DNA from: Linderina pennispora
Taxonomy: Eukaryota; Kickxellomycota; Kickxellomycetes; Kickxellales; Kickxellaceae
Length of the DNA stretch: 64,000 nt
Assembly: GCF_002104995.1 (NCBI RefSeq)
Contig: NW_024468253.1
Span: 1,116,001 to 1,180,000 of the forward strand
Reading direction: 5' to 3'
The notes beneath the pieces are model-generated. The model had not been told where the DNA came from. It saw only the letters and a program-made list of their open reading frames with translations, and ran no database searches. How positions within the stretch are numbered: the stretch's first letter is position 1; each line of letters starts with the position of its first letter. The position numbers and the translations under genes are program-made. Below are positions 1-64,000 of the stretch, piece after piece.

Positions 1-1034
1 AGGACCTGCAGGTGCTGCGTCCGTACACGAACAAGCTGCGCATCTACAGCGTCAACGACTGCAACCAGGGCGAGCCGGTGCTGCGCGCCATGGAGAACAC
101 CGACTGGAAGGTCGAGCTCGGTCTGTGGGTGAACCAGAACGACGCCGTGTACCAGGCCGACAAGGCCGAGCTGCTGCGCCTGGCCAAGTACTTTGACTTC
201 AACAAGCAGGTCGCCGCTGTTATTGTCGGGTCCGAGTCGATCTACCGTGGCGAGCAGACCGCCGAGCAGCTGGCTGCCAAGGTCAAGGACACCAAGGCCG
301 CGCTGGCCGCCATCGGCCTTGGCAACATCCCTGTCAGCTCCTCGGAGACCTGGCCCACGTACTACAAGCCGCTGATCGACGCTGTCGATTTCGTCAACAT
401 GCACGGCTTCCCGTTCTGGGAGGGTGTTGCTGTTGATCGCTGCTGGCGACAAGATGTTTGAGCACATCCATAATCTGCAGGCCCAGGCCGGCGGTAAGAA
501 GGTTGTTATTGGCGAGACTGGCTGGCCCACGGCCGGCGACAACTATGGTGCCGCTATTGCCAGCCCCGAGAACACCCTGAACTACATGCAGCAGTTCATT
601 TGCCGCGCCAACAAGGAGGGCATTGACTACTACTGGTTCAACTCGTTCGACCAGAGCTGGGCGTCGCACAACAATGCCTCGAACGTCGAGGGCAACTGGG
701 GTATCATCAAGAGCGACTATGTCACTCCCAAGTTCCAGGAGCCCATGTATGTCTGCGATGGTAGCGTTTCGTCGTCGGTTGAGTCGTCGTCTGCTGCTGA
801 GTCCTCGAAGACCGTTGAGTCGTCGGAGGCTGCCAAGACTGATGCCACCAAGACTGATGCCACCGAGACTGCTGCACCAAGACTGCTGCCACCGAGACTG
901 CTGCCAACACTGGTGCCCCGGCTACCGATGCTCCGGCCACCGACGCCCCCGCCACCTCGGTCCCGGCCAACACTGACGCCGCTACCTCGAGCGCCCCCGC
1001 CGCTACCTCGGTCCCCAAGTGCAAGAAGCACTAG
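1..1034 (+). CDS. GH17 beta-1,3-glucanase/glucanosyltransferase (5' partial, two frame breaks)
   Basis: A family GH17 enzyme acting on beta-1,3-glucan, probably in the cell wall. The 5' end lies left of the window and the reading frame is open from base 3. The proton-donor motif VGSE (Glu codon 234-236) and the nucleophile motif VIGETGWPT (Glu codon 514-516) are both present, as is the YYWFNSFDQSW segment near the end of the barrel. The catalytic domain is followed by a Ser/Thr/Ala-rich tail ending KCKKH with the stop at 1032-1034; no hydrophobic GPI-anchor signal follows. Similarity runs in one frame to about 438, in a second to about 875 and in a third to the stop. The breaks look like a one-base gain (near 438) and a one-base loss in a repetitive Thr/Ala stretch (near 875). 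Family assignment is secure; substrate and product preference cannot be told from sequence. Confidence 0.85.
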
Positions 1035-1779
1035 ATCAATGCCGCTGCTCAGCTCGTGGTACTATAAAATGACCTTTAAATAGATCCAGCTATTTGCATG
1101 AAAGGACTGTAAAAAAGGACGCTTGGGCCTTGAATGGGCCCAGGCTTGGAAAGCAGAAAGGATTACAAAACGCGCATTATGCCCTCCGAGTCCTTGTGGT
1201 TCAGCGCTGTCCCATTTGGGAGGATCGTTTTCGGACCACTTCCTTATACAAGCTTGCGAACCGCTAACTCATGCGGCAATTAGCACGCCTCATGGCCTTT
1301 GTCGGCAAACGTCAAAAGTCTGCACGCACCGCTGGCGGCCTTGTTACCGCACGCCAATGACCTAAAGCAGTCCCCATTAGGAGCTACATTGAAGTCACGT
1401 CCTGGAACAGGTGGTATCTCAGAGCCTTCCGAACAATACGTGCTCTCCATGTCGAGCGACGAACACTATACAAGCAGCAGTTGCCTTATAAACGGAGCCT
1501 CTACTGCGCGTGCATGCTCTGGCCCTCGTGCCAAACTATTGCATTCCCTCCTTGCCAAATCAACAACGTCTTGTGTATCCGAGTGTGCACGTAGTTTTCC
1601 CGTTTGCCTCTCCCCTTCCTTCTTGAACGCTGCTTTTCTCTCCCTTTCTGAATTTGCATTATTTTGCCAAATCCAACACCCGCCTTCTAGTATAAAAATA
1701 ATACCGGTTGTCCCTTTTTCCTTGTCTGCTTTATATTTTTCTCTCCGATATTTGTATCATAATTATATCTACCCTGTGA
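1035..1779. other. Intergenic region and ATG4 upstream region
   Basis: About 745 bp between the glucanase stop and the first plausible ATG of the ATG4-like gene. Open frames here show no family motifs. The last 200 bp are pyrimidine-rich and contain a TATA-like element at 1691, as expected of a fungal promoter and 5' leader. Confidence 0.5.
1691..1700 (+). promoter_or_regulatory. TATA-like box upstream of the ATG4-like gene
   Basis: TATAAAAATA lies about 90 bp before the ATG at 1780 in a pyrimidine-rich stretch. Position and sequence fit a TATA element; no transcript evidence is available. Confidence 0.4.
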
Positions 1780-4700
1780 ATGGCGTCGAATTCGCAGCAA
1801 CCACGCATACGGCGAAGGCAGCGAGCAAGGGCAGACACGGCATATCCCTAAGCGCTACGACACAGGGAAGCCGCCGTCGCCGAGAGCTCCGTCGCCCGAG
1901 TCGCCATCTATGCAGAGGCGGTACATGGCCGCGCATGCAATGCCGGAGGAGCCCGATACGCTAGAGCTGCCGGCGGCCGTGTATGCACGCAACTCTCCGC
2001 TGATACGGGTGTCGCCGCACCGGCGGCGCAGCACGCTGAACAACCTGCTGGATGCGCATCGCAGAAAGCCCGAGGAGCCTGAGAGCCCGCGGGCACTGAG
2101 GGCGCAGAGAGCGCAGCGCGACTCAACCATAGAAGCACATGCGTCGAATGGCAGCGATAGCAGCACGCTGGGAGGGTCGCCGATGATGCGCACTACGTCA
2201 CTGCAGCCAGGGCACACTGGGCAGTCGGGGTCGCCCAGGATTCTGAAGGCAGAGCTACAATACCGGCACCCGCCGCTGGGGGTCCGCCAGGAAAGGTCGT
2301 CGAGCATGGGGGTGGATATGCCCAGCACAAGCAACCCAGGGCGCGGGCACAGACACCGCAAGCAGCTGCCTACGCTGCTGGGCCTCGAGAACAACAGCCT
2401 GGGACTGATGACAACCCAGGACTCTCCTGACAGCCACCAGCAGCCAATATACACGCCTCCACTCCCCACAATGCCAAAGCAGTATCCGTATCGTGTCGAA
2501 CGCAGCTACCGCAATTTGCCGGATCACAGCAGTAATGGCAGCCCTGGGTCCGACGACAGGGAGGATGTGGGGTCTGACAGGGACATGGAGAGCCCACGGT
2601 CCACGTCACCTGTGTCGTTCCTGCCACCCTTTGAAGCACCGCCAGTAGTAAAGCCGCCACTGCCCAGGGAGGTGCCGCCGCTCCCCGAAGACTTGCAGCA
2701 AAAGATCCAGCTCCTGCCACGCCTGTCACCGCCACGCAAAGCGCCATTCCGCAGCGGCCAGCACATTGGCATGCCGGGACCGCCCAGCCCCACTATGTCG
2801 CCGACTGGCATGACTGCCTCTGCGAGCCCCATGCTGGCAGCGAACAATGCCCGACGCGTTGTCTCGGGCTCGTCACTGCATCATTCACCATTGAAACGGA
2901 CGTTCAACACTGGCAACACCGCTGCCAATCGCGATGGAGAGATGGTAAGTCGACCTTGTAAACAGTTGTGGCCTGGCTTGTGTCTTACGGAGGAACTCCT
3001 AATTAGCGACCATGGTGCAATTGGTGCACAATGAGCTGCAGTATTGTTTTTCGGCTCTCTCATACTCGCCTGCCCACCCGGTGGCAGAGAATGGCTGCTC
3101 GGCTTTGTTGCTGCCTCATACTCAAAAGATTGGGGGAGGTCGCCATTATCCCACTACCCGTACCTGCATATCCTGAAGCGTTCTCACTTCCCTCTATTCA
3201 TGGTGGCCTTCAGCCTGTTGTGCGTCTGCAGCTAGCTGGCGACCTTTGGTATACATGACCACTCAAAGTGCTCCAGCTCTGGAGTGGGTGTTGCTGTTGT
3301 GAGCACAAACTGGCCTTTCCATTCTGAACCGAAAAAGCCATCTTGCTGTCTGGACTGGCATTCTGGTGTCTATTGTATTTGTTCTTTGTGGATGCCTTTT
3401 CTTGTCTGCATCCACGGAGCAAGTGCGCAATTCAAGCCAGCCCGGCTTCTTCGCATATGCGCCTGTGCGTCGTCATATGCACTCTGGCAATTGTGACGGA
3501 AAAAGAGATGCAGTTTCGTCTCTTGCAACTTCCGGTTTGAAGAGTGGGGGGTTCGCAATCGCATCCGGAATTCACGCCCAGCCTTGCCGGGTTGTTCTCA
3601 GTTCCTCTTTGCCGCAGAAAGCAGCTTGCTAATAAGAAACGCAGAAGCGGGAAACGCAGTCGCGGCTGTGGCTTCTGTTGTTTTTGTTTTGTTCACGGGC
3701 CTATCACTAATTCTCACCTATTGTCTGTGGTGTAGCCCAACCCGCACCATGCGCTGGTCGAGGGCCGGCTGGTTAATGGCCAGGCCATCGAGAGGATCCG
3801 GCGTGTCGGATACTGGTTGTACACTACGGCGCCCTTCCAGTTCATCAAGCAAGGGCTGCTGGTGGAGCGTGCAGACACTGTGAACGTCTTGTTCACAACG
3901 GAGCGGACGATTTGGATCCTCGGCGTTTGCTACCGACTGAGCCGCGACCGTGGGAGCGTGGCACTGCCAGTCGGCTTTGATGCTGACAGCAGCTATTTGC
4001 AGCTGGACAGCAGCCAGTTCCTGAACCACCACCAGCGCCGCAACATCAGCCCCGTTGGCTCCGAGCGCACGCCAATGCGGGAAGGCAAGCGCGGCGTGCA
4101 CCACAACATCAGCAGCATCAGCGATGCACACCGGCGCCGTGCCAACACATCGGGTGTGGTTGCCAACAAGAAGAAACTACAGACGATTCAGCAGCTGCAG
4201 AGCTTCCCTAATGGCGCTGTTCCCGAAGATGTCCTGCAGAGCAGCCCAACAAAGCCGATGTTTGGCAGTCTGGTGTCGATTCCGTCGCAGGATGTGCTCG
4301 GGGGGAAGCGCCCGCCGACCACAGCCAGCAGTCCATCATGGGTACCTCCGCCGTTCCCAGACGATATGCTTGATATCCCTAGCAATGTTGCTGAGCACGA
4401 ACTTGATGTAAATGCCGAGACTGAGACCATCAGCACCGCAAAGCGGCAGAGCGTGGGCCATGCAGACCGGCCAAAGTCTAGCAAGATGAACCGGCTGCGG
4501 TCGTGGGTCACGCGCACAGCCCACCCAATGATCCGGCGCAAGTCCGATACGGCAGAGAGCGAGTCAGTGATCTCAGCGCTGGGCATCTCCTCCAGGGACG
4601 TTGCTAGTGGAGCCGGTGGTTCAATTCGGAGCCGGACCAACATCGCCGCACCAGCAGCCCAGCCGTGTGTCTATGAGCACTGTTGATAGCCGGCAGCGGC

Positions 4701-7700
4701 ATGACGGAGCACCGGTAGCGAACAAGGCGTCCAGCCGCAGCACCAGCCCAGTGCGGTCGAGCGACCCCAAATCATTGGGTCTGGGATCCGGACACAGCCG
4801 ATTCAGCCATCTGCACCGTAAAAGCAAGGAGGGGTCGCGGGCAGATTTGCGCAAGACGTCCAATAGCAACAGCACAAGCAGTGGTGTACAGGCCAGCAGC
4901 AAGCGGCGCAGCCTGATGGATGTTGACTACACGCAGATTCCACCAGTTCCCGCCGTGCCCGAGGCGTACAGTGGCTCTCAGACGCGCGTCGGAGCCCCCG
5001 CCATTACGTCGAGGCGGCCACAGTCGTCGCATTCCAACAGAAATTCTCAGCACGGACAGCCGCGGCGGATTGTCAGCGGTGGCAACATGATGTTTTCCCC
5101 AGTGCGGCGCGAGGCCAACGTGCGTGCACTGATTGGCGAGTTTGCTAGCTGGGAGAGCTCTGCAGCCAGCCTGATGATGTTCCAGCGGGAGTGGAAGCTG
5201 CCGTCGTTCCAGCAGGTTGTCAATATCCCTGCCGCAGCAGCATGGGCGCGCGAAAACAGGTGGTCGGTGACGCTGCAGAGCGAGTCGTTCTTTATGGCAT
5301 ACCTGTCGACTAGGCTGCCACGGCACAAGCAAACAAGCAATGCCAACAGCAGCAACACCGCAGCGTCTGTTAATGGGAGTACCGCCAGCGGCAATGCTCA
5401 AGGGCGGCCGATGTCTGGAGACAAAAGCGCTGGCGATCCTCTGGTTCTGCGTCTGCGTGTGGCAATGCATGACACTGAAGGCATTGAGGTCAGTGGCGAG
5501 GCATGGCGCGATGCGATGACGGCGATTATCGTGACTATCGACGCACGACCGATGCCACGGGTCCCAGCAAGCAGCAACGGCCATGGCCACAGCCGACGCA
5601 ATCTCACACCCAACTCGGTCAGCAGCGACGATGCGCGCTCCGAGATCCTGATCACTGGTGAGGACAACGTCTGGCGGATGAAGTACCTAGAGACGCGCAT
5701 GGCACAAGTGACTGAGGCATTTTCCAACCACTTCTGGCCGCGTACAGGCGAAGAGCACGCGCCTGGCTTTAATACCTTCCCGCGCCGGCGTGTCGAGAGC
5801 TCCAGCAACCCACCAGTCAGTGTTGATAAGAAGCCGTACCGCCGTGCCAGGGGCTGGGGCATGATTCCGCAGCTTCTGTCGTTTAAGACAGAGGAGACAT
5901 CGCAGACGCAGGCACAACAGCCGCCGCCATCGCCCACCATGAGCACGCAGACCAGGCGCCGGCAGCTGTACCCAGCAGGCCTGTCGATTCACACAAATGT
6001 CGGGTCTAATGACCGACGCGAGACATCGGCGACGTCGCAGGACATGAGTCCGATTGGGTCAGCGTCAGATGCGGCTAGTATCCGGTCGCTGCCTGGGTCA
6101 CCCTTGCTGTCGCCATCTCTGTCGCCATCTCAGTCGCCACCTCGGTCCCCTGCTGGTTCGCCTCGATCGATTTCGCCGGTATTACGGCAGAGCGCGCCGC
6201 TGGGTCCTGTGCAGAAGCGCGGAACACTTGGGCTGTTTGGGACACCATCCAATGCTGGGCCCAGCAATAGCGGCGAAGATTCGCTGGCAGACGATCTGGC
6301 TGCGTCCTTGCACATCCGGTCGCGGTCGCCATCCAACGCGGCGTCGCGGCAGTCTAGTGCCGTATCGAGTCTGCAGAGCGGTAAGGCACTGCGCAAACGC
6401 AAGGCGGGCGAGGCAGGCGTTGTTGGAATGACCAAGGGAGGATTCGAGGTTGTGTGGTCGGCAACAGATGCACGGTCGACGTCCTATGTCATGGTGCCCG
6501 TGCCAAAGACCCAGGCGGGCAGCGAGTCACCCACCAAGATGCAGAAGCAGCAGAGGCAGAGCAGTCGGCACGGGCAGTACCTGGATGGTGAATCAGTTCA
6601 GAACCATTCTCAGCCGAATCTCAAGCGTACGCTGGAGTCGATAACACGCGAGATCAACATGGATTCGTCGTACGTTTTGCTGCTGCCTCCGCCGCCGCCG
6701 ATTGCACTTGATTTTGAGGAGAATGAGGACGCGGACGGGTTCGGCGATATGTCTGCGGTGCTGATGCTAAGGAGAGCCAAGTCACAGATCATCATGCGGC
6801 GGTCGCTGCATGAGTTTGAGCGAGAGTTTGGTCTCGACAAGGTCAGCCTGGCGGATGACGGCGACGACGGCTCGTTCCAGATGGTCGATGCCAGCGACGA
6901 CAGTATCAGCCGGAACTCGATCTACTTTAGTGCTGAAGACGACTCCTTGTTTGATAACGACCACCGCATGTCGCGGCTATCGTCGTTTGGCTCGTCACAC
7001 TTTCAGCAGCTGCGCGGCAGCCTGCAACTGACGCACGAGCAGCAGCAGCCCGCAACAGCAACAGCAACAAAAGGGCCAGTTGGCGCTGAACCAGCTGACA
7101 CTGCTAGAGTTTTTCCTGGACGGTATGCGGCGATTCTATTTCACGTACCGCAAAGGCTTTGCAACGATCACACCGTCGTTCTACACATCAGACATGGGGT
7201 GGGGATGCACGTACCGTACCTGTCAGATGATGCTGGCGGAGTCGTTTTCGCGGGTGTTGCTGGGGCGGTTCTGGGACCCGTTCCGGCTGACCAGCGCGCA
7301 GCAGGCGAGGCACGCGCGGATTGTTGAGTGGTTCCATGACTCTGCAGACAGCTCAGCGTACTACTCAATCCACAACATGTCGCGTGTGGCGACGTACATG
7401 GACAAGCGGATCGGCGACTGGCTCGGGCCGTCGATTGGGGCACATGTGATGCTGCGGATATCACGGATGCACCACAAGTGCCCACTGGCGATCCATGTGG
7501 CACTGGACCAGGAGGTGTTTACGAAGGAGGTGCGCGAGACAGCGTTTGGCGGGCCAGCTCGGGGACCCAATGGATGGAAGCCGCTGCTGCTGCTGGTGCC
7601 GGTGCGGCTTGGGTTTGAGCGGGTTGACCCCAAGTACACGGAGAAGATCAAGACGCTGTTCCAGATCCCGCAGACGGTGGGTCTGGTGGGCGGCAAGCCG

Positions 7701-8339
7701 TCGCGGTCGTACTATTTCATTGGGCGGCAGGGTGACAACCTGTTCTTCCTGGATCCGCACGTGACGCGCAACTTTGTGCCGCGCTCGACGGCGCTCGACG
7801 GACAAGACACGCGGGTGGTAGCGACCAGCGACAACGAGGACTCTGGGTCAGAGTCGGATTCAAGTGACTTTGAGTCACTGGGGATTGCAGACACGGATGA
7901 GTACCACACGACGCACATCTGCACGATCGGCATCAACAAGCTTGATCCGTCGATGCTGATCGGGTTCCTGTTCAACACCGAGGCGGAGTGGGAATCGTTT
8001 GCGCAGGCGGCGACGGACAAGGACTCGTCGCGGGCGATCTGCACAGGGGCGACGCCGCTGTTCACGCTGTGGCCCGAGGACAAGACCATGGTCCATGGGA
8101 CGTATATGCAGGCGCCGATTCCCGGCCAGATCACAAAGGTGGCGGCGGTGCCGGAGCGGCAGGGAGCGCGCAGCCCGCCGCGCAGCCCACGGATGGATGG
8201 GGTGCGGTTTAGCACGCCCCGGATCCCGCCGACCACGGTGATGGTGGGGCCGGGCACGGTGCGGTCGGCGTCGTCGCCCCGGTTTGGCATGTCGGCCAGC
8301 GGTGAGTTTGCGAACGACGATGGGTTTGAGTTTGTGTGA
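1780..8339 (+). CDS. ATG4: ATG4-type autophagy cysteine protease with giant disordered region
   Basis: Atg4 processes Atg8 and releases it from lipid during autophagy (family knowledge). The C54 peptidase core is split. The early strand motif ERTIWILGVCY is near 3900-3935. The core resumes near 7095 with TYRKGF, then DMGWGCTYRT (catalytic Cys codon 7206-7208), GGKPSRSYYFIG, FFLDPHVTRNF (Asp/His) and LDPSMLIGF. Between these parts lie about 1,050 Ser/Pro/Arg-rich residues, and about 340-390 more precede the intron. The total is roughly 1,900 residues, whereas usual Atg4 proteins have 400-550. An intron at 2945-3735 (GTAAGT...TAG, phase 0, 791 bp) joins GEM to PNPHH. Frame breaks are near 4650 and 7045 (a CAG/CAA polyglutamine tract). 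The start is uncertain: ATG 1780 lies 90 bp after a TATA box but needs a frame break near 1795, while ATG 1910 is in frame without one. No second gene in the long middle is recognisable. Confidence 0.82.
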
Positions 8340-8630
8340 AGACCCCCAGGCACCGAGACGGCGCAGGTACCTTTTTATCATGTAAATTCAATCAACTCTG
8401 TTTTCCTTGGAGGTTTGTATATGGTGCAAAAGGCGTTGCAAAAATACGATATGCGTGGCGTAGTTGCCCCCAGCGCATGGGAGGGAGAGAATCCGTGGAA
8501 TGAGTCAGTAGGGTGCGCTCCATAGTAGCCACTCTAGCAGAGGACCGTTCCTGGAAACGCAATTTTTGGGGAGACGAAGCAAGCACACTCCTTGCTACCT
8601 TCCAACATACTCCCTGACACAGCAAAAGGC

Positions 8631-10142
8631 ATGGTGATTCCCAACTTTGAAATCGGCATCATCGGCGCCGGCGACATGGGCATGCTGTACGCAAAGCGGT
8701 TCCGTGCTGCCGGCTACCCGGTGAACATCTGCGACACGCCCGAGCGCTTCGAGAGTCTACAGGCAAAGCACGGCAGCCTGGGCCTCAACATTCTGCTGCG
8801 ACGGCTACGCGGTCTCGCGGCGGTCTGATTTCATCATCTACAGCGTCCCGGCAGTGACAATCGATCCGGGCGGTGGAGGAGTACGGGCGGGCGACGAAGC
8901 TCCACGCAATTGTCGCCGGACAGACATCAGTCAAGACGCCGGAGATTGCAGCAGTTTGAGCGACACCTGCCCGAGGACGCCCACATCGTGACATGTCATT
9001 CAATGCACGGGCCCAACATCGACACGCGCGGACAGCCGCTGGCAATCATCCGGCACCGGGCCGACGACGCCCACTACGCAATGGCCTGTGGAGGCGCTGG
9101 GGGCGCTGGAGGCCCGCATGATCTACCTGACGTACCAGGAGCACGACCGCATCACGGCTGATACGCAGGCGGCCACGCATCTGGCGTTTCTGAGCCTGGG
9201 CACGGCCTGGTGCCTACAGGGCTACCACCCGTGGATCAACCCGCAGTTCATCGCTGGAATCAACAACGTCAAGGTGGCCATGGCGCTGCGCATCTACGCC
9301 AGCAAATGGCACGTGTATGCCGGCCTGGCCATCATGAATCCGCATGCCAAAACCCAGCTCCAGTGCTATGTCGAGTCTCTCCAGATACTCTACAAGTGCA
9401 TGGTGGGCGGGCGCCGCGACGAATTCACCAAGCTGATCTACGATCGCGGCCGACTTTGTCTTCGGCAAGGACCGCAGCCGCAAGGCCATTCTTCTCGACG
9501 ACTGAGACGCTCGACCAGCTGTCGCTGGCGCAGGTGCCTCCGAATGAGAGCCGGCCAAACTCCCACCTGTCGCTGCTGAGCGCTGCCGTGTGCTGGCACA
9601 AGATGCAGATGTCGCCTTATGATAATTTGATTATGCCAGACGCCCGCCGTTCCGCATGTGGCTTGGGCATTGTCGAGTACTTGTTTTGCAACGCCGAGAT
9701 GCTCAAGGAGGCCATTGAGACGGCGCTCGATGACCGCTACACGCAGGCAGGAGGACCTGGTGTTCTACACGGCGGTATCGGGCTGGGGCCAGTGCATCCA
9801 GCTCGGGTCGTTTGACGGATATCCGCGAGCGGTTCGAAAAGTCGGCGGCGTTCCTGAGCCACAGGCTCGAAGGAGGGCAAGGACCTGAGCACCTATGATC
9901 CTGCGCAAGCTCACCGAGACGGGCTCATAAAGGCCACAGAAACAAACCGAATATCTGCTGCAGCTATTGCTGCACCAGAGGCCGTGGCCCCTGACATAAT
10001 CATGGAGGTTGACTCAAAGAGCTACGAGTCAGGCGCCAACGAATGCCACTCGTCAATATATCGGATGGACATTGATACCCAGGCCAAATGTCAGACAAAT
10101 CAAGGCGATGTTTGCAGTAGAAAAAGAAGTGTATTTACATGA
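8631..10142 (+). CDS. TYR1: Prephenate dehydrogenase (many frame breaks)
   Basis: Tyr1 oxidatively decarboxylates prephenate to 4-hydroxyphenylpyruvate in tyrosine synthesis. The start MVIPNFEIGIIGAGDMG shows the GxGxxG dinucleotide-binding loop. Further recognisable pieces are DFIIYSVPAV, HSMHGPN, YQEHDRITADTQAATH, AFLSLGTAW, the TPPFR/WLGIVEY segment near 9640-9680 and FYTAVSGWGQCI. These follow each other in the right order but in changing frames. Breaks are apparent near 8800, 8865, 8952, 9090, 9447, 9505, 9648, 9750, 9820 and 9880, a denser pattern than in neighbouring genes. An in-frame ATG at 8592 is an alternative start. The last frame stays open to a TGA at 10140-10142, only 13 bp from the convergent lysozyme stop; the true C-terminus may be earlier. 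Either this is a low-quality patch of sequence or the gene is decaying. Identity of the family is firm. Confidence 0.8.
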
Positions 10143-10155
10143 AATATTTTATGGC

Positions 10156-10983
10156 TTACTCGCAGTTAGGGAAAGCCTGCTTGTTCGAAGGAGTCTGGGC
10201 AAACTTTACCTCCTCCTTGCGGCGGAGATCAAGGCCAAGCAGAAAACGGCCACCAGCCATGTTCCACTTGGGCAGCTCACTGGCAATGACGGTGTTTGGG
10301 TTCTCACCAGCATTCAGACGCTTGACCAGAGGCGAGGACTGGGCTGCACCACAGCCCATGTTGAACACCCACGACACCAGCGCACCCCACTGGTTCTCGT
10401 TGAGCTTGACATTGCCGTTCAGGTAGTTGCCCAGGCATGTGTAATTGGGGATATCGTCCTTGAGCAGAGCCTCGGCAGTCTCTTTGGTCAGCGGGAACTT
10501 GTACTTGACCTCCTTGCAGCCAGTGGTCTGGCACAGGTGACCGTAACCGACAGGTGGGCTGGCCAATTTGATCGGGGTACACATTTGGCTCGTAGCCCTC
10601 GAACACCTTGATCATGTTGAGCGACGCGGCGCTGACGCCCTTGCAGTATCCGCTCGAGGAGCCACCGCCAGAGGGGCTGCTGGATCTTCCAATAGCTCCT
10701 ATGGGAGCATTTTTGGGCGACATAGCCGTTGCCAGTGTCAACATGGTGGTCGCTCACGTAGCACCCATGTTGGGTTTTGTCCCAGAGGTTGTTGCCACCG
10801 ATCGTTGTGCCTGGAGTCTGGCACGAGAGCGTCACTTGGGTTCCCTTCTTGTAAGTGCGGACGATATTGTTGGAGGTTCCTGGACCCGAGCGACAGTTGA
10901 CTATGTCATCCTTGATAGCGTAACCAGAGACAACCTGCGAGGATAGTCGCGAGCAGAAGGGCTGCAATTGTGACGAACTTCAT
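10156..10983 (-). CDS. Secreted SH3b-GH24 (phage-type) lysozyme
   Basis: The protein starts with a signal peptide (MKFVTIAALLLATILA; ATG at 10983). A bacterial-type SH3 domain follows at about 10706-10930, with the core NCRSGPGTSNNIV...VTLSCQTPGT...GCYVSDHHVDTGNGYVAQKC. A Ser/Gly linker (SSSPSGGGSSSGY) leads to a GH24 lysozyme domain with MIKVFEGYEPNVYPD, VGYGHLC, NQWGALVSWVFNMG and NTVIASELPKWN. GH24 enzymes cleave bacterial peptidoglycan, and the FEG glutamate is the expected catalytic acid. SH3b domains usually bind the wall. A role in attacking or digesting bacteria is inferred. Frame breaks occur near 10935, 10700 and 10570. A TATA-like element lies about 90 bp upstream. GH24 is phage/bacterial in origin, so ancestral horizontal transfer is likely. 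Confidence 0.85.
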
Positions 10984-11070
10984 CTTTTTTGGCGCTGGGT
11001 GTATTAAAAGTAGAGTCTGCTGAAGTTGTTTGAGGTGATGAAGCCGATAGAGATTGGGCAATAGCCCCAG

Positions 11071-11080
11071 CCTTTTTATA
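11071..11080 (-). promoter_or_regulatory. TATA-like box upstream of the lysozyme gene
   Basis: On the minus strand TATAAAAAGG lies about 90 bp before the lysozyme ATG, the same spacing seen in front of several other accessory genes of the window. Confidence 0.45.
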
Positions 11081-11121
11081 CATGGAGAACGACATGGCAT
11101 GTCCCTCACATATACAGTCAT

Positions 11122-11873
11122 TGGCGTATAGTTGATGCTGGTGTTGCTAAATTTAGCACGGGTATCTAGGATTTTTAAACTTTGACCCTACCTCCTGCTG
11201 AAAGATGTAGCTACCATCCAAGCAGAAATCAGCGCACCGCATGCGGCTGCCGAAAATACACGTTAATCTAAGAGCTTTCGATAGTTTGCTTACGAAGCAA
11301 CCTTATTATCCAGAAAGCCGTTTGAGCAGGCGTCTATAAATAAACCTTGCAGAACATGTCCATATAGCGCAGACTTCTAGGCAGATCTCTTGTAAGCGTG
11401 CATAGTTATGCAGATACATGGCAGTCTAAAAATAGGTTCACCACTTGGATATCGATGTGGTAGTAAGGCTAAGCGGTTCGTATATAAGCAACCATCAGGC
11501 ATTTTGGATTACACGACCTAAAAATATACCATGACCTGGCCAAGGTCTTCAATATCTTGACAGACAAGGCTAGTACCCGTTTGTGCATCAGCCAAAAATA
11601 GATAGCGCTCCAATTTCTCCTGAAGTTGCAGTGTCTGTAATATTCCTGCTGGCATTAATCCAGGAGAAGTTTCTAGAGAGATTCTTAGAATAAGCTGCAT
11701 GTCGACAGCAGTTGAACCATGTGTGTGTTTGCTAAACGAGCTATTACTGCTAGCAAAAGTTTTACCGAAATTTGATTCATGAAGTATAGGTTGGAAATTC
11801 GTATATACGCATGCCGGGTGTTCCTGTTCAATCCCCTCACTCCAACCATATCGCAACCAAAAAGCAGAATTAT
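11122..11873. other. Gene-free stretch between lysozyme and its pseudogene relative
   Basis: About 750 bp of AT-richer DNA. A 112-codon minus-strand open frame at 11518-11856 has no recognisable motif, signal peptide or domain. Nothing here can be supported as a gene. Confidence 0.4.
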
Positions 11874-12105
11874 ATGCTCTTAAAAATCAATTTTGTTGCA
11901 ATCGCCGCTCAAGGTCCAGGAACCTCACGCAAGGCGGTCCTCATGTACAAGAAAGGAAGCCCAAGTGACACTGTCATGCCAGGCTCCCGGCACAAACTGT
12001 CAAGGGCAAGGGCCACTAGGACAGAACCCAGCACGGCTGCTACGTGAACGATTACTATTTAAACACGGGCAACGGTTATGTAGTCCAAGAGGTGTTCCAA
12101 GCTTG
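11874..12105 (+). pseudogene. Degenerate SH3b-lysozyme-like pseudogene (inverted relative of 10156-10983)
   Basis: Translated in shifting frames, this stretch repeats the N-terminal half of the nearby lysozyme on the opposite strand. MLLKINFVAIAA resembles the signal peptide start. Directly after it come GPGTSRKAVLMYKKGS, VTLSCQAPGTN, TQHGCYVNDY and NTGNGYVVQE, matching the lysozyme's GPGTSNNIV..YKKGT, VTLSCQTPGT, TQHGCYVSDH and DTGNGYVAQK. About 25 codons between signal peptide and GPGTS are missing, at least two frame changes are needed, and no GH24 domain follows. The similarity is clear at DNA level too. I read it as an inactive diverged duplicate; it could instead be the remnant of a different SH3b-containing secreted protein. 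Confidence 0.7.
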
Positions 12106-12516
12106 ACGACAGGCTCAAGCCTAAATCCTGGCGATAAGTCCAAGCCCGGCGATAAGCCAACACTAGTGCGGGTCCGATGAACGGACGATTATCCGCACAA
12201 AAGGCGGTAGGGTGCAGCGGTGTCGACAAATGATGTTACTACAAATGCCGGTGTGTCGGCTTTGTTGCCTGGCGCATCAACTCCTGCCTCAGCATCCAAC
12301 TCTATTAGCAAGCCCGTATACCATACCAACAATGCATGCCACGCCTGTGCTAGCGCTCCTCTAGCTGCCAGGCTGACACAAATCCCACGGCACTTCTCGC
12401 TGCCATCTATAACGTGTTTTATTTCCTGTGACTGAATCACCATTTCTGTATCATGTATTTTGAGTAATGCCCATATAGAACTAGCAGCAGGCTACCAAGC
12501 AAACACTATATGTCCC
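12106..12516. other. Decayed linker-like DNA after the SH3b pseudogene
   Basis: Downstream of the SH3b pseudogene the plus strand reads as a low-complexity Gly/Asp/Lys/Pro linker (GDKSKPGDKP) and then a Ser/Thr/Ala-rich open stretch from about 12220 to 12435, each in different frames. It may be the tail of the same dead gene. No catalytic domain was recognised. Confidence 0.3.
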
Positions 12517-13624
12517 TTACTGCATCTTGAACGCGGCTACATCAAAGCCATCTCCAGCCCACTTGCCGACCTCAGCCATGGTGCGCGCCTTCATGTCGCG
12601 CAGCCTCGCTCCGTCGTAGTGCAAATCCAAGCCCGTGCAGTAGTTAAACACCACTGGCTCTGCGGTACCCGCGCCTGTTGGCGCCCCAGCCATGGTCTTC
12701 TGCAGACTCGCTAGCATTTCACTGGGGCTGCCCAGGTACAGCTCGCACAGGGCCATGTTATTATTCGCCGCCACGCAGGTATCGGGAGGTGCACCTTCGT
12801 TCACACTAGCGAATAGCTGCTTGGCAGCAGCCCATTTGCCGGTGGCCATGGCGAACAGTGCCCGGTTCATTACTGCCAGGCGGTCGGAGGCCGGCACCAG
12901 GGACTCGACCTTGACGAACTGGCGCTCGGCCGCCTGCACGTTGCCCAGCTGCAGATGCACGCGGGCCACAGCCGACAGAAGCAATGGGTTGGTTGTCTCG
13001 GTCAGCGAATCCAGAATCTGCGTTGTCAGCATTGCGTCCTTTCAGCAGCATGGCCTGGCCCGCTAGCAGCAGCGACAGGCGGAACATCCGCGCTCCATTA
13101 GCCGCCATTTCGCTGCCATCCGTTATTTTCTGCTGCCTGCGACGGCACCCGCGCAATAGCACACTCAGCCGCGCAATGCACTGGGCGGGCGCGCCCAGAC
13201 ATGCACGCAAAAGCCGCAGCTCAAACGGCCATGTCCGGGATGCCACGACCCGCGACAGCCGGTGGAGCTCGCGCTCGGCCTGCTCCGAACACTGCAGCTG
13301 GCGCAGCGCCAATGCCCGGTACGTCCATAGGCGCAGCGGGTCGTCGGTGTGTTTTGTGATGGTTGCGGCGCTGGCCAGCGCCAGGGCACGCCACTGTCCG
13401 CTGGCTATGAACTGGTTCAGAGCATCGTAGCTGTACGTGTGTGGAGAAAAGTCCGATGTCTGCGGGGAGTCGCGGCGCGGGCGGGCGTCCGGGCTGGCGT
13501 GGACCAGCAGGGCATCGCTGAGCGCATCGTTGAGCGGCACAGCGTCGAAGAGCCGCGCGTCAGTGGCCGAGGCGATGTTTGTGGGCGGAGCGGGCGGCCG
13601 GAGGTTGGCCAGCAGGGCGCTCAT
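12517..13624 (-). CDS. TRAPPC12: TRAPP complex subunit 12-like TPR protein
   Basis: Resembles TRAPPC12, a tetratricopeptide subunit of the TRAPP tethering complex that works in ER-Golgi and autophagy-linked traffic. The start MSALLANLRPPAPP is at 13624. Helical repeat segments follow, including YDALNQFIASGQWRALALAS and LWTYRALALRQLQCSEQAE. The C-terminal part has TPR-like VHLQLGNVQAAERQF and the family-typical NNNMALCELYLGSPSEML and PVVFNYCTGLDLHYDGA, ending AAFKMQ. One frame break near 13030 (an apparent extra base) links the halves. At about 369 residues it is shorter than animal TRAPPC12 because the long disordered N-terminus is missing. The start lies 60 bp downstream of the NAMPT stop on the same strand, but independent transcription is expected in a fungus. 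Confidence 0.7.
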
Positions 13625-13684
13625 TTGCGGATTGGAATAAATGATAATTGTGGAAAATAAAAATAAAAATAGAGCCAAAAGGGC

Positions 13685-15221
13685 CTACTGGAAAACCGTG
13701 CCCTGGTCGACCTTTTCCCGCTGGCGCTTCAGCACCTTCTGCTGGTGCTCAAGCAGCTGGGGGCTGACGGCCTGGGCAGTCACGGGGAACCTGTCCCACT
13801 GCTGGCGGATGCGAGCGCGCAGGTCGTCAAAGCACAGCCACTGCAGCCCAGGAACCGGCCCGCAGTCATACACGACCTGCAGCAGATTGGGCGAGTCCTG
13901 TTGGTGCATTGTCCGCCGGATAAACGACCGGCGCGCCGTTCTGCGCTGGGTCGGCGTGGACAGCGAAGCGGCCGGGCAGGGACGTCTTCTCGGCCTCTTC
14001 CTTGGGGAACTTCATGATATCGCGTTTAATGCCGTCGACGCCGATGATCTGGCTGATCTTGACTGCAGCACTGAGCGTGTCTCTGTTGACCTTCTGCAGC
14101 AGCCCGCCGCCCATGCCGAAGCCAATGCACTGCGCAGAAAACCCGGCATCCAGGACTGCCGCCAGAATGCGCTCCAGCGACTCGGGCGTGACACCGTCAC
14201 CCTGGATCACGCTGGCTCCGCTAATGACCTTGTAGCCTTTGCTGTTTCGCGCGCTGCCAAACACCTTGTCGGCAGCACGCAGCCCCAGCAGCACTGCCTC
14301 GACCTGGTCGCCGCTGTCGGGCCGAATCACCAGGAATCCGCCACGCTCCAGCTTCTTCTGCTTGACTGCCGGCAGGACCTCGGCCAGGGCGCGCGCATAG
14401 TCGAACGAGTCCATCACGCACGCATACACGCCGTCGCCATACGCTGCAATTGTGCCTAGCACTGCCTCACGGTCGCTCGCATGCGACATCATTACCGAGT
14501 GCTCCGTGGCTGGAATGCTAGTGGCCACCGGGTCCCCGTTGTTTAGCTGGTACTGTGCATAGAACGCGGCGCTCAATGTGTCGCTGCCCTGGTAGTTCAG
14601 AAGATGTGCTGTGCCACCCAGCACCGACTGCTCTACGCATGTGCACGCGCGGAACCCAAAGTCATGCATGCGGCTGTCCAACGTCCACATAGCCTTGCTG
14701 TCAACGCTTGTTTCGTATGCGCGCTCAATCGTTGTCCGTGTGCGCCGCGACAGCGTTGCTACTGTCGTCGGATACCATGTCATCAGCAATACTGTCTCCA
14801 GATACGTGATTAGCGGCGTATACGGCTCTTTGGCCGTGATTTGGTACACAGGCACGTGCGGATATACCACCGAGCCCTCGGCCAGCGCCTCGATTGTCAC
14901 GGGAAAATACCCGCCGTTCTCGCCTACGAACTTGTCAAAAAGTGCCTTTGGGAACGGGTATGGCGTGAACCCGGCGTTGTGTCTTGCAAAGAACGCCTCG
15001 GCCATTTTCACGTCCTGGCGTGTCCACGGCTTGCTGATGTATGTCTCCAGCACGTACCGCAGCCCGTAGAACACTATGCGCGTGTCCTTGGTATCGTGCT
15101 TGAATCCGCTGCGAAACTCCCCGTACGCCGTGGCCTGCTTTGCCGGCGGGTAGATGGCAAAGTGACTGGCTTTGTACGAGTCGGTCAGCAGCGGCAGTGG
15201 GAGACCAAGGGGACCAGACAT
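13685..15221 (-). CDS. NAMPT: Nicotinamide phosphoribosyltransferase
   Basis: NAMPT converts nicotinamide and PRPP to NMN, the direct NAD salvage route of animals and some bacteria. About 512 residues, the normal family length. Motifs include LTDSYKASHFAIYPP near the start, FYGLRYVLE, ETVLLMTWYPTTVAT, HDFGFRACTCVEQS, NYQGSDTLSAAF (Asp214, equivalent to the residue that selects nicotinamide), PATEHSVM (His241, the active-site histidine), VIRPDSGDQ, VIQGDGV and FGMGGGLLQKVNRDT. One frame break near 13915 moves the last 75 residues to another frame; the tail ends QGTVFQ at 13685. Most ascomycete and basidiomycete yeasts instead deamidate nicotinamide and use nicotinate phosphoribosyltransferase, so this is an unusual fungal gene. 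It is divergent from the YCII gene, sharing a 236 bp promoter region. Confidence 0.92.
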
Positions 15222-15457
15222 TACTGCTTTAAGAATAAGAGGAAGGTGGCTTAAGGGAAAAAAAAACCAGGGGAGAAGCTGGCTACACAGTTGACCTTTG
15301 AAGGGCCCAAAAGGGCGGTTGTGACGACCGTGGTGGGGCGAGCAAATCCCCGTTTTATTTGCTCAAGGGATTAAATCTCCTCATGCCTCTCACATCAAGT
15401 GACGCGTTAAGCAGACCACCCTCATTTCTTTCCTCCCACGCCACCTCTGCTCTCGCC

Positions 15458-15850
15458 ATGTCGTCCAAGCTTCTCTCGCTCGTTGCCCGCACTACTGCCC
15501 AGCATTTTCAACACTCTATCCGCGTCCATGTCCACCTCAGTCTGACAACCACTTTGTCATCGTCGTCAACGATTTCACCTGACCCCGACGCCCTGACTCG
15601 TCCGCTTGTCCGTGCGCGACCGCCATCTGGCCGGTGCGACCATCAACAAGAACGACGGCTTCCTGATCTCCGGCTGGCGCCATCCTGGACGCCCATGGCT
15701 CGGGCAAAATGGATCGGCTCGTCGCTTATCGTCAAGGCTGCCAACGAGGAGGCCGTCTGGGAGAAGCTCAAGCAAGACCCCTATGTCACCGGCAAGGTCT
15801 GGGATCTGTCCACTGCCAAGGTATATGCGTACAAGCCAGCAAGCTTCTAA
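15458..15850 (+). CDS. YCII-related domain protein, possibly mitochondrial
   Basis: A small protein whose second half is a YCII-like ferredoxin-fold domain. The readable core is VIVVNDF, DPDAL, LSVRDRHLAGA, INKNDGFLISG, GSSLIVKAANEEAVWEKLKQ and YVTGKVWDLS, ending KPASF. YCII proteins are small predicted enzymes of unclear substrate. The N-terminus MSSKLLSLVARTTAQHFQHS is basic, hydroxylated and lacks acidic residues, like a mitochondrial presequence. The starting frame happens to stay open to the stop at 15850, but the conserved core uses two other frames between about 15545 and 15715. At least three single-base breaks (near 15583, 15610 and 15670-15700) must therefore be present. A conceptual translation of the open frame alone would be wrong in the middle. 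Confidence 0.6.
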   Translation: MSSKLLSLVARTTAQHFQHSIRVHVHLSLTTTLSSSSTISPDPDALTRPLVRARPPSGRCDHQQERRLPDLRLAPSWTPMARAKWIGSSLIVKAANEEAVWEKLKQDPYVTGKVWDLSTAKVYAYKPASF

Positions 15851-15887
15851 AAAGTTTCTATTATGTTGTATCATCAAAGAGTCGTTT

Positions 15888-16459
15888 TTACATGAACTGC
15901 GCTGCCACGGCGACAAGGGCCGCAACCGACACCGACAGCTTGGTAGCGCCCGAAGAGTGCGTCGAGTCCAGCCCGCTGGTGGCCTCGTCGTCGTCCGACG
16001 CAGAGCCGCTGTGCGACTTGCTCTTGCTGTGGCGACGACGACTCCTCAGCCGAGTCCATGGACTCTTCCTGGCTGGAGGAGTTCTCGTGGGTATTGCCCG
16101 AGGATGAGAGGGTCGGGGCAACGGCCGAAGTCACCTGGCTGTTGAACACAACATTGCTGATGAACCCGCTGCTGGACAGGTAGTCTGCGTACTCCTTCAT
16201 CGTGTAGCCCGAGAGCGTGCCCTGCCGCATAGTTCGGCTCGTCAATGCTCGAGCCGCGGCACACGAGCGCGTCGCGGTACGAGTCCATGATCTGCTTCGG
16301 CGTGTTGGCGTCAAAAGTGATCACAATATGCGACATCGCCTGCGCCGCAACATTGTCGTATTTGGTCATCGGCAACTTTTCAAACCCAGCGCATGTAATC
16401 TCCATGGCCGACGCAGCGGCTGCGGAGAGTGCTACCAGGGAAAGGGTCTTGAACATCAT
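15888..16459 (-). CDS. Small secreted protein with GPI-anchor-like C-terminus
   Basis: Unrecognised family, but built like a cell-surface protein. It has a signal peptide (MMFKTLSLVALSAAAASAME) and a globular part with two cysteines (ITCAGFEKLPM, DALVCRGSSID). Next come LSGYTMKEYADYLSSSGFIS and a Ser/Glu-rich stalk with several SSS runs (NSSSQEESMDSAEESSS). The C-terminus is hydrophobic (LSVSVAALVAVAAQFM) and preceded by small residues (SSGA), as in GPI-anchored proteins. Frame breaks lie near 16225 and 16020. A TATATAA element sits about 125 bp upstream. Likely a lineage-specific wall or surface protein; no function is proposed. Confidence 0.6.
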
Positions 16460-16580
16460 AATGTACGTTGCAGAAAAGGTAGAGTATTGAAAATAATCGG
16501 TCTGAAAAAGAAAAAAAGAAGGATACAATTTTTTGTTTGCTAAAGCGAACCAAGCGTAACCGTGGTTCTGTTTGTGTCTG

Positions 16581-16587
16581 TTATATA
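16581..16587 (-). promoter_or_regulatory. TATA-like box upstream of the secreted-protein gene
   Basis: TATATAA on the minus strand, about 122 bp before the ATG at 16459. Confidence 0.35.
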
Positions 16588-16599
16588 CCCGGATCGGAT

Positions 16600-17658
16600 G
16601 GCCTATAAATAAACAGCGCTGTAGGTCAGGAACCGCTCTGCAGCGACAATACCCCCAATCACATCCAATAGAGCATTTCCGGTGCAACCAAGAAAAAAAG
16701 TCATCCGTTCCTCTTGTTCGCTCCATCCCACTGAGCCCAGTGCCACTTACATCATGTCGGTAGCACAAATCCATGCTTCAAGAACTGCCTGTCTGGGGAA
16801 CGCCAGGCCCTGCTGTCCTGGACGCGGATCAAGCTGAATCCAGAATGGCTCCGGTGCCGATCCGTGCCAAGATCTCTTTCACATATTCTCAAATACTGCC
16901 CGTTGTGACTGCGGATAATACCAGAACCTATTTCGCTTTCGCAGAGCCTACACAGCTTTGAGAGGTAACTGCAATCAGGCCAGGCCTCTTATTCGAAACA
17001 ACATTGCCACACGTCCAGATGACAGGATTGTCGAGTGCTGCTTTCCGAGGCTCTTTCTGAATATGTCAAGTCATGTTCATCACAGCTGTCCAGGGTTGGT
17101 CAAAGGCAGTCCGACTATACACGGGAGTGATTGACGCAGTGTTGCTTTTCGCCGGACTCGGGAACCAGCATCAATGACGTCGCCCAGGGCCAAGTGCACA
17201 ATAACGGAGGCTCCGACCCGGGTGCCAACAATGGCAGCTTGGATTCGGACTTTTAAGCAGACAATGGTATATGGCCGGGGCATGAGTGCCTCGATCACAC
17301 CGAAACCGAGGACACGTGCCACGGTCGATATACATGCCAAGCCTGTGTTTCTATAGCTTTTATTTTCTACTCTTCATGTAAAGTCCATCTAAAAATACAA
17401 CCCTTATAGATATCGAGGAAAACAAGCAGGTTGTCCGCATACAGATATACCAGCGTCACGTATGCTGCATAATAGATTCTGGCCCGGATCAGATCTATAC
17501 CGTTTACGTGTCCGCTCCCAACAGCAGATATAAAAGCGGCTACGAATCCGCATTACCACTAGGTGCTCCTTTAGTTTCGTTGCTGATACTAGGTATAAGG
17601 TTTTGTATTTGCACCTTAGCAATTTACCTCAACATCCACCTACTGGTCACCTGCTGAT
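16600..17658. other. Gene-free stretch with possible decayed secreted-protein remains
   Basis: No intact gene. On the plus strand short stretches read like parts of a Cys-containing secreted protein: NPCFKNCLSGERQALLSW near 16775-16830, a Gly/Asn/Ser-rich piece DVAQGQVHNNGGSDPGAN near 17180-17235, and ECLDHTETEDTCHGRYTCQA near 17287-17345. They lie in different frames separated by stops. They may be the eroded remains of one gene or chance; the evidence is weak. Confidence 0.25.
17529..17536 (+). promoter_or_regulatory. TATA-like box upstream of F-box/LRR-like gene 1
   Basis: TATAAAAG about 123 bp before the ATG at 17659, in the fungal promoter range. Confidence 0.45.
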
Positions 17659-19319
17659 ATGGACTCGACGCTGTTCTCTGCCAAGAACGCTCCGCCCGAC
17701 ATTCTCAGTCTTATTTTCGACCGTCTTGAGTATGGCAAGAGGTTGAGTAATGAGTGGGAAAAGTTGGATGAGGGTTGTATGACTGGTGGCATCAATGGCC
17801 CTTCTTTCAGTTGCGCAGGTCTGCCGCTCATGGAGAACTGCTGCGCTTGCCCTACTTTTATCGAAAACGCCGAAACACTTCTCGAGCCTGAGTTGGATGA
17901 ATCTGAGTATCATCCTGAGATGGATTACCCGGATCTCTCCCTGGCTGCTACTGCTGGACACAGTGGACTTGTCCGTTCAACACATCTCCACGCCTCGCTC
18001 GATCACATTACCGGACGGCACCTCCACCGCTATGCTAAGCGCTCATGCTCTGGACCACGGCAGTTTTCCCAAATGTGGACAGGAGCTTGTGCTCTACTTC
18101 TACAGCAGCGATCGAAATGTATGACGACGATGACTGCTCGGAAGAAGTCGATTCATTCATCGAGCGTATCCGCCAGCTGTTTCCCAACGCACAGGACTGC
18201 TCGTTCATTGTTCGTGCAGGGCTGTGGGCAGGCGAGGAGGACATGTGCAAGGACCTAATGGGTATCATTGCTCCAGCGCCGAGAACATTGATATTCCGCG
18301 ACCTGGCGAATGAAGACGCCAGTTCTGCATGGTGGCTTCAGCGCTGGTATTCGGCGTATGTACCTCGAAATCCACCATTCCTTTGACTGTCCGATTGTTC
18401 ATTCAAACAGGGACACTATTGAGGAGCTGGTGCTTCGTTTAACGCCGAATGACGGCGATGACATAACTATCGGGGAAATAGCAGACGAGCTGGCTCCTTT
18501 ATTCAGCTACCCGTTCCCGGAGCTAACCAGCCTCACTATCGAGACAGGACAGGATATGAATGGGAATTTTGATATGCCTGATGACAACCCGTTCCCATCG
18601 CTGACCAGTCTTTCTCTGAAGACATACTGCAACCTTGACATCAGTGCTATTATTGACGACGCCGGCGAAAACCTAACATCGCTTACGCTTTATCTCTCTG
18701 GACCCATTTTCTGTTCGCTTCGAGGCCGTGTGTTTCCTAACCTGACTTGTGTCCGTATTCGGAACACTGCCTTCTCGACTGCATTCAATGCTGTAGAGGA
18801 TGTAGTTGAGGCTGCGCATCTGCCGTTTTTGATTGCACCAAATGCCGAGCATATCGAGAACTGCTACGACCCGTTCAGCTTTGGCCAGTGCTCACCGTTT
18901 ATCATCCCGCAAGACCACTTGAACCCGCAGCTTCGCCATCTAATCATCAGAAAGGTCATGCCTACCCTTGGCGGATTCCAGCATATTCTGGCCAGTTTCC
19001 CAGGACTCACTAGGATTGGAGTTGAAGGGAATCGGACCTGACGAAGATGCCTCTAACTACTTTGACTATATTAGCATGCTGTTGACGGAGCTCCCAGTCT
19101 TTAGCACTAGTCTGAGACGGATTGACTTGCAGAAGCTGTATCCTGTCAATCAGCAGCTGGTCATTGCTATTACGAAGCTGCCTTCCCTCAAGGATGGTCA
19201 CTGATGGAACTGTCAGCGAATCACTGAGGCATTATAAGCAAGAAATCGACAAGTCGGTATACGACGAGTATCGCGACAGCCTGGACAGACCGCTATTCAG
19301 TAGCAATCGTGTTTGGTAG
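17659..19319 (+). CDS. F-box/leucine-rich-like protein 1 (several frame breaks)
   Basis: The N-terminus MDSTLFSAKNAPPDILSLIF followed by DRLE, then LLSVAQVCRSWRTAALALLL in another frame, fits an F-box (PPDIL..IF..L ... VCRSW). F-box proteins dock substrates to SCF ubiquitin ligases. The rest is a run of weak leucine-rich segments: RIRQLFPNAQDCSFIV, YPFPELTSLTIETGQ, NPFPSLTSLSLKTYCNLDIS, ENLTSLTLYLSG, FPNLTCVRIRNTAFS, NPQLRHLIIRKVMPTLGG and LLTELPVFSTSLRRIDLQK, as in solenoid substrate-binding regions. Frame breaks are near 17800, 18120, 18320, 19020 and 19195. The C-terminus is EYRDSLDRPLFSSNRVW. About 550 residues. It resembles the second such gene at 43098-44626 in architecture. The substrate is unknown. 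Confidence 0.6.
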
Positions 19320-19790
19320 GCTCAGCTTAATTTCCGTTCACCATATATTTGTTTTAGCCTTGAGAAACTACGTATCCGTGTGTATTTATAACGAATCATT
19401 GTCATTGGGCTTGAAGCACAACATTGAAACCTGCTGCCAATAAGTGGTTTGTCCAAGATGGTCCTAGCCGTGTACATGAGGAATATCAAAAACGTTCTGG
19501 CAATGAAAGGTGTTGGCCCCGGAACGCCGGCGTCATCTTGAACCACCATGGACCAGACCAGACCAGACACATACATAACCGGGTCAAACAGACCGCCAAA
19601 CCCGCTCTTTCTCCCCTCGGATGTTTTCGAATCATCACATTTGTACATAAGCAGCTTTCCCATTGACGATCAGCGCCCACAACTGGGTTTGTTTGGTGAT
19701 AACGCATGACCCGGCTCTGAGATTTGCCGCATTCGTATTTGAAGCATACAATCTCTGTTTTTACTTTTCAAAACCACCAATTCCCAGGAA
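19320..19790. other. Intergenic region before STYX
   Basis: About 470 bp; no coding signal was recognised in either strand. Confidence 0.4.
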
Positions 19791-20474
19791 ATGCTTGCAG
19801 ACATTGAATGGCCCACCCCACCCGAAGTCGGCCAAAAACCTATTGTGCTAATAGCATCCGAGTGGAGCCATGAAGAGCGCAACACAATGCACCCTGTCCT
19901 CCCGGGCCTTCTGGTCGGCCCCTACATAGCAACACGCAACGTCGAGCTGCTGCAGCGCTACCATGTAACCCACATACTGTGCATCCGGGACCCGCTCGAA
20001 GTTCGCATTCTGAATCGGCCTGTAGTAGGTATTGAGAACCAATTCATGGATGTACCAGCGAATGTGGCCAAGGAGAACATCATCCAGCACTTTGACCAGG
20101 CGACCTTGTATATCGAGCAGGTAATTGGCGCAGGTGGCCATGTGCTAGTGTGTTGTGCGGACGGAATTGACAAGGGGCCGGCGTTTGCTGCGGCGTATCT
20201 GATGCGCAAGTATGCGTTGCGCGCGGTCGACAGCATTACTTTTATGCAAAATCGGCGGTACTGCTCATGCCCGTCGGCGAGAGGGTATAGGATCAAACTG
20301 CTGGAGTATGAGCCGATTTGTGATGCGAGGCGGCAGTTTGAAGGAAATGCAAATGTCCAAGGGGGGAGTGGCCGGAGACGTGCAGCTGAGGACGACATTG
20401 GTGACGGAGAGGAGGGGAGTGGTGCGGAGACGCCGAACCGCAGGATTGCTGCACCGCGCAGACGTATTGTATAA
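19791..20474 (+). CDS. STYX: STYX-like dual-specificity pseudophosphatase
   Basis: A 227-residue intact protein of the dual-specificity phosphatase fold, closest in layout to STYX. It has EWSHEERNTMHPVLPGLLVG at the start of the domain, then HVTHILCIRDPLE, a putative general-acid loop FMDVPANVAKENI (Asp87), AAAYLMRKYAL, FMQNRRYCSCPSARGYRIKL and LEYEP. STYX is a non-catalytic phosphatase relative that binds phosphoproteins in animals. The P-loop here reads VCCADGIDKGP. The usual HCxxGxxR becomes CCADGIDK, so the cysteine is kept (Cys122) but the His is replaced and the essential Arg is Lys128. Full phosphatase activity is therefore unlikely. The Arg/Glu-rich C-terminal tail (GRRRAAEDD...RRIAAPRRRIV) is probably disordered and basic. 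No frame breaks. Confidence 0.8.
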   Translation: MLADIEWPTPPEVGQKPIVLIASEWSHEERNTMHPVLPGLLVGPYIATRNVELLQRYHVTHILCIRDPLEVRILNRPVVGIENQFMDVPANVAKENIIQHFDQATLYIEQVIGAGGHVLVCCADGIDKGPAFAAAYLMRKYALRAVDSITFMQNRRYCSCPSARGYRIKLLEYEPICDARRQFEGNANVQGGSGRRRAAEDDIGDGEEGSGAETPNRRIAAPRRRIV

Positions 20475-21323
20475 GCCAAATAGCCATGGCTAGAGATTCC
20501 GCGTCTTATCCCTTAGTATTATGTATTTGTGTACCAGCATCGCCAACTGTAAAGGGGCAAGAAGGTGGTGATTTTTCAAACAACGGCACCGTCCAAAGTG
20601 GCTATAAAGTGGGCACTTTGAAATAGTGCCAGAGAAACAATGAACTAGGAAGAAAGGAGGAAGAAGGTCTTAGTGGACAGAAAGTTAACTGCCGGTGACA
20701 CCCACGGAGAACTGTAGAAGCAGGTATTAGCAACTGGCGATATTTCTTGATCTGGAAAGAGAAGTACGTCGATCACGTAGCGTCGATGGAGAAAGCAGTT
20801 TTCGACACCACACCAACTGCAACTGTCGAAACATGAATGCCGAGTGCTTGCAGGTGCTGACTGCGTTTATTGATTATTACTGCTTTTGGTCATCGAGCGT
20901 GGGCCCAGCAAATTGATCTGGGGCCGAACTAATGTTCACTCTGGGACTTCAATTGAGACAATACTCTGACATAAAACAAACACATCAAAGCCGGCTGGAT
21001 TCTAGGCTTGACACCATGTGCGCACAAAGGCCTACATGGCCCGACCAAGAATATCGAGCTTTCCCGAGCCATTGGTTGCTCGAATTCTCTTTCGCCTGAA
21101 TGCACTGGCAGTCGCTCACATGACACTATTGATGCAGTAGACATGCATTCTTCCGTACCCTCACCAACGTTTGGATGCCAATGTCCAAGCGCCTTTTATA
21201 ATGAGGTCCTGGAGTGGTAGCTGGTGGCCACCTTTTACTTAACGGTATCGAAATTCAGTTTTATCTTTCACCCTAGACTGTTTACTTTTCAACCCCCACC
21301 CGTTTATACTTTTTCTGGGAGCC
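20475..21323. other. Intergenic region
   Basis: About 850 bp between STYX and the SNF2-like gene. A CTATAAAG sequence occurs at about 20600 with no gene behind it. No supported coding sequence. Confidence 0.4.
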
Positions 21324-23089
21324 ATGGCAACGGAGCACGAAGGTACTGATACGACAGCTACCAGTGGCAAGGCAACAACCGCCGCAAGGAAGATTGAGTC
21401 CCCGGGCCTATTGACACCAACCACGTCGAAATCCAGGGTCAAACTCTCGGCGACTGTGATTCGAGCATTACTTGCCACGGCTGCGAAGACTGAGGTCAAG
21501 GCAGCTGAAACAGGTATCAATGTGGAAAAAATTTGGCCAGCTGATACCACCACTGCAGATGAGGTTGCGTCGAGTGCCAAGACTGCGGACACCCAGCTCC
21601 CTGCCACCGCCTTGGTGCCTGGCTTCCTGCAGGAGCTGTATGGGCACCAGATTGAGGCCTGCAGCCTAATGGGCGAGCTTGAGCACAGTTCCTCCCATGG
21701 CGGTGTACTGGCAGACGAAGCTGGACTGGGCAGGAGGGTCTCATTGGTGGCACATATTCTTAAGAGCAAGTCGGGCTGCGCTATTGGCAGTAATGGGTAC
21801 AACACTCTCATTGTTGTGAGGAACGAAGCTGGCATTGAGCAGTGGGAGGCAGCCTGCAAGGAGATGCTTGAGCCCGGTGCGCTACGCATATCTAGGAACC
21901 ATGGCAAGAGCCGGCTGAGTGCCAGCCAGATGTGCAAACACGATATCGTTATCACGACCTCCGGAATCCTCCGGAATTCCTCGGCGAGCAATGCGCTCTT
22001 TGCAAACGAGTGGCACCGTGTAGTTGTGGACCACCACATGCCTATTAGGCAAAATACACCGACAAACACGGCGTGCCAGAAATTGACTGCCAAGAATCGC
22101 TGGTTTGTGGATGAGAACCCGACCAAGTACAACATGGACTCTGTTTTGGATATCTGCAAGTTCTTGGAAATTGCAGTGCCAGAAATGCGCGGCGAAAGTG
22201 CGCCTCTGTCCCGTCTTGACAAGTTCATGATCAGACGTCTATGGAAGGACACCAAAACTCTGACGCTGGAAGTTAAGGAGGAGAAGATCAGCGTTGAACT
22301 GCCCGCGGATATACTCAAGGCATACGACCTCCTCTCAGACCTCATTGTGAACCATGCACGGATTTTTCAGTCGCACGCTTGAGTCGCCCGAGAGACTTCA
22401 TGTTGCGAGGGCAAATGCTCAAAGGCGGTTTGTTGCACACCCGGTGATCGCCATGACGGCTAATCTGAACGACAAGCTTGGCAAGCTGATCGAGTTCGAC
22501 CCGGAAACCTTTAGTAGCGACGTCTGCGAGCTTAAGAGGATCGTGGGCGAGTACAGGTCGATGAATCTTCTCTCCACTGCATGGCACACGGGCCTCACCC
22601 AAGGTTTCGGCCATTGTCTCGACGCTGATGGGTGAACGCAAGAGCGACAAAAACCTGAAGGCGCTTGTGTGTGTCGATGCACGCAGCATGGTCTATATCA
22701 TTGCTGACCACCTGAAGCGCTCCGGCTTCCAGACATTCATGTCTAGCTGCGACCTCACGGGCGAAGTATGTCAGAGGAATGTCCAGGAGTTCAAGAATGC
22801 GACACGGCCTGCTGTTCTTATCTCCACGTCGCTCATTTCCGACAGCGCCTACGACTTGAGCTGCGCTTCGATGATCGTACTGGAATCGCCTTGGTGGCAT
22901 CCAGCACGCATTAAGGGCTGTGTCGCCCGTGTTGCCAATGCGAGTCAGAAGCGTTCGTCGATAAAGGTTTTCCATATCCATGCCGCCGGAACCATCGACG
23001 ACAGAGTGGAAAGGAATTCAGAGGTGCACAGGGATTCGGTGGGAGTCAAATGGCCCCAAATCATTCGTCCCGTCGCTGCTGTTGCGTGA
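21324..23089 (+). CDS. SNF2-family helicase-like protein with eroded ATPase motifs
   Basis: About 588 residues. The order of SNF2 motifs is recognisable: YGHQIEACSLM (Q-motif region), GVLADEAGLGRRVSLVAHI (motif I), TLIVVRNEAGIEQWEAA (Ia), HDIVITTSGIL, EWHRVVVDHHMP (II) and LDKFMIRRLW. The second lobe has KALVCVDARSMVYIIADHL, VLISTSLISDSAYDLSCAS (V), ESPWWHPARIKGCVARVANAS (VI) and GTIDDRV. It is nearest in style to Rad16/HLTF/ULS1 relatives but no RING finger is seen. Key catalytic positions are lost: GKT is GRR (137-138), DEGH is DHHM (236-239), and the second Arg of motif VI is absent. ATP-driven translocation is therefore doubtful. Frame breaks lie near 22375 and 22615. The Thr/Ala-rich N-terminus (about 90 residues) appears disordered. 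Confidence 0.72.
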
Positions 23090-23413
23090 AATGCTAAACG
23101 TCCTCTGCATACACGGTGTATGTACTGGGATGCGACTGCTTGTAGCGACCTTATTTTATGTTTTCTATATCCTTTTTCTTTTTCATTCTTCTTATAACCG
23201 CGACACCTTCTGATGTCCCCAAGCAGCCCACTGGTTGAGCATTTCCAATGCTGATGTTCATACCGGATTCGTCTTTGTGGAGGTGGTCCATTTATAAATG
23301 GCAGCATGTGCTTAATTGCAATATGTTGAGGTTGTACGTAGCACAATTAGAACCAGATAATTACTGCAAATGTGCATTTAACTGTTCGCACGAATATCAC
23401 TTGAGGCACGTTC
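23090..23413. other. Convergent intergenic region
   Basis: About 320 bp between two convergent stop codons; holds T-rich stretches that could serve as 3'-end signals. No gene seen. Confidence 0.4.
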
Positions 23414-25626
23414 CTAGCACGGTGCACTGACAAAGCGGGGGTTGATATACAGCTTTCCGCTCTTGCTGCCGCTCTCCAACATGTGTAGCGGAACCGCACG
23501 CCTCAGCATCGTCATCCACACGCCCTCGCTTTCACGATTAGCCAGCGTAATGACGAACATGCGCTCGATACCATCAACAACAATCTGAGCCGTCAGCTTG
23601 GACACCCCGTGGCGCTCGTTAATCAGGCACGCCTGGCTGATGCAGGCAGTTGGAATGAACTCGCGCACAAGCAGCCCCTGGCTTTCTTGCTCTTCAGCCT
23701 GCGCCTCTCTGGATTCCTGGCTGACGACATTAATCGACGAGGCAAAATTGAGCCCCATCCGAGTGTCCCGCGCAGGGTATTGAGTGAGGCATGGCTGCTG
23801 AAAAGGCTGTGTGGGGTGGTCTTTGGTGTGTCGAATGTCAAGACTGAGCGGCTGGAACGCTGTCACTGACGAGTGGTCGCTGGCTTTGCTGCCGAGCAGC
23901 GACTTTGAGGGGCGCAGGACAGGTGACATCTGCTGGGGCGACTCTGGTGACGACGGGCATTCGCTGCTCATCACCGACATGGACGACAAGGACTCGCGGC
24001 GCCCATTCACCTGTGCCCTCACGCTCCGCATCGACATGTGCAGATTAGAGATCGTGCGGTGCAGCTTTGACGGCGCACGCTCGAGCTTCTGTATCTGCGT
24101 ACACAGCACCAGATGGTTTTGAAACAGAAATGCTTCGAAATCTTCATACTCGACGCCGACCCGCACCGACAGCTTACCGCTAGTCAAGAGCCGGCCAGTG
24201 CTGGGCTGGATGAGACCAGCGGGAATGGGGTGCTCGAGGCGGTCAAAAAACTCGCCATGCAGACCTTCATTCTGGCGCTCGCGGGTTTCTTCGTTCGCTC
24301 GAGTAATAATGCGCTTGCTGCGGCGGATTGCCGTGTAGATTGATGGCAGCGACTGCATTTGCTCGGTCAGCTCGGGCTCATCCATGTACATGCTATCTTC
24401 ATAGGCTGCATCGACGATGCCCTGGAACATTATCGGGTACTGCGCTAGCCGCTGGATTGGCCGAAGCAGCAGTGCCGGCAGGTCAAAGGATGCGTCGAGG
24501 TCGTCTGGGATCTGGCACAGCAGTGGCAGAATTTCCTGATACGATGCCTGCGATGCGTCGCGGTTCGAGCAGTACCGGCAGTAGACATCAAAGCCAACCA
24601 TGTTCTCGTACAGCGCTCCATACAGCTGATCGCGCAGTGGCTGGGCAGCTAGATACTGGATGGACATCGACAGGCGCCGGTGCAGAGCAAGCAGCGCGTC
24701 GACGTGCAGGAAGATGGTGTCGATGTCGACAGAGGCATGCAGCCCGAGGTGCTTCCTGGCCGTATCCGAATACGCCTATAAATCGTGGCTGGACAATGGT
24801 GATTAGCTAGCGAACATTGTGCGCCTCCGCACCAACTATATCGGGGCATTGTTGTCGCATATGGAATCTGCATCACATGCATAGGTGAGCTTACCTTTAG
24901 CCGCTCCAGGTCCTGCACGTACGCCACCTCGGTCCTCGACAGCTCCATGGCCAGCTCGGCGTATCTTGGAGCGCCCTTGCCCACTGCGGCAACCGGATAA
25001 AGCGTGTTGGGGCGGACGAACCTGGAGTCAAAATCGGCCAGCTTCCCGCACGCTTGCAAGGCATCGACAATCCCCGCAACCACACTAAGCGTACGCTCCA
25101 GGTCCTCATCGCAGTCGCAGATATCGAATCCGGGGAACGCCTCCAGAACATCCTCCGTGGTCAGCTCGGCACGCACACAGCCGTTCCAGAACAGCCATGT
25201 CTGATACGACTCGTACGACCCGTCCTCGGACTTTTCGTACAGGTCTATTGTGCTAATGAACGGGCTCGCTAGCTCATTCAGAAGGATGTTGAGCGTGTAG
25301 CCGTGCGCGAACAGAGTGCGGAGTGGGTCCCGCGGGTCGCGGATTGGCTGGGCACCTTTGTTCATCTCGTCGACAAGAATGGGGTAGAGGAACGTGGAGA
25401 TGCTAGGGAGACGCAGCAGGCGCTCTATCAGCACTACGGTGTGCTCGTACGGCGACATGTATGCGGGCCGCGCCTTGGCCTGGGCGGGCGGCGGTTTGGT
25501 CTCGGGCTCAAAGCATATGGGCTGCGGGAATGTGCGCTGTGACCGTGGGAGCTGGAGAAATGTAGGCGAAATATCAACTCTGAACAAGCTAAACTTGGCC
25601 TTGATGAGCTTAAAGGACTTGTACAT
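23414..25626 (-). CDS. CDC24-like Rho guanine-nucleotide exchange factor
   Basis: A Dbl-family exchange factor predicted to activate Cdc42/Rho GTPases in polarity. Exon 1 (25626-24895, 244 codons) holds a CDC24-type helical N-terminal domain (SPYEHTVVLIERLLRLPSIS; DPRDPLRTLFAHGYTLNILL). It then begins the DH domain (LSRTEVAYVQDLERLK). An intron follows at 24777-24894 (GTAAGC...TATAG, phase 0). Exon 2 (24776-23414) continues the DH domain: HLGLHASVDI, IFLHVDALLALHRRLSMSIQ, PALLLRPIQRLAQYPIMFQG. A PH domain follows (SGKLSVRVGVEYEDFEAFLF ... RMFVITLANRESEGVWMTML) whose two halves are separated by about 150 Ser-rich residues. One frame break is near 24720 (an extra A). The C-terminus ends right after the PH domain; no PB1 domain, normally present in Cdc24, is visible. 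Strong for DH-PH; the exact orthologue is less certain. Confidence 0.78.
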
Positions 25627-26651
25627 GTGATTTGGCCTAGAATATTATGAAGGTGGTAGCAAAAAAAGTATAAGAATTACAAACAGAGAATATGGAAGGT
25701 AGGAAATGTTTACAGAACGAAGACAGGGGCAGGGCACTCCTTTTTGTATGTCACAGCTCTCAGAGCTACTTTCATCGCCCACCATAGCTGCCCAGCGGCA
25801 CCTGAGGCGTGAGGCAGTCTTCCGAACAGGCCAGCCCGCCTGCCTGTCCCGAATAGACGCGGTCTATATGTTGTGTTACGAAATTGATAGGAAAAAGTGA
25901 TTTCCTTGCAGCCCCCTGTTTATTTCGGACAACCACATGTAGGTCACTGGGCCATAGGATAAAAAAACATCCACACGGTAAGAGAGCATATCACCTTTGT
26001 TCTCGTCGTCACTGTGAAGAGCAGGACCGGTTTTCCCTGCGACCTGTGCATATCAGCCAGTCTGGGAAAGGCCACAGTATGAAGGATGTACAAGGACAAG
26101 CACGACTTGCAGGCACTGTTGAATCCCCGATCGCGCCAGAGGAGCAAGCAGAAATCTCCCTGATACAAGGGGATGTCCATTTGCCTGCGCGTGTATTTTG
26201 TTGGGAAAGGCGTCTGCCCTCTGCGCCCACAGTCGATGCCAGTGGGCAGAAGGGATGCGGTCATTATCTCTGCATCATCCAAGTAGACGAATGGCAGCAG
26301 CACTGCGATTACGCATGTGTGGAAAAGGCTGCCCCACACTGACTGCAGCGTTCCCTCCCTCATCCCGCATTCGTTGCGGTCTCGCAGATCTTTGAGACCG
26401 AAGCGTGAAAGGGCATGATTTTCCAAGCAGTTCGCATGTCAAGCACATGCTGGGCTGGGGAGGGGAGCAGAGGAGGCTGCGCAACAACAGGCCCACGCTC
26501 TGAATGTGGTATGCCCAATCAGTCTTTAAGATGTCTTTTGAAACGAAAACACAGGCAAAAGAACCGATGAGATCTACTCCACACGCGATCTGGTGCAAGC
26601 ACAGCCATGAGGGGGCGATCTGGAATCCGCAATGGCCCATCTTTTGCGTTT
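25627..26651. other. Gene-free 1 kb stretch
   Basis: Between the RhoGEF promoter side and the eIF2-beta 3' end. Open frames of 150-180 codons exist on both strands (for example 25884-26342 plus and 25944-26426 minus). They overlap each other, are rich in Cys/Trp/Arg as expected of chance frames, and show no motif. A small unrecognised gene cannot be excluded. Confidence 0.35.
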
Positions 26652-27671
26652 TTAAGACCCGCCAGCAGCGGCAGCAGCGGCACGGGCGGCACGCCGCGAG
26701 GTGGTGGCCTGGAAACCAGCCTTGATGGGGGCGACTGTACGGGTGGATCCACACGACTCGCACTGGATAAAGTAGAGACGACCCTCTTTTGTCAGCACAG
26801 TCTCGCCGCTCTTGCAGGTCTTGCATGTAACGTACTCGACAATGTACCGGCGCAGCACGTTCTCGATCTGCTTCTGCTGGAAGCGACCCTTGATGACCAG
26901 GCGGCCCGAGCCGTCGATGGAGCCGGAGGTACCCAGCTCAGCGAACAGGAACTGGATCACGTGCTCAGGCGGACGATGCATGCGCTTGCAGATATCGTTG
27001 AGGTTGGCAAACACACTGCGCTTGTTGCCGTCGCGCACGACCTGCGGCGGCACAATGGTATACTTGCGCTTCTCGCCGGCCAGATCGGGGTTGTTCTCGC
27101 GCAGCACCTGGTAGAACCGCGTCAGCAGCTCCTCGTACGTGTAGTCGCGGTCTGTGCCCAGCCACGGCTCGCCAGCCTTGGTTGTCGACGCGCTCTCGGC
27201 ATCGTCGGCGTCGTCGCCGAGCTCGGCCTCGAACGCAGCCAGGTTCTTCTTCGACTTCTTCTTCTTCTTCTTCATCGACGACAGGTCGAACATGTCTGCG
27301 TCAGCAGGCTCGCCCTCGTCCTCGTCGGCATCGTCGAATGTCACCTTCTTCGACTTCTTTTTCTTCTTCTTCAGGTCAGCAAAGGCGTCCTCGCCGTCCT
27401 CGCCGTCCTCTCCGGTAGCGGCACTGGTCGACGCCTCGTTCTCGGCGAGCTCATCAAAGCCAAGGGCCTTCTTTCCCTTCTTCTTCTTTTTCTTCATTGA
27501 CGACAGATCAAAAGCATCCTCGTCATTCTACAGGCAAGAGCGAAAATTCAGTCAGTGTTTGCTGAGGTGCGGACCACATGCGCAATCAAGCCCCGCCTTC
27601 ATACGTACAGTGGGCTCCTGGTCGTCGATTTTGGTCTTCTCGAGCTTTTGCGTAATCTCTGAATCGCTCAT
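26652..27671 (-). CDS. SUI3: Translation initiation factor eIF2 subunit beta
   Basis: eIF2-beta is part of the eIF2 ternary complex delivering initiator tRNA. Exon 1 (27671-27609) encodes [21 protein letters not shown]. An 81 bp intron (27528-27608, GTACGT...TAG) follows, then exon 2 (27527-26652). The protein has 312 residues. The N-terminal half has three polylysine blocks ([27 protein letters not shown]), the K-boxes that bind eIF5 and eIF2B-epsilon. The C-terminal core has [57 protein letters not shown] and a C4 zinc ribbon (CKTCKSGET...QCESC). It ends in an Ala-rich tail. No frame breaks. It is divergently arranged with UBA1. Confidence 0.95.
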
Positions 27672-28037
27672 TGTCGCTGTGGGTTTCGTTATAGAGCGTA
27701 TAATAGCTTTTTTAAAAGAGCGGGCAACAGAACAGAAAATTGCAACCAAAATTTGCCGTGAGAATGCCAGCTCTAAGTGACCCACACTCGTTGAGGAGGG
27801 GCCTGGCGCAAGGGGTGCCGCAGGTTGAAATTTTCGGTTCAGGAGCCGAGCCGAGCTGGTGGCAGCAGATCGGTTTAGTCAGCGTGTAGGAGAGCGAAAC
27901 GTCATTTCCCGCCCACCCCGTGTGCCAGCGAGACCAGCAGAAAAATCACTTGGCCGCAGACACGCTCTTCACGGACCTTCTCTCCAGCTAATTATTTTCT
28001 CTTCACCACTCCAATCCACCTTATTCTATTGCAACAA
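27672..28037. other. Divergent promoter region of eIF2-beta and UBA1
   Basis: 366 bp between two divergent start codons of housekeeping genes. No consensus TATA box at the usual distance on either side. Pyrimidine-rich just before the UBA1 ATG. Confidence 0.5.
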
Positions 28038-31000
28038 ATGACCGATAACAACAAGAGCACCAGTAGCCAAGTCGAAATCGACGAGGGCCTGTACTCGCGC
28101 CAGCTGTAAGTACCGCAATTCGAAATCAGTGATTCTGCCGCTGAAACAGTGGTTCTGTATGCTAATGCTCTTGAAACACTTCTAGCTACGTGCTGGGCGT
28201 GGATGCCATGAAGAAGATGAGCGCGTCGAACGTGCTGATCATCGGACTGCGCGGCCTCGGATGCGAGATTGCAAAGAACGTTATCCTGGCTGGCGTCAAG
28301 AGCGTCACGCTTTATGACCCGGCGCCCGTCGAGCTGCGCGACCTGTCGTCACAGTTCTTCCTTCACGAGGAGGATGTGGGCAAGCGCCGCGACGAGGTAA
28401 CTGCGCCGCGCCTGGCCGAGCTCAACCAGTACGTGCCGACGTCGGTGTTTGGCGGCTCGCTCACGCCCGCGGATCTGAAGGCGTTCAGCTGCGTCGTTGT
28501 CACGGAAATGCCACTGCTGCAGCAGCTCGAGTTTAGCGAAGCAGCGCATGCCAACGGAATCTACTATATCTCGACGGAGCTGCGTGGCCTGTTTGGCTAC
28601 GCCTTCAACGACTTTGGCGAAAACTTTGTTGTGGTTGATCCCACAGGCGAGGAGCCGCTGTCGGGCATGGTTGCCAGTATCGAGAAGAGCGCTGAGGGCG
28701 TCGTCACGTGCCTGGACGAGACACGCCATGGCCTCGAGGACGGGCAGTTTGTCACGTTCACTGAAGTGCAGGGCATGGGCGAGCTTAACGGCTGCGAGCC
28801 GCGCCAGGTCAAGGTCCTGGGACCCTACACGTTCAGCATCGGTGACACCACAGTGTTCGGCGACTATGTGCGCGGTGGTCTGTTCCAGCAGGTCAAGCAG
28901 CCAGTCACAGTCAACTTCACATCGCTCAAGGACGCCCTGGAGAACCCCGAGTTCCTGGTTTCGGACTTTGCCAAATTCGACCGTCCCGCACAGTACCACG
29001 TTGGCTTCCAAGCCCTGCATGCCTTTGCTGCTGCCAACGGCGGCAAGCTGCCCCGGCCCGGCAACGATGCCGACGCGGCCGAGGTGCTGCGCCTGGCCAA
29101 CGGGATCAACGATAAATGGTCGCAGAAGACCGAGCTCGACGCCGAGCTGCTGAAGAAGCTATCGTACCAGGCCCAGGGCGACCTGTCCCCGATGGTCGCT
29201 GTGTTTGGCGGTCTGGTCGCTCAGGAGGTGCTGAAGGCGTGCACAGGCAAGTTCTCGCCAATCAAGAACTTTATGTACTTTGACTCGCTCGAGTCCCTGC
29301 CTGTCGGCTTCGAGCCCTCCGAGGAGGATCTCGCTCCAATCGGCTCGCGGTACGACGGCCAGATTGCAGTCTTTGGCCGCAAGTTCCATGAGAAGATCAC
29401 AAACTTCCGCGAGTTCCTGGTCGGCTCTGGCGCTATCGGCTGCGAGATGCTGAAGAACTGGGCGATGATGGGCCTGGCCACCGGTCCGCAGGGTGTCATC
29501 CACATCACTGATATGGATACCATTGAAAAGAGCAACCTCAACCGCCAGTTCCTGTTCCGCCCTGGTGATGTCGGCAAGCTCAAGTCCGAGACTGCGTCGG
29601 CCGCTGTGGTTGCCATGAACCCCGAGCTCAAGGGCAAGATCCAGACGCACCAGGACCGCGTTGGAGCCGAGACCGAGGCCGTGTACAATGACTCGTTCTT
29701 TGAAGGCATCGATGGCGTGACCAACGCGCTTGACAACGTTGAGGCTCGCCAGTACATGGACCGCCGCTGCGTCTTCTACCGCAAGCCGCTGCTCGAGTCT
29801 GGCACGCTAGGCACCAAGGGTAACACGCAGGTTGTTGTGCCATTCCTGACCGAGTCGTACTCGGCCAGCCGCGACCCGCCCGAGAAGTCGATTCCGATGT
29901 GTACGCTCAAGAACTTCCCGAACGCCATCGAGCACACCATCCAGTGGGCACGCGACCTGTTTGCTGGGCTGTTTGCCCAGCCAGCCGAGAACGTCAATGC
30001 GTTCCTGTCGACACCCAACTACATCGAGTCGGCCATGAATCCAGACCAACGAGACCAGCCAGATCGAGACGCTGACTAGCATCCGCAACTTTTTGGTTGA
30101 CGACAAGCCGCTGACATTCGACGACTGCGTCGCCTGGGGCCGCCGCCGCTTCGAGGAGCACTACAACAATGCTATCCTGCAGCTGCTGTACAACTTCCCC
30201 AAGGACTCGGTCACAAGCTCGGGCCAGCTGTTCTGGTCGCCGCCCAAGCGCGCTCCGGATGCCATTGCCTTTGACGCGTCGAACGATCCTGCACGTTGAC
30301 TTTGTCACTGCTGCCGCCAATCTGCATGCCTTCAACTACGGCCTGAAGGGCAGCCGAGACCGCGAGCACATCAAGGCTGTTGCTACAGCCGTCAGCATCC
30401 CGCCCTTCGCCCCCAAGTCGGGTGTCAAGATCCAGGTCAACGAGAACGACGACAGCGGCAGCGGTGACGCCGACGCCAGCCAGCTCGACGAGCTCATCAA
30501 CTCGATGCCCGATCCCTCGAGCTTTGCGGGCGTGCGCCTGTCGCCGGCCGACTTTGAGAAGGACGACGACAGCAACTTCCACATTGACTTTATCACGGCG
30601 GCATCGAATCTGCGCGCGACCAACTACGGCATCACGCCGGCCGATCGGTTCCGCACGAAGCAGATTGCGGGCAAGATCATCCCGGCCATCGCCACGACCA
30701 CAGCGCTGGTGACTGGACTGGTGTGCCTGGAGCTGTACAAGCTGATTGGGTCGAGCTCCGGCGACAAGAAGCGGTCGATCGAGGACTACAAGAACGGCTT
30801 CGTCAACCTAGCCCTGCCGTTCTTTGGGTTCTCGGAGCCCATTGCGCCCGAGAAGCGCAAGTACAACGACACCGAGTTCAGCGACTGGGACATGTTTGAC
30901 TTTGACCACGATATCACGCTGCAGGAGCTCGTTGACTACTTCCGGAACGAGCACAACCTGGGCGTCAACATGATCAGCTCGGGTGTCAGCATGCTGTACT

Positions 31001-31185
31001 CGCCGTTCCTGAACCGCAAGAAGGCTGCCGAGCGCATGCCGATGAGGATGTCGGAGATTGTGACTAGCATCACCAAGAAGGAGATCCCCGAGCATGTCAA
31101 GTGGATTGTTCTGGTTGTCTGCTGCGACGACGACGACGACGAGGATGTCGATGTCCCCGAGGTCCGCATCAAGATTCGCACCTAG
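28038..31185 (+). CDS. UBA1: Ubiquitin-activating enzyme E1
   Basis: E1 adenylates ubiquitin and passes it, via a cysteine thioester, to E2 enzymes. Exon 1 (28038-28105) encodes [20 protein letters not shown] followed by RQ. The 80 bp intron (28106-28185, GTAAGT...TAG) splits the next Leu codon, and exon 2 continues [11 protein letters not shown]. Motifs: inactive adenylation half [12 protein letters not shown]; active half [55 protein letters not shown]; catalytic Cys in [13 protein letters not shown] (codon 29900-29902); [18 protein letters not shown]. The ubiquitin-fold domain at the C-terminus ends VRIKIRT. Two single-base frame breaks interrupt it, near 30042 (extra C) and 30290 (missing base). 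The length of about 1,020 residues is normal. As an essential gene its breaks argue for sequence error. Confidence 0.95.
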
Positions 31186-32722
31186 ATTGCTTTGCTTTAA
31201 GTCCTGTGGTGAATACAACCAGCCGATGATGGCACCATGCATTCATAGCAAAAATCAGTATAAATGCTCCAAGCAGCCAGAGGTTTGCGCCGTGTTCTTT
31301 ACCTCTACTTTTCTAATTCTCGACTCGTGCTTTTTGTATCCTTAAGTATGGAGAAGAGACCTCGTGAGCTTGACAAACTGGCCAGTGGCATGATATTTCA
31401 ACGGGTTCTTCGCATCTTTATGTATGATCCTGGGATAAAAATCGGTGCAGGTCCGCCCGGCAATGACTTTCACACATTCTACGAAAAATTATCCAAATTG
31501 CTCTTGAATATGCTGTTTTCTCGCTAATTCATGCGCCTTATGAAGCCCTAGGTATTCAACGCAATCTACACTGGTGATAGCCCCATCAAAAAAAAAGTAG
31601 CTGGAACGATCATCTATCATTATACAGATTTATATTTCCTCCAGAACACCATACCCAGTTGAGATCAAATACCAAGTCAGTCATCGACTGTAGGAGGATA
31701 GCTTATGCATAATGGCTATATGTATATAGGTTAATCTAGGGGATGGGTGGTTATCGGGTATATGGAAAAATAATTTAACAATATGACCGAGGGGAAGAAG
31801 GGAAGCTGGTTGTCTGCCTGAGCCTTTGCACATAGGCATTTCGGCCATGCCCATGGTGGCGCAAGGGACTCCAAGCCATAAATGACAACAAATAATACCT
31901 TTCAATAATCGAAACCTTTGCGTACCCACATCGAAAATTCTGACATTTCCTTTATTAGCTTCTGTCAGATTGTTGTGAGGTTTGATGGTTTGTAAAATAT
32001 TACTATTGGAAAATTAACAGAAAACAAATAAAAAGGACCTCAGAGGTGGCTATAAGCGACCGTTTCTCATTGGAGGCTACAGGCCCTCTTCAGGGGCTTC
32101 TATCGTTGCCAAGGAATCAGCATGTTGCGCGTTTGGAGTCTGGATGTTGGCTGGTTGCTCTTCAGCTACGCCTGAACTTGATGCAATTGGGTCAGCCCTA
32201 TAACAAGCTGAGCGCCAACGTCCATGCCGCCACTTTATTGCGCCTGATACGCCATCTCATACCTTGCACTCGGTCCTCCAAGTAGATAACAATTGATATA
32301 CATATTTTTTTGTTGGTATTCAGCTAGGTAGAGGCGCAACACAGGGGTTATTGTTGACTGTGGATCAGGAAATGTATTCATCACGAGTAGCAGCAGTGTG
32401 ATTGGAAACCACAGAGACAATAGATAAACCTCTTGGGCAAATAGTACGCCACCTCTAGCCCGGCTACTTTCTCTGGATGGCATGGGCTCTACTCCATGAC
32501 AGTGGCTTCGTTCTCTCTTCACCGCTCCCCACCACCCTTGAGTTCTCACATTTGCATTGCCTCTTACTGCAACTCGAAAAACCCTATCCGAACGTCATCC
32601 CGCCCTGGCGGTCAAATATAAATATCACACCCCCGTCCACCGTCAGGACTCCCCATCCACTCCCCGTGTGTACTCCTCATCACTATATTCGTTCGTATAC
32701 CGCTATTTCAGTAGCATTTACA
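31186..32722. other. Gene-free 1.5 kb stretch and P450 promoter
   Basis: AT-richer DNA with no recognisable gene on either strand. The last 110 bp contain a TATA-like box ahead of the P450 ATG. The longest open frames (about 80-104 codons) lack motifs. Confidence 0.4.
32617..32624 (+). promoter_or_regulatory. TATA-like box upstream of the P450 gene
   Basis: TATAAATA about 105 bp before the ATG at 32723. Confidence 0.45.
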
Positions 32723-34288
32723 ATGTTTCTTTTTCAGCTTAATGCTCTGGAGAGCATCCTTGTGTACTTCAACTGGAGCATCACTGTCCGCCTGGTTGCC
32801 ATTATTGCTGGGGGATACGCGAGCTACAGGACTGCGCACGCTCTATTTTTTTCACCACTACGCCATATCCCTGGCTCATTCCTGGCCCGCCTGACACCGC
32901 TACGCTCACAGCTCATTAATATATCTGGTCGAGTTGGGCAAATGACAAAAAAGGAGTACAGCATGTACGGCGATATCTACGTCATGGGACCGAACGCAGT
33001 TGTAATTTCTAATCCGGTAGATATTAAGGCCGTGCTTGCCTCCCATGCCTTTGTAAAGAGCGATTTTTACATGGGGTTTGATACTTTTGGAATTGAAAAC
33101 ACGGTCAGCGCGCGCAACCCAAAGGTGGCTTCTATGCGTAAGCGCCAGCTCGGGCCGTACTTCAATCCTGCTTATATTTCCAGAATGGAACATGACATCC
33201 TGCGCTACGGGATTCTTGGCCTCAAGTCGAAATGGGACAGCGAGTTGGCGCAGAGCTCGAGCGGCAGAATCGAGATTGATTATAGCCGCGACTTTACGCT
33301 CGCAACACTGGATTCAATCAGCGCACTGGCTTTCGGAATAGAGCCGCGAGGGTTGAAGGATAACGATGCAACAGCCGCAGACCGGGTTGAGGCAGCCCTC
33401 ACGATCCACGGCATTCATGCAATGATGCCGCTGTTCAAGTTCTTTCCGTTTTCGTTGGCAACCTGGCACTGGGAGTCGCAGTATAGGAAGCTTATTCACC
33501 ACTGCAACGAATCTATCGCCGCGCGTAGGAAGCATTTGGCTGAAGGTGGCAAGAAGCCGGCGGACTTGCTGCAGGCATTCCTTGACGCACAGGACCCTGA
33601 ATCCAAGACCCCGATGGATGAGAGACAGATACACGCGTCGTCAATTGAAGTGATGTTGGCGGGCACTGGAACGACCTCGAACGCGCTACAGTGGGCCACG
33701 CATCTGCTGATGTTGCATCCTGAGCTACGTGCTAGGGCTGTGGATGAAGTCCGCAGCAATTTCGCGGCAGACCATGTCATCACATACGTAGATGTCAAGA
33801 AGTCGCTGCCGTTTGTCGAAGCGTGCATATACGAGGCACTCCGTCTGTGTCCTGTTCCTGGCGGCATTGTGCCTCGTGTAACTCCGCCTGGTGGAATAAC
33901 ACTGCAGGGCCACTTCATTCCTGAAGGAACCGAGGTATGGGCCAGTTATTCCGGTTCAAGCATCCACAAGAGCACATGGGATGAGCCGTTGAAATACGAT
34001 CCCACTAGGTTCTTGGATAACGACAAGTCGCGGTCCAACTTTCTGACCTTCAGTTCTGGAGTCCGGATCTGCTCTGGCCGTCATTTGGCGTGGGCTGAGG
34101 TGTCGACTATCCTCGCCAACATGCTCAAGGACTACGACTTGTCCCTGCCTGATGATTATACCCACCTCGGACCAAGCGTGCTGGATGACAGTGGATACCC
34201 GAAACTGATGGAATCAGTAATTTACGCAGCCTCTACGCCAGCACATCCCCAACGCGACTGCCGGCTGGTTCTCGCCAGACGCATGTAG
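32723..34288 (+). CDS. Cytochrome P450 monooxygenase
   Basis: An intact 521-residue microsomal P450. It has an N-terminal membrane anchor (ITVRLVAIIAGGYASYRTAH) and a Pro hinge (LRHIPGSFLARLTPLRS). The I-helix oxygen-activation motif is MLAGTGTTSNALQW, the K-helix ExxR is in YEALRLCP, the PERF-like motif is YDPTRFLDN, and the heme loop is FSSGVRICSGRH with ligand Cys450. Layout and the AxTTxN I-helix recall fungal class II enzymes that hydroxylate aromatic or lipid substrates, but the substrate cannot be inferred. The ATG at 32723 follows a TATA-like box at the expected distance; the frame is open further upstream, but that stretch has no anchor sequence. No introns or frame breaks. Confidence 0.93.
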   Translation: MFLFQLNALESILVYFNWSITVRLVAIIAGGYASYRTAHALFFSPLRHIPGSFLARLTPLRSQLINISGRVGQMTKKEYSMYGDIYVMGPNAVVISNPVDIKAVLASHAFVKSDFYMGFDTFGIENTVSARNPKVASMRKRQLGPYFNPAYISRMEHDILRYGILGLKSKWDSELAQSSSGRIEIDYSRDFTLATLDSISALAFGIEPRGLKDNDATAADRVEAALTIHGIHAMMPLFKFFPFSLATWHWESQYRKLIHHCNESIAARRKHLAEGGKKPADLLQAFLDAQDPESKTPMDERQIHASSIEVMLAGTGTTSNALQWATHLLMLHPELRARAVDEVRSNFAADHVITYVDVKKSLPFVEACIYEALRLCPVPGGIVPRVTPPGGITLQGHFIPEGTEVWASYSGSSIHKSTWDEPLKYDPTRFLDNDKSRSNFLTFSSGVRICSGRHLAWAEVSTILANMLKDYDLSLPDDYTHLGPSVLDDSGYPKLMESVIYAASTPAHPQRDCRLVLARRM

Positions 34289-34770
34289 CCACCTACCAAT
34301 GCCTTAGTGGTATAGCTGCACACCTGGATCAGCTGCATTCCATGCTGAGGTCGCCCTCTGCTGCTCCCTTATAATCAGATACCCTGCTGTCCACCAGCAG
34401 CCTGACAATTTTCTTCTTCCTTCTGAGCCTTAATCACCCTTTCCTAGAAACTTTCAATATACCTGTTTGTTGCCACTTCAATCTGCGCATAGTTCCTTTC
34501 AACGGCCAGCTTCACCGGTCCATTTCAAAGCCTATCGCAGGCCGAGATATCGAGGTCAGGAAATGGCAAGCCCCTTCGTTAGCTCCCATCTGCGGCAGGA
34601 CTAGCTGCTTCGAACAATGGGCCGCATCTGGGAACTTCCAGCAGCGCATAGTTTTTATCCGCCTGTTTCTGACTTTCGATCTCCGCCTCTTCTTGTTTTT
34701 TTTTTTTTTTTTCCTTCCCAGCTGTCTTTTTCTTGTTTACCAATACCACTTTGTTTTGCAGTCTTTCGAA
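34289..34770. other. Intergenic region with long T tract
   Basis: About 480 bp. Pyrimidine-rich leader DNA before the Nudix gene, including an uninterrupted run of roughly 18 T residues near 34698-34716. No gene seen. Confidence 0.45.
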
Positions 34771-35907
34771 ATGAGCACCAACGTTCTGGAAATTCCACAC
34801 ACAGAGATAATATCGCAGCTGGCGCGACACCTCAGTTCGATCCCACCACGGCGCTCCCAGTTCCACAAGCGCGGCAGCGTGGCGATAGTTCTGCGGCTGC
34901 ACGCGGACCAGCTGCCCAGATACACCAGCAGGGCGTCGCAGCTACAGTCGCTGCACGCATTCCTGGCGCACAAGGACGTGCGGGCGGCGCGGGCGCAGGT
35001 GCTGTATATCCAGCGGGCAGCGTATCCGGGCGACCCGTGGTCGGGGCATATAGGGTTTCCGGGCGGCAAGCGCGAGGACTCGGACAGAGACGACAAAATG
35101 ACGGCGGTGCGCGAGACGCAGGAGGAGCTGGGGCTGGACATTGGCGGCGAGGGGTTTGAGTATCTGGGCGAGCTCGACACGTGCCACGCGTACATGTGGT
35201 TCAATCTGCAGACGATGATGGTGGTGGTGCCGCATGTGTTCCTGCAGGTGGTTGGAAGGACACCGGAGCTGAGGGTGTCGGCGGAGGTAGCGTCGGCGCA
35301 CTGGATCGACCTGGGCCAGCTGCTGAAGCGCGTGCAGACGCCGTGCGCGCCATTCACCGAAGAGTACCGGTCGATTCCGCTGGACGTCGCGGCCCGCGTG
35401 TTCCCGCGGTCCCGGCAGAAATGGTGGTACTGGGTGATGGAGAGAGTGCTGGGCACCACGCACTACACGGTGCTGCCGCTGGAGTTTGCGCGGGAGTTCT
35501 CGGTGGTGCGGTCGCAGAACCGCGGCTCGGTCAATGCGCGGTACAGGGACGTGCGGTTCGCCAGCGACAAGGAGCTGTTCCTGTGGGGGATCTCGCTGGA
35601 AATCACCAGCGGGCTGGTCGACCTGGCATTGCCGGCCTCGGCAGCGCTGCACCCGGCGTATGTGTCGGTGGCCAGCCCCTGGCCGCAGATGGATAGGCGC
35701 ATGTGGGCCGACGTCAACTGGATCACCAACGCTCTGCACGCGCATGTGTGGGGGCCGCGCAGGCGCAAGCCATACAAGGTCACGGGACTGGACTTTTTCC
35801 GGGCACACGCATACGCACTGCGGCTGGCGCTGGGACTGTCGCTGGCGGCCCGCGCATGGGCGGTTTATTACGTGGCCCGCACAGTGCAGCGGCTTTTGGC
35901 AAAATAA
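34771..35907 (+). CDS. Nudix hydrolase with C-terminal membrane segment
   Basis: A 378-residue intact protein. The Nudix box reads GFPGGKREDSDRDDKMTAVR followed by ETQEELGLD, preceded by QVLYIQRAAYPGDPWSGHIG. This places it near the CoA-diphosphatase (Pcd1/NUDT7-8) branch, whose signature also runs GHxxFPGGK.D. The metal-binding RExxEE glutamates are present. After the domain come about 150 residues of unassigned sequence and a C-terminal hydrophobic segment with basic ends (ALRLALGLSLAARAWAVYYV), a plausible tail anchor. The ATG at 34771 is the first after a pyrimidine-rich leader. The stop lies only 6 bp from the convergent UGO1 stop. Substrate (CoA derivatives or other nucleoside diphosphates) is inferred only. 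Confidence 0.83.
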   Translation: MSTNVLEIPHTEIISQLARHLSSIPPRRSQFHKRGSVAIVLRLHADQLPRYTSRASQLQSLHAFLAHKDVRAARAQVLYIQRAAYPGDPWSGHIGFPGGKREDSDRDDKMTAVRETQEELGLDIGGEGFEYLGELDTCHAYMWFNLQTMMVVVPHVFLQVVGRTPELRVSAEVASAHWIDLGQLLKRVQTPCAPFTEEYRSIPLDVAARVFPRSRQKWWYWVMERVLGTTHYTVLPLEFAREFSVVRSQNRGSVNARYRDVRFASDKELFLWGISLEITSGLVDLALPASAALHPAYVSVASPWPQMDRRMWADVNWITNALHAHVWGPRRRKPYKVTGLDFFRAHAYALRLALGLSLAARAWAVYYVARTVQRLLAK

Positions 35908-35913
35908 AAGAGT

Positions 35914-37382
35914 CTAAAAGGCATCGTCCAGGTCGTCGGTGGCCAGCAAGCCCAGACCAAAGACAGTCACGTTGGCGGTCAGCTGCAGCGCAAAGCCCGG
36001 GTACAGCCCGCGCAGCCCAAAGTGGCCGACGCGGCCCAGGCGCTCAGCCTTGTCGGCGTCGCCAGCCGGCCCGGGCCCGCGCCATGGCAGCCCGGCGCCG
36101 CTGCAGGGAAGGCAGCGACTCGCCCTCCTCGGAGACAATCCGCCAGGCGCAGTTGGCCATGCCCGTGTAGGGCACTGGCGACCGCGCGACACACGTGCGG
36201 AACTCGCGGAAGCCGTCCTGGCGGCGCTCGTACTTGGGCTGGGCCATCAGCCGCGTCCGCACGGTGTCGATGGGCAGCATCACCACAGCCGCCAGGGTCT
36301 TCCACGCCAGGCCGCCCAGCGCAAAGCTCGTCGGGTGGTCGTAGGCGTCGATGCCTGCGCGGCCCAGCACAAAGGCGCCCATGCTGCGGAACACCGGGTC
36401 CAGCGCGTGCTTGATGAGGGTGGCGGTCACGTGCGCGGCCCTCACGTACAGGCCCACCAGGCCGCCCTCCTCGCGCGCAACCGTGCGCAGCGCATGCAGC
36501 GTCCCGCGGTACTTGCGGTGGACAGGCGACGCGCTCTGCACAGCCAGGCGCGTGCGCACCACCTCCAGCGGCGCCAGCAGCCAGCCCACGATCACGTGCG
36601 ACGCTACCAGCGTCAGCGCGCTGGGCGCCCCAGCATCAATGTACGCGCCCAGCGCAGCGCTATCGTACAGCCCCAGCAGCTCATTCATGGCTCCCTCCAG
36701 CGTCGGCTGCAGCAGCAGATGCAGCATGTCGTATGCCCACTGCGTGAAGGAGCCCTTGAACAGACTCAGCACGCCCTCGGTCGGCTGCCGCACCACCGCC
36801 CGCAGCGCCGCCCACTTGCCGCCCGCCAGCGCTGCCAGCTGGTACCCGGGCCGCGTCCCGTCCACATACCCCTTGTGGTCCGCCCGCACCCGCGGTGCTG
36901 CCCGGTACTGCGCGCTGCTGCCCGCAGCCCGCGCCCGCAGGTACTCGTAGTACGCCGGGTCGTCGGGATCCGGCGCCTCTCCCTCGTCCTCCTCCTCGCT
37001 GGCCTTGTCCTGCTTCACAGCGTCCTGCCGCGCGGCCTCCGGCAGACACTGCACCTGCAGCAGCGTCTGTGCCATGCTGAAGGGGCTGGCTGCAAGCGTT
37101 GCTGCGTACCGGTAGCACGCGAATTTGACTAGCTCGCTAGCTGCCTGCGCTGTGTCCACGTGCTCGTAGTCGCCGAAAGTCCACCGAATCCAGGTCCTCT
37201 ATGACCACCGATGTGTTGGGCGGCAGTGCCAGCGGGCTCTCGAATTGCCCGTTGGTTGCTGCGCGCAGCCCCTCCAGCGGGTTTCGCAGCTCCTCGAACA
37301 TTGCATTTGTGCGGCTGCCCGTCGACTCGGCGTACGGCCGGAACGGATTCGCGCCCTGCGATTTGTCGGAGAAATCCGTCAT
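35914..37382 (-). CDS. UGO1: UGO1/SLC25A46-like mitochondrial outer-membrane fusion protein
   Basis: A modified mitochondrial carrier-fold protein. Ugo1 bridges outer- and inner-membrane fusion machinery in fungi. The start MTDFSDKSQGANPFRPYAES has the NPxRPY element. The carrier-like part holds YRYAATLAASPFSMAQTLLQ, GVLSLFKGSFTQWAYDML, ASHVIVGWLLAPLEVVRTRL, RTVAREEGGLVGLYVRAAHV and LGGLAWKTLAAVVMLPIDTV. It ends GLRGLYPGFALQLTANVTVF..DDLDDAF. PxD/ExxxxR-type carrier signatures are partly kept (PLEVVRTR, PIDTVRTR). An acidic insert (DKASEEEDEGEAPDPDDPAY) lies between the first helices. Frame breaks near 37165 and 36050. About 489 residues, the usual Ugo1 size. It is followed on the same strand by nothing but the convergent Nudix stop. 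Confidence 0.75.
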
Positions 37383-37474
37383 TCCAAGTATAATAGTGCG
37401 AAAATAAAAGAAAACAAAGATCAGATGTTATCTAAAACGAATGCCAAGCCGAGAAAAAAAGCTGCCTCCCACTC

Positions 37475-40400
37475 TCAGTCGGCCGCCCTGGGCGCCCTTT
37501 CCGGCTCCTCGGCCTCGTCTCCGCTGGACCACGCCGACGAGCTGTCCGTCATCCCTCTGACGAGTCGCCGTCGTCTGCCTGGCTCAGCTGCCGGCGTCTG
37601 CTCGCGCAGCCCCAGCTCGGCGTCGTCCAGCTGGAACAGGTGCGTGCACTTGCCCGACCTAACTGACCTCATCACCGGCACATCCACCGCCGCGCTGCCC
37701 CTGCGGACGCTCAGCCCCAGGTCCACAATCCCCGACCGCATCGCCGCGAACCGGAACGCAACCGGCCCCGGCGCCACCTGCCCCTCGCCCTGGGCCTTGA
37801 TCACCAGCGTCTGCATGTTCTTCATCGACTCGTCGTCGCTCAGCGGCTCCACCGGCACGGCAATGTCGTCCAGCTTCCACAACAGGCTGTTCTTCTCGGT
37901 ATACCAGATGCCCGTCGGCCGCGACGCCTGGCTGGTCACCCGGCCCAGGAAATTCACCAAAAGCGCCGGCTCCACCAGCACGTCGCCCGCATACGGCCCC
38001 GCGGCCTGCGGCTCGTAGAACAGCATCAGGGCGCACGACGTCGGCGTGCATGTGCAGGCCTTGCGGAATACCGCCGGCATCACCCGCATGTGCTCCAGTC
38101 CTGAGCCCGTCTCCTGGTACTTGAACACCGTGACGCTGCCTGTCGTCTCCGCGAACAGGTTCGGCCGCACGAACCGGTACCATTCGCCACTGCCGCCCGA
38201 AGACGTCAGTCGACGTATCCAATGTGACCACTGCCGGGTTCGCCACCCACCGCACATTCTCCTGCCCGCTGAACGCACAGCCGCACCGGCGCCAGCTCCA
38301 GCGGTGGGATGCTGCTGTGCACCTGCAGAACCACCTCGCCCGTGACCTTGTAGCTGAAGTCCAGCTGGCTGCCCACCCGGTACTGGAAGTCGTAGTCCAG
38401 TGTCTCGCGCACCGAAAGCTCCAGCGCCAGCGGACTGCTCGAGTCCACACGCCGCCCGCGATGCGTGGTCCGTGCCAGCACCGGCACCTTGCTGTCCGCA
38501 TTGCCACCTTCGCCTGCGCTTGCTGCAAGCTCCGGCACTACGCAGTCTCCTGCCGACCCACTGGAAGCCAGATCGCCCGATGCGCTGGTCTGCGGGACCG
38601 CTGGCTCCGTGGTCTCCTTGGCCGCCTCATCCGCGGCTTTAGGTGAGTCGCTCAGGGCTGTCTCGCCTGTGCTCTGAGTCGGTGCACTAGCCGCACTATC
38701 GCTGCCCACAGGCTGGCTTGCGTGTCGACTGGCCCGCTTGATCGTCGACCGCGCCTTGGTTCCCGGAGGTGGTGGCGGAGGTGGTGGCGGAGCACGGCGT
38801 CTCGATGCGCCAGTCGCTACTGCTTCCTCCGACATAGCTCTGACGGGAGCCACAATACCAGCCTCCTCATTCGGCACTGGTGATGCTTGCTGTCTCTTCC
38901 ACAGCAGCCGATTTAACAATCCGGAGCTCGACATCCTCGGGCTCAGCTTCCGCCGCCTCCGCTGTAGTTAGCTCTGCTGCTGCTGCTCCCACTGGGCGTG
39001 GCTCTACCGTTGCTGTCTCCCCTGCCTCAGGGAGGCTGCGTCGTCTTGCTTGCGCTGCTCTGCGGCCGGCTATGTGTAGCTACCTGTGCCAGCGGAACAT
39101 CATCGTCATCGCTCGACTGTTCCCCCTTGCCCTCCTGGCTTCATCCTTGGCTTCCATCCTTAATCTCCTCCTCCTTGACTTCCTCTTTGGGTTCTTCAGC
39201 CTCCTCCTTGGCCTCGGCAGCAAACGGATCCTGCGTCTCCTTGGCCTCCGCCTCAATTGCATCCTTCATCGACTGCTCCTCCGTCGGCGCCACATACATC
39301 GTCCGAACATCGCGCCTCCCGCGTCTCCGAATAGTCGGCGCCCCCCTTAGCATTGTCGCCACACGGTTCAGCGCCGCCTTCGACTCATCTGGATTATCCT
39401 TGATCGTGTCACTGCGGATTGAGAATTTGACCCGGAACGCCTGCTCGCCATTGTCGTCATCGCTGCTGTGCTGCGAGGATGTCTCCGCCCGCGTCACGTC
39501 GGCGCTGGCGCTGCGCGAGTGTCCGGCTGGCGCTCGCATGCACTGCATTCCATGCTGGCGACTTGTCCTGCCACTGGCGATTTGACCTGGCACTTGCAAA
39601 CGCCTCCTTATCTGCTGCTGGCGTATCGGCCGCCGGAGTCTCTGCCGCCTTTGCCTCCTGCACGATTTGCAGTGGTGAGTGCGAGTTGTCGAACTTGGAG
39701 TCGTCAAACATCACTGCACTGCCTGATCCCGCCTGCTGCAGCTCCGGCCACTGCTCAGCAACAGGCGCTGCTTCTTTAGGCGACACTGAAAACGCGTCCT
39801 TGTCATCCGCTGCAGGCGCATCGGGAGCAGCAGGTACTGGATTCTCGGCTGGCCTTTTGCCTCCTGCGTGATTTGCAGTGGCGAGTGCGAGTTGTCGAAT
39901 TTGGAGTCGTCAAACACCACTGCGCTGCCAGATCCTGGCTGCTGCAGCTCCGGCCACTGATCAGCAGCACCAGCACCAGCATCAGCATCACCAGCACCAC
40001 CAGCACCACCAGCACCACCAGCAGCAGAAATATCGCCATTCACATGATCAACCAGGATACCGTCACTGGGCACCTCGCTCGCAGATCGTCTCCGGGCTCT
40101 TGTCGCTGGAAAACACCCAGTCAGCAAACTCCTGCCCACTAGCCTTGTGCGCCATCGGCGGATTACGCACCGGCACAACCTGGCCCGTCTCCGTCGACAA
40201 CAGGCTGGCTCCGCGCTCATGCCTGGGCCTGGGGAACTCGCCCGGCATCGAGCTGCTCGCGATCCGAGTCGCGCGACATCGACGTGCTGGTCGTATGCAT
40301 GCTTGACGACCGACTGCTTGCCGATTCGAAGGTCGAGCTGACGCTGCGCGTCACTGTGACCGGCGTGACCTCCTCCTCTCCTACTCTTGTTCCGCTTTGC

Positions 40401-41955
40401 CCGCGTCTTGCTGCGGAACAGGTTGAACTTCAAAAATCCCTTCGACTGCTTCGTGCTCAGCTCCGGCGCCGCACTGACCTGGCTTGCCTGGCTTGCTGGC
40501 GATAGCACGCCTGCTTGGTTCGCTGGGGATTGCTCTGCTGATGTCACCGGCTCTGCGGGCTGCGGGCTATGCACATCTGCTGGCTCCATGTTGCGCGGGC
40601 TGTTCAGCACTGCGGCAATTTGCGGGCTGGTCGTCATGCTTGTGGCGACTTCCACTGCGGACGCAACGCCCGCCCAGGCCCTTCTTCAGGAACTCCGACC
40701 GGTAGTGCTCGAACTTGAACACGGCGTCGCGGATGAGCTCCACGCGCGCCACATCCGCTGTCTCAAAGTCCTCCACTAATGTCGATATCGTCGATTGCCA
40801 CTGGTCCTGGAGCTGCATCAGTGATCGTTTCTCGTCTTCGAGCTTCTGCGCTGCCTGCTGGCTGGTCTTTGCTGACTTTGAAACTGTGCGCGCCGAAAGC
40901 TACAGGGAAAAATAAACATGCCCAGAATCAAGAAATAGCCGGGCTTTCAGTTGTCCTGTCGCTGTCCACTGCCATGACTGCTGATTACTAATCCACCCCC
41001 CACTCGAATGTCGATGTTTTTTCCCACAAACTCTGAACCATCCTTACCTTTGGAATCGACTCGTGGTGAGACTGCATCTCCGATGCCATCGTCCGGATCT
41101 TGCCCTCGATCTAGAAACCCCCACCCACATGCCAAATGCAGATAGCTTTAGTGACAGTCTGGGCAGCCATTTTGGCCTTGTCGCACACCAGCCATTTCCT
41201 CACCCTTACCTCTAGCGCAACCTTCCACGCATCCGTGTTCAGGAATACATGCAATGGCCGGACTACCTCGTTATTGATACGCTCTGCCAAATGCAGGTGC
41301 ATGCGGACCAGGTCATCGACCTCCCTCTGTAGCGCCGGACCCAGACCCGCGATCTCGCTCCCGATATTGATCGATGCCGACCCTCTAACAAACAAACCAC
41401 CACTTAGTTTCCTCTGGACCGGGGGAAAAAAAACAACAAAATGAAAAACCGGCTGCTTTCTTGCCTGCATGCTGAAAACGGCCTGCTTACCTCCGCTGCT
41501 GGTTGTGTGGTCCATTCCGGGCCCCGTGCTTGCCCTGCACCTGTACTTTTTCAATCGCTGATGCAACCGCATCCTCCATTTGCGCCCTACAGGTCGACAT
41601 GGTTGGTGTTCCCACATCAATAACCAAGCACCCTCCTGGCTGCACACCCTGGCCGGTGGACATAGGACCCCTTGTGCTGCTTACCTGTTGGAGAAGTATT
41701 CGATGAGCCCCGACAGTGTGCTGCGCCCGACTTGGTATCGCCGCGAGACCTCCTCTGCGAGCACCACCGGGGTAATTGACTACGCGATAATGGAATTCAA
41801 CAAACACAGCTCCTCTTGTTTTAGCTTCCACGCTACTGAAATGTGCCCAACACTCCCGGGAGAATGACCAGTCTACCGTCGCCCGCTGGTCTGGGGCGGC
41901 AAACATAGCCAGGTCCCTCCCAACAACTCACCTGAATTTCAGCAGGGTTACTCAT
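37475..41955 (-). CDS. SYP1: SYP1/FCHo muniscin (F-BAR and mu-homology endocytic adaptor)
   Basis: Muniscins nucleate clathrin-mediated endocytic sites. The F-BAR domain is split over small exons: 41932-41955, 41685-41779, 41491-41586, 41210-41384 and 41048-41110. All are joined by GT-AG introns with matching phases, and the last exon starts at 40899. Readable F-BAR pieces are VSRRYQVGRSTLSGLIEYFS, RAQMEDAVASAIEKV, HLHLAERINNEVVRPLHVFL, KIRTMASEMQSHH and AAQKLEDEKRSLMQLQDQ. A long Ser/Pro-rich linker (about 40650-38650) includes a duplicated block. The C-terminal mu-homology domain (LELSVRETLDYDFQYRVGSQ, SYKVTGEVVLQVHSSIPPLE, ENVRWVANPAVVTLD, SGIVDLGLSV) ends at 37475. Frame breaks occur near 40665, 40240, 40060, 39800, 39000 and 38265. 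About 1,290 residues; larger than yeast Syp1. The exon 1-2 assignment is inferred from phase and motif. Confidence 0.8.
39651..39966 (-). repeat. Duplicated ~110 bp block inside the SYP1 linker
   Basis: Bases 39651-39760 and 39857-39966 are two closely similar direct copies with a constant offset of 206 bp. On the minus strand both encode QWPELQQ(A/P)GSGSAV.FDD followed by SKFDNSHSPLQI(V/T)QEAK. The offset is not a multiple of three, consistent with a frame break between the copies. It looks like a recent internal duplication of a linker peptide. Confidence 0.85.
39961..40024 (-). repeat. Trinucleotide-type simple repeat (Gly/Ala/Asp run in SYP1)
   Basis: A CAGCACCAG/CACCAC-rich simple repeat that reads GGAGGAGGAGDADAGAGAAD on the coding strand. 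Directly adjoins the duplicated block and is expected to vary in length. Confidence 0.8.
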
Positions 41956-43097
41956 CAGCTTAAAGTAGGATTAAAATGCAAGTCGTTAAAAAGAACAGTG
42001 TAGCTGAAATGCGAAACACGAAATACGGAATTTGCTATGCCTGAAAAAGGGGGAAGACAAACGCTCAAGTACAGGTGCAGCTCAAAAAGGACCCCTCCCC
42101 TGCAGAGATGGCCTGAGCCTGAACCTGAGCCTGAGCCGGGTTAGGGCGCATAAATGCCCAGGCGGCGTGGGGGCTTTCCCAGCTGTCCTACATCATCACA
42201 CTAACCTTGGCCTGCTGCTCCACAGTGCTTGGCTCCTTTCGCAAGATGACCAACGGAGCCGGGTCCAAGAACTGCTACCGTTGTCTGAAGAGTTTCTTGC
42301 TGTGGTAATCCCCAAGACAGGTGATCATTCTGTGGATATATACAACATGCACCAAGTACACCACGTCCTGACAGTGACGTCAAGGAAATTGCATTCATCT
42401 TGTTAAAACGATTAGCTGCTTATGCCATTTCACTGAATTGTTTACTTGGCGTCCTTTTTACTGCCGACAGCTATTCATAACAAAGGTGAGTAATTACCAC
42501 GCACCAAGGGTTACATTGATTCAGAAACACCAGTTATTCTTTTGAACCACTAACCAGGTACTTGTTGGCTCCAGCTGGCTCCGGGTGGCTCCATCCGAAA
42601 CACCCATGGGACTCTGGCGGCTCGCTTATATCGGACAAACCATCACATATGGTACACTGAGCTGCATACTTTCCGGGACATGTGGACACCCTTCGGTTTC
42701 TGTTTTCGGCCACCTTGTCCATTCAGATACCTGCAAGACTGTTCCTGAGAACCTGGTCCAGTCCGGATTGCTCATAAACAACGCATGACCTTATCTTGAA
42801 AGCAATCGATAAACTTGCTTAAAGTGCTTGCAGGTGTACTAAGCCGCATGAACCCCATCTGGACATCCCTCACTATGGATCTCTATACGAGGAAGTCTTT
42901 CTCCACTCGGAGATGCGCCTGCATATTGCAGACACTTGTCTGCTTCGGTTGTCACGCACGCACCGCTGGCCGCCTTCCTCTCGAATATCTATAAAGCACG
43001 ACCTCCGCTCCACTCTTTCCCCTCTCCATCACCCAACTGCTCTTCCACACTTCCATTTCCATATTCATATCCATCTTTCCCAGAACACCAGCTATGC
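41956..43097. other. Gene-free 1.1 kb stretch and F-box gene 2 promoter
   Basis: No supported gene. Near 42110-42140 there is a short GAGCCTGA-type repeat. Open frames (up to about 124 codons) carry no motif. The end holds a TATA-like element for the next gene. Confidence 0.4.
42990..42996 (+). promoter_or_regulatory. TATA-like box upstream of F-box/LRR-like gene 2
   Basis: TATAAAG about 105 bp before the ATG at 43098, followed by a C/T-rich leader. Confidence 0.45.
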
Positions 43098-44626
43098 ATG
43101 TACGTTCCTCTGCCAACATCAGCGCCTCTGACGAACGGCGATATAGTCGAAAGCATAATCCGCCATGCCAACTATGTCCAAATCCAAGACGAGCCCGATA
43201 TGGGCCACCAGGAGCGCTTCGATCAATCTGGCTCTGGTCTGTCACTCCTGGTATTCCATTGTCAAGCACGAACTCTACAAAAGCCTGGTCATTGAGCCCA
43301 AGAAAACCAAAGTCAGGCCGTGTCACATGGCGCTCAAATCTGCCGTCAATTGTCGCCGCCGGCATGCAGCACAGGGTCATACACCTTTGTCTCGGTGGTC
43401 CCCTGATCACCGAGCGATGCTACCCTCATCGACGTTATCCGAGGGCTCGGCGTACACCATCACAGACTCCCCAACCTATGCTCAATTCTTATAATGACAT
43501 GTGATGGATATACAGAGTTCCCTCGGGTCTGGTGTCGCCTCCCAGCTCATCTCCACCTACTTGCTGCAGCTGTTCCCCCATGTATTCTCTGTCACTCCTA
43601 TCACGTCTGGCAGCCTATCGACTGTGCCTGCCAACATCTACTACAATCTCATCGTGATGTTGGCTGCCTCTATCAGCAAGATCACGGTCGATGGCTTCAT
43701 CCTTCGTAGTATCCCACATGTGCATTTCCAGAACCTGACCAGTATCCGCATTATAGACCCATCAGAGGGCACGGCATCCCGGAACTATGCGCGTCAATCC
43801 TAACACTCTCAAGACAATCGAAATTGTCAACAGCTCGAGCAACTTCCCGTGGGGCATGTTCGGCGACGCCAGCAACCCAATCGTGTTCCCGAATGTCGAG
43901 CAGCTGATAATGCGCACGTTCCAAAATTGCCATGTTTACCCGGCGACCCAGATTGGTCGGTTCAAGCTGCAGTTCCCCAGACTCTGGAGCCTCTGCCTGA
44001 TGGAGGACCTTGGACTCATACACGGACGCGCTGGACTTGGATAAAGATCCTCTAGCATTGGGTCGCTTGTTATCCTCGATGATGCAAACAAGCTGCAGCG
44101 CCTCAACCCAAAGTTGGTCCGCAATATACGCGAGTTCTGCATCAGCGATTCGCAGAGAACTCAGATCCCTGTACTCGACAAGAACGGCTTCTTTATCAAG
44201 ATCTTTGATATCCCGGCCAAGCTGAACAAAGTCACGCTGTCTCTGCCACAATCCGACTTCCCGCCCATCAAGGACGCAAAATGGCCAATGCTTAGGAGTC
44301 TGCGCCTTGTAGCTCGCTCAATTCCGCTGCAGAGCATTGAGATTCTCATGACGCAGCTGCCCCGGATGCACACGCTAGATCTCTCCATGTCCCACTCGGA
44401 TCAGCAAGCCAGTGATGAGGTTGTGTGCAGCAGGAGGACCCCACTAAGCACATCAGTTCTGGTATTTGGTCTCAAAATCGCATTCCCGACACTGCGAGAC
44501 AAGACCTGGCTACTGATGGCAACCCGGCGGCTGCCAGAGCTTTACAAGCTAGTTCTGTCGGAGCGCTTTAAGGTGGACAAGGCAGCCTTGAGACGGGTGT
44601 ACAAGAATGGTCTAGCATTTGTCTAG
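43098..44626 (+). CDS. F-box/leucine-rich-like protein 2 (several frame breaks)
   Basis: Start MYVPLPTSAPLTNGDIVESI is followed, after a frame break near 43190, by SINLALVCHSWYSIVKHELY and KSLVIEP. The pair resembles an F-box start and the ALVCxxWY segment typical of these fungal proteins. Downstream are Leu/Ile-rich repeats: STYLLQLFPHVFSVT, VHFQNLTSIRIIDPSEG, NPNTLKTIEIVNSSSN, VFPNVEQLIMRTFQNC, FKLQFPRLWSLCLMEDLGL, KLNKVTLSLPQSDFPP, WPMLRSLRLVARSIP and TQLPRMHTLDLSMSHS. It ends KNGLAFV at 44626. Breaks near 43190, 43330, 43500, 43785 and 44045. About 505 residues. Function as an SCF substrate receptor is inferred from architecture only. Confidence 0.55.
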
Positions 44627-45367
44627 GCTTTATGATTTCTACCATTTGTAGATTTGTTCTAACTATAGGCAGTTTATCATTTTTCTTTCATTTTTCGCCT
44701 CCTACATTTTATCCTGGTGTTCATAATTGCTGCCATTCAGGGTCCAGAGTCCCCCTGCGCTACCATTGGCAAACCTGAAACGCACACATATAAAATCCCA
44801 GATAGACCGTCGGCTATCCTTCCTCTGTTCATATATTTTTGAAAACGCATTTTCCAAATATACCCAATAGCCACTCATCCGCTTGGCAAACAAGGGTGTG
44901 TCTATAAATTATACTTTGTACGCTCTTGCTCTTTACATAATAATGCGAATATCGCTGATGATGTTTCGCATACCGTTGCTGCAGTTTTGAGGACGTCAGC
45001 GCTGGCAAGGCCATGTCAGCTGATCAAGACTGATGCCAACGGAAAAAAAACCTATGTGCAACTGATGAACACACTAGCAGAGAGTTTAAAGTTTGATCCA
45101 TTGCAGACAGGCTGCTTTGGTTTTGTTGCTGTGCTCGGATACCATGCAGTAACGGAATCTTCAAAAGGGCAGTGCACGGTGTTTGTAGTTTCCCCTTTCT
45201 CCCTTTCTCCTTACTCCCTAGCTTTGCTATTTCAATTCTTAAAATCACACATCAGACATCAACGACACCACCTGCCTTTATATGTTATCTCAACTGTACT
45301 AGAAATACTCTGCTCGCGATGCGAGCTCGGCTGCTAGTCAGCATGGGTTGACACGTCGATAAGAGCA
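44627..45367. other. AT-richer stretch downstream of the Fanzor 3' end
   Basis: No gene recognised. The 100 bp next to the Fanzor stop contain two adjacent small hairpins (see 45313-45342). Confidence 0.4.
45313..45342 (-). other. Two adjacent small hairpins just 3' of the Fanzor gene (candidate guide-RNA region)
   Basis: On the DNA, CTCGC-GAT-GCGAG (45313-45325) and GCTG-CTAGT-CAGC (45330-45342) form neighbouring short stems 26-55 bp downstream of the Fanzor stop. Fanzor guide RNAs are known to be transcribed from the region at and beyond the 3' end of the nuclease gene. The hairpins are short and could be chance, so this is only a pointer to where to look. Confidence 0.2.
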
Positions 45368-47989
45368 TCACGGCGAACCGGTCATTTGAACGTGTCGGAT
45401 GGCTTGTTGATGCAATGGCGGATCATGGACATCTCCTGTCTTGGATGGCCTGCTCTGCGTAGGCGCTTCAGCGCTGGCTTCGCTGCTGCTGGCAACAGAA
45501 CCGCCTGCTGCTGCACACCTCTTGCGCGGCCTCTTTGTTGCAGGGGTGGTGCCAGAAGCATCAGCAGCAATGGCCGTAAAGCGATGGAACCGTTCAGGAA
45601 TACTGCCTGAATCACAGAGTGACTGGAAAATGAGCCTGAAGTTTAGAACTGCTGCGAGATCGCGGTTCAAGAGCCGAGACGAATAGGCCCGCCTGTATTG
45701 TGCCATGACCCGCTTACATGACTCGCTTGTACAGCGGAGAAGGCCATGGCACTTCACAATTGGGTTCTTCGATCTCTGGTAGGGCCGCGGGTTGGGAACA
45801 TGCCGGAATGTCAGCAGCGACTTTTTGCAGCAGAACGGGCACACCGACGATGTCCGGAATTCGTCGATCAGATAGACTTCAAAGCCATGGTGCTTGAACT
45901 TGTCGCGCTGCCCCTTGCCACGAATCGGCGCATGGTGCCGGGCCATCGGCGCACTCCAATTGCCCATGATCAGCACTGGGTCTGGACCAAACTTGCTCCG
46001 GAGTTTTGCGGCAAGCCTGTGGTCTGCACGGGCCTGGTTCATGAATGAATCAAGGCGCAGCTTGCGGTGAAGCGGGTACACCTTGGGACTGGTGCTGACA
46101 CCCGGATGGGCCTTCCAGCGCCTCTGGTGCTGCTTGTTTGACTTAGTGAGTTGCTGCTCTGGTAACCTTCGCGCTGTCATCGTGTTGGCATAAAACGGTG
46201 CTAGGACACACCGCACAGATGCACGGGCAGCAACGTAGGCACGGAATTTTGCTGGGCTAAGGGTCCGGCAGCAGTGCTTGGAAAGCTCTGCCTCTGCTCT
46301 GCGGACAGCATCTTCTGGGACTTGATCCTTTGTATCCCAACGAATCCTGTCATAGTGGCGCAGCTTGAGCTCCTTATTGCGCTGCTGCCGTGTGTAGCGG
46401 TAGAGCATTTTTTCACCCTCTTTCCCATTGCTGCTATTTTCGTGCATCATGTATAGCAAATCGCCCCGACCTGGATCGATGAATACACAGCGGCCTTTCA
46501 GATTCTGCAGCTCTGGCTGTGGGATCTGGTGGATATAGCGACAGTCAGCTATAGTACTGCCTACCACAGCATCGCCTGTAGCATCGCCTCCCACAGAATT
46601 GCCTCCCGCAGCATCGCCTCCTGCACCATCAGCATCTACTGCACCATCAGCCTTGAATATCTTGTCTTGCAACAGAATGCATATCGTTACACCATCTGTT
46701 GTCGCCATTCCGTGGAATTTTCTATCACCATGCGCCTTAAATGGCTTTGATGTTAGATCTGCGACCCGGCCCCACACATCCCACACAGGTTGTGTGATCC
46801 CTTGGACCGGGTCGTGTGCACAGACTGGGGGTGCTGATGCATATGCATTGTTAAGTGCTGCAACAGTGTCTGCTGCTGCTGCCGATGCAGCAGCAAGTGA
46901 ATCAGCCGCTACTGCTGCAGTTGCTGCAGTGGCCTCTGTTGCATCCAATGACATCTTCGCTGCTTCGCGTGCAGCCTTCTTGGCCAACTTTTCGCCCTTT
47001 TCTGCTGCTTTCCTTGCCTCTGTTGCTGCCCTCTTTGCTGCGTTGATCTTGGTAACCTCCTCACGTGTTTTTCGAAACAAACACCTGCTTGACTATTTGC
47101 TTGTCTAAGCGCACATGGCCTGGGATCCATGATGTCCGCAGAGGCAAGCATTGGGGGGAGACTTGCCAAGCTGCTCATTCTCGATAAGCTGGCATAGACG
47201 AATGTATGCACGCAGATGCTTAAGTGGATTTACCTTGGCATCATAGTATCGGCTGTCCTTTGGCGAATCTGTACTTGGCATCATAGGCATTAAGGACTGG
47301 TGCCAGCTTGTTGTAGATTGCAAGCATCGGTGGGGTGAGCACACTGAGATCAGGGTGCCTAGAGGCAACTGCCTGGCGGAGCTTCTGTGCAGGTGTATAA
47401 ATACACACTTGACATGCATTATTGAACTCAGCCTTGGACGCATTGCCCATTGTACTGTGCAGTGTGTTTTTGCGGCTGCGAATATCAATCAATTTGGCCA
47501 GAATCCGCTGTAGGCAAGTGCCATAGTGCAACACAATGTTGTTCTTGTATGCTGTCATCAGCTCGGTATCCACGTATGTCGCTACCTGATTCATTTCACG
47601 TACACCATGTAGCTTGATATCGCCATTATGCAATAGATAATCATAAATATGATATCTAACTACATCACCGAAATCTGCGCTCGACAGTTCTGACCTGTCC
47701 TTCCGGTTGACGAAATCCTCGGCAGATATGACAGTCTTCGCCTTCAGGTTGCGATAAATGAATAAATAAATAAAACGAAAAAAAAACCCTTTTTCACAAA
47801 TGTTGCAGGGTCAAAGGCATCATCGTCAGCTAGTTGATGGAGTAATATCCATCGTGCAAGCATGTATGTATGCTCTTTGATGATATTGACACTATGTACA
47901 AATTGCTCTAGGCGGGGCAACATAGAATCACGGAAGCCAATACCACCAAGTGATGTCTTTATGACAGTAGTGCTGCAGGTAATATTCAT
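45368..47989 (-). CDS. Fanzor RNA-guided endonuclease (eukaryotic TnpB-like)
   Basis: Fanzors are eukaryotic relatives of transposon TnpB, programmable DNA nucleases guided by an RNA. The N-terminal part has FVHSVNIIKEHTYMLARWIL, VATYVDTELMTAYKNNIVLH, AYDAKYRFAKGQPIL/YDAKV, PLKHLRAYIRLCQLIENEQ and, across a poly-C break, CLPLRTSWIPGHVRLDKQIV. The C-terminal 570-codon frame holds KPFKAHGDRKFHGMATTDGV and RCVFIDPGRGDLLYM (RuvC-I Asp, codon 46475-46477). It continues with LIDEFRTSSVCPFC (Glu codon 45860-45862), zinc ligands CPFC...KCHGLLRC...SC, and LLNRDLAAVLNF (RuvC-III Asp, about 45661). Spacing fits the published Fanzor signature D-x(125-275)-[TS][TS]xx-C4 zinc finger-RD. About 70 Lys/Ala-rich residues are inserted at 46845-47060. 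Breaks are near 47250, 47150 and 47085; near 47760 there is either a break or a short intron at a T tract. About 873 residues. Confidence 0.88.
46562..46648 (-). repeat. Short imperfect tandem repeats in the Fanzor gene
   Basis: Units of about 15 bp around GCATCGCCTCC recur four to five times on the plus strand. On the coding strand they encode GAGGDAAGGNSVGGDATGDA. They lie between the TDGV and RuvC-I segments, a loop position tolerant of insertion. Confidence 0.7.
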
Positions 47990-48588
47990 TTGAGAAATTC
48001 AATAGGCAAGTAAGAGAGAAATGATGCTGTTCAGTTTTGCTTTATTGCGTATGCATAGCATTAAGAACTTTTTATTAATAATGATCTGGGTTGCATGGTT
48101 CTTGGGGCCCTTAGCACCGATACAGTCTCTTGAATCAGTCTATACAGACTGGATCCATTGTGGCCCAAATACTACTGCCTACGCATGTTCATAAGACAAA
48201 TTAATTTGTAAAATAAACCCACAAATATTGCATGACCGCTAGAAGAGCTATATGGCCTCATTCAATAGGTGCTCATAAATAAACATCCTAATGAGTGTTG
48301 CGCAGCCGGTGATGACCACCATGATGACGCCATGGAAGTTATCAGGCCGACCGACAATGAGAGCAGCTCTTGCGCTGAACCAATGGAGATATCTAGTGGA
48401 GACCTGTGACCACTACAATAACAACTTCGTCACCCTGGTTTCACCGATGAGGTCAGATGCCGCACAAGATCAAAAGGAGTTTACAGAGCAAGTCACCCAA
48501 ACTCGCTTTGAGGTTTAAAAGAATTATATCTTTTAATCAATTAAATAGCTTCTAGCGGACGGTCGGATACTTTTTGGACTATAAAATC
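47990..48588. other. AT-rich stretch upstream of Fanzor
   Basis: About 600 bp with no supported gene. A 75-codon plus-strand frame (48291-48518) shows no motif. No terminal inverted repeat matching the other side of the Fanzor was recognised by eye. Confidence 0.35.
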
Positions 48589-48999
48589 TTATATAAAGGT
48601 AAAGATATCTTTGTTCTCGACACCTCTGGAGCCATACGAGTCAGTGTCCTTCTTGTCCTCAAGGGCGGCAAAGGCGTCTAGGACGACATCAAACAATGAC
48701 TCAATACCGTACTAGAGTCCACAATGCGCTGCTCTAAGTAGGACTTGCACACTCATATAGCGGAGTGTTCCAGTAAGCGAATCGTGCCTGCCCTCGTTTT
48801 CCTCGCCATCGCTCTGGCTGTAGCCCCACTGTTCAGCAAGCTCTACCATGCTCTTCTGGTGGGTAGCGTTCGTATTGTCATCGTCTGATACGGTTGAGAT
48901 GACCTTGGCATACCCCCAGTCGATGACGTATACATTTCTACCTTTGACTGTGATGTTCCCTGATGAAATAGCACATATATGTAGTAATAGAGTAGACTC
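48589..48999 (-). pseudogene. FunK1-type protein kinase fragment
   Basis: One minus-strand frame reads LLLHICAISSGNITV, RNVYVIDWGYAKVIS, HDSLTGTLRYMSVQVLL and IESLFDVVLDAFAALEDKK. This is the order of the catalytic-loop, DWGYAK (DFG-equivalent), activation-loop and C-lobe motifs of fungal FunK1 kinases. It is a fragment. The N-lobe is absent, a stop bounds it upstream (49000-49002), an in-frame TAG interrupts it at 48712-48714, and the HRD catalytic triad has become ICA. It is therefore non-functional. It lies next to the Fanzor in the same AT-rich block. Confidence 0.65.
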
Positions 49000-49474
49000 T
49001 CAAAAATGTTTTATTGCTGAGGAGAGAAGAGAAAAGATGGACAATGCGGTCGTATCGGTGCGCTTAGATACTTGGCTGCTCCTCCTAGTGGTGATATTGC
49101 TAAGCACCCAGCGTACTTTTGATGTCTCCGCTTACACAGCATATTAACAACTACAATGCATATCCACTGCAGAGCCTGCTGCAGAAGTCTCACTGACTCC
49201 TGACTCACTATATTTAGAGCCAGTTGTCACGCTAACGTCAGAGACAGGCGCATTATGCGCATAGCAACACCGGTAGCAGATTTTGGAGCTAGCTGGGATA
49301 CATTTGGTAGTGGTTACCAGCTGCCAGCGGCGAAACATTCGTACACCATAATACACTGCAATCATGTTCTGGGCTGATTGCCCCACCTGACTCATATAAA
49401 TCTAAATCTCACCAAGAACAGCAACTTCGAATCTATTATCAGTTATTTCTTTTCCCAAGACAGCTTTTCCAGCA
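49000..49474. other. Intergenic region before SPF30
   Basis: About 475 bp. A minus-strand frame of 83 codons (49144-49395) is Cys/Ser-rich without recognisable motif. It could be a further remnant of the kinase pseudogene's N-terminal side, but I cannot support that. Confidence 0.3.
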
Positions 49475-50095
49475 ATGGACTCATCAGAACTCGAGCTTTA
49501 CAAAACCCAGCTCAGCGAAGTCGAGCTTGCACTCTCCGCCGACCCCGGCAACACCGAACTCCAGGCGTTGAAAGCTGATCTCCAGGAGCTCCTTTCCCTC
49601 AGCACAGCGACATCGACACCCAAGCCGCAACCAGCCAAATCCAAATCGCTCGGGGGCTGGTCTATTGGCATGGAGTGCCTGGCGAAATATAGTGATGGGC
49701 AGTTTTATCCGGCGCGGATTGTCGGATACGGCGATGTGGGCCTAAAGGTCACATTTGTCGGGTATGGCGATACACAGGACACAGATGTGGATGATCTGAA
49801 GAGTATCAATGATGCAGAGAAGCCTGAGGCGAGCAAGGTCGAAAAAGTGGACAGAGTCGAAAAGGGGAAGATCGAGAAGAAGCACGGAAAAAAGAAGCAG
49901 AAGAAGCCGGATGTCATGGCGCAGGGCCAGCAGGCGTGGCTGAAGTTTGCCACTGGAGGACACAGCAAAAAGCTGAAGGCCAAGGCGATCAACAGCAAGT
50001 CGATATTCAAGAGCCCGACGACGATTACCGGCAAGGTCGGTGTCAGCAACAGTGGCAAGGGGATGACTAAAAATCCCAGCATGACTAAATTGTAA
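49475..50095 (+). CDS. SPF30: Survival motor neuron-related splicing factor 30 (Tudor domain)
   Basis: SPF30/SMNDC1 promotes tri-snRNP joining during spliceosome assembly. Intact, 206 residues. The N-terminal coiled helix (MDSSELELYKTQLSEVELAL) is followed by a Tudor domain (MECLAKYSDGQFYPARIVGY, LKVTFVGYGDTQDTDVDDL) that binds dimethylarginine. A Lys/Glu-rich linker (KIEKKHGKKKQKK) leads to the conserved C-terminal block QQAWLKFATG...KSIFKSPTTITGKVGV. Length and order match the family. It is convergent with HRD3, with 55 bp between the stops. Confidence 0.92.
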   Translation: MDSSELELYKTQLSEVELALSADPGNTELQALKADLQELLSLSTATSTPKPQPAKSKSLGGWSIGMECLAKYSDGQFYPARIVGYGDVGLKVTFVGYGDTQDTDVDDLKSINDAEKPEASKVEKVDRVEKGKIEKKHGKKKQKKPDVMAQGQQAWLKFATGGHSKKLKAKAINSKSIFKSPTTITGKVGVSNSGKGMTKNPSMTKL

Positions 50096-50150
50096 AAATC
50101 AAAGCGTTATTTTATTCCGAAATGAAACTAGAATCCACACTACACTGCCT

Positions 50151-52789
50151 TCACTGCTGTTGGTTCGGTGGTGGTGGGCGCGGCTGCTGAGCATTTCTGA
50201 CAAACACCCAGCCGATCAGCGCCAGTACCATGACAAAGAACAGGTTCTCTACCAGCGATACCTCGTCGTCGTCATCGCCGTCCAGTCTAGCGTCGTCATC
50301 CTGGTTCTGCTGCTGGCGCGGTGGTGCCGGCTGGTCCCAAGCATCGTCGTCCTGGCCCTGCGCATCATCCATGTTGCGGATGTCAGCGCCATCATCATCG
50401 TTCGCATTGGCTCTATTGGCCATGGCTGCAATCGCCGCCTCCTCCTCCTCCTTGGACACAGGCTTCGGGGTAAAGAACAGTGGCCCATCGCCGACATCCT
50501 CGCCAGTCGCCCACCCCCACAGGTACTTGAGGCACAGACGGGCCAGCGAAAAGTGGTTGGCCAACTTGCCGTGCTCGTTGACCTCTAGGCTGCGGTCGTA
50601 CCAGCGCTTGGCTAGATGGAAGTCGCGCTTCATGCCAATCCCGTTTTCATACATCCACGCCAGATTCCACATCGCAAAGCTATTGCCCTCGCCCTCGGCG
50701 GCGATGGTATACGCAGCAGCAGCACGCTCAAGGCTCGGGCGCACGCCACGGCCGTAATAATAGTGGCCGCCTTGTTTGACACGTGCATCGGCCACATTTT
50801 GGTTCGCCGCACGGGTCCAGTATGTCAGGGTCTGGAAGTCATGTGTTTGGCGGTCCTTAAATAGCGGCTTGGGGCACGCGCATGTCTGCGGTCGTGCATC
50901 ACTGGGCTTCTGGGAAGCCAGCTTGCATTGGCTGCACGCCAGTGTATGTGCCTCATCGGGATGCAGGCCAGGGACGTGCTCCAGCAGATATGCAGCATTG
51001 AGGTTGCCGACATCGTAGCCCATCTCGGCTGCCTGCATGTATCCGATCAATGCCATCTCCATGTTGCCCGCCGTGTATGACTCGTAGGCGTCAGGGATGG
51101 GCGAATGCTGCCAGTCGCCCTTTTCAGCCACATAGCGGTAGTGTGTGGTGGCCATGTTGCACGCCTGCTGCACACCAATGCCGTGGTTGTACATCTCAGC
51201 CAGGTAGTAGTGAGCCAGGATGTTGCCGCTCTCGGCAGCCTTGATGAACTGCGCGTATGCGACCTGGGGGTTGGTGTTGATTACTGCCAGCGCATAGTTG
51301 ACCTGGCCGCCAGGATGCTGCTTGGCAGCGGCTTTCTTGAAATAGTCGATGGCCTTCTCCGGGCTGGCCGGGATTTCGATACCCTCCTCGTACATCCTGC
51401 CCAGGGCGTTGAGAGATCCGCCGTGCCCAAGGCTGGCACCAATCTTGTACCACTTTGAATGCCTGTGCTGTATCGACCGGCACGCCCTCGCCGCGCCAGT
51501 GCATGGTGGCAAACATGCCAGCCGCCTGGGCTGCTGCCTGGATGTCCCCGCGATCGAGCGACTGCTTGATCTTGCCATTGGCCGTGAACCCCTTGGCGAT
51601 GACTTCGGATAGGTATGTCAACGCAGTGGAGAATCGGCGGGGACTATATCGATGGCCGTGGTAGTACAGGTCAGCCAAAGTAACGCAGGCCTGGAGATCG
51701 CCCTTGCGGGCCTTGAACTGGTGGTACTCGACAACTTCGTTAAATTCGTCGCGTTTGACAGTTTTGCGGATCGAATTTGGGCTGGTCTTGACGCCGAATA
51801 TGCCCCCATGTTCGTCAGACAGTCGCACCCGGTACGAGGGCAGATGTCGGCCAAGCGGAGGGCCCGAGAGGTAGTGACCTCACTGATTTGAGGGCTACTG
51901 CGTGGTAGTAACTGAGTGCGTCGGGACACGACATGGTGGTGCCGATTCCGGCCAGATGGCGGAAGCCTAAGGGTCATTTCTGCTGGCACATAGCCCTGGA
52001 TGGCAGCGAAAGCGGTTGTACAGCAGCGACATGCTGTTACTCTGTTCCACACCACCCAGCGCAGTGGCATAGAAGAATCCCAAGCATGTATTGGGCAGTG
52101 GCATTTCCGCTGATCTCTGACAGCTGCTGGTAGTGGGCAAAGGCACCGGGCAGGTCCACGCCGCTGCCATACCGGCCGTGCATCTCCATGCTTGCCAGGG
52201 TGAACACCGCGTCCTCGTATCCTTGATCGGCAAGCGCAGTCAGGGTATTGATTGCCTCGCGGACGTTGGCTGGCTGCGTGGTATGGCGCTCTTTGACTCT
52301 CTGCACATAGGACGATTTGCTGTCGCGCGCGGATGGCTCGACCCAGTCGGCGACAAACGCCATGACCCTGCGCACATATGGCCGCACAGCCTTGGGCAGC
52401 AGCGGCAATGCATCCCGATTTGTCTTGAATCCGTATTTTGGAGCTACTGCAGTTTTGCTGCTGTGCGTCGAGGCGCGATTGGTAGGGCTCGAGCACAGCC
52501 ATTGCGCTGTCGTACTGTTCGCGGGCTGCGTTTTCGCTGTCGGTCGAGTGGTCTGTGGGATCGGCGGTCGTCTGTGGTGTCTATAAACAAACACATTCCA
52601 TATTAGTGCGCAAGAGTCATACATGTCAGACGCTGCTGGAGATCATATTCCCCTCCGTACCACGGCTTGTTGCTCTGCCATTGTCGTCGGGGAGACTGCA
52701 TCGGCGGCTCCACTCTCCTCGGCCTGGACGCTGGCTGGCAGCGACAGCGACACGAGGGCGAGGGTCAACAGTCCCGAAGTGAGGCGCAT
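50151..52789 (-). CDS. HRD3: HRD3/SEL1L ER-associated degradation receptor
   Basis: Hrd3 is the luminal partner of the Hrd1 ubiquitin ligase. Exon 1 (52789-52661) encodes a signal peptide (MRLTSGLLTLALVSLSLPAS followed by VQA). An 80 bp intron (52581-52660) follows, then exon 2 (52580-50151). Sel1-like repeats cover most of the protein: LADQGYEDAVFTLASMEMHG, SGNATAQYMLG/FFYATALGG, GDLQACVTLADLYYHG, AAGMFATMHWRGEGVPVDTA, LGHGGSLNALGRMYEEGIEI, SGNILAHYYLAEMYNHGIGV, ARVKQGGHYYYGRGV and NSFAMWNLAWMYENGIGM. A C-terminal transmembrane helix (LVENLFFVMVLALIGWVFV) precedes a short Pro/Gln tail. Breaks near 52455, 52080, 52000, 51930 and 51460. About 850 residues. The start was chosen because the signal peptide and phase-0 splice match. 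Confidence 0.85.
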
Positions 52790-55171
52790 TGCTTGGAAAA
52801 GGGAAGTGAGGGTAGGCTGTAAAATTACAAGGAGTGCGAATGCAAAAGAGACGGGAGGAAAAGCTGGCTTGGCCACCGCTTGCTGTGTAGCCCATGCATC
52901 CGTCACAGCTAGTAGAAGCATGCCAGCACAGCGGCTCGGATCCGGCTCGCGGCTCGAGCAGCAGGAGTGGTTCGGGGAGTGGAGATGCAGCAATATGTGC
53001 AGCTCATGGAGGACATGTAAAGGAGTTGCCCTCCAGGCGTGATGCGTGCTGAATGCCCGCGTGAATCACCTGCTGTACCTGCGGGATCTGACGCCGCCTG
53101 AATGCACTCTGTGCAGCATGCTGTCGGTGCAATGATAGTCGCCCAGCATGCAGCGCAGAACGGGATCACTCGTAGCCAGACCTTTTTTATTTTTTGGCTG
53201 CATCGCGTGAGTACCGGGACGGTCTCGCAGGCTCATCCTGCGATCTCCGGGACACCCATACAGGATCCACCGGCTCTCCTGTCGGACCTTTTTTTGGAGC
53301 CCAGGCTGCAGCGCGGGGGGAGGCGCGATTCATTTTTCTCCCGAGGGAGCTGAGGACAAGATCGTCCACATTTGTGCGCATTGGACTCTTGCAAGAGGCT
53401 CTTTGTGCATCTCTCTTTGGGGGGCTCTGAAAGACCCGGCCTTCTCCACAAAATTAGCAGCATTGTTGCCGCTAATCGCAGGCATTTGCTGTGCAAACAG
53501 GAGCCAAGCAAAGCCTCGCTCCATTTCGCGAATGGCAGGACTGGACAAGCAGTTCCTGGCAAAATGCAGCTGAGGAGAACAATGGGGGATGTGTCCTCTC
53601 CGAATGCACACATGGAAAGGCCGCGCTCGTCTTTTGAGCCATGGGGAGGCCCTCTTCGGATATTGGCCAGGGAGAAATCACAAATTTCGCAAGGCCGAAG
53701 TCTTGACTGTGGCCCAACCAATTAGACACCCGGCTCGTCCTTGCTGCTTCACGCGGCAATAAATCTTTTGCAGAGGCGATGAAAAGGGCAGACGGAAATA
53801 CAGGTGAGATCGTCGGGGGAGGTCGTTTCGTCATTTGAAAAACGGCTCCCTTTTATGCTGGAAAAAAACGAGTTCGATTTGCGACAGAGGAGAAATAGCA
53901 TCCCGGCCAGCATCCCAGGTCGAGACGGAAAATGGAGCGGGTGGTGTGTGAATGCCCAGGCGGAGCTTGAAAATTGCAGCGCCGGGTCGGTGATTGGCCG
54001 AGGAGGGGCTCTGGCCAGCTGGGCGCTTTGCCCTTCCTCGCTGGCTTGCTTTTTCGCGGGCCAAACACAAGGACGCAATTTTGTCCAATTGTGAGCAGAA
54101 CAGATGTGTGAGATGAAGGGAGGGGTGGGGATTTGCACCTTCATATCCTGTGCAGCTGAGCGAAGATGCCTTTTTCAGCGAACGCGAGGAGGGAGCGCGG
54201 CTAGAGCAGTCGCAAGAAGAGGAAAAGAAAGCGCCCCCTCGCAGGCCAGAGGGCGGGGGCAAAAAGGGTGAATGGCCCGTATACATCATGTTTCGTTCAT
54301 GCTTCCACATAATACATGTGCAATGCGCTCGCTCATATCTGCACGAAGGGTCAAAAAAGTGGGACATGACGCAGCATCGAGCGTAAAAACCGATTGAAAA
54401 AAAAAAAGCTCGCCCCCCCACTGCTTGTCATTCCAGGAACAAAAATGCACGCTTACTAACAAGCGCAACAACCCAGACGATTATTGTCTGCTGTGTTGCG
54501 CCGTGCATTCCAATGTCCCGACCGTGTTTTATTTGCTGCCCGCTTGTTTACCTTTCGCCTTTCTACAGCAAGGTGCTAGGGGAGGGGAAAGCTGGTCCGC
54601 ATTCTGGCCTGTGGAAAAAACACTTGCCGATCCCTGTGCCGTCCTCGACAATCACAATGGCCAGGGGAGAGTGAAGGCTCTCACTGCAAAATGGCGTTTT
54701 CCTGTTTTTACTCCACATAGCCCAGGGGGGTGCATGCAACCCTACGCATCCACCCGCAGCCTGTTAATAGTCCTTTTATCAGCTTTCATTTTTTCTTGTA
54801 GTGTATTTTGGCCTGTGTCCGATGGGCCTGCGTTTGGGCCTTGTCCCAGATTAAAAACACTAAAATAAAAAGTCCAAACCAATCCGCACGCCAAAAATTG
54901 GCCTCTTTCCCTCTACTTTTCTAAAGTTGTCTTATTTCCTCCCTTTTCTTTTATTACTTGCCAGCCATCATATAACCGCTTTCGCGTCTCTACTCATCCC
55001 AATTATTCGCTTCTCCCCTCTCTTGCCATCTCTTGCTCCTTTTCTCTCCACTTTTCCTTCCTCTCCCATCCCTCTTCTTTTTCTTCAGAGACGCAGCCAG
55101 CAAAGGACCAGCTTATTTGTGGGGGTACTACATAGTCCTCACATTACTTGCTCACATACAGGAAACAGATA
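52790..55171. other. 2.4 kb upstream region of the APSES regulator and HRD3
   Basis: Shared divergent region without supported genes. Several long overlapping open frames (for example minus 53831-54421) have chance-like composition and no motif. The final 250 bp (about 54895-55090) are strongly pyrimidine-rich and likely form the promoter or leader of the transcription-factor gene. Confidence 0.45.
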
Positions 55172-57337
55172 ATGTCAACGCTGCACTCCCCTTACAACAA
55201 CGGCCAGGCAGCAGCGGCGACCGGAACAGCCGGCGCGACGTCTCTAGACGCAGCGCATGACCCGTCTCTGGGTCCGCCAGCAGCATCGCGGGATGTGGCC
55301 CTGGCTGCAGCAACAGTAGTAGCGTCGGGCGGGGCGCCGCTGCCGACAGACTACTCGCGCGGCTACGGGGCGATGACACCGGTGAACCACGCGGGCGGGC
55401 AGCTCCTGCCGCCGCCGGGCGCATACCACCAGCATTCGCAGCACCATCACAGCCAGAATTCGGTAGCGCCGCACCACCACAGCCTGCCGGCAATTGACAT
55501 CAACGGGCAGTCGGCGGTGACATATCCAGGGCAGCTACGGGCTGGCGGACGGGACGACGAACATGGCGGCGAGCCTGATGCAGTCGCAGACGCAGTGGGG
55601 GCCGGCGCCGGCAACGCCGTTGTCGCCGCACAACACGACGACGGCGGTAGCAGTGGCCGCTGCGCAGCAGCATTCGCCCCAGTCGTGGTATGGGCAGATG
55701 TACGGCCAGCCGCAGTACTCGCCGACAGGCCATCAGATGGTGATGTACCATGAAGGGTATGCAACATCGCCGTCGGCCATGGCAGCTGCCGCTGCGTATT
55801 ACCCGCCGCGCGCGCGCCTCACAACCACGCTGTGGGAGGACGAGCAGACGCTTGTGTATCAGGTCGATTGCCGCGGCATATGCGTTGCGAGACGCCACGG
55901 TAAGTAGCAGGATTAATATGATGTGGAATGGCGTTTATTTGTTGATACTGTTTTTTCTCTGTTCCTTGCTTTTCAAGGAACAGTATCTGCAGCAAAGGAA
56001 GAGGAAAAAAGAGGGAGGCGGGTATAACAAATATTGTCCTACCCCGTCCTCCCGGTGCTTTTTTTTTTCGCTGCTGTGACGTGAGAATATTTGAAATGTT
56101 TACGCGGTGTCCCTAAAAAAATACGGAGCTAGGGCCGTTATTGTGCTGTTTGGTTCGCCTTCTTCTGAGGAGGCGGTTGGACGCTCTAACGAGCCTCTCA
56201 CCTAGCAGCTACTTGGCCCCCGGCAGCTAATTGGCCCTGGCTTCCAGAATTGCCAGGCCGGGTCCATTCAGGAACATGGTCTGCACCTCTCCCCTTATCC
56301 CGGGCGCATATCTCATCCCTCATCGGTCACCCCAAAATGAACCATGTGCAATTTTATTTTGGCCGGTTTCGCTTCGGGATTTTCCCACTTTGCTCCCCCT
56401 CTTGTCCCTCCCTCATTCTATGAAACAGGTGCCATCTAATATTTCCATCCATGGAAAAAAATCTGTAGACGACAACACGATCAACGGAACCAAGTTGCTG
56501 AATGTGGTGGGCATGTCGCGCGGCAAGCGCGACGGAATTCTGAAGAACGAGAAGGGGCGGCGCGTGGTGAAGGTGGGGCCGATGCACCTGAAGGGCGTGT
56601 GGATTCCGTTTGAGCGGGCACGGTTCCTGGCAGAGCAGTTCAAGATCGTGGACGTGCTGTTTCCCATATTCCAGCCGGACCCAAACTCGTACCTGTACGG
56701 GACAATTCCGATGAACTCGCCGTCGTCGGCAGCCGGTCTGCCAACACAGGACGGGTACACAGCCGGGTACACAGCGGCAGCGACGCCGACGGCGCGGGCG
56801 CCCGACGCATACGAGCAGCCGGCGGCGGCATCGCAGCCAGCGGCAGTGACAGCAACAGGGCCGCCGGCGGTGTCGCACACGTACTCGGCGTCATTGTCGC
56901 AGGTGGTGAGCGGGACGCAGCTGCACCATCCGCAGCCGCAGCACCACCACTCGTCATCATCGTCGGTGAGCGGGCCGGTGACGCAGGGCCTGGGGATAAA
57001 CTACTCGGGCAGGCTGGCCGGGATGCCGTCGTCGCCGCCGCCGGCGATGAGCACGTCGACCAGCGCAACGCACCTGGCCGGAATGGTGGGCGGGCCGGTG
57101 TCGCCCTCCAGCAGCTATACAGACAAGAAGGGCAGTCGGTATGCGCCGTATGGCGGCGGGTCGTTCCAGGCGACGCCTGGGATGAAGCGCGGGAGCATCG
57201 ACTACCACCACCAGATGCATACGCCGCTGAATTCGGCGCCGGCACCGGCCGATGAGGCCAAGGATGCCAGCGTGGGGGTGTCGGCAGCGTCGTCGTCAAC
57301 GTACTTTGAGAGCCTGGTGACCAAGACTGAACAATAA
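55172..57337 (+). CDS. APSES (StuA/EFG1-like) transcription factor
   Basis: APSES proteins are fungal DNA-binding regulators of morphogenesis and development. Exon 1 (55172-55899) encodes a His/Gln/Ala-rich N-terminus ([33 protein letters not shown]). It then starts the DNA-binding domain: [28 protein letters not shown]. The 569 bp intron (55900-56468, GTAAGT...TGTAG) cuts the next Asp codon. Exon 2 continues [59 protein letters not shown] and [11 protein letters not shown] long Ser/Ala/His-rich C-terminus ends SLVTKTEQ. The residues match the StuA/Efg1/Phd1 subgroup. One frame break near 55560. About 530 residues. A long upstream region and leader are typical of these developmental regulators. 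Confidence 0.9.
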
Positions 57338-57669
57338 TATATGCAAACACAACCTAACCTTATCTCTAGCCCCTCCGCCTCATCTATTTCTTCTCCTATC
57401 GTGTTGCGCCTGCTTACCCTCTCAACTTGTTCAAGCACAAAAAAGAATAGCTCAGCTCTATATCCCTCTTTCTTCCTGCTTTCTTTCTTACTCCCCTCAT
57501 TCACACCTCTTTCTTAGTTTTTTTTATCTCTCAGATGTGCTATAGTTCTTAACCCCGTTTTTTATCTTGTTCCGTTTCGAACATTATTAAGAAAATCACC
57601 ATCAAACATTGAGACTTTCAGACATTTATATGCCACAAATAAAACAAGCGTGATAATATCGGATATCTA
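57338..57669. other. Convergent intergenic region
   Basis: About 330 bp between the APSES and MED13 stop codons, T/C-rich with AATAAA-like sequences near 57640 for the minus-strand partner's end. No gene. Confidence 0.4.
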
Positions 57670-60600
57670 CTAGATGACCAATTGCAGGGCGTCGCGCACA
57701 GCATTGACCTGCATCAATGTGCAGCGGCAGGGCATATGCAGCGCCCTGGCTGCGGACGGCCGCCAGTTGGTGGAACTGCTTCGCGATCGCGCGGACAGTC
57801 AGCAGGTCATTATCTGCATCAAGCGCCTGTATGCACAGACAGTGCAGAGGCAGATGCGCAGGCCGCTGGTGCATGATCATGTAAGCCGTCGGCAGCAAAG
57901 CACGCGGCCTATGCAGCAGGTCATTCTGTGCATTAAATTCCACATACGCCTGCGACTGCAGCACAAGCGACTGGCACATAGGCTCCGCATCCTGCTCAGC
58001 GGTCTCGGCTGACGAGAACAGGCACAGGCCGGTGCGCGGATTCACGCCAGCGCTCACCAGATGCACGGATGGAACCAATGGCTGGGCGTTGGAAGCCAGG
58101 AAGGAGCGCCAGGAGGATGCCTGGCCAAAAGACATGCCACGCCATTCGCAGAGGACCACGCGCAGCTGGCCGCCAAACAAGCGGCGGAACCTAAGGCAGC
58201 CGTCCCAGATCCTGTGCTGCACGTCAGAAGACACGGTGGGCGAAGGATTGGCAAACACGGCGTGGTCGACGTACTCGCCGCGCTCATCGCACCAGCACAC
58301 GGCCACCCATTCGCCGGCATGCGTGTAGGCGCAGTGCAAGAGTCGTCATTGTGTCGCTGGGCCGCAACGGATGCGCAACAAGACAGTCACCTGCCGCTAT
58401 TGTGCAGCCGCCAAAGCGCACACGCACCTCGGGCAGTTCATTGGCAGCTTCGCTGGAGCTGCTCACGGGGCGGGCACCCAGGGGACTCTCCGAGGGCAGC
58501 TGCGGGTAGAGGCTCGACAGCGCACTTTGGCTCTTCGGCAGTGCGTGCGAGTCCTCGGCCGAAATGTCGCTGCGCTGCATGGCTAGGGCGACGGGAATAG
58601 ATGCAGGCACAATGGCGCTGTCGGCGGCAGGGAAGGAACTTGCTGACGACACAATCGCCGCCTGGTGGGCAAACCCGCGGGGCATTGTTGGCTTGTCAGA
58701 GGCAGAGTATTCAAAGAACCCCGCGTGTCGAATGAGCATGTGCCCGGAAGTCGCCCCCGATGTGCTGCTCCGCCGGCTGAGTACTGCGGGCATGGGCGGC
58801 GAGGCCATTGAGGGAGATGCAGTGGGCGCCACTGCAGCCAATGCCAGGGGCTCCGGCAGCTTATTGTAGATTGCCAAGGCCATGTCGCTGACGCTAGGTA
58901 CCCGCGGGTCGCGTCCCGCCATGTGCCATTCGGTGATTTGGTCGAGAGGCAGTGGATACACAGCCAGTGTGGGCCATGGCACTTGGTCCGCTGGCCATTG
59001 ACGTGGATGTCAGGACGCCGCGCGCTGTCGTGCGAGCAATCAGACTGCTGAGGGAGCGGCCAAACTCGCTGACCGCCAGCTGCGCGCAGCCAGCCATGGC
59101 CACCCATGACTCGGGCTGCTGGGCAAACGGCACCAGCATGTAGATAACCAGCGACGGCGCGGGTGCTGCCTTTTGAGCTACAGTGCGCTGTGTGCGGTGC
59201 TGGCAGGTAGTGTACCAGCTATGTGCAGCACAGCGCCCGAGCCGCATGGCCTCGTAGCGGAGCCGCGCTGCCCACTGGGTCGGCGCCAGATCTGCGTGGC
59301 CCATGGAGCTGTTGTCTTCCGTCAGCTGCGTGAACACCCCATCGAGGATGCCGGCCAGGTCGAGCGGGCTGTGGGTTCCCAGATGCATGCCATGGTATGC
59401 CGTATCGACGTCGCCCAGGAACCCGTCCACCGCCGCCTTGCTTGTGGCACACCAGCCACTGGCGTCGCTTGCTGCGTCGGCTGGCGGGACAAACGCACAC
59501 CAGCGCACGTCCTTTGATGCGCCCACCGGGCGTATCTGCATCTGCGCCCACCACCGCAGCGCCAGCGGCCGGGTCGAAATGCAAGCGCGTCGCAGCCCAT
59601 CCTCGGTCTCGGCTGTATGTGCATCCGGGTCGGTCCAGTCCTCGGAGCTTTCGAGCTGATCATCGGCCACCGACGCCTCGTCTTCGCCGTCCTCGCGCTC
59701 CTCTCCTTCCTCGGTCTCCTCGATTTCGCCTGCCGCCACGCGCGCCTGGTGCCGCGCACACGATGCGAGCCGGTGCTCGTAGTGCCACCGCCTGATATAC
59801 AGCGACTCGCTGTCGCGCGCTGTGAGCGATGTCGCTGGCAGACCGATGTCCTGCTGCGCATGCGCGCCCACCAAGACGTGCGGCTCGAGCAGCGGCTCAA
59901 TGACGCCGGGGCCAGAGGGCACCACCACCGAGCCCTTGCTGCCGCCGTCTAGCTGCGCGCTCGCCTTGCGCTTTTTCACCACGAACCCGCGGTACTTGGC
60001 CGTCGCGCTTTGCGGCGCCGGGGCGCTGTCCAGGGCTAAAAGCCTGCCGAGCGTCAGCAGCCCGCTTTCGCCCCCCGATGTCGGATCCTCGCTGGGGTTC
60101 CAGAACTGGACCAATGCGGTGCTGACATCGCCTGCGCACGCTGGCGTTATGTTACTAGATGGTGCGTGTGGGACCGAAGCTTGCTGGCGGTCCGCGCTAT
60201 CTAAACATTGCTGCATCGGACCACTGATTGCCCAGTCTGCGAGCATCTCGACCGTGCCCGGCCAATCAGCCTGCTCGCGCACCGCCTGCTTCCATTGGTT
60301 TGTCAACGCAACCTCCAAATTGCGGCATTTGGGTTCGGGAAGTTGGGATTTTGTATTGCCGTCGATCGCCTCGCTGCTGACTACTTCAGCATGTGGCCGG
60401 CTTAGCAATAGTCCGCCCAGTCGTGTCCCCAGACTGCCTCCTGGCAATAGTGCATTGGCGGGCGATCGCCTCGCTTATGCAGCTGTGATGCGGAGATCGC
60501 ACAACCGGCAAGCTAACCGAGTACGTGCAGTCCGCAACGCCCGCCGGGCTCATCGCTAGCCGGGCCGCGCTGCTGGCGGCTGCCGTCCAACTGAGCACTG

Positions 60601-63600
60601 GCGTCTTGAACGGCAGAGCCTGCAGGCGCTCCAGCAGCCCACGTGCCTGGAGCAGCAGCCAGGGAACCCGGGAGCCGTCGATGGCTGTCACTGTTGTGGT
60701 GCTGATCCCTTGGTTTTGTTTAGGTGGCAATCCGAGATGGCCCAGCATCGACGCGTTCACAGTGAGGTCCAGTTCGCCTATCCCTTGCCCCCAGCACTTG
60801 GCCAATACGCGATGCAGGGCCAGTGAGCTGTCGCGGGTTGATGATGCTGGTGAACGACCGGAACCCTTGCCGCTTGTCGCTCACAGATACTATACCAAAC
60901 AGACAATCGTCGCCTGCAACCTCGCTCTTGTCATGGTGGTTGCTCTCGCCTGTTGTGATTGCCTCGAGCATGCCCAGCCCCTGCACCGTCTGCGCGATCA
61001 GCGTCCTTGCTGTGTACCTGCTGCGGCCCGCATGCTCCCGACAGAATTGCTGTCTGAGCTGCGCTGCTCCCAGCCTCACCTGCCTGGTGACCGTCGCCAG
61101 CAGTGCCTACCGTGTCAGCAGTTGCTGCTGCGCTTGGAGCCAGCACATCTGCGTCAGCTGATGCTATGCCGGCGCCAGCAGGAAGGCCGAGTCTACCATC
61201 GATATGTGTTTCGGCACAAAGTCCTTCGCATACGACGACTTTGCCTTGTACGCAACCAGCCATCCACGCAGTCTGCGCAGGCTAAGTGGTGTCGATGCGC
61301 CTAGAATCTGGTGCTTGCCAGTAGCCTGATGAATGCCTTCTCGGCGGAACGCCTGGCTCTTGCCCCTTGGCTCTGCCTGTGTGGTGTATGCGCCGTGCCG
61401 ATATGCGCTTAATCCACGACACTGGGTTCAGCGACTTTTCCATGATCGATGTGAACCTAATGTTGTGTGGGTCCAGCTCCTGCGGATGCATGTCGTTGAT
61501 GTCGCCAGCCAGCCGAGCCGGCGTAGGCCGGTCCTGTAGCCATGACTGCGCGTGCCTGCCAATGTCGTCGTAAGGCGTCGCTATCGAACTGTATGGCAGA
61601 GGCGTGGTCCCTTGCTTCTGTACAAGGGGTGCCGCTGCCTGAGTGCTCGACGGTAGAGCCGCCTGCAGGCTAGGCGCCTGAATGCCCGCAGTTGCCTGCA
61701 TTGTCGAATAGCCCTGCACCACAGCGCTGTTGCTGACCCGCGACAATACAGTTTCATCGGCTGACTCGGCACTCTTGCTGGGAAACGGCACATGGGGCGT
61801 CTGTGCGGGCGTCTGCATATCCGCGCTGGGGGCTGGTGTCAGCTTGTATGACCCTGGGGATGCGAGGTCTGCTGCAGACACTGCAGTCGTGGTGGATTCG
61901 GGCGCCGTGCCGGAAGACGCGCCAGTCATTGAGATGTTGTCGGCGAGGAGTCCCTCGTGCGGGGAGACCAAGGAGATGGTCAGTGGATCAGGCGTGTCGG
62001 TGGGCTGCGAAACGAGTGCGGTGGTGTCGGCTTCAAGCTTCACTGTGGCCTCGCTAGCAGTCACTGGGGGCACCTCTGTGGTGGCAGTAACAGCAGTAGC
62101 TGCTGCAGTGGCCGTGCTGCTGCTTCCAAAGAACGAGTCGAACATGCCGTCGTCGTCGTCGTCACCACCAAACAGATCGTCTATGCTGTCGCCCATTGCC
62201 GTGTCTACCAGATCTCGCCCGGCCAGACTGTCGCTCACCAGCGATGATCCGCCATCAATGCCACTGCTGCTCGCACTGGTACTCAGTGCCCCCAAGTCTA
62301 TGCCGGACTGATATGAGTTGGTGGGCGCAAACTCTGTCTTCACTGCGCCTGCTGCTGGTTGGGCAGGCAGCTGCGGAGCAGGCGGCGAGGATGCCGCGAT
62401 GCCAGACGGTTGGTTGGCGGGCACCGTGTCAAAGAAGCTAAAGTCGTCGTCAGTGACACCAAACATACCGTTCGACATGCTGTCCATGCCCATGTCCATA
62501 TCTATGCCCATGCCGCCCATGCCACCAATCTCACCCATACCGCTCATGCCCATGCCCATGTCGAGGTCGAGTCCCATGTCATCGCCAAGGCTTCCAAAAA
62601 GACCATCAGCGCTGCTGCTGCCGCCGTCAGCAGTGTTGATATCGCCTACGGCGCCATTGGCCACAACCTCGGGCTTTGGCACCTGGTCCACTGGCGGTGC
62701 AGGGGCGGCTACTGGAGCCGGCGGATTCACCGAACTGGTAGTTTTGGCTGGCAGAGCGACCGCCGGCTCATTCTTCTTGCGGCTCTTCTTGGACCCCTCG
62801 TCACGGCTCTTGCTGCGCTGGCGCTTGCGGGCGCCTGACGGGCCCGCAGCATCGTGCTTGGACGCAGAGTTGGCGCGCTTGGCCGCCTGCGCTGCAGCAT
62901 TGGCCGCCCGCTGCGCAGCCAGGGTCTCGAGCCGCTCCTTTTCCTTGCGTTTGCGCTCCTCCTCCTCCTCGACCCGCAGCTCTTCCTGGAACCCGACCAT
63001 TGTATCCTTGATGGTTGCCAGTGACTGCTCAACAGATTGCGTGTTTTCTTTGCGCAACTGCGAGATAATCGCGTCGAATTCGGCATCCATGACCGATACA
63101 CGCTCGTCATATGCGGGCTCCACTGGGTCGGCAATCTCGCCGTCCTCGTCTTCGCCGTCCTCGCGCTCCTCACCTTCCTCGGGCTCGCTGCGTGCGTCGT
63201 TCAGCTCCATGGGGTTTGGTGGGGCAGGCGGGTTGTCTACTGCATCGTCAGCGTGACTCCTCGTGCTGGCCATCCCGGTATTGTCTAGCCCATTCACATT
63301 TTCCGATTCGCTGACAGCCTGTGCTTTGCGGTCGTTGTCCAGGAAAACCAGTCGCCGTGGATAGAGCGTCGGCTGCTCACCTGTCGCTAGCGTGACATAT
63401 ACCAATGCCGAGTCTGCACCACGGACTGCCAAAAGAGATTTTGGGTATCCAAATGCCCGCGACCATGACCTAATTACCTGGTCCTCATTGTCGCCCATAT
63501 GTGTCTCTGGAACCGAAACGATCTGAGCCGGGATTCCGTATGGTGCAAGCCGGACGTGAGCGATCAGCGAAAGCCCATCAGGATCTCGTGAATCGCACGG

Positions 63601-64000
63601 TTCCAAGTCGATGCCCTTGCGAATCCAAGAGATCCTGCGTGTTGCCAATATACCCGATGTTGTCGACTGCCTCCATGCTCGTCTGCACTAGCAAGCCGTT
63701 CGTCGAAATGGCCTGTCGTGATCTGCAACGCAACTATGCGCGACCTGCCTTGCGCACCGCCTGCAGAGGTGGCCTGTGACTACAGCCTGTCTCCCATTCG
63801 TGTGCTTGGCACTCTCATTGAGAAACTCGGCCGCCTCCACAGAGAAATTTGCGTCGCTAGAGTACGGTGGTGTGGGTGGCAGGCTGAAGCAATCCATATC
63901 CTCGGCTGCTAGCACTGAATCGCGCTTGTCGTCTGATCCAAGACGTGCCAGCAACGGCGAATCGTCCAGCGCCACCCACTGATCCATGCCAAACCTTACA
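57670..64000 (-). CDS. MED13: Mediator subunit 13 (5' end beyond the window)
   Basis: Med13/Srb9 links the CDK8 kinase module to core Mediator. The N-terminal part at the right edge includes ISTNGLLVQTSMEAVDNIGY. Further on come an acidic-basic region (EEGEEREDGEDE; KSRDEGSKKSRKKN) and the family block MFGVTDDDFSFFDT (about 62400-62470). Next are LRWWAQMQIRPVGASKDV with YHGMHLGTHSP, and LAVYPLPLDQI with VSDMALAIYNKLPEP. The C-terminal PIWI-like part has HAGEWVAVCWCDERGEYVDH, RIWDGCLRFRRLFGGQLRVV and LCEWRGMS. It ends LPLHIDAVNAVRDALQLVI, stop at 57670-57672. Breaks appear near 63660, 61290, 60950, 60760, 60420, 58960, 58310 and 57715. More than 2,100 residues are visible, and the true start lies beyond base 64000. 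Individual low-complexity segments between breaks are assigned by continuity. Confidence 0.82.
59677..59722 (-). repeat. Acidic repeat copy A in MED13
   Basis: Encodes EETEEGEEREDGEDE on the minus strand. Its roughly 40 bp core is nearly identical to a second copy at about 63140-63185 in the same gene, which encodes SEPEEGEEREDGEDE. Confidence 0.75.
63138..63185 (-). repeat. Acidic repeat copy B in MED13
   Basis: Second copy of the EEGEEREDGEDE-coding block, about 3.4 kb from copy A, in the disordered N-terminal half of the protein. Confidence 0.75.

Follow-up and report, generated by a model that had tools for sequence, protein, structure and literature searches.

A broken Fanzor1 gene on a Helitron-type element of Linderina pennispora, with sister copies joined to a RepHel transposase gene

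The 64,000-nucleotide stretch of the Linderina pennispora genome analysed here (hereafter the window) carries on its minus strand, at 45.3-48.6 kb, what its sequence identifies as a Fanzor1-type gene, and this gene is the cargo of a sharply bounded 3.3-kb rolling-circle element of the Helitron type. The copies of this element have common ends, some of them are physically linked to a RepHel transposase gene, and the Fanzor protein has been under selection. Our overall reading, to which we assign a probability of about 0.7, is that the window holds a broken Fanzor1 copy in a Helitron-type element whose units would be moved by RepHel, with Fanzor targeting the empty sites. RepHel and Fanzor1 are physically joined at several loci of this one small (26 Mb) fungal genome, and the sister copies that lie directly behind the transposase gene offer a test of what RNA-guided enzymes do for mobile DNA. 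The host is an early-diverging fungus of the Kickxellales (Kickxellomycota), in agreement with the zygomycete-grade fungus named in an earlier note on this DNA. The interval marked in that note, 45368-47989, is limited to coding sequence, within a repeated unit of 45299-48605. The features of the window element are as follows.

45299-48605, minus strand: whole mobile element, 3,307 bp, with Helitron-type ends and Fanzor1 cargo; the ends are common to siblings, and the end patterns found across the genome include the window copy
48524-48605, minus strand: left end, about 82 bp, with a TC start after A; common to RepHel-bearing units
47990-48523, minus strand: 5' leader of the Fanzor unit; unbroken siblings start at the same ATG
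47747-47989, minus strand: Fanzor1 N-terminal piece from the ATG; open frame homologous to the beginning of sibling L021, whose frame has 863 aa
47244-47810, minus strand: Fanzor1 N-terminal piece in a second frame; open frame whose counterpart in L021, residues 7-302, aligns with Parasitella parasitica Fanzor1 (PpFz1)
47108-47488, minus strand: Fanzor1 piece in a third frame; open frame, with frame changes counted against the sibling
45371-47092, minus strand: 574-codon frame with RuvC and zinc finger; matches PpFz1 (E 6.2e-58) and Spizellomyces punctatus Fanzor1 (SpuFz1; E 2.4e-31)
46475-46477, minus strand: RuvC-I Asp206 (DPGRGD), equivalent to SpuFz1 D383
45860-45862, minus strand: rearranged RuvC-II Glu411 (DEFRTSSVC), equivalent to SpuFz1 E541
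45659-45661, minus strand: RuvC-III Asp478 (NRD), equivalent to SpuFz1 D606
45312-45326, minus strand: right-end hairpin with a 6-bp stem and a 3-nt loop, 9 nt before CTAG; Helitron-type terminator
45299-45302, minus strand: 3' terminus CTAG; TA lies outside the element at 45297-45298

Elsewhere in the window, at 13869-15362, there is a nicotinamide phosphoribosyltransferase gene, which showed 100% identity to a Linderina pennispora protein across the matched 87% of the query.

The Fanzor1 gene lies between Helitron-type ends

We fetched 20 sibling loci of 10 kb each and compared the copies with blastn, which revealed a right end common to all 20 and a left end common to 17 of them. Following an A, the left end begins with TCTTTACC. 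The right end consists of a hairpin with a 6-bp stem (GCTCGC-ATC-GCGAGC), a 9-nt spacer and CTAG, after which host DNA begins. The element thereby possesses the 5' TC, the 3' CTRR (as CTAG) and the 3' subterminal hairpin that, together with an A^T target, are listed as hallmarks of Helitrons (PMC4778049). The left end also holds a short ATCTT...AAGAT inverted repeat, at most a candidate for the 5' hairpin that, with asymmetric inverted repeats, marks Helitron2. When up to three mismatches were allowed, the right-end pattern was found 199 times in the assembly, compared with 0 occurrences for a reversed control. The Helitron carrier had been overlooked in the earlier note.

Sequence identity and catalytic residues of the Fanzor1 protein

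A single 574-codon open frame in the window holds, in the order that had been described before, DPGRGD, GNWS at the old place of RuvC-II, DEFRTSSVCPFC and NRD. Since all of the RuvC motifs fall within this one frame, the RuvC half of the window copy is unbroken. When the frame was searched against PDB sequences with phmmer, the PpFz1 and SpuFz1 matches listed above were obtained, both well outside what chance would give, and the SpuFz1 active-site residues D383, E541 and D606 (numbered as in PMC10432273) aligned one to one with Asp206, Glu411 and Asp478 of the window frame. Asp206 is the catalytic residue of RuvC-I within DPGRGD. Glu411, in DEFRTSSVC (DEFRTSSVCPFC), matches the pattern ExxxxxxCxxC and is therefore placed like the rearranged RuvC-II glutamate, six residues ahead of the zinc-finger CxxC, that is described for Fanzors (PMC10711439); the proposal that the Glu of DEFRTS is the relocated acidic site is supported by its alignment with SpuFz1 E541. 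The zinc finger and RuvC-III follow as CPFC ... CTSESC ... NRD, with Asp478 in the last motif. The N-terminal blocks reported upstream were also found, on the same strand as the RuvC frame and in other frames.

In the intact sibling L021 (863 aa) these parts are continuous, and its match to PpFz1 (E 2.4e-83) extends over residues 7-812 in four collinear blocks. L021 also matches SpuFz1 (E 2.9e-33) and, weakly, GtFz1 (E 7.9e-6). The curated Pfam and NCBIfam profiles for TnpB and Cas12f gave no name to the Linderina Fanzor protein: PF07282 scored 10.8 and 12.5 bits, below its cut-off of 26.3, and NF040570, applied to the window frame only, scored 9.9 against a cut-off of 100. A Coemansia relative (P0002) also falls under the PF07282 cut-off, at 16.5 bits, and we therefore did not treat the curated cut-off as defining for Fanzor1. 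Homology searching supported the identification made in the earlier note through the PDB Fanzor1 sequences and not through the TnpB/Cas12f profiles. Its designation as a Fanzor nuclease holds, more precisely as Fanzor1, by these matches and the residue mapping; RNA-guided cleavage itself is a predicted property.

Fanzor copies are numerous and their protein is under purifying selection

Further copies, for which a search had also been recommended, are abundant. When the entire assembly was searched with the protein and 76 of 484 candidates were scored, 103 matches were returned, and the copy number drawn from them is a lower bound. Four of the 20 fetched siblings possess an uninterrupted frame with a common ATG and a common end, and with lengths of 863 aa (L021), 867 aa (L022), 857 aa (L023) and 870 aa (L038). 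We built a codon alignment from the window copy and 17 of the 20 fetched loci, leaving out L027, L031 and L032, which were short or rearranged. Values of dN/dS were 0.28-0.34 among the four unbroken copies and 0.26-0.42 when each of the 17 other aligned copies was paired with L021; a ratio near 0.3 indicates purifying selection on the Fanzor protein. Variants common to at least two copies comprised 143 non-synonymous and 111 synonymous changes, compared with a neutral ratio of 2.71:1 (P 1e-8), and singleton variants, at 261 non-synonymous and 118 synonymous, hardly departed from neutrality (P 0.07). The two classes differed from each other (P 0.001). In our reading, the protein was under selection as lineages spread, and single copies decayed once they had inserted. 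Several aligned copies are altered beside the catalytic residues.

These measurements bear on the alternative that Fanzor plays no part in the spread of the Helitron, which it would accompany as passive cargo or as a parasite, and that the purifying selection arises from another route of spread or from a role in the host. According to Saito et al., what the nuclease activity of Fanzor does biologically is unknown (PMC10432273), which gives this alternative room. However, the variants that copies share preserve the protein, 17 of the 18 aligned copies retain all three catalytic residues (the exception, L033, lacks the Glu), and dozens of copies (at least 103 protein matches) would be more than a host role requires. 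We consider a passive Fanzor somewhat unlikely.

RepHel and Fanzor1 are joined head to tail at several loci

When the assembly was searched with the profile for the Helitron Rep domain (PF14214), 13 matches at seven loci were obtained. At six of the seven, the left end of the Fanzor element lies 1.7-1.9 kb upstream of the Rep domain; the seventh, on contig C68, has a 1,989-aa frame with a lower score and is without this left end. The 3.3-kb window element itself does not contain RepHel, which belongs to the same element family. One Rep locus, L041, has a left end that matches that of L021 over 82 bp at 97.6% identity and that of the window copy over 77 bp at 93.5% (blastn), and its Rep domain was recovered in two pieces (E 4.1e-9 and 1.8e-50). 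The order of parts at L041 is Rep, the RepHel units' own right end (RE'), element left end, Fanzor leader, a deleted Fanzor gene and the Fanzor right end. The 5.9-kb L041 was considered as a complete autonomous Helitron and rejected as such, being a joined unit with internal deletions.

RE' can be told from the Fanzor right end by a paired change in its hairpin stem, GCTTGC/GCAAGC in place of GCTCGC/GCGAGC, and it was found at eight places in the assembly. The exact joint, CTAG followed directly by TC, is present at five of them (C2, C23, C157:1115020, C171 and C212), and direct reading showed it slightly altered at two more, C112 (the L041 locus) and C1 (the L037 locus). The element left end therefore abuts RE' in all seven copies that could be checked, the eighth being C157:14422. 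Six of the eight RE' copies have a Fanzor coding match behind them, namely those at C1, C23, C112, C212 and both C157 loci. The match at C157:1115020 starts 5.6 kb past RE', which suggests an insertion, and at C157:14422 the Fanzor match and right end lie 2-3.3 kb downstream. Among the matches listed (76 of 484 candidates scored) none was found behind RE' at C2, and none was seen behind the joint on C171, where the contig ends about 1.5 kb further on. A PIF1 helicase match (PF05970) is located 967-971 bp before RE' at five loci, and a Pif1 2B domain precedes it at L037 (E 2.1e-19). The RepHel part, taken from its left end up to RE', is 5.5-5.6 kb long at three loci (two on C157 and one on C2), and a complete joined unit of RepHel and Fanzor on C157 covers about 8.9 kb.

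L037 and L041 have different right flanks, which makes at least these two separate insertions. By analogy with TnpA and TnpB in IS605, RepHel and Fanzor1 may travel together. The same arrangement could also have arisen if RepHel Helitrons had inserted into the A^T bordering the 5' end of elements that were already there, producing nested tandems that never formed one travelling unit. A joint of CTAG and TC is the exact outcome of insertion at A^TC, and tandem Helitrons are described from bat, Drosophila, rice, maize and a fungus (PMC5148889). However, in each of the seven RE' copies (of eight) that were checked an element left end comes next, the eighth (C157:14422) is followed by the Fanzor match and right end noted above, and the joined units L037 and L041 have unlike right flanks. 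We regard nested insertion as a doubtful explanation of the joints.

The window copy is broken and probably a decayed member of the family

Relative to the intact sibling L021, the coding sequence of the window copy contains seven indels, six of which shift the frame. All lie either in the N-terminal half or far out in the C-terminal tail, with 0 inside the RuvC core. As assembled, the window copy is a broken Fanzor1 gene, and the whole protein is no longer encoded. The earlier note had judged the gene complete apart from apparent indel breaks and possibly active, which is not supported for this copy with its six frame-shifting indels. Siblings with an uninterrupted frame exist, and the claims of completeness and of active or recently active nuclease therefore fit the family better than the window locus.

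We also considered that the breaks might be sequencing or assembly errors in a copy that is really intact. Sixteen other copies carry 1.1 frame-shifting indels on average, against six here (Poisson P 0.001 for at least six), and the codon alignment revealed no in-frame stop codon in the window copy, both of which would suit such errors. The 16-copy comparison set was picked for high scores, however, and the 27 private substitutions of the window copy (19 non-synonymous, 7 synonymous and 1 stop-type, by single position) look neutral, as in a decaying copy. Such error is judged improbable, and the window copy is probably a decayed one.

Flanking bases suggest an A^TA target

The exact right-end pattern occurs 116 times in the assembly and is followed by TA in 114 of the 116; a T followed 20 of the 21 right ends that were read. 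The exact left-end pattern occurs 64 times, with A before 52. Five of the twelve non-A left ends are head-to-tail joints, and without these joints A precedes 52 of 59. TA on the left flank is far less regular than TA on the right flank, 25 of 40 scored left ends aligning from TA. One empty paralogous site was identified: the repeat around L026 recurs without the element in L022, and the alignment crosses the junction at 82% identity, a divergence too great for this sole empty site to tell on TA duplication.

A cut-and-paste transposon that duplicates a TA target would be a different class of carrier and would suit the right-flank TA and the 25 left ends that align from TA, but it is very improbable and was set aside because the Rep loci have the same left end as the Fanzor elements, in addition to which inspection by eye found no terminal inverted repeats between the two element ends, the left-flank TA lacks the regularity of the right, and the terminal hairpin with CTAG is Helitron-like.

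For PpFz1 the TAM is reported as 5'-ATN (PMC11423790). The implied A^TA target of the Linderina element would contain such an ATN TAM, and a guide starting past CTAGTA would then find the empty allele beside an ATA TAM; the Linderina TAM is in this sense predicted. The strict TA on the 3' side may also be a plain target preference of RepHel, as Helraiser favours AT-rich target DNA, most strongly on the 3' side (PMC4778049). The right-end hairpin at 45312-45326 is a possible last stem of a guide RNA. Its helix is paired in 96.3% of cells across 18 copies. Folding z-scores for the right end in four copies ranged from -0.30 to +0.34 and gave no signal, its count of paired cells and double changes was reached by 119 of 500 shuffles, its covariation score was reached by 40 of 500, and its conservation was not higher than that of the coding region.

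A possible partnership of RepHel and Fanzor1

In IS200/IS605 elements, an HUH transposase is linked to an RNA-guided nuclease, with a subterminal hairpin and a target motif beside the end. The IS605 transposase is of another family and the Linderina element is a eukaryotic rolling-circle element; the comparison with TnpA and TnpB concerns only how the parts might work. In the mechanism that we propose, RepHel would move the 3.3-kb Fanzor units in trans. It could also read past its own 3' hairpin and stop at the Fanzor right end, in which case the joined unit of about 8.9 kb would move; for Helraiser, experiments have shown that the 3' end can be bypassed and downstream DNA transduced (PMC4778049). 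By analogy, the Fanzor protein would pair with an RNA that derives from the right end and the adjoining DNA, would recognise the empty A^TA target through a TAM of the ATN kind, and would cut alleles that lack the element, whereupon repair could copy the element in. Only tentatively do we propose the full counterpart of TnpA-TnpB in Linderina, in which RepHel and Fanzor1 would be locked head to tail in one unit, the TAM (predicted ATA/ATN) would coincide with A^TA, and the guide would start past CTAGTA, such that each insertion would program the cutting of its own empty allele.

From the reported co-occurrence of Fanzors and Helitrons, Saito et al. had only suggested a parallel to TnpA/TnpB (PMC10432273). 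In Linderina the joined loci, the purifying selection on Fanzor frames and the well-defined target motif together make the role of Fanzor for its carriers directly testable within one element family, with a TAM predicted ahead of experiment.

Relation to known Fanzor elements

Fanzor1 has been described on non-autonomous Helitron2 elements of Chlamydomonas, CRe-1, CRe-2 and CRe-3 (PMC3627910), and in the accessible parts of the Fanzor/Helitron and TnpB/Helitron literature RepHel and Fanzor in one unit are not described. We therefore file the Linderina locus as Fanzor1 on a Helitron, with a TnpA/TnpB-like partnership as a hypothesis of how it may work. The CRe elements likewise carry Fanzor1 between Helitron ends in many copies, with 3' ends in excess (PMC3627910); in Linderina the exact ends number 116 right and 64 left, counted with patterns of unlike stringency. 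The CRe elements have a multi-exon gene, insert after TTTT with variable duplications and are non-autonomous (PMC3627910), whereas the Linderina family has a single uninterrupted frame, TC/CTAG ends at an implied A^TA target and units joined to RepHel. SpuFz1 (PDB 8gkh) shares its catalytic residues one to one with the Linderina protein; the element that carries it, SPu-1, is bounded by 33-bp TIRs with putative TA duplications (PMC3627910), in contrast to the Helitron ends seen here. PpFz1 (PDB 9cf0-9cf3) is collinear with L021 and has in common with it the DPG motif, the rearranged Glu, the zinc finger and NRD. It differs by an alignment gap in which about 105 residues of PpFz1, which we infer to be its FRI domain, correspond to about 30 in the Linderina Fanzor. 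Among 8000 candidates scored, the nearest proteins were those of Coemansia (P0001-P0014), with 34-41% identity over 21-51% of the query.

Insertion sites and variation among Fanzor copies

When the left flanks of two sibling copies in the Linderina genome, L026 and L040, were compared, they proved to be homologous up to 6-12 bases short of the insertion point, which puts both Fanzor elements within a few bases of one common position, each in its own copy of a single host repeat. Close to the window element, a stretch of about 2.2 kb (42500-44726) recurs in the opposite orientation, with 93% identity, in the vicinity of the L036 copy.

Within the Fanzor gene, a Gly/Ala/Asp-rich repeat stretch precedes RuvC-I (window position about 46.6 kb) and differs in length among copies; compared with L021, a sibling with an uninterrupted frame, the window copy lacks 30 bp here, and this difference is in frame. 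Genome-wide, the right ends fall into subtypes in the sequence preceding the terminus. Among the matches listed, TATTTCTAG and CAATTCTAG or CAATTCTGG predominate, and these subtypes may serve as markers of element subfamilies.

Other transposon-related loci

Two further features were recorded in the Linderina assembly:

G000:C68:196071-198650, a further locus of Helitron type, with matches to Rep and PIF1
L037:8590-9870, DDE superfamily endonuclease/transposase frame (PF13359, E = 2.5e-13)

In the former, a single open frame of 1,989 aa holds both matches. No Fanzor-element left end was found near this locus, which apparently belongs to a different family. The DDE frame sits upstream of the L037 unit, in which a RepHel Helitron is joined head to tail with a Fanzor element.
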